A stretch of 32,372 nucleotides of DNA from the NCBI GenBank assembly GCA_903864315.1, contig CAIPFK010000223.1, positions 1-32,372 of the forward strand, in the 5' to 3' direction. This document shows, piece after piece, positions 1 to 32,372 of the stretch; position 1 is the stretch's first letter, and every line of letters begins with the position of its first letter. A program made the translations under genes and the position numbers. The stretch comes from an uncultured Burkholderiales bacterium. GTDB lineage: Bacteria > Pseudomonadota > Gammaproteobacteria > Burkholderiales > Burkholderiaceae_C. The notes under the pieces were generated by a model. It was not told where the DNA came from and ran no database searches. It was given only the letters and a program-made list of their open reading frames with translations.

Positions 1-1
1 C

Positions 2-868
2 CTGGCCGACATGATGACGGCCATGATGGCCTTCTTTTTGTTGATGTGGCTCTTGGGTGCGTCCAATTCGGACGCCAGAAAGAGCATCGCCGACTACTTT
101 AAACCGAGTTCTCACAGCATGGTGCCGTTTGGCTCATTGGCGGGCTCCAACGGGGTGCTCGGTGGGCGCTCCATCATTGATCCCGATGGATTTCCCTTTT
201 CTGCCAAACAAACCGGTTTATTGGAGCGCTTGACCCCCAGGTCCGAGGGCGGCCCCAACCCTGACACCGAGCCAGCGCCGGAAAATGAAAAAGACTATTC
301 CTCACCCAGCAAGCAATCGGACTCTAAAAAAGACAAAGACGCTGATCCGAGTCAGTTGAGCGACGAAGAAAAGAAAGCCATTGCTGAGGAGCAAGATGAG
401 AAAAATTTCAGAAAACTCGAGTCTGAGCTGAAGGAAAAAATTTCCGAGAATAAAAAGCTCGCCAACATCAAGGATCAACTGCAGATCACGCGAGACAAGC
501 AAGGCCTGCGCATTGAAATCATCGACAAGGCTGACTTTGCCATGTTCCCCAGTGGCACCACCAATATGCAAGGCAAGGCCGAGGCGTTGATTGCCGAAGT
601 GGCGGCGTCATTGTCCAAGTTGCCCAATAAGGTTGCCATTCGTGGACACACCGACAGTGTGCCATTCCAAAACCCAACGGTCTCCAACAACTGGGCACTC
701 TCCGCGCAGCGAGCGGATGCGACACGCCAAATTTTGGAAAAGCAAGGGATACCCGAGGCTCGCTTCACGCGCATTGAAGGCGTGGCAGACACCGATCCCT
801 TCAACACCAGCGATAAACGCGATCCGCGCAATCGGCGCATGAGCATCACCGTGTTGAACCAAGATTGA
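2..868 (+). CDS. motB: Flagellar motor stator protein MotB (5'-truncated by window edge)
   Basis: MotB forms the proton channel with MotA and anchors the stator to peptidoglycan. The reading frame is open to the first base, so the true start lies upstream. The first codons read L-A-D-M-M-T-A-M-M-A-F-F-L-L-M-W-L-L, the conserved MotB transmembrane helix. The Asp at bases 8-10 is the family's proton-binding aspartate (established for E. coli Asp32). A long charged, Lys/Glu-rich linker follows (bases about 260-470). The C-terminal OmpA/MotB peptidoglycan-binding domain holds I-R-G-H-T-D-S-V-P-F near base 640 and N-N-W-A-L-S-A-Q-R-A-D near base 690. The gene ends 58 bp from the convergent regulator gene. 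motA presumably lies just upstream, outside the window. Identification is secure; only the missing N-terminus (about 20-30 residues) is unknown. Confidence 0.95.
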   Translation: MADMMTAMMAFFLLMWLLGASNSDARKSIADYFKPSSHSMVPFGSLAGSNGVLGGRSIIDPDGFPFSAKQTGLLERLTPRSEGGPNPDTEPAPENEKDYSSPSKQSDSKKDKDADPSQLSDEEKKAIAEEQDEKNFRKLESELKEKISENKKLANIKDQLQITRDKQGLRIEIIDKADFAMFPSGTTNMQGKAEALIAEVAASLSKLPNKVAIRGHTDSVPFQNPTVSNNWALSAQRADATRQILEKQGIPEARFTRIEGVADTDPFNTSDKRDPRNRRMSITVLNQD

Positions 869-926
869 GGTGAGGCAAAGGGGCCTGGGTTTGTTGGCCA
901 GCAAGCAGGGCCCGCCCAGCCCACGC

Positions 927-2033
927 TCAGGCTGAGCGCAAGTCGTACTTGTTGATTTTTTCGATCAAGGTCGTGCGCTGCAAGTTCAGCAACTTGGCGG
1001 TTTTGGACACATTGCCCTGGGCCCGGGCCAGCGCTTGCTCAATGATGCTTTTCTCGATCTCGGCCAAGCGGTCTTTCAAAGAAAGTCCTTCCGGGGGGAG
1101 CTCAGGCATGCCTTGAGCGAGCATGATGATGTCCTCGACATCGGTCTCCAACTCCAACTCGCCTTGCTCCATTTCTTCCAGCACTTCCTTGGGCGGTGTC
1201 ATGGCCTGTGGGGGCACGGCAGCCGGGGTGCTGAGTTTTAAATTGCCTTGGATGAGGACCAAGCCTTTGGGCAAGAGTGAGGGTGGAATGGCGCGCAAAT
1301 CGAGTCGTTGACCCGCATAGAGGGTGCTGAATCGATCGACCAAATTGGAGAGCTCTCGCACATTGCCAGGCCAGGGGTAGGCGCGCATGGAGTCCAAAAA
1401 CTCAGCAGAAAACCGAATCGGTCCGTGTTGCACATGGGCGAATTTCTGCGCAAAATGAACCAAGAGCGGCTCGATGTCATCAATGCGCTCTCTCAAGGGT
1501 GGGGTGTTGACTGGCAAGACATTGAGGCGGTAATACAAGTCTTCGCGAAATTTGCCCGAAGCGATCTCGCTCTCCAAATCGCGGTGGGTGGCCGCGATCA
1601 CCCGCACATCAATGGGAATTTGCCGTGTCGAGCCGATGGGGTCAATGGTGCGTTCTTGAAGGACTCTGAGGAGTTTGACTTGCATGTCCATGGGCATGTC
1701 GCCGATCTCATCCAAAAACAAGGAGCCACCGTGGGCCAATTCAAAGCGGCCAAGCCGGTCAGAGACGGCTCCGGTGAAGGAGCCCTTTCTGTGACCAAAA
1801 AGCTCGCTCTCCAAAAGCTCTTTGGGAATGGCTGCACAGTTGATGGGAACGAAATTGGAGCCCGCGCGCATGGATTGTTCGTGCAAAGACCTGGCCAGGA
1901 GTTCTTTGCCGGTGCCGCTCTCTCCCGTGATCAACACCGTGGAGTTGGAGTTGGCAATGGTGCCAAGCAAGTCTCTGAGGGATTGTGCGGAGTCGCTTTG
2001 GCCAATGAACTGCGTGCTCGGTTTCATAACCAT
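927..2033 (-). CDS. fleQ: FleQ-like sigma-54-dependent flagellar transcription activator without N-terminal sensory domain
   Basis: This is a bacterial enhancer-binding protein that would remodel sigma-54 RNA polymerase by ATP hydrolysis. It is 368 aa. The AAA+ domain begins almost at residue 1: Walker A G-E-S-G-T-G-K-E at about 37-44, the sigma-54-contacting loop as G-S-F-T-G-A at about 84-89 (consensus GAFTGA, here Ala to Ser), Walker B L-F-L-D-E-I-G-D at about 105-112, and the arginine-finger region F-R-E-D-L-Y-Y-R-L at about 162-170. A linker rich in Pro and Glu (about 265-310) leads to a C-terminal Fis-type helix-turn-helix with R-T-T-L-I-E-K, which resembles FleQ more than FleR/FlrC. 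There is no receiver or FleQ N-terminal domain, so activity is probably set by expression level or by a partner such as a FleN/FlhG ATPase (inference). It is divergent from the flgP operon. The five sigma-54 promoters in the window are its likely targets. The Shine-Dalgarno is poor, and a second ATG two codons in is possible. Confidence 0.85.
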   Translation of the reverse strand: MVMKPSTQFIGQSDSAQSLRDLLGTIANSNSTVLITGESGTGKELLARSLHEQSMRAGSNFVPINCAAIPKELLESELFGHRKGSFTGAVSDRLGRFELAHGGSLFLDEIGDMPMDMQVKLLRVLQERTIDPIGSTRQIPIDVRVIAATHRDLESEIASGKFREDLYYRLNVLPVNTPPLRERIDDIEPLLVHFAQKFAHVQHGPIRFSAEFLDSMRAYPWPGNVRELSNLVDRFSTLYAGQRLDLRAIPPSLLPKGLVLIQGNLKLSTPAAVPPQAMTPPKEVLEEMEQGELELETDVEDIIMLAQGMPELPPEGLSLKDRLAEIEKSIIEQALARAQGNVSKTAKLLNLQRTTLIEKINKYDLRSA

Positions 2034-2164
2034 GAAAAATGAAGTGTTGACGCCCGTGTAAAAAAGGGTTCAATGGTCAAAGTCAGCAAAAAGAGTCTAA
2101 AAAAGAGCATAAAGCCTTGGTTTCATGAAGTCCTGTGAACGCTTGGTGAACTTTTTCCATAGTA

Positions 2165-2180
2165 TGGCAGATATTTTGCT
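2165..2180 (+). promoter_or_regulatory. Sigma-54 (-24/-12) promoter for the flgP operon
   Basis: The site reads TGGCAG-ATATT-TTGCT, matching the consensus TGGCAC-N5-TTGCW at 10 of 11 defined positions, with the invariant GG and GC exactly 12 bases apart. The predicted start is near 2191. It lies between the regulator and flgP, facing flgP. Confidence 0.75.
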
Positions 2181-2195
2181 TACTCATAAGCAAAA
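2174..2195. repeat. Perfect 9-bp inverted repeat across the sigma-54 -12 element
   Basis: TTTTGCTTA (2174-2182) and TAAGCAAAA (2187-2195) are exact reverse complements separated by CTCA. The left arm contains the TTGCT of the -12 element and the right arm covers the predicted start site. It could be an operator for a dimeric repressor or a hairpin in melted DNA. It does not create a minus-strand sigma-54 promoter, because no GG lies 12 bp away on that strand. Confidence 0.7.
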
Positions 2196-2378
2196 ACCAC
2201 AAAAGCTTGCAATTAAGGGGCAAGCGGTGATGTTTTGCCGTCGTCAATGCACTCGAGGAGGCAAGGATTGGCCTGAAGGGTGATCTTCACGCTGGGCTGA
2301 CAGTTCCAGCATTGCCACTGAGTTTTGAGTATCTTGCCAGGTGAGTGAATTTTTTGCACACACTTGTCGGGTTGACTC

Positions 2379-2405
2379 TCAAGATTACGTTGTTACGGTC
2401 GATGT
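2379..2405 (+). promoter_or_regulatory. Possible sigma-28 (FliA) promoter upstream of flgP
   Basis: TCAAGATT, 11 bp, GTCGATGT has exact spacing relative to TAAAGTTT-N11-GCCGATAA, with 6/8 and 5/8 matches and the core CGAT present. It would give a leader of about 85 nt before flgP. It is weaker than the sites before fliD, flaG and fliC. Confidence 0.4.
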
Positions 2406-2498
2406 ATGGGGACATGGCCAAGAGTTCCATTGGGGCTCTGAGCTCAGAAACATGGTTCGTGTTAGTTAAGATGGTTTAGACATTTGAAGGAACTTATT

Positions 2499-3002
2499 AT
2501 GAAAAGCATCTCTATCGTTACAGTCTCGACAGCGGTGGCCCTCTTGAGCGCATGCTCGAGCATGCCCCAGTTTTTCTCCAAAGCCGCGCCTGCAGAGACC
2601 CGCGCTGAAGGGGCAGCCCCACCACCTTCCATGATCTCTCCCATGGTTGAGAAGCGTGAAACCTTGGTGGCCACGGGCTATGCGGTCATCAGTGTGCAAA
2701 ATCACAAAAACCCAGCCCAGCAACGCTTGCTGGCCATCCGTGCCTCCAAATTGGATGCCTACCGAGCTTTGACCGAACAGGTCTATGGACAACAATTGGA
2801 CGCCAGCACCACCGTGGCGGACATGACCGTGGTCAACGATACCTTCCGTGCCAAAGTGGAAGGTGTGATTTATGGTGCCCAATTGGTGAGCATCACACCA
2901 GTGAGCGACGACACCTATGAGACCACCTTGTCACTGGACCGCGCGGTGGTTCAAGACTTGCGCCGTCTTTATTTGACTCAATTGGCCATGCGTGGTCGTT
3001 GA
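2499..3002 (+). CDS. flgP: FlgP-like outer-membrane lipoprotein (LPP20 family)
   Basis: In Vibrio, FlgP is an outer-membrane lipoprotein of the H-ring around the flagellar basal body, needed for stable flagella. The product is 167 aa with a lipoprotein signal ending in L-L-S-A-C (residues 15-19), lipidated Cys19 followed by S-S, so outer-membrane sorting is likely. The C-terminal half has the LPP20/FlgP signature A-I-R-A-S-K-L-D-A-Y-R-A-L-T-E-Q-V-Y-G (about 87-105). An in-frame TTG lies 15 bp upstream, but ATG 2499 is preferred: GAAGGA (2486-2491) sits 7 bases before it and the signal peptide starts there. It is first in a plus-strand operon with the FlgT-like and LysM genes. A FlgO gene is not present. 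The family call is good; the FlgP role is inferred from context. Confidence 0.8.
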   Translation: MKSISIVTVSTAVALLSACSSMPQFFSKAAPAETRAEGAAPPPSMISPMVEKRETLVATGYAVISVQNHKNPAQQRLLAIRASKLDAYRALTEQVYGQQLDASTTVADMTVVNDTFRAKVEGVIYGAQLVSITPVSDDTYETTLSLDRAVVQDLRRLYLTQLAMRGR

Positions 3003-3051
3003 ATCTGTAGAGCTTGTTTGACACCAGGCTCAATGGCTTGAGAATTACACC

Positions 3052-4317
3052 ATGCGAACGCCAGGCTTTTTGATTTCATCCGGGGATCCGTGCGACCTGC
3101 AACCTGGCTTGGTGGGTCGGGTGTTGATCATCTGTCGCACTCGATGGGCATGGCTGACTCGCCTTGACCCTTTCATGGCCTTGATGTGTGTCTTGGGTGT
3201 CTTGTTGGTCTGGTTGTTTGCCTTTGCTGCCCAAGCCCAGGATCTGAGTGACAACCAAAGGCTGGATGCACTTCGCAAAGCCTTGATTGATTTGTCTCTC
3301 GAGGGGCCCACCGAGGTTCGCAGCAGTGCATGGATCGATGAGTCGGGTGCATTGCGAGAAGGATCCAGTTTCAGCAATGGCATGGTGGTTCGCGGGGTGC
3401 GGATTTTGGCCTATGGCGCAGATCCACAGTCCCAGCCCTACGCCCAATTGTCGTTGGGCAAGACTGAAAGGCTCAATCCGCTGAGCTGCAAGTCACGCGA
3501 CGCAGGCGGTGAGAGAAAAAGCCAAGTGCAGCATTTGGCGTTGATGGACATCAATCTATCGAATAAAGTTCCCAATAAAGATGTTTATCAATCGCGCTTG
3601 GTGGTGTTGGCGCTGAAAGAGAATTTACAAAACCTGGCCCAACAGTCGGGTGTTTTCAAGCTCAGATTGAGCACCTTGCCCGTCAATGCCTCCAATACCA
3701 CGGGCGTGGGAGCCGGTGCCAACGTCGGAAACCGAGCGTTTGGCCCAGGTCAGAATTATTATGAGCAAGCGTTGCTCGGACGCGGCGAGCAGCGAGTGAC
3801 TTGGCAGTTGCACGTGAGGCTTGAGCCCGCCAGCGATGAGATCTCCAAAGCCCCAGGGCTCAAAGTGGTGAGCGTCTTAGAAAACCGTTTGGATTCAAGA
3901 CTGTCCTTTGAGCACGCTGAGTTGTTGTGGTTTGAGTCCAACCCAGAAACTCCCACCAGCGCAGCCCTCTCCAGTGTCATGCTCGCTCAAGTGGAGGGTT
4001 TGAGCATGATTTTGAAACAATGGTTTGAAGACCAATTGAGCTGCATTCCACCTCAATTCGAAGTCACCAAATGGACCGGTTCACAATTGAATGTATCCGC
4101 TGGTACTGCGAATGGCTTGCGAGTGGGGGATAAATTCGTGGTGGTCGACCCCAAACTCATTCCTTCGCGCGCACTTCAAGCCAATGCCCTCCAGCACATG
4201 GCCATGGCTCAAGTGCAATCGGTCAGTTTGTATTCTGCCCAGCTGAAACAAGTCGCGGGCCCGAGTTTGAATGGCGTGATCCATTGGGTCGCCATTCCTC
4301 AGCAACTTCATGATTAA
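3052..4317 (+). CDS. flgT: FlgT-like flagellar ring assembly protein
   Basis: FlgT is a periplasmic protein that builds the H-ring and supports MotX/MotY T-ring formation in Vibrio. The product is up to 421 aa with a secretion signal at about residues 42-62 (hydrophobic L-G-V-L-L-V-W-L-F-A-F-A, then A-Q-A-Q-D as a likely cleavage site). Next comes a FlgT_N-like region with R-L-D-A-L-R-K-A-L and repeated-strand character. The C-terminal part has Q-L-N-V-S-A-G-T-A-N-G-L-R-V-G-D-K-F-V-V-V, which closely resembles the FlgT C-terminal beta-barrel. The 40 residues before the hydrophobic stretch are unusual for a signal peptide, so the true start may be ATG 3175 (no clear ribosome site at either). 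It follows flgP by 49 bp. The assignment rests on domain resemblance plus adjacency to flgP. Confidence 0.65.
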   Translation: MRTPGFLISSGDPCDLQPGLVGRVLIICRTRWAWLTRLDPFMALMCVLGVLLVWLFAFAAQAQDLSDNQRLDALRKALIDLSLEGPTEVRSSAWIDESGALREGSSFSNGMVVRGVRILAYGADPQSQPYAQLSLGKTERLNPLSCKSRDAGGERKSQVQHLALMDINLSNKVPNKDVYQSRLVVLALKENLQNLAQQSGVFKLRLSTLPVNASNTTGVGAGANVGNRAFGPGQNYYEQALLGRGEQRVTWQLHVRLEPASDEISKAPGLKVVSVLENRLDSRLSFEHAELLWFESNPETPTSAALSSVMLAQVEGLSMILKQWFEDQLSCIPPQFEVTKWTGSQLNVSAGTANGLRVGDKFVVVDPKLIPSRALQANALQHMAMAQVQSVSLYSAQLKQVAGPSLNGVIHWVAIPQQLHD

Positions 4318-4345
4318 ATCGTCTTTAGCCACAAGGAGCTTTCCA

Positions 4346-5077
4346 ATGAGCGGTACTACACAACGAGGCTTTGCCGTCGAACCTCATTCTCAACTGTTGG
4401 GGCGAGCCTCGCGTTCTGGCCTGGTGAGCTGCCTCATCACGGGTCTTGTGGCATTGAGTTGTTGTGCCTCAGGCGCCATTGCTGCAACCCCGAGTTCACC
4501 ACCCCTTGAAGTGATCACGTTGTCGGACAAGGGCTTGTTGCCACCTGAATCGAGCGACGACAAGTCGGCCGCGTCCAAGCCCACCAGTTCATTGAGTTCG
4601 GGTTTGCGCGTGGGCAGTGGCAGCAAAGACGTGCACAAGGAAGCGGATGCGCCGCGTGCTGATTCACCGTTTCCTGCCAAAAAAGCGCCTGCCCCTGCAA
4701 GTGCAGCACCCGCTTCCAGCCCACCCGCAGTCAGCGCTTCTCAACCCACGACTTATTTGGTCAAAAGCGGTGACACGTTGGACAAAGTGGTTCAAAAAGC
4801 CTTGGGCGACAGTCCCTTGAAGAGTGAAATCTTAAAGCGTGAAATTGTTGCTTTGAACCCCGATGCTTTTAGCAAGGGGAGCCAAAAAATACTCAAGTCG
4901 GGGGTGCATTTGAAGTTGCCCAACAACGATGACCTCTTGAGAAGTCAGCTGGGGCTGGGTCAGTCTTCATCACAACAAGGCTCGCGCAAGCAATTTGTCG
5001 GCTATGAGACGTATCCTGATGTGATCATCAACCCTCAGGGGATGGAGAAGAGAAAGAGTTGGGTTCAATTCCCTTGA
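4346..5077 (+). CDS. Secreted LysM-domain protein, flagellar locus
   Basis: This 243-aa protein has an N-terminal hydrophobic export segment (about residues 25-47, possible cleavage in G-A-I-A-A), a long Ser/Pro/Ala-rich linker (about 48-135), and one LysM domain (about 136-192) with Y-L-V-K-S-G-D-T-L-D-K-V-V. LysM binds peptidoglycan glycan chains, so it should sit in the periplasm on the cell wall. The segment A-L-N-P-D-A-F then L-K-S-G-V-H-L-K-L-P resembles the FimV-type LysM found in polar organelle hubs. The start at 4346 is chosen because AAGGAG (4333-4338) is 7 bases upstream; a longer in-frame start at 4310 would overlap flgT. As third gene after flgP and flgT it may anchor that ring to the wall (inference). 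No enzymatic motif was seen. Confidence 0.75.
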   Translation: MSGTTQRGFAVEPHSQLLGRASRSGLVSCLITGLVALSCCASGAIAATPSSPPLEVITLSDKGLLPPESSDDKSAASKPTSSLSSGLRVGSGSKDVHKEADAPRADSPFPAKKAPAPASAAPASSPPAVSASQPTTYLVKSGDTLDKVVQKALGDSPLKSEILKREIVALNPDAFSKGSQKILKSGVHLKLPNNDDLLRSQLGLGQSSSQQGSRKQFVGYETYPDVIINPQGMEKRKSWVQFP

Positions 5078-5166
5078 GTCACCCCCCATTGCAATTGGCG
5101 CCCACGTCCACTTTGATCAACAAGTGGGGAGACAAAAGGCGCTTGCCACGCGGCCCCATGATCCCC

Positions 5167-5193
5167 TAAACTTCAAGGACTTGGCTCCGATTC
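5167..5193 (+). promoter_or_regulatory. Possible sigma-28 promoter before the fliK-like gene
   Basis: TAAACTTC, 11 bp, TCCGATTC matches TAAAGTTT-N11-GCCGATAA at 6/8 and 5/8 positions with exact spacing. It lies in the gap between the LysM gene and fliK. A start near 5200 would make the TTG at 5207 almost leaderless, and would place the hairpin at 5221-5245 inside the leader. Confidence 0.4.
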
Positions 5194-5206
5194 ATGCCCA
5201 AGGGGC

Positions 5207-6550
5207 TTGAGTGAGCCTTGGGGCCGACCCCGTTGGGGGCGGCCCATTCTTTTGAAAGTCCTTGATTTGATATTTGGTCCTGACAACATTCTTGGCGCAC
5301 CACGCGTGCCAGTGGTTCAAATGGACAACCGACCCATTTGGGTCGAGAGCCCTGTGGCCCAGTCGCTGGGCCTCACCGATCAAGAAATCGTCCAAGCCAC
5401 CGTCACCTTGGAGCGGGGCTCGGTGAGGTTGTGGCTGAAGAATTTTTCCTTTGACGTTCCCACCACTTGGGGTTTGAAGCCCGGCGATCAACCGTTTGTC
5501 AGCGTGTTCCAATCGGCCTTGGGCTATGGATTGCATTTGCAAAAATCCAATTTGAGTGCGGGTTCGACCACACCGCTTGGCGACTCCAAAACACCGTCCA
5601 TGGCTGGCGTTGTTCAAAACAAAGGCGCTGCTTCGAATGCAGGGGCTGCACAGTCCGCTTCAGCCAGCGCCAACTCAGCCGCGAGTCTAAGCGCTTCACC
5701 CGTGGGTCTCAAGCCTGTGGGAATGGGTGCGTCTGCATTGCCTGCTGACTCCATGATGTCTTCAGCGGGTGCACCAGCCATTGCAATGCTTGGCTCTCGC
5801 ACGGAGATGCTGATGCAGCAACCCTTGGGGTTCGAGTCGGTGTCGCAATTGATGCAGCCCGACTTTTTGGCGCAACTGAGTGCTCAGATGAATTTGGGGG
5901 CTTGGTGGGCCCTGTACCGAAAAGTGGCCCTCTCCATGTCCTATGTGTCGGGCAATGCCTTGAAAAACATGGTCATGACACAAGCCAAGAGCAATGAGAA
6001 ACTCCTCAGTCTTGGAGAAAACACCAAGGATGGCCCCAAGTCTATGCTGCAAGAGTTGTTGGGGGGTCTTCAGACCTCGGAGGGATCTGACAACGGGGAT
6101 TTGAAGCAAATGCTCCAGCGCGGTGTGAACGAACTCGATGCCTCACAACTCCAAGCGGTTCAGCACTGGGCTCGTGGAGACTTGAACCTCAAGGTCATCA
6201 TTCCTTTTTTGGATGCCGATCCAGTGGATTTGCATTTCAAAAGAAAAGGCCGCCAGCAAGGTGAGCCCCAGGCGCCGTTGAGTGTCGACATTCACTCCAA
6301 GAGCCGAATGCTCGGTGAGGTTTGGCTCAATACCCAAATCAGTTTGGGCAGCCAAGTGGATTTGACCATGTGGGCCCTCAGAAGCGATGTGGCCGACATG
6401 GCCAGAGTCAAAGCCAAGGACTTGGGGTTTGATTTGCAGGATTCGGGACTGAATTTGAAGAGTTTTCAGATCTTCAATGCCGCCAAACCCGTGGAACAAG
6501 AACAACGCTCACCCACGGCCCTGGGGCGGGTGGTGGACGCCAAGGCATAA
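5207..6550 (+). CDS. fliK: FliK-like flagellar hook-length control protein
   Basis: FliK measures hook length and switches the export gate from hook to filament substrates by contacting FlhB. The C-terminal Flg_hook-type domain is recognisable at about residues 326-425, with L-G-E-V-W-L-N-T-Q-I, then V-D-L-T-M-W-A-L, then L-G-F-D-L-Q-D-S-G-L-N-L-K-S-F-Q-I-F-N-A. The middle (about 115-190) is a low-complexity Ala/Ser/Gly segment typical of the FliK ruler. The start is unresolved: TTG 5207 gives 447 aa, TTG 5252 gives 432 aa and ATG 5321 gives 409 aa. A terminator-like hairpin at 5221-5245 argues for a start after it. It is paired with the FlhB-like gene 47 bp downstream, which suits a substrate-switching job. 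It could be a FliK paralogue rather than the main FliK, which is normally found in the fli cluster. Confidence 0.7.
   Translation: MSEPWGRPRWGRPILLKVLDLIFGPDNILGAPRVPVVQMDNRPIWVESPVAQSLGLTDQEIVQATVTLERGSVRLWLKNFSFDVPTTWGLKPGDQPFVSVFQSALGYGLHLQKSNLSAGSTTPLGDSKTPSMAGVVQNKGAASNAGAAQSASASANSAASLSASPVGLKPVGMGASALPADSMMSSAGAPAIAMLGSRTEMLMQQPLGFESVSQLMQPDFLAQLSAQMNLGAWWALYRKVALSMSYVSGNALKNMVMTQAKSNEKLLSLGENTKDGPKSMLQELLGGLQTSEGSDNGDLKQMLQRGVNELDASQLQAVQHWARGDLNLKVIIPFLDADPVDLHFKRKGRQQGEPQAPLSVDIHSKSRMLGEVWLNTQISLGSQVDLTMWALRSDVADMARVKAKDLGFDLQDSGLNLKSFQIFNAAKPVEQEQRSPTALGRVVDAKA
5221..5253 (+). terminator. Intrinsic-terminator-like hairpin at the fliK 5' end
   Basis: GGGCCGACCCC (5221-5231), loop GTT, GGGGGCGGCCC (5235-5245) pair over 11 bp with one A-G mismatch, followed by ATTCTTTT. 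This has the form of a rho-independent terminator and could end the flgP-flgT-LysM transcript. It lies inside the longest version of the fliK frame, so either the start is downstream or the hairpin is a by-product of coding sequence. Confidence 0.45.
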
Positions 6551-6597
6551 CTGGGCCCAGTTCTCGTCTGTGTCCCCATCACAATCACGTCAATCCC

Positions 6598-6891
6598 ATG
6601 AAATCCCCCCTTGAAGCCCTGGCCCTTGAATATGGCCTGAACAAGACCCCAAAGGTGAGCGCCAAGGGGCGAGACGAGCTGGCGCAAATGATCATCGAGG
6701 AGGCGCGCCGCCAAGGCGTTTACGTCACACAAGACCCACAACTGCTGGCTTTGCTCAGTCGGCTCGATGTGGGAGATGAAATTCCTCCCGACATGTTCAC
6801 CGCGGTGGCGGTGATTTTGTCCTGGGTTTATTGGCTCAAAGGCATGAAACCAGGCGACGAGAAGCTCAAAGGCGGGAACACACCCACTTAA
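6598..6891 (+). CDS. fhlB: FhlB: FlhB C-terminal-domain homologue, export switch
   Basis: The 97-aa product matches only the cytoplasmic C-terminal domain of FlhB/YscU export switches: P-K-V-S-A-K-G-R-D-E-L-A, then I-P-P-D-M-F-T-A-V-A-V-I-L-S-W-V-Y-W-L-K-G. In FlhB this domain binds FliK and export substrates. There is no transmembrane part and no N-P-T-H autocleavage motif, since the frame starts after that position, so the protein resembles the right-hand half of cleaved FlhB. It follows the FliK-like gene by 47 bp, and such FliK-FhlB pairs are known in other bacteria. Its role is probably auxiliary control of the specificity switch. The Shine-Dalgarno is weak. Confidence 0.8.
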   Translation: MKSPLEALALEYGLNKTPKVSAKGRDELAQMIIEEARRQGVYVTQDPQLLALLSRLDVGDEIPPDMFTAVAVILSWVYWLKGMKPGDEKLKGGNTPT

Positions 6892-6933
6892 CGACCCAGG
6901 CGTCCACTCTGGGTCATCACGAAGGAATGGCAA

Positions 6934-6949
6934 AGGCATGAATTTTGCA
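6934..6949 (+). promoter_or_regulatory. Sigma-54 (-24/-12) promoter for the TPR-glycosyltransferase pair
   Basis: The site reads aGGCAT-GAATT-TTGCA with GG and GC 12 bp apart. The predicted start is near 6960. It puts the two downstream TPR genes in the flagellar sigma-54 tier and makes an ATG at 6959 unlikely as the translation start. Confidence 0.7.
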
Positions 6950-7042
6950 TAAAAGGTCATGGTGGTCATGTGTTGGCCATCTCTTGCCGACGTTTGCGGG
7001 CAAGTTTATTGTTTAAACCTGGACCTGGACCTTGAGCTTGCC

Positions 7043-9013
7043 ATGTTGACCTCCTCCTTCGCGGCCCCTTTTTCTCGTGCGCCAGCAGTCCTTGCTGCGC
7101 CAAGCCTTGAGGCCAGGATCAATCCATTGTTGCAAGAAGCGGGTCGTTTGCACCAGTTGGGCGAGTTGGCACAAGCCAGAACACACTATTTGGATATTTT
7201 GGCCTTGTCGGGTGAGCATCCTCAAGCCTTGTTTTTGTTGGCCTTGGTGTGTTTCCAGTTGGGCGACTATGGTCCCGCCAAACATGGTTTGAATCAATAT
7301 TTGAAGCAAAGCAGCCAGGATTTGACCGCATGGGGACTCCTTGGACAGTGCTTGTTGGCGTTGGGCGAGCATGCCAGTGCCGTAGAAATCTTTAAAAACC
7401 TGGCCTATCTCGAGCCCAACTGTATGGATCATCTCACCGAGTTGGGACGGGCGTACCGGGGGTGGGGAGCAGCCCATTGGGATTTGGCACAAGAGGCTCT
7501 CGATACGGCTTATCGTCTCAGCCCACACGATGAAAAAGTGTTGGGTCAACTGAGCGAGTTGTACCTTCAAGAGCACCGGTTTGAGCTCGCGCGGCCACTC
7601 CTGGAAGAGCTTTGCACCATCGATCCCTTGAATGCCCAATACCCCTTGAACTTGGGGATTGTCCACCACGGTTTGGGTCAATCGGATCAAGCCCAATTGA
7701 ATTATCTCTTGGCGATGAAACTCAATGGGGCATTGCCAGCGGCCCATTACAACTGGGGTGTTTTACTGCAAGAGCGTGGAGATCACGCCTTGGCCATTGA
7801 GCAATACCGCTGTGCCTTGCAATTGGACCCTCAGTATGAGGAGGTGTATGTCAACTTGTGCGTGTTGTTGGGTCAGACGCAATCGTTTGAAGAGGCTTTG
7901 CAGTGGGTGGGCCATGCATTGGAAAAAAATGCTCACAGCGATGAATTGTATTTTTGCAAAGGTCTCGTGCTCGAGCGCATGGGCCGCACGCTCGAGGCGG
8001 TGCAGAGTTTTGAAAAAACCATCGATTTGAATCCGGAACATGCGAAAGCGCATTGGAACTTGGGGTTGAATGATTTGCGCATGGGCTTGTTTGAGCGCGG
8101 CTGGGCTGAGCACGAGTGGAGATGGCAAGTCGACAGCTTCAAGCCCTTGGCCTTGCGCACCTCTCAGCCCGAGTGGTCAGGTCGAGACATTGCACAAGCG
8201 CAGCACCGCGTGTTGGTCTGGGCTGAACAGGGCTTGGGCGACGAGGTGATGTTTGCATCTCTCTTGCCTGAAATGCGCAAGAGAGTGAAGCATCTGTGTG
8301 TGCTGGTGGACCCAAGGCTTGTTGGCGTGATGAAGCGCAGTATGCCCGACATTGAATTCTTGCCCAGAGGTCAATGGGTGGATGAACGCCATTACGACAG
8401 TCACATCAGCATGGGCAGTTTGCCGCGGTGGTGTCGCAACACTTTGGTCTCCTTTGAGGATCAGCCCAAGGGCTACTTGTTGGCCGACCCAGCCCGAGTC
8501 CAGGTCTTGCGAGAAGCACTCCAAGCCGTCTTGACCCCACCTGAAGTCGTCACGTGTTGGGTCGGGATTTCTTGGCGAAGCAAGAGCCACGAGTCCGGCC
8601 AGAGTCGAAGTCTTGATTTGGTCACGCTTGCCAAAGCGCTTCATGCCCCCGGTGTTCAACTGGTCAACTTGCAGTACGGCAACGTGGGAGATGAGATTGA
8701 AGCCTGTTTTGAGCAAACCGGGATTCGGGTTCACCAAGTGAAAACGGTGGATAATTTTTCGGATATCGATGGATTGATGGCCTTGATGAAGGCCTTGGAT
8801 GCGGTGGTGAGTGTGGACAACGTCACCGTTCATTTGAGTGGTGCACTTCATCAACCGGTGTTGGCCTTGCTGCCACACCCCTCGGATTGGAGGTGGATGC
8901 AAGGCGCATCCCAAAGTCCTTGGTACCCCAGTGTTCAACTCTTGCGTCAACAAACCGCGGGTGACTGGATGCCGGTCATGAACACATTGGAAAATTTATT
9001 CAAACACCCATGA
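7043..9013 (+). CDS. TPR-repeat glycosyltransferase-like protein 1
   Basis: This 656-aa protein has an N-terminal array of tetratricopeptide repeats (about residues 15-330; for example L-G-Q-C-L-L-A-L-G-E-H-A-S-A-V-E-I-F). A C-terminal GT-B-like domain related to GT9 heptosyltransferases follows: G-W-A-E-H-E-W-R-W near 352, W-A-E-Q-G-L-G-D-E near 393, G-I-S-W-R-S near 507 and S-V-D-N-V-T-V-H-L-S-G-A-L near 590. Proteins of this architecture are annotated as TPR glycosyltransferases and often lie in flagellar loci, so flagellin or hook-protein glycosylation is the leading idea; the donor sugar is unknown. ATG 7043 is preferred over 6959, because a GAG ribosome-site core lies 6-8 bases upstream and the sigma-54 start would fall at 6960. 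No signal peptide, so it is cytoplasmic. Its stop overlaps the start of the next gene (ATGA). Confidence 0.75.
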   Translation: MLTSSFAAPFSRAPAVLAAPSLEARINPLLQEAGRLHQLGELAQARTHYLDILALSGEHPQALFLLALVCFQLGDYGPAKHGLNQYLKQSSQDLTAWGLLGQCLLALGEHASAVEIFKNLAYLEPNCMDHLTELGRAYRGWGAAHWDLAQEALDTAYRLSPHDEKVLGQLSELYLQEHRFELARPLLEELCTIDPLNAQYPLNLGIVHHGLGQSDQAQLNYLLAMKLNGALPAAHYNWGVLLQERGDHALAIEQYRCALQLDPQYEEVYVNLCVLLGQTQSFEEALQWVGHALEKNAHSDELYFCKGLVLERMGRTLEAVQSFEKTIDLNPEHAKAHWNLGLNDLRMGLFERGWAEHEWRWQVDSFKPLALRTSQPEWSGRDIAQAQHRVLVWAEQGLGDEVMFASLLPEMRKRVKHLCVLVDPRLVGVMKRSMPDIEFLPRGQWVDERHYDSHISMGSLPRWCRNTLVSFEDQPKGYLLADPARVQVLREALQAVLTPPEVVTCWVGISWRSKSHESGQSRSLDLVTLAKALHAPGVQLVNLQYGNVGDEIEACFEQTGIRVHQVKTVDNFSDIDGLMALMKALDAVVSVDNVTVHLSGALHQPVLALLPHPSDWRWMQGASQSPWYPSVQLLRQQTAGDWMPVMNTLENLFKHP

Positions 9014-11316
9014 AGCCTCACGCTCACACGCCCCACCATCGCTCGACAGGCCACCACCAGACGATGTTCAAGCACCCTTGCCGTGTCGATGACGTCTTGC
9101 CGCGCGGGATTGAGTTGCTCAAGTCCAACCAATGGCGTGAAGCGTTGGCGTGCTTTGAGATGGTCATCCAGGCCCAACCCTCGCACACCTTGGCCCATTA
9201 CTTGGCAGGTCTTGCGAATTATCAATTGGCACACCCCCATGAAGCCATGGTTTGCTTACAAACTCACCTCGAATGGGTGCCCCATGACTGCAATGCATGG
9301 CAGGTCTTGGGGTCCATTTGTTTTGATCAAGCGCAATTCCTCGCCGCCAAACATGCCTACAGCCAAGCCTTGGTCTACAAGAACAATGACCCAGAACTGT
9401 TGGGCCATTTGGGCAAAACCCTCCAAAAACTCGAGGATTGGTCTGGGGCAATGGAGGTCTACAACACACTCTTGCGACTCAATCCTGAGAGTGTGTTGGC
9501 GCACCATCAACTCGCGTTGGTCCATCAAGCTGTGGCGCAGATAGAAGAAGCCCTCTTGCATTTCCAATTGGCCATTGCCTTGGATGACAAGTCGGTGGAG
9601 TTGCACTTTGATTTGGGCCTTTTGTGGAGTACACAAGCGTATTACCAACTGGCTTACTTGCAATTCAAGCGCTGTTTGATGCTCGATCCCAAGCACCATC
9701 CAAGTCATTTCAATTGTGGTTTGATCAAACACAAAGAGCGGTCATGGCCCGAGGCGATCGAACACTTTGACCACGCCTTGTCATTGCACGATCCCTATCC
9801 AGTCTGCTGGATTGCCAAAGGTCAGACCCTGATGGAGCAAAAGCATTGGGCCTTGGCGCAGGCGCTTTTTGAGCGCGTTCTTGAGATACAAATTGATCAC
9901 ATGGACGCTTGGTTGAATTTGGGCCTGGTCTTCAAAGCGCAAAAGCAGTTTGATTTGGCCCAGCAGTGTTTTGTTCAAATCCTCAGCCAAGACCCAGACC
10001 ACATTGTTGCGCTGAACAATTTGGGTCTTTTGTGCCAATCCATGGGGCACCATGAATTGGCGACGGACTGTTTTATTCAGTGCCAGAACTTGGACCCGAG
10101 TTACTTGGCGGCGTGCGTGAATTTGTCTGCAACCTATGAAAAAATGGGTCACTATGCCAAAGCCATGGATGGCCTTCAAGCCGGATTGGAGCGTATTTGT
10201 ATCGAATCCCCAGTCGCTGTTGAGACCCTGACGCGCTTGTTGATGAGGGGCGATGGCATGCCCGCGCAGCTGCTCAGGGGTTTGCCCATTGAATGGGCCA
10301 TTGGTCAGCGCAACTTGGGGTTGATGCTGCTCAGAAGCGGGGATTTTGAGCGGGGTTGGCCACTTTATGACTATCGCTTTTTGTGTGGCGAGGTCACCTC
10401 AAAGTACACCCAAACCCACAGGCCTTGGTTCAATGGACTCGCTGAACGTGGTGGTCGTGGGGAGAGTCTACAACGCCATTGTCCCGTGCGTCATCGTGTC
10501 AAAAAACTCTTGATCTGGGCTGAGCAAGGCGTGGGAGACGAGATCATGTTTGGCTCTTTGCTCTCGGAGGCCATGCCGTTGGCCGATGAGTTGGTGGTGC
10601 AAGTGGATGCAAGACTGTTGGGTCTTTTCAAACGCTCATATCCTGAGATCACTTTCATTGAGCGCTCACTCGAGCTCGATGATGCCCAATTTGACGCCCA
10701 CTTGCCCATGGGGAGTTTGCCCAGGATTTTGCGCCCCGATCTGGCTTCATTTGAGGCTCAACCGCTTGCCTATTTGATGGCGGATCCGGAGCGCTTACTG
10801 CAGGTGAAAGCGCAACTCGCTGCGTCCTGCCCGGGAGCTATCTCGCACACCACAACACCCTTGCGGTGCATTGGCATCTCTTGGCGCAGTCACAACGACA
10901 CGTTTGGCTCGCAACGCTCTTTGGCTTTGGTTCGATTGGTCAAACAATTGCAGTCTTTGCATCCCACGGGGATGCGCTTGATCAACTTGCAGTATGGAGA
11001 GGTTCAAGCGGACACAGATGAATGTTTCGAGCAAACGGGCGTTCGTTTGGAGCAAATGGCCACGGTCGACAATTTTCGGGATTTGGAAGGTTTGGCCTGT
11101 TTGATCCAATCGTGTGATGAAGTGGTGAGTGTGGACAACTCGACGGTGCATTTGGCGGGTGCGTTGGGCCAAACGGTCACCGCCCTCTTGCCACTGAGTG
11201 CTGACTGGCGCTGGCTTGAACAAACCAATGAGAATGTATGGTACCCAAGCGTGCGGCTCATTCGCCAGACTGCGTTGGGGGATTGGGACAGCTGCTGGTC
11301 GAGTCAGCCCACATAG
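9010..11316 (+). CDS. TPR-repeat glycosyltransferase-like protein 2 (paralogue)
   Basis: This 768-aa paralogue of the preceding gene overlaps it by ATGA, so the two are translationally coupled. The TPR array is longer (about residues 25-400). The GT-like domain has W-A-E-Q-G-V-G-D-E near 503, G-I-S-W-R-S-H-N near 621, N-L-Q-Y-G-E-V near 660 and S-V-D-N-S-T-V-H-L-A-G-A-L near 707, aligning motif for motif with its partner. The partner's E-W-R-W motif is replaced by G-W-P-L-Y-D-Y-R-F, and an extra Gly/Arg-rich loop (about 472-500) precedes the GT core. Tandem duplication followed by divergence is likely. The two may act as a hetero-complex on the same flagellar substrate or on successive sugars (inference). 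A shorter start at ATG 9064 is possible. Confidence 0.75.
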   Translation: MKPHAHTPHHRSTGHHQTMFKHPCRVDDVLPRGIELLKSNQWREALACFEMVIQAQPSHTLAHYLAGLANYQLAHPHEAMVCLQTHLEWVPHDCNAWQVLGSICFDQAQFLAAKHAYSQALVYKNNDPELLGHLGKTLQKLEDWSGAMEVYNTLLRLNPESVLAHHQLALVHQAVAQIEEALLHFQLAIALDDKSVELHFDLGLLWSTQAYYQLAYLQFKRCLMLDPKHHPSHFNCGLIKHKERSWPEAIEHFDHALSLHDPYPVCWIAKGQTLMEQKHWALAQALFERVLEIQIDHMDAWLNLGLVFKAQKQFDLAQQCFVQILSQDPDHIVALNNLGLLCQSMGHHELATDCFIQCQNLDPSYLAACVNLSATYEKMGHYAKAMDGLQAGLERICIESPVAVETLTRLLMRGDGMPAQLLRGLPIEWAIGQRNLGLMLLRSGDFERGWPLYDYRFLCGEVTSKYTQTHRPWFNGLAERGGRGESLQRHCPVRHRVKKLLIWAEQGVGDEIMFGSLLSEAMPLADELVVQVDARLLGLFKRSYPEITFIERSLELDDAQFDAHLPMGSLPRILRPDLASFEAQPLAYLMADPERLLQVKAQLAASCPGAISHTTTPLRCIGISWRSHNDTFGSQRSLALVRLVKQLQSLHPTGMRLINLQYGEVQADTDECFEQTGVRLEQMATVDNFRDLEGLACLIQSCDEVVSVDNSTVHLAGALGQTVTALLPLSADWRWLEQTNENVWYPSVRLIRQTALGDWDSCWSSQPT

Positions 11317-11365
11317 GGTTGCAAGCGACAGGGGTGGGGTGGGGGCGGCTCGCGCTAGACAAAAA

Positions 11366-11409
11366 TCAATGTCAAATCAATTGCAAATTAATGGCAAATC
11401 AATGATCTA
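11366..11409. repeat. Degenerate 11-bp tandem repeat (about 4 units)
   Basis: Units TCAATGTCAAA, TCAATTGCAAA, TTAATGGCAAA and TCAATGATCTA follow each other exactly in phase at 11366, 11377, 11388 and 11399. The array is in the convergent gap between TPR gene 2 and flgN. An 11-bp period is close to one helical turn, so a protein could bind the same face repeatedly. No terminator-like hairpin with a T-run was seen in this gap. Confidence 0.6.
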
Positions 11410-11466
11410 AAAGATTGAACAAGCCCTCTTCGAGCCAATAGAGGACTGAAATGCCAGCCCAGCGGC

Positions 11467-11904
11467 TTACATTTGAAGATAATTTCTTGAACGTCGCAAA
11501 CGGTTGAGTTTGCCCAAGCGGTCATAGACCTCGACCGAGCTTGAAGGGTCGTTGATTTGTAGGCTTTTCAAGGCGCCTCGAATGGCGTCTAATTTACGAA
11601 TCACCAAAATCTCATTGCGGCGATTTAAATTGCGGCAATACATCATTTTTGAGCGGAACCCATCCCAAGATGCATCCAATTGGTCGGCATCCATGGCCTG
11701 GCGCACGCCTGTCATACTGGCGATTTCTTGAAGAATATCGGTTTTGGCATTGAGCAAGCGATCCAAATGATCCAAATCTTGGGCCTTCAGGGCATCAAAT
11801 TCTTGCTCCAAGACAGATTCAAGCGATCCAACTCTTTCCATCACGGCCATCACCAAATTGGGCGACTGAGCGGGGTATTGGGCGTCGGCACTGAATGCGG
11901 TCAT
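11467..11904 (-). CDS. flgN: FlgN, export chaperone for FlgK and FlgL
   Basis: FlgN is a cytoplasmic chaperone that guards the hook-filament junction proteins FlgK and FlgL and brings them to the export gate. The 145-aa, mostly helical product has the FlgN pattern: an early helix with L-E-S-V-L-E-Q-E-F-D-A-L-K, a middle Asp-Leu-rich helix (A-Q-D-L-D-H-L-D-R-L-L-N-A-K) and a basic C-terminus with L-N-R-L-R-R-S-R-N-Y. It lies 6 nt after flgM on the same strand, the classical flgMN arrangement, and ends facing TPR gene 2. It should be co-transcribed with flgM. Both of its clients are encoded in this window. Confidence 0.9.
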   Translation of the reverse strand: MTAFSADAQYPAQSPNLVMAVMERVGSLESVLEQEFDALKAQDLDHLDRLLNAKTDILQEIASMTGVRQAMDADQLDASWDGFRSKMMYCRNLNRRNEILVIRKLDAIRGALKSLQINDPSSSVEVYDRLGKLNRLRRSRNYLQM

Positions 11905-11910
11905 GGTGAA

Positions 11911-12240
11911 TTAGCCTTTGATCATTTGTTCGAGTGAGAGGAAGCTCTCTGCAATACCCTTGGGGTTCAAGGGATAGTTGCCGTCTTTGATGGCTTTCTT
12001 GATGGAGTCCACCTTGGCACGATCAAAACTCGGTTGAGCCATGACTTTTTCAGCCACGTTGCTCAGGGTGATCGAATTGGTCACACCGCTGTTTTTATCG
12101 CTGGCAGTCGTGCTTGCACTCAGCGTTGCTGCTGGAGTGGAAGGCTGCTGGTTGGCAGAGTTGGCTTTCTGAGAAGCCGCTTTGTTGGCGCCGGTTTGCT
12201 GAGCAAATCGTGCCACATTGTTTGAAATTGAGTCAGTCAT
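11911..12240 (-). CDS. flgM: FlgM, anti-sigma-28 factor
   Basis: FlgM binds FliA (sigma-28) and blocks late flagellar genes until it is exported through the finished hook. The 109-aa product has a disordered Ala/Ser/Gln-rich N-terminal half and a C-terminal sigma-binding region (about 55-107) with I-T-L-S-N-V-A-E-K, F-D-R-A-K-V-D-S-I-K-K-A-I-K-D-G-N-Y and F-L-S-L-E-Q-M-I, the FlgM family signature. It has its own sigma-28-type promoter on the minus strand at 12311-12337, as expected for feedback control, and may also be read from flgA. flgN follows after 6 nt. Confidence 0.93.
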   Translation of the reverse strand: MTDSISNNVARFAQQTGANKAASQKANSANQQPSTPAATLSASTTASDKNSGVTNSITLSNVAEKVMAQPSFDRAKVDSIKKAIKDGNYPLNPKGIAESFLSLEQMIKG

Positions 12241-12310
12241 AAGAAAATCACTTTCTTTCTATCGATGGCCAAAAGAGACAAAGTCCATTAACCTTTTCCT
12301 AGTATCTTGG

Positions 12311-12337
12311 GTTTCGACACCAGAAAAAATAACTTGA
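12311..12337 (-). promoter_or_regulatory. Sigma-28 (FliA) promoter for flgMN
   Basis: On the minus strand the site reads TCAAGTTA, 11 bp, GTCGAAAC. It matches TAAAGTTT-N11-GCCGATAA at 6/8 and 5/8 positions with exact spacing, and its half-sites resemble those before fliD and fliC. The predicted start is near 12304, about 64 nt before the flgM ATG. Confidence 0.65.
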
Positions 12338-12400
12338 GCAAATAAATGAAAAAATTTGAAAATTATTTCAAAGTACATATTAAGTACTCTTTTACTTGAT

Positions 12401-13303
12401 TCAAAGAACCTTGGCCTCACTCACACCCGTGATGACACCTGAAATAGATCGGCCTGAGTCGATATTTTTCAAGCGAATTTGATCTCCCAAGACGCCATCT
12501 TGCTGCGCCTCGGCCTTCACGGTGATCAAGAAACCTTTTCCTTCGCCAACCATGACCGTGACCTGTTGGCCTCGTTTGACCATGAGGGCGGGCTTGATGT
12601 CAAAGTTGTGCAAAACCTGGTCACTTCCCATGTCATGCAGTAACTCGGAATTTTCAATCTCTTTGAATTGGGTCAGAACTTGCGCGTCGGTATTGGCAAT
12701 GGGGGTGTCAACCCGGCGAAAAAGGCTGGCTTGGAGCACAGTGCCACGGCGCAAAGGCTGATTGGCCACCAAAACCGTTTTGATCACCTCATTGGGGTTG
12801 ATGCTGGGTTTGTAACTGGCGGGTAGAAAGGCAGGGGAGGGTGTCGGCGCGGCCAGGGGCTGCGCTTTCACGGTGTTGATGGGGCTCACTTCTACGGTCT
12901 TGGCTTGAAGCGCATTGGGCGTGAAAGTCGCCATGTCGGCGTTCTGGGCCTTGTTCAGCGCCATGGTGCTCACTTGAGCCGTCATGAAATACTGTGAGTT
13001 GGGCTCACTGCAGCGCGCACGGATGACGTTTTGGTTTTGAAAGGGTTGATCAAAACGGACTTGACCAGCGCAGGGCTTGACGGCCAATTTGCTATCCATG
13101 GCTGACATCTGAACTCGGTCCAAAGAATAGGATTTTTGTTGACTGTACCAAGCGCGCGCTTGCAGCTGCAGATCCATGGCTGCTGGGCTTGGGTTCAATT
13201 CAGTTTGTGCCCACACGCTTGCACAGCTGAGCAGGGTGGCCAAACAAGCTAATTTTCTCGCCCAACTGGGCGTGACGACACTGTATTGAAGATTCTGTTT
13301 CAT
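12401..13303 (-). CDS. flgA: FlgA, P-ring assembly chaperone
   Basis: FlgA is the periplasmic chaperone that helps FlgI build the P-ring. The product is 300 aa when started at ATG 13303, where a basic N-region and hydrophobic core (L-A-C-L-A-T-L-L-S-C-A-S-V-W-A-Q) form a signal peptide with cleavage after V-W-A. The reverse-strand CGAGG (plus 13311-13315) serves as ribosome site; the longer frame to 13477 is not preferred. The C-terminal half has the SAF/ChapFlgA pattern: V-L-V-A-N-Q-P-L-R-R-G-T-V-L, then V-K-R-G-Q-Q-V-T-V-M-V and later I-R-L-K-N-I-D-S-G-R-S-I-S-G-V-I. It is divergent from the LysM/transglycosylase gene and has its own minus-strand sigma-54 promoter. flgM lies 160 bp downstream. 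Confidence 0.92.
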   Translation of the reverse strand: MKQNLQYSVVTPSWARKLACLATLLSCASVWAQTELNPSPAAMDLQLQARAWYSQQKSYSLDRVQMSAMDSKLAVKPCAGQVRFDQPFQNQNVIRARCSEPNSQYFMTAQVSTMALNKAQNADMATFTPNALQAKTVEVSPINTVKAQPLAAPTPSPAFLPASYKPSINPNEVIKTVLVANQPLRRGTVLQASLFRRVDTPIANTDAQVLTQFKEIENSELLHDMGSDQVLHNFDIKPALMVKRGQQVTVMVGEGKGFLITVKAEAQQDGVLGDQIRLKNIDSGRSISGVITGVSEAKVL

Positions 13304-13370
13304 AGTGTGGCCTCGGCCCAGGCCTGGGAAAGCTTTGGGCTTGTGTTTCAAGTGAAGGGCATTCAAGTCT

Positions 13371-13386
13371 GGGCACAGCATTTGCG
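13371..13386 (+). promoter_or_regulatory. Sigma-54 promoter for the LysM/transglycosylase gene
   Basis: The site reads gGGCAC-AGCAT-TTGCG, with GG at 13372-13373 and GC at 13384-13385. The predicted start is near 13397, giving a leader of about 92 nt. It points opposite to, and its transcript would cross, the flgA sigma-54 promoter. Confidence 0.65.
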
Positions 13387-13444
13387 AATAACTCTTGGTG
13401 GTGATGAAGTTTTGACGGTTTTTAATCGTCCTTGGGCTTAGTAA

Positions 13445-13460
13445 AGCAAAACTTGTACCA
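13445..13460 (-). promoter_or_regulatory. Sigma-54 promoter for flgA
   Basis: On the minus strand it reads TGGTAC-AAGTT-TTGCT, differing from TGGCAC-N5-TTGCW at one position, with exact 12-bp GG-GC spacing. The predicted start is near 13434, about 130 nt before the flgA ATG. Confidence 0.65.
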
Positions 13461-13488
13461 GAAAATTGATACCTCACTGGAATCCAAC

Positions 13489-15240
13489 ATGAACGCTAAT
13501 ATAGATTCAAAAGTACTCTTTAATTACTCTCCATTGGATATTAATAATCCTTTTGTGACTGATACGAAGCCGCAAGACAAAGAGTTGTTGACGGGTGCTT
13601 TTGCGCAGGCTGTCGCCCAATCGCAACAAGCCATGCGTGTCGAAACTCCGTCAATCTTGGACCCCAAAGTGCCAACGATGACGGTGAAGGCTGGGGATTC
13701 TTTGACAGGCATGGTCAAAAACTTCCTGAATTCGCAAGGTTTGAATCCCAACACCAACGAGTTGCAAAAATATGTTCAAGATGTGGCCCATCAAAATGGC
13801 ATCAACAATCCCAATTTGATTTTTCCAGGTCAAAAACTCCAAATGGCGAGTTTGGACGCCAGCATCAAGGGCGGTGGTGCCACGCTCAATGCGTCAGTGA
13901 ATGCGTCGTTCAATGCCGAGCAGCCCATGCCGTCGCCCATTGCCTTGGGCAACGCGTCCAGTCTTGCACCCTTGCCGTTGAGCAGTGCCAGTGTTTTGAT
14001 CGCAAAATCGATCCCTTCCAATCCAGCGGTGACCACCAATCCTCAAGATGGGGGAGTCGCCACCAATCCGGAGGGTCATACTAATATAAGCAGCAATGCC
14101 AATATGCCCACGCCACTCAATGGTGGTGCCAACAATGTGAGGCAATTGCAAGCGGAGCGCATGGCCATGGCCAGAGCGGCCATGGGCAACATGATGAATG
14201 GCCAGATGACGAGTGCCTTGGCCGGCAGTCCCAATGCGCAGGCCAGTCTTCTTGGAGGAGGCGACTCCATGACCGATCCCCTGGGTGGTTTGTCCTCCAG
14301 GATGCTGGGTAACAAGTCAGGCGCTTTGGGCGCCAACAACTCACTCATGTCCACGCCACTCAATGGCGCTGCCAACAACGCCGATCCCTTCAATGGTGTG
14401 AGTGCGGCCAATCATATTCAACTCATGGGTCGTTTGAATGGTTCAGCGTATCCAGTGCTGCAAAAAACATTGGACCGCGCTGTGGACAAGGGGTTCATAC
14501 CGCCCCAAGACAAGCAAGCCGTGAATGACAAGATTTTGCAATTGGCGCGTCAATTCAAATTCTCACCAGACGACTTCGCCAAAGTGTCCCTGATGGAGAG
14601 CGATGGACTCAATCCAAAATCCACCAATAACCGATGCCACGGCATTATCCAGTTCTGTGACGGACCCGACCGAGGGGCAGCCAGTGCAGGCTTCGCCACC
14701 AACCCCAAAGCTATTTTGGGCAAAAGTGTTTTAGAGCAACTCGACATGGTGGCGAAATACTTCGACCAAACGGGACTCAAAAATGCGGGCCCCACGCATT
14801 TGGATGATTTGTACCTCACGGTCTTGACACCAGCTGCCAAAAGCGAGATCCGAACAGACGTGGGCTTGAACATTGCAGGCCCTCAGGCCAATTACTTGCA
14901 CGTCAACCGAGACGTGAGAGCCCCCATCACCAGAGACTCCCTCGTACAGGGATTGCATCAAAACGCACTCGATAAGTTGGGCATCGATGACCGCTCCATC
15001 AAAGACGCGTTGGCCACCCAAGCCAATGTCAGACCCAAGCCCTCAAAAGCTGATTCGGGCGCTTTGATTGCATCTGCCAATGCGTCAACCGTGTCTGGCG
15101 CACCCAGCGCACGCAATTCCAACAATGACGCCATGAAACTCAGTCTGCAAAGACTTCAAGCGCTGCGGATCAATGCGTATTTGAACCCAGTTTTTACCGC
15201 CGGACTGAACTCAACGGGTGCTTCTGGCAGTGGTCGTTGA
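13489..15240 (+). CDS. LysM plus lytic-transglycosylase-like protein, candidate flagellar peptidoglycan hydrolase
   Basis: This 583-aa protein starts at ATG 13489. It has no signal peptide or membrane segment. A LysM domain lies at about residues 64-119 (T-V-K-A-G-D-S-L to F-P-G-Q-K-L). A long Asn/Ala/Met-rich linker (about 120-305) includes an exact 16-bp direct repeat (14108-14123 and 14351-14366). The C-terminal domain (about 310-530) looks like a lysozyme-fold SLT enzyme: L-M-E-S-D-G-L-N-P with Glu370 as likely catalytic acid, then G-I-I-Q-F in the place of the family's G-L-M-Q, then L-E-Q-L-D-M-V-A-K-Y-F. Cys383 and Cys390 could form a disulfide. FlgJ in this locus lacks a hydrolase domain, so this protein is the likely wall-cutting partner for rod growth, perhaps exported by the flagellar apparatus (inference). 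It carries its own sigma-54 promoter. Confidence 0.7.
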   Translation: MNANIDSKVLFNYSPLDINNPFVTDTKPQDKELLTGAFAQAVAQSQQAMRVETPSILDPKVPTMTVKAGDSLTGMVKNFLNSQGLNPNTNELQKYVQDVAHQNGINNPNLIFPGQKLQMASLDASIKGGGATLNASVNASFNAEQPMPSPIALGNASSLAPLPLSSASVLIAKSIPSNPAVTTNPQDGGVATNPEGHTNISSNANMPTPLNGGANNVRQLQAERMAMARAAMGNMMNGQMTSALAGSPNAQASLLGGGDSMTDPLGGLSSRMLGNKSGALGANNSLMSTPLNGAANNADPFNGVSAANHIQLMGRLNGSAYPVLQKTLDRAVDKGFIPPQDKQAVNDKILQLARQFKFSPDDFAKVSLMESDGLNPKSTNNRCHGIIQFCDGPDRGAASAGFATNPKAILGKSVLEQLDMVAKYFDQTGLKNAGPTHLDDLYLTVLTPAAKSEIRTDVGLNIAGPQANYLHVNRDVRAPITRDSLVQGLHQNALDKLGIDDRSIKDALATQANVRPKPSKADSGALIASANASTVSGAPSARNSNNDAMKLSLQRLQALRINAYLNPVFTAGLNSTGASGSGR

Positions 15241-15333
15241 ACGGCAATAGTTTGCCACATTCATCTCATTCAACCCCCAAGCCGTGAACTAAAAAATGAA
15301 ACACCACCTCCTCAAGAGTCAAGTCGCAGCGCG

Positions 15334-15349
15334 TGGCATAGCTTTTGCT
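15334..15349 (+). promoter_or_regulatory. Sigma-54 promoter for the flgB operon
   Basis: The site reads TGGCAT-AGCTT-TTGCT, a near-consensus -24/-12 element with GG at 15335-15336 and GC at 15347-15348. The predicted start is near 15360, about 60 nt before the flgB ATG. It probably drives flgBCDEF and beyond. Confidence 0.8.
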
Positions 15350-15422
15350 CAATCGACTTGAGACCTTCTAACTTGAGGGTGGGTGTCGGTAAAACGGCTA
15401 ATTTTTTGAAAAGAGCAGAGAA

Positions 15423-15806
15423 ATGAATTTACTTTCAGGTGCCTTTGGAATCCATGAGAAAGCTTTGCAAGTGCGAAGCCAACGCATGGAAGTGCTCGCT
15501 CGAAATATTGCCAATGCTGATACACCCAATTACAAAGCCCAAGACGTTGACTTCAAAGCGATGCTTCAAGATGTTCAGCGCGAGAGTTTGACGGCCACCA
15601 ATGACAAGCATTACGCAGCCATTCAGGAAGGTCCAGACAACGGAATGCGATACCGTGTTCCGTACAACAGCTCATTTGATGGCAACACCGTTGAAATCAG
15701 TGTTGAGCAAGCCCAGTTCGGTAAGGCGGCGGGGGACTACCAAGCCACGTTGCAGTTCCTGGGTGACCGAATTGGCGGCATCCGCAAAGCGTTGAAAGGA
15801 GAGTAA
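15423..15806 (+). CDS. flgB: FlgB, proximal rod protein
   Basis: FlgB is the proximal rod subunit joining the MS-ring/FliE to the rest of the rod. The product is 127 aa, close to the usual FlgB size. The N-terminal rod signature is L-A-R-N-I-A-N-A-D-T-P-N-Y-K-A and the C-terminal helix has A-G-D-Y-Q-A-T-L-Q-F-L. It is exported by the flagellar type III apparatus without a cleaved signal. A purine-rich AGAGCAGAG precedes the ATG. It is the first gene of the rod-hook operon, and flgC follows after 6 bp. Confidence 0.95.
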   Translation: MNLLSGAFGIHEKALQVRSQRMEVLARNIANADTPNYKAQDVDFKAMLQDVQRESLTATNDKHYAAIQEGPDNGMRYRVPYNSSFDGNTVEISVEQAQFGKAAGDYQATLQFLGDRIGGIRKALKGE

Positions 15807-15812
15807 TCCATC

Positions 15813-16241
15813 ATGAATACCATCGACAGTGTATTTGGCATCGCCGGCACCGCGCTCAATGCGCAAATGATTCGCATGAACACGACGGCCTCCAATTTGG
15901 CCAACGCAACCACCGTGGCCAGCAGCGAAAAAGACGCATTTCGCGCGAAACGACCCGTTTTCAAAGCCTTGGTCCAAGACGAGATGACCAACGCCGCATT
16001 TGCCCAGCTCGGTGGTGTCAAAGTTGACCACATTGTGGACGACCCCACCCCCATTCGAAGCTTGTACGAGCCCAGCAACCCATCTGCAGACAAAGACGGC
16101 ATGGTCTACCTCTCCAACGTCAATGAGATGCAAGAGATGGTGGAGATGATGGCGGCTTCACGCTCCTATCAAAACAATGTTGAGGTGGTCAACACCGCCA
16201 AGCAGTTGATGTCAAGAACCTTGGACTTGACCAAATCATAA
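15813..16241 (+). CDS. flgC: FlgC, proximal rod protein
   Basis: FlgC is a rod subunit. The product is 142 aa, normal for the family. It has the N-terminal A-S-N-L-A-N-A-T-T-V-A-S rod motif, here with N-A-T-T in place of the more common N-A-D-T/S, the R-A-K-R-P-V-F-K motif, and the C-terminal heptad helix ending E-M-V-E-M-M-A-A-S-R-S-Y-Q-N-N-V-E-V-V-N. The ribosome site GGAG overlaps the end of flgB, so the two are translationally linked. flgD follows 42 bp downstream. Confidence 0.95.
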   Translation: MNTIDSVFGIAGTALNAQMIRMNTTASNLANATTVASSEKDAFRAKRPVFKALVQDEMTNAAFAQLGGVKVDHIVDDPTPIRSLYEPSNPSADKDGMVYLSNVNEMQEMVEMMAASRSYQNNVEVVNTAKQLMSRTLDLTKS

Positions 16242-16283
16242 ACCCCCGAATTGTTGAGTACTCTAATTTAAGGACACATTGTC

Positions 16284-16988
16284 ATGACCTCCACCGCAAC
16301 CACCAGCAAGGCGCCACTGCCCAACGGCATTGTTCGATACAGTGACTATGTGGCAGATCAAAAAAACAAGCCCGCGGGTTCAACCACGATGGGCCAAGGT
16401 GCGTTCATGACGCTCTTTACGACTCAATTGAGAAATCAAGATCCGACAGATCCTGTTAAAAATGAAGCCTTTGTGGCGCAATTGGCGCAATTCTCCCAAT
16501 TGGAGGCCACCACGGCCATGCAAACGAGCTTGAACACCATGGTGGGCAATCAGTCGTCGGATCGCATGCTCACCAGTGCTGCGTTGATTGGTAAAAAAGT
16601 GGGTATCCCCGCAGGCCCCGCTGTGTTGACCAACGCTCAACCCGTCACGGGGACGATCAGTTTGCCAAGTGGTGCAGATGGGTTGAAAGTTCAGGTCTCA
16701 GACAGCCAAGGCACTGTGGTTCGAAGCATGATTTATGGACCACAAACGCCAGGCAATATGAATTTCTCTTGGGACGGATTGTCTGACAACGGTGCCCAGC
16801 AGCCCGATGGCACCTATTCCTTTGCGATTTCCGGCACCAGTGGTGGAGCCAACATCACGCCCAACTACAACACCATGGCCGCGGTCACCAGTGTGACAAG
16901 TTCGGGGGACGCGAATAACTCATGGCTTTTGGGTGTCGGGGGTGGCAAAACCGTCACGCTCAACAGTTTGACTCAGATCACCAACTGA
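16284..16988 (+). CDS. flgD: FlgD, hook cap protein
   Basis: FlgD forms the scaffold cap under which FlgE polymerises into the hook and is lost when the hook is complete. The product is 234 aa, a normal length. The N-terminal signature is G-A-F-M-T-L-F-T-T-Q-L-R-N-Q-D-P-T-D-P (about 39-57), then E-A-F-V-A-Q-L-A-Q-F-S-Q-L-E. The C-terminal FlgD Ig-like/Tudor region has the N-F-S-W-D-G motif (about 166) and D-G-T-Y-S-F-A. AAGGA lies 11 bases before the ATG. Its normal length contrasts with the enlarged hook protein that follows. Confidence 0.95.
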   Translation: MTSTATTSKAPLPNGIVRYSDYVADQKNKPAGSTTMGQGAFMTLFTTQLRNQDPTDPVKNEAFVAQLAQFSQLEATTAMQTSLNTMVGNQSSDRMLTSAALIGKKVGIPAGPAVLTNAQPVTGTISLPSGADGLKVQVSDSQGTVVRSMIYGPQTPGNMNFSWDGLSDNGAQQPDGTYSFAISGTSGGANITPNYNTMAAVTSVTSSGDANNSWLLGVGGGKTVTLNSLTQITN

Positions 16989-17036
16989 TTTTTATCTCAA
17001 TATTTTCAATAGACCTTACAAAATTCGGAGTTCAAC

Positions 17037-19832
17037 ATGTCATTTTTTACATCCCTGACTGGTATCAACGCGGCAACCGCTCAAATGAGTGTGACCAGTA
17101 ACAACATTGCCAATGCTGGAACGCAGGGCTTTAAAAAGTCGGTTGCAAACTTTGGCGATATTTTTGCGACTTCACCTTTGCAAAAAGCCAGTACCACGAT
17201 TGGACAAGGTGTGTCGCTCAAACAAGTGTCCTTGGACTTCAGTCAGGGTAACGTTTCGGTGTCATCCAATACGCTCAATATGGCGATTTCTGGTGACGGT
17301 TTTTTCCCACTGAAGTCACCCGATGGTTTGCAAAATATTTATACCCGTAATGGTACTTTCATGATGAATGACCAAAACAACGTGGTCACCTCCTCAGGAC
17401 AACAACTCCAAGCTGCATCAGTCGATAGTACCGGCAAAGCCGATCCCAGTAAATTGAGTGTGTTGACCATTCCTCAGCAAACGACGGGCATGGCACTTGA
17501 GACCACCCAAATTCAGTTGGGATTGAATTTCCCCGCGGATGCGCCTGTGATCATGGCTGACTTCAATCGAAATGACCCCACAACCTACAACAAAAGTACC
17601 GCCATCACGGTGTATGACAAAGGTGGTAACGGCTATTTGGCGACGGTTTATTACGTCAAAACACAAAATGCGTCGCAATCTTCTCCCAACAACAGGTGGC
17701 AAACCTATGTGTATGTGGGAGATACATTGGTCAATGCGGCGCTCCAACAAGCCACCGATCCAGGCACAGGACAGCCCTTGTATGTCAATAAATACGGGGA
17801 AACTGCGCCCTTGTCCCAAGTGACCGACCAGTTGGTGAATGCCAAAACAGAAATGTTCGCTTTGACCGATTTGACCGATGTGAGAACTTCTGCGCCGGCG
17901 TCTGTTTCGGGTGGATTGGCAGCCAACTTGTCTTCATTGACGCCAGTCGACTTCAGTCAATACACACCTGCACAGTTGACCAATTTGTTTTCCATCAGCA
18001 TTGATGGCAGTGCAGCGCAATCGATTGGTTTGGACAATTTGGCCACGGGTGTGGGTGCTCCTAAGCTCACAGGCGATCAAATCGCAGCCGAGTTGACCAA
18101 TGTGATTGGCCAAAAATTTGGCAATCAAAAGTATTTCAACTTCTCCAATCCTGCCAACACGACCATGCAAATGGCCATGACGAATAACAATGTGACACCA
18201 CCCGTGATCACTCCTGTGACGATCACATTGACTGGCGCGGGCACGACCGACACCACCAACCCGAACAACATGACTGTTTCAGAAACAACCGCATTGATTC
18301 AAAAGCAGTTGGATGCAGCATACCCACCCGTTGCACCTGCACTGCATGCGGTGACCGTGTCTTATGATCCTGCCGGGCAAAAATTCACCTTCACGCCGCC
18401 AAGCGGTCAAGTGATTTCATTCACGGCGGCCAATTCCTTGATCGGTTTGAATTCCAATTCATTGTCGCAAGATCCAACCCAGTCATCGATCAGCCTCACT
18501 GCGTATCCACAAGGCAACCCCATCACGCCCATTGCCCAACAACGTTATGGCGCATTGGTCACTTACGACAATGTGAATCAAAAGTTTGTATTCAGTTCGG
18601 GAACCACGGGGGACAACTCCAGTGTTTCTGTGATCCCCAATACCAACACCACCTCGCCTTCATATACCTTTGCGACCAGTCCACAAGGGGGCTTGGGTTT
18701 GAGCTTGGCCGATCCGTCAGGAAACCCCATCAATTACACCGTCAAGCCTTCAACTGTTGATGCATTGAGGGGAACGCAATCCAAGCCAGCCATCATGGAA
18801 GGCTCGCCGGTGGGGATCAACATCAATCAAAACTTCTCGGTGGATGCGTCCAACAATACGTTCGTGGTGTCTGTTGACAATGTGAAAGGGACCGTCACGA
18901 TTCCTTCACAACCCAACTACACATTGGAGAGTTTTGTGAAAGCATTGCAAGATGGTATCAATCGACTGGTGGGTGCTCCAGCGGGACCAGGCTTGACGGG
19001 CACATCGATTTCCGGCGTGAACGTGGCTTACGACACGTCCACCAACTCATTTAAATTTACCTCAGGCACCTCGGGTACCAATTCATTCATGAAGGTGAGT
19101 GGTGCGGCGGTGTGGGGCTTGTCCAACGTCAATGCGGCCAGGGGTTCAACGTCAACTTGGATCAAACCCACGCAAGCCTCCGTGATTGCCAATGGCACAT
19201 CGGTGGGGCAATACATTGATGCATTTGGGAATCAAACTTCCAGTGCAGACGGATTTGCCACCCTACCAGCATGGTCACCCATCTATCTGAACAAGGGTGA
19301 ATTGACCTTCGACACCAGTGGAAATTTGGTGTCACCGAAAACGGGCGCTCAATTGAGCACGGTGTTTCTCCCCAACGGTAAGGGATCTTTGACCATCAAT
19401 ATCGATTACTCCAAATCGACCCAGTTCTCATCTCCTTATGCGGTGCTGTCACAGTCTCAAGATGGAGCGCCAGAGGGAAGTTTGGTGGGTGTGGCGATCG
19501 GAACCGATGGTTTGGTGCAAGCCAGTTATTCCAACGGCTCGCAACACTCCTTGGGCAAGGTGATTTTGGTGACCTTCTCCAATGCGTCGGGTTTGCAGCA
19601 GATTGGTAATGCGTCTTTTTATGCCAGTTCAAGCTCAGGGGCCGCCAAGTTGGGTGAAGCCGGCTCTGCTGGATACGGTACGGTGCAATCGGGTGCCACA
19701 GAAAACTCCAACGTCGACTTGACTCAAGAGTTGGTGAATTTGATCACCGAGCAACGGAATTTCCAAGCCAATGCAAAAGCCATTGAAACGGATACGACCT
19801 TGACGCAGACCATCATTCAAATCCGTGGTTAA
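17037..19832 (+). CDS. flgE: FlgE, hook protein (enlarged, 931 aa)
   Basis: FlgE is the hook subunit. The ends are typical: N-terminal S-V-T-S-N-N-I-A-N-A-G-T-Q-G-F-K-K-S (about 19-36) and C-terminal L-V-N-L-I-T-E-Q-R-N-F-Q-A-N-A-K-A-I (about 901-918). Most FlgE proteins are about 400 aa, so this is more than twice as long. The extra sequence lies between about residues 250 and 800 and contains three related strand motifs: V-S-Y-D-P-A-G-Q-K-F-T-F-T (about 441), V-T-Y-D-N-V-N-Q-K-F-V-F-S-S-G-T-T-G (about 508) and V-A-Y-D-T-S-T-N-S-F-K-F-T-S-G-T-S-G (about 662). These would form surface domains on the hook. GGAG precedes the ATG. flgF starts 42 bp downstream. Confidence 0.95.
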   Translation: MSFFTSLTGINAATAQMSVTSNNIANAGTQGFKKSVANFGDIFATSPLQKASTTIGQGVSLKQVSLDFSQGNVSVSSNTLNMAISGDGFFPLKSPDGLQNIYTRNGTFMMNDQNNVVTSSGQQLQAASVDSTGKADPSKLSVLTIPQQTTGMALETTQIQLGLNFPADAPVIMADFNRNDPTTYNKSTAITVYDKGGNGYLATVYYVKTQNASQSSPNNRWQTYVYVGDTLVNAALQQATDPGTGQPLYVNKYGETAPLSQVTDQLVNAKTEMFALTDLTDVRTSAPASVSGGLAANLSSLTPVDFSQYTPAQLTNLFSISIDGSAAQSIGLDNLATGVGAPKLTGDQIAAELTNVIGQKFGNQKYFNFSNPANTTMQMAMTNNNVTPPVITPVTITLTGAGTTDTTNPNNMTVSETTALIQKQLDAAYPPVAPALHAVTVSYDPAGQKFTFTPPSGQVISFTAANSLIGLNSNSLSQDPTQSSISLTAYPQGNPITPIAQQRYGALVTYDNVNQKFVFSSGTTGDNSSVSVIPNTNTTSPSYTFATSPQGGLGLSLADPSGNPINYTVKPSTVDALRGTQSKPAIMEGSPVGININQNFSVDASNNTFVVSVDNVKGTVTIPSQPNYTLESFVKALQDGINRLVGAPAGPGLTGTSISGVNVAYDTSTNSFKFTSGTSGTNSFMKVSGAAVWGLSNVNAARGSTSTWIKPTQASVIANGTSVGQYIDAFGNQTSSADGFATLPAWSPIYLNKGELTFDTSGNLVSPKTGAQLSTVFLPNGKGSLTINIDYSKSTQFSSPYAVLSQSQDGAPEGSLVGVAIGTDGLVQASYSNGSQHSLGKVILVTFSNASGLQQIGNASFYASSSSGAAKLGEAGSAGYGTVQSGATENSNVDLTQELVNLITEQRNFQANAKAIETDTTLTQTIIQIRG

Positions 19833-19874
19833 TGAATAGTTAACTGCTTTTCTTGATATTCAACAGAGCCTCTC

Positions 19875-20642
19875 ATGGATAAATTAGCCTTCAACGCCGT
19901 GGCCGCCATCAACGAGCAGCGACTCACGCGTCAAGTATTGGCGCATGAGATGGCCAACGTGAACACCACGGGATTCAAAAAAAGCTTTGAATCCTCTTTG
20001 AAAGCCTTTAAAGCAGACGGCCAAGGGTTTGATACCAACTATCAACCCCAGGTGGTTCACAGCGATCAAATCCAACTGACCCCTGGCCCTCAGATGGTCA
20101 CCGGACGTGATTTGGACATCAGCATGAACAATTCAACCGTCATGGGGGTGACCGCTCCCAACGGTGAATTGGCCTTCACCAGGCGCGGCGACCTGCGCTT
20201 GAATGTGAACGGTGTGCTTTCGACCAGCACCGGCGAGGTGGTGAAAGCCGAAGGAGGAGGTCAAATTTCAGTTCCCCAAGGCTTCAAGGTCAATATTGGC
20301 GACGATGGATCTGTTTTTGCCGTCGATCCCAACCAACCTGGGGTTCAACAACCCGTTCAAATTGGCCAAATTCTATTGCGTGACGCTGCCAATGCAGCGC
20401 TCAACCGCCGGCAAGACGGTTTGTTCCAAGTTCAGGGCCAAACAATTGGCTCAGATATTGCTTCTGGTAGAGGGCAGTCTTCAATTACCGTCGGATCATT
20501 GGAGGCGAGCAACGTCAATCCAATGGAGACCATGGTGAGATTAATCGAGCAAAGTCGCACTTTTGAGCAACAAGTCAAGGTCGTGAAAGAGGTTCAATCC
20601 ACGGATGAATCGGGCGCCACCATGATGAAGTTGGCCAATTAA
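19875..20642 (+). CDS. flgF: FlgF, proximal rod protein
   Basis: FlgF is a rod subunit next to FlgG. The product is 255 aa, normal length. The N-terminal rod motif is L-A-H-E-M-A-N-V-N-T-T-G-F-K-K-S. The middle has G-E-L-A-F-T-R-R-G-D-L-R-L-N-V-N-G and the C-terminus V-G-S-L-E-A-S-N-V-N-P-M-E-T-M-V-R-L-I-E-Q-S-R-T-F-E. P-M-E-T-M-V near the end separates it from FlgG. A hairpin and 197 bp of non-coding DNA follow, so transcription may be divided here. Confidence 0.93.
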   Translation: MDKLAFNAVAAINEQRLTRQVLAHEMANVNTTGFKKSFESSLKAFKADGQGFDTNYQPQVVHSDQIQLTPGPQMVTGRDLDISMNNSTVMGVTAPNGELAFTRRGDLRLNVNGVLSTSTGEVVKAEGGGQISVPQGFKVNIGDDGSVFAVDPNQPGVQQPVQIGQILLRDAANAALNRRQDGLFQVQGQTIGSDIASGRGQSSITVGSLEASNVNPMETMVRLIEQSRTFEQQVKVVKEVQSTDESGATMMKLAN

Positions 20643-20644
20643 GG

Positions 20645-20667
20645 CTTGACCCAGTCAAGTCTTGAAT
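20645..20667 (+). terminator. Possible weak terminator or pause hairpin after flgF
   Basis: CTTGAC (20645-20650), loop CCA, GTCAAG (20654-20659) form a perfect 6-bp stem directly after the flgF stop, followed by TCTTGAATT, a poor T-run. A second stem, CTTGG-aacc-CCAAG, lies at 20707-20720. A weak sigma-70-like pair (TTGATG 20785-20790, 16 bp, AATAAA 20807-20812) lies ahead of flgG. Confidence 0.35.
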
Positions 20668-20839
20668 TGGGGAAATATTCTGGGTTTTTGTAAGAAATAC
20701 AGAAAACTTGGAACCCCAAGAGTGTCGATATAACGTCAGGTTTTGAAGAAATTGTCAATTTTTATTGAATAGCGATGTCGGCCTTTGATGGGTCATCATT
20801 GAACTCAATAAAAAGCACTAGAAAGAAATGAGGTAGAGC

Positions 20840-21625
20840 ATGGACGCAGCAATGTGGGTATCGAAAACAGGTTTAGACGCACAACAGATGCGAATGAACG
20901 TGATTTCCAACAATTTGGCCAACGTCAACACAACGGGGTTTAAAAACGACCGTGCCGTGTTCCAAGATTTGCTCTACCAAAACGTGCGCCAAGCCGGTGG
21001 CCAAACCACCACGAACACACAGTCTCCAACCGGTTTGATGGTCGGTACGGGTGTGAAAGTGATGGCCACTGAAAAGCTCCATACCCAGGGCAACATGATC
21101 AACACGAACAATTCCTTGGACATGGCCATCCAAGGATCTGGATTTTTTCAAATCACCCAACCCGATGGAACCTTGGCCTACACAAGGGATGGTAGCTTCA
21201 AGCTCTCCAACACAGGACAACTCGTCACGACCTCTGGTTTATCGCTAGCACCAGCAGTCGTGATTCCACCCACAGCTTCATCCATCACGGTTGGAACCGA
21301 TGGTGTGGTGTCGGTCGAACTCGCCAATGGCGGTGGCGCACAAAATCTCGGACAAATTCAAATCGCCAGGTTTGTGAACCCCGCTGGGCTCACCCCCATT
21401 GGGAACAATTTGTTGACCGCCACCGCGGCCAGTGGCGCTCCTCAAGTTCTGAACCCGGGAACCACGGGTGCTGGCACCATCAATCAAGGTTCATTGGAAG
21501 CCTCCAATGTCAACGTGGTTGAAGAGATGGTCAATATGATTGAAACCCAAAGGGCTTATGAGGTGAACTCAAAAGCCATCGATGCCGTAGACGGCATGTT
21601 GAAATTCCTAAACCAAAATATGTAA
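20840..21625 (+). CDS. flgG: FlgG, distal rod protein
   Basis: FlgG is the distal rod subunit passing through the P- and L-rings. The product is 261 aa, the standard length. The N-terminal motif is M-N-V-I-S-N-N-L-A-N-V-N-T-T-G-F-K-N-D-R-A-V-F-Q-D-L and the C-terminus has Q-G-S-L-E-A-S-N-V-N-V-V-E-E-M-V-N-M-I-E-T-Q-R-A-Y-E-V-N-S-K-A-I, typical FlgG. A GAGGT ribosome site lies about 8 bases upstream. It begins the second half of the operon (flgGHIJKL) after a 197-bp gap. Confidence 0.96.
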   Translation: MDAAMWVSKTGLDAQQMRMNVISNNLANVNTTGFKNDRAVFQDLLYQNVRQAGGQTTTNTQSPTGLMVGTGVKVMATEKLHTQGNMINTNNSLDMAIQGSGFFQITQPDGTLAYTRDGSFKLSNTGQLVTTSGLSLAPAVVIPPTASSITVGTDGVVSVELANGGGAQNLGQIQIARFVNPAGLTPIGNNLLTATAASGAPQVLNPGTTGAGTINQGSLEASNVNVVEEMVNMIETQRAYEVNSKAIDAVDGMLKFLNQNM

Positions 21626-21639
21626 AGGTTAGGAACACC

Positions 21640-22416
21640 ATGTTCATGATTCTAAAAAATACCGCAAAAAACTCAAAAGCAAGCATTGGCGTATCTGCAG
21701 GATCGGCAGTGTCATTGAAAACTTTAATCTTGAAAATAGCAGGGTTTTGTTTGTTGTCTGCCGCAGCGGTGCAGTTCACCGCCTGCTCGACTATCCAGTC
21801 GGTACCTGAAGCCATGACGCCTTCACCTGACTTTGCGCCTGTTTTTCCGGTGAGCAACGACAGAAATCGTGTGCCGACAGGTGGCATTTTTGGCAATTCT
21901 CAAAACGACGCCTGGTTTGGTCGTGGCAGGAATTTTCAAGTGGGGGACTTGATCACGGTGCTCTTGAATGAGTCAACTCAATCCGCTAGAACTCAAAATA
22001 CCAACGTTGACCGAATTACCAAAAACACTGCTTTGCCCACAGGTCTGAGCAGCACCTTGGCCAAATCCCCCATCTTGGGCGGACTCGACTTGAGCAAAGG
22101 CGAGGTGTCTAGCAATGGCACAGGTCAAGCAGCGCAACAAGCAAGCTTGACGGGTTCGATTGCCGTGACAGTGATTGAGATATTGGCCAATGGCAATTTG
22201 ATGGTCAAGGGAGAAAAGAAATTGGGTTTGGCCGAAGGCACAGAAGTGATTCAAGTCTCTGGTGTGATTCGCCCTCAAGACATCGGTCCCAATGGAACCG
22301 TTCAGTCGCTGCGCTTGGCCAATGCACAAATTTCTTACCGTGGTTCAGGTGATTTGGCCAATGCAACGAAAGCTGGTTGGGGTACGAATTTGATGTACAA
22401 ATACTGGCCCTTCTGA
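21640..22416 (+). CDS. flgH: FlgH, L-ring lipoprotein
   Basis: FlgH forms the outer-membrane L-ring around the rod. The product is 258 aa. A basic N-region and hydrophobic stretch end in Q-F-T-A-C, giving a lipidated Cys49 followed by Ser. Family motifs include S-Q-N-D-A-W-F-G-R-G-R-N-F-Q-V-G-D-L-I-T-V-L-L-N-E and, near the end, V-S-G-V-I-R-P-Q-D-I-G-P-N-G-T-V and N-A-Q-I-S-Y-R-G-S-G. The signal segment is rather long (48 residues), so ATG 21646 may compete as start; TTAGGA lies upstream of both. flgI follows. Confidence 0.94.
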   Translation: MFMILKNTAKNSKASIGVSAGSAVSLKTLILKIAGFCLLSAAAVQFTACSTIQSVPEAMTPSPDFAPVFPVSNDRNRVPTGGIFGNSQNDAWFGRGRNFQVGDLITVLLNESTQSARTQNTNVDRITKNTALPTGLSSTLAKSPILGGLDLSKGEVSSNGTGQAAQQASLTGSIAVTVIEILANGNLMVKGEKKLGLAEGTEVIQVSGVIRPQDIGPNGTVQSLRLANAQISYRGSGDLANATKAGWGTNLMYKYWPF

Positions 22417-22442
22417 ACAAATTTCACTGTTGCTACCAATTC

Positions 22443-23576
22443 ATGAGTCAAAAAATGTTACGCAATCTCATTCTCATCCTCTGTTTTTTTGCCAGTCAGT
22501 CTGTGTGGGCTGACCGAATCAAGGACTTGGCCACGTTGGCTGCACAACGCTCGAATCAGTTGGTGGGTTTTGGTTTGGTCGTCGGTTTACAAGGCACGGG
22601 TGATGATGCATCCGTTCCGTTCACCACGCAAAGTATGAAAGCCATGTTGTCACAGTTGGGGGTGAGGATTGATGGCCCGTTGTCTGACTTTGAACAAGTC
22701 ACCAGTGCGGCCAGGGTTGACATCAAAAACACAGCCGCTGTTCTAGTGACCGCAGATTTGCCGGGTTTTGCAAAGCCTGGACAAAAAATTGACATCAATG
22801 TCTCTGCAATCGGCAAAGCGACCAGTTTGAGGGGCGGCAGTTTAATCTTGACGGCTCTTCGTGGTGTTGATGGAGAAATCTATGCATTGGCGCAGGGCTC
22901 TGTGACGGCCACTGGGATTGATGCTTCTGCGGCGGGATCGAAAGTGGCGATTGGTGTGCCAACGTCGGCACGAGTGCCAGCGGGTGCCATCGTTGAGCGC
23001 ATGGTGGACACGCCATTTGAAAAAGCTGAAGAGTTGGTGTTGAATTTGAGAGACAACGATTTCTCAACCAATGCCAGCGTTGTCAATGCCATCAATGAAA
23101 AATTCGGTGGTGATGTGGCCCAATCCTTGGATGGAACGTCCATTTCAGTCAGAGCCCCCCAGGATCTGAACCAACGCGTGGCATTCATGTCGATGCTGGA
23201 AAACCTTGAAGTCAATCCAAGTGCGCCCAACGCTCGGGTGGTCGTCAATTCCAGAACGGGCACTGTGGTGATCAACCAAGGTGTGAGGGTGTCGCCTGCG
23301 GCGGTTTCTCACGGAACAATTTCAGTCTCCATTGCCGCGACCAATGAAGTTTCTCAGCCTGGTGCTTTTTCCAACGGCACGACTCAGGCTGTCCAAAATG
23401 CACAAGTCAACGTGAATGAGCCCAACAAGCCCATGTTCTTATTCAAGCCTGGCGTTGAATTGAGAGATATTGTTGACGCGGTGAATCAAATTGGGGCGAG
23501 CCCCTCTGCATTGATCGCCATATTAGAAGCGCTCAAGAGTGCAGGTTCACTAAGAGCTGAATTGGTCATCATCTAA
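22443..23576 (+). CDS. flgI: FlgI, P-ring protein
   Basis: FlgI forms the periplasmic P-ring. It is 377 aa from ATG 22443, or 373 aa from ATG 22455. The signal peptide core is L-I-L-I-L-C-F-F-A-S-Q-S-V-W-A with cleavage before D-R-I-K-D-L-A. Family motifs follow: N-Q-L-V-G-F-G-L-V-V-G-L-Q-G-T-G-D, then P-G-F-A-K-P-G-Q-K-I-D-I-N-V-S-A and the C-terminal G-A-S-P-S-A-L-I-A-I-L-E-A-L-K-S-A-G-S-L. An in-frame extension to 22377 overlaps flgH and is not needed. flgJ begins 10 bp after it. Its chaperone FlgA is encoded at 12401-13303. Confidence 0.95.
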   Translation: MSQKMLRNLILILCFFASQSVWADRIKDLATLAAQRSNQLVGFGLVVGLQGTGDDASVPFTTQSMKAMLSQLGVRIDGPLSDFEQVTSAARVDIKNTAAVLVTADLPGFAKPGQKIDINVSAIGKATSLRGGSLILTALRGVDGEIYALAQGSVTATGIDASAAGSKVAIGVPTSARVPAGAIVERMVDTPFEKAEELVLNLRDNDFSTNASVVNAINEKFGGDVAQSLDGTSISVRAPQDLNQRVAFMSMLENLEVNPSAPNARVVVNSRTGTVVINQGVRVSPAAVSHGTISVSIAATNEVSQPGAFSNGTTQAVQNAQVNVNEPNKPMFLFKPGVELRDIVDAVNQIGASPSALIAILEALKSAGSLRAELVII

Positions 23577-23586
23577 TTTAAAAATC

Positions 23587-24081
23587 ATGTCCGACGCAAT
23601 CTCATCCAACAACGCTCCAACATCGTCATATCTTGACTTTAGTGGTCTTGGAGAATTGCGTGGGCGAGCTCAGCAAAATGATCCAGCAGCACTCAAACAA
23701 GCTGCCAAGCATTTTGAAGGGGCATTCATTCAAATGATGCTCAAGTCCATGCGGGACGCGAACAACGTCATGAAGAGTGACTTGATCAAATCGGACGCCA
23801 TTGACACCTTTCAAGACATGTTTGACAAAGAAATTTCAACCCAAATGGCCAGTCGCAACAGCATGGGTGTGGCGGACATGTTGGTGAGGCAGTTGTCTCC
23901 TCAGGCACCCAATAGCGCCAGTCTTGGGGCCATCAATCCCAATGGTGCTATGCCTTTGAAAAAAGAGGCAAAGTCATTTTTGATGAATCCTGACAAAAAA
24001 ATGAACATGCCTGTTGCAAAGCCGTTCATCAAGCCTTTGCCCGTCAGACCTCTAGAACTCAGTCAGGATAATCAGCCATGA
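23587..24081 (+). CDS. flgJ: FlgJ, rod cap protein, short form without muramidase domain
   Basis: FlgJ caps the growing rod. The product is only 164 aa and contains just the rod-binding domain: K-H-F-E-G-A-F-I-Q-M-M-L-K-S-M-R-D-A (about 40-57) and F-Q-D-M-F-D-K-E-I-S-T-Q-M-A (about 76-89). The C-terminal GH73-like glucosaminidase domain present in enteric FlgJ (about 310 aa total) is missing, and the frame ends in a basic Pro-rich tail. There is no sign of a frameshift: the stop overlaps the flgK start (ATGA). Peptidoglycan cutting must come from another protein, most simply the LysM/transglycosylase protein at 13489-15240. Confidence 0.92.
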   Translation: MSDAISSNNAPTSSYLDFSGLGELRGRAQQNDPAALKQAAKHFEGAFIQMMLKSMRDANNVMKSDLIKSDAIDTFQDMFDKEISTQMASRNSMGVADMLVRQLSPQAPNSASLGAINPNGAMPLKKEAKSFLMNPDKKMNMPVAKPFIKPLPVRPLELSQDNQP

Positions 24082-26867
24082 GTGATTTACTAGGAATTGC
24101 CAGTACAGCCGTTTCGGCCTATCAGCGTGCATTGTCCACGGTGAGCAATAACATTGCCAATGCCAATACAGTCGGTTATTCTGAACAAACGTCTGATTTG
24201 CAAGCCAATGCACCTCAAAAATTGGCCACAACCTATATGGGTACGGGTGTGACGTACAACGCAGTGACCCGTCAATCGGATGTGTTTGCGCAAAATAATG
24301 TGAGAAGCAGCAACAGCGACTTGGCCGCTGAGACACCGATGGTTGATTACGCCAACCAAGTCATCAATATCATGGGCGACAAGAGTATCGGTTTGAGCTC
24401 TGCCCTGGACCAGTTTTTTAAAGATACCAATGCATTGTCAGCAGACCCCGCTTCAGGAGATGCGCGCAATACATTTTTATCCAGTTTGGGTGGTGTGGCG
24501 GCTAGGTTTTCTGAAGTCTCTACCCAAATCAAGACTGTGGGCAACGATGCGCAAACAGCCCTCAAAAGTGCTGCGGACCAAGTCAATACACTGACCACAC
24601 AGTTGGCGTTGATCAATGGACAATTGACCTCGAAGCCAAGTGAAAAAAATCAGCCAGCCCAACTGCTGGATCAACGTGACTTGCTTCTGAGTCAATTGTC
24701 GCAACTGACACGAATCAACACCAGTTTTACGGCCAACGGAACAGTGACGGTCAGTTTAGGTGGAACCATTACGCAAAGTGTCGTGGTCAGTGGACAAGTT
24801 GCCACCCCCATTGGATTGAATCCAAAGTCGGGTGACCCATTGAGTATTATTTTGGATCCTTACGGCAAGGCACAAAACTTGGCCGGTGCCAGTGGTGGGA
24901 CCATTGGCGGATTAAAGACCTTCATGGGTCAAGTGCTGCAGCCAGCACAAAAAAGCTTGAATGCATTGGCGACAGCCTTTGTGACTCAAGTCAATCAAAT
25001 TCAAAAAAATGGCATCGACGGGTATGGCACTTTGGGACAAAACCTACTGAGTATCGATCCCTCGATTGCCAACGAAGCTGAAGCCATCAAAGTTGTTCAA
25101 TCCGATGGTATGCGTATTGCAACGGGTTCCCAATTTAGGGTGACAGAAAACACATCCAATCCTGATGCTGTGAAAGCAGATGTGGCTTATACCGCTGGGC
25201 CTGCACCAGTCGGGATCAGCAACCCCAATTTGAGCAACAACCCCAATGTTTCAGCGGGTGTTCAGGTCAATATCCAAGGAAACCCAGAATACCAGGCTGT
25301 GACTTCAGTGGCGGCTGGTGTGACAAATCCAGTTTTTTATTTGGACAATGCCCAAACAGGGCAACAACTGCAAATTTTGACCAAAGAAGGGCGCCAGCTC
25401 GTTGGTTCGCCTTTGACCATTGATCAGCAGTATCAAATATTGACACCGGGCAATGGATTCACACAGCCCTTGACTTACAACACCGATTACATGAACCAAT
25501 CGGGGACCAAAGGGTACATGGGCACGAATGTATTTTATGGAGCCAAAGCAGATCCTCAAGTCAATCAGCAATTTGACCCACAAGGCAACGCTGCTGCACC
25601 GACATTGTCGTCAGCAATTTTGCAAAGCAGTCGCATCAATTTGGGGCAAACAGGCACAGTCATTCAAGCCGGTGCCCTGCAGCTTGACGGGGTAAGTTTG
25701 GGTGCATTGACAGCAAAAAGTGGACCTCCCGCACAGCCAGGAGGGCCAGCCACGTTGACCTTGGATGACGTCAAAAATTGGATCTATGGCGCAGGTCTTG
25801 CCGATATCAGCGTCGATAAAATAAACTCGGTGACTGTTCCTGGTCAACAAATTGACTTCACCAAGCCACTAACCATCAACGGCATTACCATTGGTTCGGT
25901 TCAACCTGGTGCTGTCAAGCCAACCCAATACAATAATTTACAAACTTTGGTCGCAGCGATTCAAGGTTCTAGCGGGCAGACCAATGTGACTGCATCCATT
26001 GATGACGGCGGGAATTTGGTTTTAACCAATATGCCAGGTCATGGTGGTGAAAATATTTCTTTGGTTCCCACGCTCGGTTCAAGTCCTTCGAACGCATTGG
26101 GTGTTGCTTCTCAGGTGTACACAGGAGAAATTCAATTAACGCGCAAATTAGGTGATCCCAAGAATTCAAGTATTCAATTTTCTTTTGGTCCGAACGGATC
26201 GCCGAAAGATTTATCTGCTGCCGGTTTTAGAACGGGTGCCTATATTATGGGCACAGTGCCCGATGACTTGCAAGTATTTGTGACTGGAGCGGGAACGGCA
26301 TCTGTGGCCGCTTCATATCAATCGACTCCAGTTGATCCGCAACAAAAATTGCGCAATCAATCGATCAGTATCAACTTCACTGCTACCAATCATTATGTCA
26401 TCACTGACGTGGCAACAGGGACTGAATTGGCCAGTCGTGACTACGATCCCAATGTCACCAATCCAGTGGTGCTCTACCAAGGTGCTCAGATTACTTTGAG
26501 TTCAGCGCCTCAGCCCGGGGACAGTTTTGTTGTGGATGGCAACAAAGATGGTCTTGGAAGCAATCAAAATGCATTGGCAATGGCCAACTTGGCAAATCAG
26601 AAAGTGGTCAATGGGATGACCATGTCTGACAACTATATCGGTCAAGTCAATACGGTGGGTAATGTTTCTCAGCAGGCCACCATCACCCAACAAGCATTGA
26701 CGGTGGTCAACAATCAGGCCATCGCAGCAAGAGATGCAGTTTCAGGCGTCAATCTTGATACTGAAGCAGCGTCATTGATCAAGTACCAACAAGCCTATCA
26801 AGCGGCGGCCAAAGCAATGCAAATTGCTGGGCAGTTGTTCGATACCATCGTTCAGATGCCGGGTTAA
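24078..26867 (+). CDS. flgK: FlgK, hook-filament junction protein 1 (enlarged, 929 aa)
   Basis: FlgK (HAP1) joins hook to filament. The N-terminal motif is L-S-T-V-S-N-N-I-A-N-A-N-T-V-G-Y-S (about 20-36). The C-terminus has S-G-V-N-L-D-T-E-A-A-S-L-I-K-Y-Q-Q-A-Y-Q-A-A-A-K-A (about 893-917). Typical FlgK is 550-650 aa, so about 300 extra residues are present, mostly between about 380 and 800. This part includes a flagellin hook-IN-like stretch, P-L-T-I-N-G-I-T-I-G-S-V (about 597-608), and K-N-S-S-I-Q-F-S-F-G. The start overlaps flgJ by ATGA. Its chaperone FlgN is encoded at 11467-11904. Confidence 0.94.
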   Translation: MSDLLGIASTAVSAYQRALSTVSNNIANANTVGYSEQTSDLQANAPQKLATTYMGTGVTYNAVTRQSDVFAQNNVRSSNSDLAAETPMVDYANQVINIMGDKSIGLSSALDQFFKDTNALSADPASGDARNTFLSSLGGVAARFSEVSTQIKTVGNDAQTALKSAADQVNTLTTQLALINGQLTSKPSEKNQPAQLLDQRDLLLSQLSQLTRINTSFTANGTVTVSLGGTITQSVVVSGQVATPIGLNPKSGDPLSIILDPYGKAQNLAGASGGTIGGLKTFMGQVLQPAQKSLNALATAFVTQVNQIQKNGIDGYGTLGQNLLSIDPSIANEAEAIKVVQSDGMRIATGSQFRVTENTSNPDAVKADVAYTAGPAPVGISNPNLSNNPNVSAGVQVNIQGNPEYQAVTSVAAGVTNPVFYLDNAQTGQQLQILTKEGRQLVGSPLTIDQQYQILTPGNGFTQPLTYNTDYMNQSGTKGYMGTNVFYGAKADPQVNQQFDPQGNAAAPTLSSAILQSSRINLGQTGTVIQAGALQLDGVSLGALTAKSGPPAQPGGPATLTLDDVKNWIYGAGLADISVDKINSVTVPGQQIDFTKPLTINGITIGSVQPGAVKPTQYNNLQTLVAAIQGSSGQTNVTASIDDGGNLVLTNMPGHGGENISLVPTLGSSPSNALGVASQVYTGEIQLTRKLGDPKNSSIQFSFGPNGSPKDLSAAGFRTGAYIMGTVPDDLQVFVTGAGTASVAASYQSTPVDPQQKLRNQSISINFTATNHYVITDVATGTELASRDYDPNVTNPVVLYQGAQITLSSAPQPGDSFVVDGNKDGLGSNQNALAMANLANQKVVNGMTMSDNYIGQVNTVGNVSQQATITQQALTVVNNQAIAARDAVSGVNLDTEAASLIKYQQAYQAAAKAMQIAGQLFDTIVQMPG

Positions 26868-26878
26868 GGAGATAAAAA

Positions 26879-27805
26879 ATGGTCATGAGTGTATCAACCA
26901 GCCAATATTTTGACAGCGCGTCAAAACAGTTGTCCACGATTCAAAATAATCTTTCTCAAACTCAAACGCAACTCTCAACCTCATTGCAAGTTGTTCAGCC
27001 AAGTGATGCGCCGGACAAGACCTCGATGATCACCAAGTTGAACTCTGAAATTGCAACGCAATCGAATTTCACCAACACCTTAAAAACAGTTCAATCACAA
27101 CTTCAATCGCAAGACACTGCTTTTCAAAACGTCACCAACGTTCTGACCAAAGTGAGAGAATTGACAGTTCAAGCTGCAAATGCCACCTTGAATTCTGCGG
27201 ATCGGCAAACCATCGCTTCACAAATTACTCAATTGAGAGATCAAATTTTAAGCATTGCCAATACGCAAGATGTGAATGGCAACTATATTTTTGCTGGCGC
27301 CAAGGTGTCGTCACCTGCTTTTTTGAAAAATCCCAATGGGGTGATCGATTACAACGGCGATCAGAACCGTTCGTTGGCACAAATTGGCACCAGTCTCAAG
27401 TTACAAATGAATACACCTGGATCGGACGCCTTTGTGCGCGTGCAAAGGCCTGATGGTAAAGGTGGGAATGTTGGCGTGGGTTTTTTCCAATCTCTTGGGG
27501 ACTTGATTTCTGCTGTACAAAATTCCGATCAATCCAACATACAGCGCGGCTTGTCCGAGTTATCCAGCTTGACTCTCGGTGTGACGGAGGCCAATGCCAA
27601 TGTTGGAACAGGTTTACAAGCAGTTGATTCACAAACCAGCATTTTGAGCGAAGTCAATTTGAGACTTCAAACCACATTGTCCGATGTGCAAGATCTTGAT
27701 TACACCACCGCCATCACCAAAATGAACAAAGACCAACTGGCCTTAGAAGCCGCACAATCGTCGTTCGCGAAAATCTCCAAGTTAAGCTTATTTACTTACA
27801 TGTAA
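26879..27805 (+). CDS. flgL: FlgL, hook-filament junction protein 2
   Basis: FlgL (HAP3) sits between FlgK and the flagellin filament. The product is 308 aa, the usual size, unlike the enlarged FlgE, FlgK and FliD. The N-terminal flagellin-like helix is Q-L-S-T-I-Q-N-N-L-S-Q-T-Q-T-Q-L-S-T-S, then V-Q-P-S-D-A-P-D-K. A middle motif is N-G-N-Y-I-F-A-G-A-K, and the C-terminus D-L-D-Y-T-T-A-I-T-K-M-N-K-D-Q-L-A-L-E-A-A-Q pairs with the N-terminus in the coiled-coil core. GGAG lies 7 bases before the ATG. It ends the flg operon. Confidence 0.95.
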   Translation: MVMSVSTSQYFDSASKQLSTIQNNLSQTQTQLSTSLQVVQPSDAPDKTSMITKLNSEIATQSNFTNTLKTVQSQLQSQDTAFQNVTNVLTKVRELTVQAANATLNSADRQTIASQITQLRDQILSIANTQDVNGNYIFAGAKVSSPAFLKNPNGVIDYNGDQNRSLAQIGTSLKLQMNTPGSDAFVRVQRPDGKGGNVGVGFFQSLGDLISAVQNSDQSNIQRGLSELSSLTLGVTEANANVGTGLQAVDSQTSILSEVNLRLQTTLSDVQDLDYTTAITKMNKDQLALEAAQSSFAKISKLSLFTYM

Positions 27806-27831
27806 GGATTGATCGGTTTAAATTTCACTGT

Positions 27832-27858
27832 TTAAGTTCATCGAACCCAAACCGAACC
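27832..27858 (+). promoter_or_regulatory. Sigma-28 (FliA) promoter for fliD
   Basis: TTAAGTTC, 11 bp, ACCGAACC has exact spacing, 6/8 matches to TAAAGTTT and the CCGA core. It lies in the 104-bp flgL-fliD gap, with a predicted start near 27865. Confidence 0.65.
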
Positions 27859-27909
27859 TATTCTTGGTGAAAGAGTTTTTAACTCCAAAATTGTTAAAAA
27901 GTAAAAATC

Positions 27910-30900
27910 ATGACCACCTCTGCAGTCAGCTCTAGCACAACCAATACCTCAACAGCCTCTAGCGCTGCGACAGGCAATACCTCAACAGCCTCTAGCGCTG
28001 CGACAGGCAATACATCGTTTAATGCAAAGGCTGCGAATCAAGCTGCGGGTCAATCGATCATTACTGCTTTGGGAACGGGTTCTGGTGTTGACACCAACGC
28101 ATTGGCACAAAACCTTGTCAATGCAGAACAAATTCCTCAGCAAAACAATATCAACTCGAAGATCACAAAGAACGACACCACAATTTCTGGCTTATCTGGT
28201 GTGATGTACATCATGCAGACATTTCAAACCAGTTTGAATACCCTGCAAGATCGAAGCAACTTCAATGCGGTTGCAGTTTCAAATAGCAATACTTCCGCCC
28301 TCAATATTACAACGGACACTTCTGCCTTGCCCGGTTCTCACACAGTCCAAGTGAGTTCGATTGCGCAAGCACAAACCTCCATCTCGAGCGGATTTGCCAG
28401 TGATTCCACCCCTTTGGCTACTGGTCAAATCAATTTAACCCTCAGCAGTTCAAATCCAGGTGTTTCAACGGGTTCTTCGAGCACAGCTGCATTACTCTCT
28501 GGGGTCAGTTTTGGCACCAGTCCCAGTTCAAGCGACTTTAGTGCATTCAATATCACCATCGGTGGTGTTTCAAAATCGGTCACCCCCAACCCTGGATCAT
28601 CCAATCTTTCAGGCCTTGCATCAAGCTTACAAAGTTTGTTGAATGCTCAAGAAGGAAACGCTGATATTCAAGTGAGCGTGGTTAACGGGGCCTTGAGCTT
28701 CAGTTCAACGTCAGGAAGATCAATTTCTGCCTTGGCTTTGACAGCCAATGCCAGTGCTGCCGGTGCTACAGCGGGTGCCTCAACCTTACCCGTAGTTGCT
28801 TCAACTGCCTCCATATCCAATGTGGCTTTTGGCACCAATTCTTCTGTCAATGATTTCAAAACGTTCACCATCAATGTAGGGGGTGTCACACACACACTGA
28901 CGCCTGCCCCTGCGAGCGCCAGTTTGTCGGACTTGGCTTCCAATTTGCAGTCTCAGCTTCAATCCATTGAAGGGACAACAGACCTCACAGTTTCTGTCAA
29001 TGGGACATCTTTGTCATTCAATTCATCGAGTAACCGATTGATCAGCAATGTTGGCTTGTCCACCAATGCGGTGCTAACCGTGGGAAAACCTATAGGTGCC
29101 AGTTTGGGGGGGACACAAAGTGCCTTGTTGACCGGCGTGAGTTTTGGCACAATACCCAAGCCTACAGATTTTGGATCTTTGACCGTAACAATTGGTGGTG
29201 TAACACAAACAATCACTCCCAATTTGTCCGACACCTCAATGTCTGGTTTGGCTGCCGCATTGACGACACAACTTAACACTGCCTTTGGCAATGCAAATCC
29301 AACCATTACCGTTACACAGTCAGGAGCAGCAGGCAACGCACTGCAAATTACCTCTACTTCAGGTGCAGTTTCTTATGCCAGTTTGACGACAGCAACTTCA
29401 GGCCCGGCAGGCGCGTCAGGGGGTACTTTTTCAAATGGTACTATTTCAAATATTGCATTTGGAACCAATCCAACAACATCAGATTTTCAAGTTTTTGACA
29501 TGAGCATTGGCGGTAAACCCCTCACGGTGTATCCTTCTCCAGCCTCTGCCAATTTGACGAGTTTGGCGGCCGACTTGCAAGCACAGCTCAATGCAAAAGA
29601 TAAAACATTGAACAATGGTTCAGGTTCGGATATTGTGGTGACAACTGATGGGGTGAGTTCTATCAGCGTTACCTCCAAAAGTGGTTTGTCCATAGTGGGG
29701 CCTGAGCTCACTGAGTTTGCTGCAACCCCCGCCGGTCTTGCGCAAGCCATCAATGCAAAAAGTGCAGGTGTCAGCGCACAAGTGATCAATAATGGATCGA
29801 CTGATCCAAGTGTTCCCCCTTATCAATTGTTGTTGTCAGGCGGAATTGGAGCCTCCAATTCATTCTCTTTGTCGACAGATAACATCGTCAACCTGGGAGT
29901 TTCAACCGGGACTGCAAGTTACATTGCCGGCTCTGGTCCAACCCTTTCTAGCGCGACTCTAACTGGGGTGAGCTTTGGCAGTAGCCCTAAAACTTCAGAT
30001 TTTAAATCCTTGGCCATTACGGTCAACGGAACGACCAGTACCTTGAATTTAAACCCAAGTACGGCAACTCCTGCCGATTTGGTTTCTAATATTCAGTCAC
30101 AATTGAACCTTTTATACCCAGGCCCTGGGCTCACAGTCGCCATGAGCAATGGCTCGCTGTCAATTACCGCAACAGGTAGTCAGCAAATCACCAACTTGAG
30201 CTTGAACGCAAGCTCTCCGTTTTCATTGAGTAACATCACCAATGCAACCAATGCAAACTTGCTGGTGGACGGCGTGTCTTATACGCGGACATCCAATTCG
30301 ATCAATGATATTGTGATGGGTATGACGATTGGTGTTAACACAACGACGACAGCTGCAGCAACGGTGAACCTAACAAGAGATACCAGCACGTTGGTCACCA
30401 ATATCAACAGCATGGTTTCTGCATACAACGATGCCATGAGCGTATTGAATGCCGTATCTGACCCCAAGTCTACGTTAGCTACATATGGGGGTAGTTTGGT
30501 TGGCAATTCCACAGTGATGATGCTCAAGCACAAATTGAGCTCCATGATGCTTGGCGAGTCTTCTACTCCAGGAGCGTCGATTGGTGCACTGTGGCAATTG
30601 GGTATCTCTATTGACGCCTCAGGAGTCATGTCTGCGACATCTACGACGTTGACATCTGCATTGAATAACAATTTCAATGATGTCGTTAAAATGTTCACTG
30701 GTAATCAAGACAATTCCTTTGGCTTGAATCCAAATTCACCCAGTGGACTTGCGGGTGATGCTGTGAAGCAATTGACGTCTTTGTTGTCTGCAACTGGCCC
30801 CATCACGACACAAAGCAATGATTTAACCTCCCAAAATCAGACCTTTCAAACTGATTTGTCAAATTTGCAAACGCGAATGGATGCATTGCTGACACGCTAT

Positions 30901-31008
30901 CAAACAGAGTTTGCCGCCATGAACAGTTTTGTGGGCTCCGTCAACGCACAAAAAACAAGTTTAAAAAGCTCATTTGACGGTATGATGGCCATGTATACCA
31001 ATAAATAG
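27910..31008 (+). CDS. fliD: FliD, filament cap protein (enlarged, 1032 aa, five tandem domains)
   Basis: FliD caps the filament and folds incoming flagellin. The N-terminal FliD region has G-T-G-S-G-V-D-T-N-A-L-A-Q-N-L-V (about 56-71). The C-terminal domain begins near N-L-L-V-D-G-V-S-Y-T-R and ends in a long coiled coil, L-S-N-L-Q-T-R-M-D-A-L-L-T-R-Y. Usual length is 450-700 aa. The excess is five repeats of about 105-170 aa between residues about 194 and 775, each starting like G-V-S-F-G-T-x-P-x-x-x-D-F and continuing I-G-G-V and L-A-x-x-L-Q-x-Q-L-N. The fourth unit carries the hook-IN-like L-A-Q-A-I-N-A-K-S-A-G-V. An exact 33-bp tandem duplication lies at codons 12-33. The ribosome site is poor. 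It carries its own sigma-28 promoter. Confidence 0.92.
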   Translation: MTTSAVSSSTTNTSTASSAATGNTSTASSAATGNTSFNAKAANQAAGQSIITALGTGSGVDTNALAQNLVNAEQIPQQNNINSKITKNDTTISGLSGVMYIMQTFQTSLNTLQDRSNFNAVAVSNSNTSALNITTDTSALPGSHTVQVSSIAQAQTSISSGFASDSTPLATGQINLTLSSSNPGVSTGSSSTAALLSGVSFGTSPSSSDFSAFNITIGGVSKSVTPNPGSSNLSGLASSLQSLLNAQEGNADIQVSVVNGALSFSSTSGRSISALALTANASAAGATAGASTLPVVASTASISNVAFGTNSSVNDFKTFTINVGGVTHTLTPAPASASLSDLASNLQSQLQSIEGTTDLTVSVNGTSLSFNSSSNRLISNVGLSTNAVLTVGKPIGASLGGTQSALLTGVSFGTIPKPTDFGSLTVTIGGVTQTITPNLSDTSMSGLAAALTTQLNTAFGNANPTITVTQSGAAGNALQITSTSGAVSYASLTTATSGPAGASGGTFSNGTISNIAFGTNPTTSDFQVFDMSIGGKPLTVYPSPASANLTSLAADLQAQLNAKDKTLNNGSGSDIVVTTDGVSSISVTSKSGLSIVGPELTEFAATPAGLAQAINAKSAGVSAQVINNGSTDPSVPPYQLLLSGGIGASNSFSLSTDNIVNLGVSTGTASYIAGSGPTLSSATLTGVSFGSSPKTSDFKSLAITVNGTTSTLNLNPSTATPADLVSNIQSQLNLLYPGPGLTVAMSNGSLSITATGSQQITNLSLNASSPFSLSNITNATNANLLVDGVSYTRTSNSINDIVMGMTIGVNTTTTAAATVNLTRDTSTLVTNINSMVSAYNDAMSVLNAVSDPKSTLATYGGSLVGNSTVMMLKHKLSSMMLGESSTPGASIGALWQLGISIDASGVMSATSTTLTSALNNNFNDVVKMFTGNQDNSFGLNPNSPSGLAGDAVKQLTSLLSATGPITTQSNDLTSQNQTFQTDLSNLQTRMDALLTRYQTEFAAMNSFVGSVNAQKTSLKSSFDGMMAMYTNK
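27943..28013 (+). repeat. Exact 33-bp tandem duplication inside fliD
   Basis: Two identical 33-bp units (27943-27975 and 27976-28008) plus 5 bases of a third encode N-T-S-T-A-S-S-A-A-T-G twice. The unit is a multiple of three, so copy-number change would keep the frame. Perfect identity suggests a recent slippage or recombination event. Confidence 0.9.
28489..30235 (+). repeat. Five-fold domain repeat in FliD (protein level)
   Basis: Units begin near 28489, 28810, 29122, 29440 and 29952 with G-V-S-F-G-T-S-P, N-V-A-F-G-T-N-S, G-V-S-F-G-T-I-P, N-I-A-F-G-T-N-P and G-V-S-F-G-S-S-P. Each has D-F eight or so residues on, then I-G-G-V (or a variant), T-P-x-P, and L-A-x-x-L-Q-x-Q-L. The first three spacings are about 312-321 bp. 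The fourth unit is longer because it holds an extra hook-IN-like segment. Confidence 0.85.
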
Positions 31009-31080
31009 CCATACCAAAACTAATAAAAGCACGTATTTTTTATATAAGCTGCTCGTTACACTTATTACATTAGTTTACAT

Positions 31081-31107
31081 TTAAGTTTGGGCAATCTTTG
31101 ACGATTG
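31081..31107 (+). promoter_or_regulatory. Sigma-28 (FliA) promoter for flaG
   Basis: TTAAGTTT, 11 bp, GACGATTG matches 7/8 in the -35 box and 5/8 in the -10 box with exact spacing. The predicted start is near 31114, about 68 nt before the flaG ATG. Confidence 0.75.
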
Positions 31108-31143
31108 TTCTCCCAAGAGTCCATTTTATTCAAAGTGGATTGA

Positions 31144-31160
31144 TTGCTTTTTTAAAGCAA
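31144..31160 (+). promoter_or_regulatory. Hairpin in the flaG leader
   Basis: TTGCTTT (31144-31150), loop TTT, AAAGCAA (31154-31160) form a perfect 7-bp stem ending 7 nt before the ribosome site AGGGAGA (31168-31174). In the sigma-28 transcript it would lie in the 5' leader and might affect ribosome loading or mRNA stability (inference). Confidence 0.5.
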
Positions 31161-31181
31161 GCTTATTAGGGAGAACCAGTC

Positions 31182-31586
31182 ATGTCTGAACAAATACAAA
31201 GATTAAGCGCCAATTTGGCCAGTTTACCCACTGTTGTTGCGACACCTGTACCTGGTTCGCAAAGCATGCCTCATGCATTGACCGCGCTGAATGAAATAGG
31301 GGTGAATCACTCTGTCGTCATGGCATTGCCAGAAGTCAATATACAAATTAACACCGAGCAGCAACATCTCAATCTCCAAAGAACATTGGAGCAACTCAAC
31401 CAAGAGATGCGTGATGGTGGTAGAAACTTAAACTTTACCATTGACAACACCATGCAAGCGCCCATTGTTGTGGTCAAAAACAGTGATACAGGTGAAGTCA
31501 TTCGCCAGTTCCCCAATTCTGCAGTTGTCAGCGTTGCCCACAATCTGCAACAAATGCGTGGTTTATTCCAAGATGTCTTGGTTTAA
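31182..31586 (+). CDS. flaG: FlaG family protein
   Basis: FlaG proteins are small flagellar proteins linked to filament length control; their biochemical role is not settled. The product is 134 aa with a variable N-terminal half and the conserved FlaG C-terminal half: L-N-F-T-I-D-N-T-M-Q-A-P-I-V-V-V-K-N-S-D-T-G-E-V-I-R-Q-F-P (about 86-114). AGGGAGA lies 7 bases before the ATG. It stands between fliD and flagellin with its own sigma-28 promoter; in many gamma- and betaproteobacteria flaG lies between fliC and fliD, so the order here is reversed relative to that. Confidence 0.92.
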   Translation: MSEQIQRLSANLASLPTVVATPVPGSQSMPHALTALNEIGVNHSVVMALPEVNIQINTEQQHLNLQRTLEQLNQEMRDGGRNLNFTIDNTMQAPIVVVKNSDTGEVIRQFPNSAVVSVAHNLQQMRGLFQDVLV

Positions 31587-31608
31587 CAGTAACGTTTCTA
31601 TATTTCCT

Positions 31609-31635
31609 TAAAGTTTATATTCATTAAGACGAATC
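31609..31635 (+). promoter_or_regulatory. Sigma-28 (FliA) promoter for flagellin
   Basis: TAAAGTTT, an exact -35 consensus, is followed after 11 bp by GACGAATC, with the CGA core. The -10 box resembles that of flaG (GACGATTG). The predicted start is near 31642, about 62 nt before the flagellin ATG. Confidence 0.8.
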
Positions 31636-31703
31636 AGTTGCATCAGGAAATCATTTTCGACTTCTTGTTTCTTTAACCTGTGATGTATTTATAGGAGAAC
31701 ATC

Positions 31704-32372
31704 ATGCCAATTGCGATCAATACCAATTTGAATGCTTTATTTGCACAAGCCGCAGATACAACCGCCTCCAAGTCACAATCGCTAGCCATGCAGCGTTTGT
31801 CAACAGGCCTACGAATCAACAGTGCGAAAGATGATGCCGCTGGCTTGGCAATTTCTAATCGCATGACTTCAACCATCAAGGGTTTGAGCATGGCGATCCG
31901 CAATGCAAATGATGGCATCAACATGGCCCAAACTGCCGACGGTGCATTGAGCCAAACAACTTCAATTCTGCAGCGTATGCGTGAGTTGGCGGTTCAAGCC
32001 TCCAATGCCAGCAATTCAGCTGACAACCGTGCTTCAATGCAGCAAGAGGTTTCCCAGTTAAAGACCCAGATCGATCAGATCGCAAAAACAACCAACTTCA
32101 ATGATATCAATTTGTTGGATGGATCTGCTACCAAGTTGGACCTTCAAATTGGTGCCAATCAAGGCCAGACCATGACCATGAACTTTGACTCTGCTCAAAC
32201 CAAAGACATTGGTGTTGGTTCAATTGCAACATTGACTTCAAATGCAAGCTCCACTGTTTCAAAAATGGTGTCTGGCGATTTGACAATCAATGGTGTTCAA
32301 GTCGGTGCCTCTTTGGCCACCAGCGATAATGTTTCTTATGAAACAACTTCTGGTGACAGAGCAAGCAGTGCG
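31704..32372 (+). CDS. fliC: Flagellin (3'-truncated by window edge)
   Basis: Flagellin is the filament subunit. The frame is open from ATG 31704 to the last base (223 codons); AGGAGA (31693-31698) lies 5 bases upstream. The N-terminal D0/D1 region is canonical: I-N-T-N-L-N-A-L-F-A-Q near the start, then L-S-T-G-L-R-I-N-S-A-K-D-D-A-A-G-L-A-I and Q-R-M-R-E-L-A-V-Q-A-S-N, which includes the conserved TLR5-recognition arginine/leucine region typical of beta/gamma flagellins. From about residue 190 the sequence changes to G-D-L-T-I-N-G-V-Q-V-G-A-S, a hook-IN-like motif that marks the start of a variable outer domain. The Ser/Thr-rich outer region is a plausible target for the TPR-glycosyltransferases at 7043-11316. 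Total length is unknown. Confidence 0.95.
   Translation, partial: MPIAINTNLNALFAQAADTTASKSQSLAMQRLSTGLRINSAKDDAAGLAISNRMTSTIKGLSMAIRNANDGINMAQTADGALSQTTSILQRMRELAVQASNASNSADNRASMQQEVSQLKTQIDQIAKTTNFNDINLLDGSATKLDLQIGANQGQTMTMNFDSAQTKDIGVGSIATLTSNASSTVSKMVSGDLTINGVQVGASLATSDNVSYETTSGDRASSA

What the first reader, a model, noticed from the sequence alone, without database searches (positions are those of the whole stretch)
13489..15240. LysM/transglycosylase without signal peptide pairs with a hydrolase-less FlgJ
FlgJ here has only the rod-cap domain, while a separate protein with its own sigma-54 promoter carries LysM and an SLT-like fold with Glu370. It has no Sec signal, so it may leave through the flagellar export apparatus and cut the wall at the rod tip. 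This is a split-and-replaced version of enteric FlgJ, analogous in role to SltF of Rhodobacter but with a different architecture.
Basis: inference. Interest (0 to 1): 0.7.

Follow-up and report, generated by a model that had tools for sequence, protein, structure and literature searches.

The report
Phage-type lysozyme replaces flagellar wall cutter
In a group of mostly uncultured bacteria the flagellar rod-cap protein lacks its usual cell-wall-cutting half, and a separate gene in the same flagellar cluster, with a wall-binding LysM domain and a lysozyme-like domain related to phage enzymes, most likely does that job and is probably sent out through the growing flagellum itself.

Summary
Window 13489-15240 encodes 583 aa with LysM (65-118), a strongly conserved lysozyme-like domain (about 322-500, Glu370) and no Sec-like signal. 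FlgJ (23587-24081) has only the rod-binding domain; no GH73 was found in the held genome (89.6% complete). The enzyme domain has no Pfam match (not SLT) but matches phage families and one solved lytic transglycosylase, Glu370 falling on their Glu. A sigma-54-like site lies 113-120 bp upstream in 20 of 20 relatives checked. The gene sits between flgA and flgB in 10 of 10 mapped clusters, over three families. By FlgI these clusters are one flagellar lineage, apart from the ordinary clusters of the same families. In the window's family the ordinary clusters have GH73-FlgJ (7 of 7); in the other two families they have single-domain FlgJ without this enzyme, so the pairing is one-way. Type III export is inferred: 30 of 30 same-genus N-termini have F-x-x-x-hydrophobic at 35-39, where FlgD has its gate recognition motif. 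Best reading: a dedicated flagellar wall-cutting enzyme standing in for FlgJ's GH73 half. Two-protein arrangements are known (SltF, BB0259); enzyme family, LysM and likely export route differ.

The parts
13489..15240 (+). LysM plus lysozyme-like protein, 583 aa, between flgA and flgB
   Evidence: conserved position in 10 of 10 mapped relative clusters
13600..13614 (+). residues 38-42 FAQAV, candidate gate recognition motif for flagellar type III export (inferred)
   Evidence: F38 is the only fully invariant column of the first 63; F-x-x-x-hydrophobic at 35-39 in 30 of 30 same-genus sequences, while 37% of shuffles of the window's own N-terminus also give one somewhere from residue 25 on; FlgD motif 36FLTLL40 in PMC8983047
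13681..13842 (+). LysM domain, residues 65-118
   Evidence: PF01476
14452..14988 (+). lysozyme/lytic-transglycosylase-like domain, residues about 322-500
14596..14598 (+). Glu370, predicted catalytic acid
   Evidence: invariant; aligned to Glu of PDB 9udh and of two phage proteins
15157..15180 (+). residues 557-564 QALRINAY, short conserved C-terminal motif after a variable linker, function unknown
   Evidence: R-hydrophobic-x-A-Y seen by eye in 20 of 23 rows printed; not found by pattern in other window proteins
13371..13386 (+). sigma-54-like promoter of the LysM-lysozyme gene
13445..13460 (-). sigma-54-like site on the flgA side
   Evidence: TGGTACAAGTTTTGCT, 10 of 12
15334..15349 (+). sigma-54-like site upstream of flgB
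   Evidence: TGGCATAGCTTTTGCT, 10 of 12
12401..13303 (-). flgA, with Met start inferred at MKQNLQ (listed ORF runs to 13477)
   Evidence: PF13144; hydrophobic signal-like stretch
23587..24081 (+). flgJ, rod-binding domain only, 164 aa
927..2033 (-). sigma-54 activator (AAA+ and Fis-type HTH)
   Evidence: PF00158, PF02954

Best explanation
The gene encodes a dedicated flagellar peptidoglycan-cleaving enzyme that stands in for the GH73 half missing from FlgJ. Shown by sequence: LysM domain, phage-type lysozyme/transglycosylase domain with invariant Glu370, no Sec-like signal, place between flgA and flgB under a conserved sigma-54-like site, single-domain FlgJ in the same clusters. Inferred: the protein is made with the rod and hook genes, leaves the cytoplasm through the flagellar type III apparatus using its N-terminal F-x-x-x-hydrophobic motif, holds the glycan strands with LysM, and cuts them with Glu370 as general acid so that the rod capped by FlgJ can pass. 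Contact with FlgJ or rod proteins would keep it at the rod tip; the conserved C-terminal motif is one candidate contact.
For: E370 invariant in 22 of 22 domain rows from three families. Domain profile matches PDB 9udh lytic transglycosidase, E 9.8e-5, Glu on Glu; all 22 members match phrog_4928 (unknown function, best E 1.2e-10), 20 match phrog_196 baseplate hub, 8 match phrog_4067 transglycosylase; BLASTP to two phage proteins aligns Glu on Glu. Gene between flgA and flgB in 10 of 10 mapped clusters. In the genus 28 of 37 genomes have the gene, 21 have FlgJ, 19 both, and all 21 FlgJ frames are 165-208 aa. In the window's family 7 of 8 FlgJ-bearing genomes of other genera have GH73 in the FlgJ frame and lack the gene; the eighth, G270, has 158-aa FlgJ and the gene. 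FlgI: clusters with the gene 61.7-88.8% identical to the window, others 40.6-48.3%; one branch of support 100/100 parts them. Of 11 near FlgI relatives outside the order, 10 have rod-binding plus GH73 FlgJ, so a GH73 half was probably lost. N-terminal motif 30 of 30; conserved sigma-54-like site.
Against: No structure, no assay, no genetics. Seven FlhA-positive same-genus genomes lack the gene, six of them 58-88% complete but one, G017, 99% complete; G017 also lacks a PF10135 match. One genome with the gene, G008 (72% complete), lacks FlhA. Single-domain FlgJ occurs without this gene in 11 clusters seen: five of f13, two of f18, one of f2, two of f9, one of f4, so loss of GH73 does not by itself require it. 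The F-x-x-x-hydrophobic motif is missing ahead of LysM in L082 and L084, and a single such motif is common by chance (37% of shuffles). GH73 genes exist elsewhere in some genomes with the gene: G006, G030, G270.
Confidence: 0.7

Rival explanations
1. The protein is the flagellar wall enzyme but reaches the periplasm by a route other than the flagellar type III apparatus (an unrecognised signal or leaderless route), as SltF does by Sec.
For: SltF and BB0259 are Sec-exported (PMC7277832 passages; PMC8517470). Type III signals have no common sequence, so the motif match is weak proof; L082 and L084 lack it.
Against: No hydrophobic N-terminal stretch in 30 of 30 same-genus sequences, and in four loci no room for a longer N-terminus.
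Confidence: 0.15
2. A domesticated phage lysin kept in the flagellar cluster for another job such as autolysis or cutting neighbouring cells, not for rod passage.
For: Catalytic domain is closest to phage proteins.
Against: Fixed place between flgA and flgB in 10 of 10 mapped clusters of three families, sigma-54-like promoter shared with flagellar genes, and a match with one flagellar lineage.
Confidence: 0.08
3. A peptidoglycan-binding structural part, for example around the P ring, whose lysozyme-like domain is no longer active.
For: Activity is untested; the LysM domain could bind wall.
Against: Glu370 and its surroundings are the most conserved part of the protein; a dead enzyme would not be expected to keep them.
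Confidence: 0.07

Closest known systems
SltF of Rhodobacter (Cereibacter) sphaeroides
   Same: Separate flagellar wall enzyme, in a flagellar operon, working with a FlgJ that lacks its enzyme half (PMC7277832 passages).
   Different: SltF has an SLT domain and is exported by Sec; here there is LysM plus a phage-type domain with no Pfam SLT match, and no Sec-like signal.
BB0259 (LTase-Bb) of Borrelia burgdorferi
   Same: Separate wall enzyme with a catalytic Glu, paired with single-domain FlgJ (PMC8517470: abstract, introduction, first results section, discussion).
   Different: BB0259 has a lipoprotein signal and an SLT domain (PF01464), and 534 residues without homologues instead of LysM.
Bifunctional FlgJ of enteric and most beta/gamma-proteobacteria
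   Same: Same task, cutting the wall for the rod; enteric FlgJ also lacks a Sec signal and uses the flagellar export path (recalled).
   Different: Enzyme half is GH73 fused to the rod cap; here the halves are separate genes and the enzyme is of another family.
Phage transglycosylase-type proteins (phrog_4928, phrog_196 baseplate hub; Erwinia phage Joad gp233; PDB 9udh)
   Same: Related catalytic domain, Glu aligned with Glu.
   Different: Those seen here lie in phage genomes (9udh source not seen); none was seen fused to LysM in a flagellar cluster.

Membership tests
GH73 FlgJ (TIGR02541, bifunctional) | rod-binding domain and GH73 (PF01832) in one chain | tested here: not met
   FlgJ of the window has PF10135 only; scores 92.6 against a TIGR02541 cut-off of 193; no PF01832 in the assembly
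SLT lytic transglycosylases (PF01464), incl. SltF and BB0259 | SLT Pfam match | tested here: not met
   no PF01464 match at E <= 10 in 22 of 22 members
SLT lytic transglycosylases (PF01464), incl. SltF and BB0259 | Sec or lipoprotein signal (SltF, BB0259) | tested here: not met
   hydrophobicity scan of 30 same-genus and 6 other sequences; crude test
Two-protein flagellar wall-cutting arrangement (single-domain FlgJ plus separate enzyme) | single-domain FlgJ and a wall enzyme gene in the same flagellar cluster | tested here: met
Two-protein flagellar wall-cutting arrangement (single-domain FlgJ plus separate enzyme) | enzyme binds FlgJ and is needed for rod passage | not testable with these tools
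   needs experiment
Phage-type lysozyme/transglycosylase domain | profile match with catalytic Glu aligned | tested here: met
Phage-type lysozyme/transglycosylase domain | lysozyme fold | not testable with these tools
   structure prediction switched off
LysM proteins (PF01476) | LysM match over the curated cut-off | tested here: met
   24.3 against 20.9 bits; 4 of 6 other-lineage relatives over the cut-off, all 6 at E <= 0.01
Flagellar type III early substrates | gate recognition motif at about residue 36-40 with small non-polar residues near the N-terminus | tested here: inconclusive
   F-x-x-x-hydrophobic in 30 of 30, residue 5 mostly non-polar (21 of 23); motif is common by chance and absent in L082 and L084

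The most novel reading that the evidence does not exclude
A flagellum that drills through its own wall with a phage-type enzyme: a LysM-anchored transglycosylase domain related to phage baseplate-hub proteins was recruited into a flagellar cluster, travels through the flagellar type III channel to the rod tip, and allowed FlgJ to lose its GH73 half; the whole cluster then moved between families of Burkholderiales.
Probability: 0.45. Interest if true: 0.75.

Novelty: new variant of a known kind. Interest (0 to 1): 0.6.

Why it matters
How a flagellum opens the wall only where the rod must pass is an open question. Sec-exported enzymes such as SltF are free in the periplasm and must be restrained by rod proteins (PMC7277832). 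An enzyme that leaves only through the growing rod would solve the problem by delivery. Enteric FlgJ couples both in one chain; here the two halves are separate and can be removed one at a time, so delivery, binding and cutting can be tested apart. The case also suggests exchange of a wall-cutting part between phages and flagella, and a flagellar cluster shared by distant families.

Tried and rejected
An apparent match of FlgE N-termini to the query was an artefact: the query file also held FlgK, the true match. Viral-contig scan with A3: 13 stretches matched a pattern, none confirmed. Plasmid tblastn: no match. Class sample (369 genomes) gave the own genome and two weak matches in G621, not inspected; phylum sample (329) gave only G000 and G270. 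In such samples only up to 9 or 10 candidates per genome were scored (4), so misses are possible. The order search had 14 weak matches (E 4.8e-11 to 8.4e-4) beside 7 strong ones; they fall in the LysM part of the profile (inferred from profile positions) and were not counted. GH73 matches in the genus (4 of 37: G006, G017, G023, G030): three were looked at and are stand-alone endolysin-like frames with no flagellar neighbour in the held flanks; that of G030 was not looked at. The cysteine pair C383/C390 was considered as a sign of periplasmic life, but the Microcoleus phage protein has both too. Paper searches for the same system (listings only) showed no description of a LysM/phage-type flagellar enzyme; that is a limit of these searches of an open-access library, not proof. 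Search for 9UDH found no paper. HopP1/HrpH as type III-secreted transglycosylases is recalled; one search gave listings only. In the FlgI tree G013 was labelled as carrying the gene although none was found in its 82% complete assembly, one locus (L048) without FlgI was dropped, and the program warned of long branches meeting.

Full report
What is there. Window 13489-15240 (+) encodes 583 residues: an N-terminal stretch, LysM at 65-118, a long variable linker, an enzyme-like domain at about 322-500 and a variable tail with a short conserved motif at 557-564. It lies between flgA (divergent) and flgB; flgC to flgL follow, with flgJ at 23587-24081. FlgJ has 164 residues and only the rod-binding domain PF10135; against the bifunctional FlgJ model TIGR02541 it matches model positions 3-112 of 294. 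GH73 (PF01832) was not found in the window's assembly, which is 89.6% complete.

The enzyme domain. None of 22 domain sequences matches an SLT or other wall-enzyme family in Pfam at E <= 10 (two chance matches of single members to other families). A profile of the 22 matches PDB 9udh, named lytic transglycosidase, at E 9.8e-5. All 22 match phrog_4928 (unknown function), 20 phrog_196 (baseplate hub), 8 phrog_4067 (transglycosylase) and 3 phrog_2013 (lytic tail protein), the last two only at E 0.006 or worse. tblastn of phages gave 43 records at E <= 1, of which the two best are E 2e-9 and 2e-5 (20 of 43 listed). In 9udh and in both phage proteins the Glu falls on Glu370. In the domain 54 columns are invariant, E370, the GIIQF region and the LYL...P...A stretch among them. 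This makes a lysozyme-superfamily enzyme with Glu370 as catalytic acid likely; no fold could be computed.

Distribution. In 61 relatives the gene was found in 28 genomes, all in the window's genus (28 of 37; 0 of 24 outside). FlgJ was found in 21 of the 37, 19 of them with the gene; all 21 FlgJ frames have 165-208 aa. FlhA was found in 34 of 37: 27 of the 28 with the gene (not G008) and 7 of the 9 without (G013, G017, G020, G021, G022, G032, G036). Six of those seven are 58-88% complete; G017 is 99% complete and is a true exception as far as seen. A profile search of the nine genomes without the gene again found none. In a sample of 349 genomes of the order, seven matches were strong (G000, G270, G340, G140, G183, G311, G281; E <= 6.3e-98), in families f1, f13 and f18. 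Samples of the class (369) and phylum (329) added no further strong match.

FlgJ in the neighbours. In the window's family, eight genomes of other genera have FlgJ: seven have GH73 in the same frame and lack the gene; G270 has a 158-aa FlgJ and the gene, plus two GH73 genes elsewhere. In the other families carrying the gene FlgJ is also single-domain (G140 cluster C35, G183, G311, G340; G281's contig ends before flgJ). Against a simple two-way link: in 24 order genomes outside the genus 18 have FlgJ, 13 with GH73 in the frame and 5 without, and single-domain FlgJ without this gene is also seen in ordinary clusters of f13 (G048, G096, G180, G217, G140 C41), f18 (G053, G251), f2 (G037), f9 (G044, G093) and f4 (G039). 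What opens the wall there is not known from these calls.

A separate flagellar lineage. FlgI of clusters with the gene is 61.7-88.8% identical to the window's, FlgI of all others compared 40.6-48.3% (G013, in the first range, has no gene found). A tree of 49 FlgI rows parts the two sets by one branch of support 100/100, with f1, f13 and f18 on both sides. G140 has both kinds of cluster. Outside the order, the 11 nearest FlgI loci are 48.7-54.9% identical by the same BLASTP measure, closer than ordinary Burkholderiales clusters, and 10 of these 11 have FlgJ with rod-binding and GH73 domains (two cut by the locus end). Inference: the cluster came into or moved within Burkholderiales horizontally, and its FlgJ lost GH73 when or after the LysM enzyme was gained.

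Regulation. The intergenic stretch holds a sigma-54-like site at 13371-13386, found with 9 or 10 of 12 consensus positions at -113 to -120 in 20 of 20 relatives given to the script; the other-lineage loci were not checked. Sites with 10 of 12 lie on the flgA side (13445-13460) and before flgB (15334-15349). The window also has a sigma-54 activator at 927-2033.

Export. No sequence of 30 in the genus has a Sec-like stretch, and four have no room for one. F38 is the only fully invariant column of the first 63, and all 30 sequences have F-x-x-x-hydrophobic at 35-39. [quoted passage not shown] residue 5 here is non-polar in 21 of 23. That the motif has the form F-x-x-x-hydrophobic is recalled. L079, L081 and L083 show it at 34, 30 and 40 and L080 has FEKQF, read by eye; L082 and L084 do not. 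One such motif is common by chance (37% of shuffles), so the weight lies in its conservation.

Known systems. SltF is Sec-exported, SLT-type and binds FlgJ through its C-terminus (PMC7277832, passages). BB0259 of Borrelia has a lipobox signal and SLT domain, interacts with FlgJ, and E580 is needed for the hook to pass the wall (PMC8517470: abstract, introduction, one results section and discussion read). The present protein works like these by anatomy but is not a member of the SLT family, and its likely route is that of enteric FlgJ (recalled). Hence: new variant of a known kind.

Noticed in passing
15157-15180: Short conserved C-terminal motif (QALRxxAYL) after a variable linker, in 20 of 23 same-genus rows by eye; possibly a contact for FlgJ or rod proteins, as the C-terminus is in SltF.
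   Followed up: partly
L126 and L131 (G140 contigs C35 and C41): One genome carries two flagellar clusters, one with the LysM-lysozyme gene and one ordinary, both with FlgJ lacking GH73.
   Followed up: partly
L058, L099, L103, L111, L113, L116, L117: Ordinary clusters in f13, f18 and f2 have single-domain FlgJ, no GH73 in the genome searched and no LysM-lysozyme; their wall enzyme is unknown.
   Followed up: no
17037-19832; L004 12906-16445: Very long hook protein FlgE (931 aa; an open frame of 1180 aa in L004).
   Followed up: no
6959-9013 and 9010-11316: Two large TPR proteins beside flgN, the first with a weak glycosyltransferase family 9 match; perhaps flagellar glycosylation.
   Followed up: no
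5207-6550: FliK-like protein (PF02120, below its cut-off), upstream of flgN-flgM-flgA.
   Followed up: no
G017 (99% complete, same genus): Has FlhA with a clearly lower score than most of the genus, but no PF10135 FlgJ and no LysM-lysozyme; perhaps another flagellar system.
   Followed up: no
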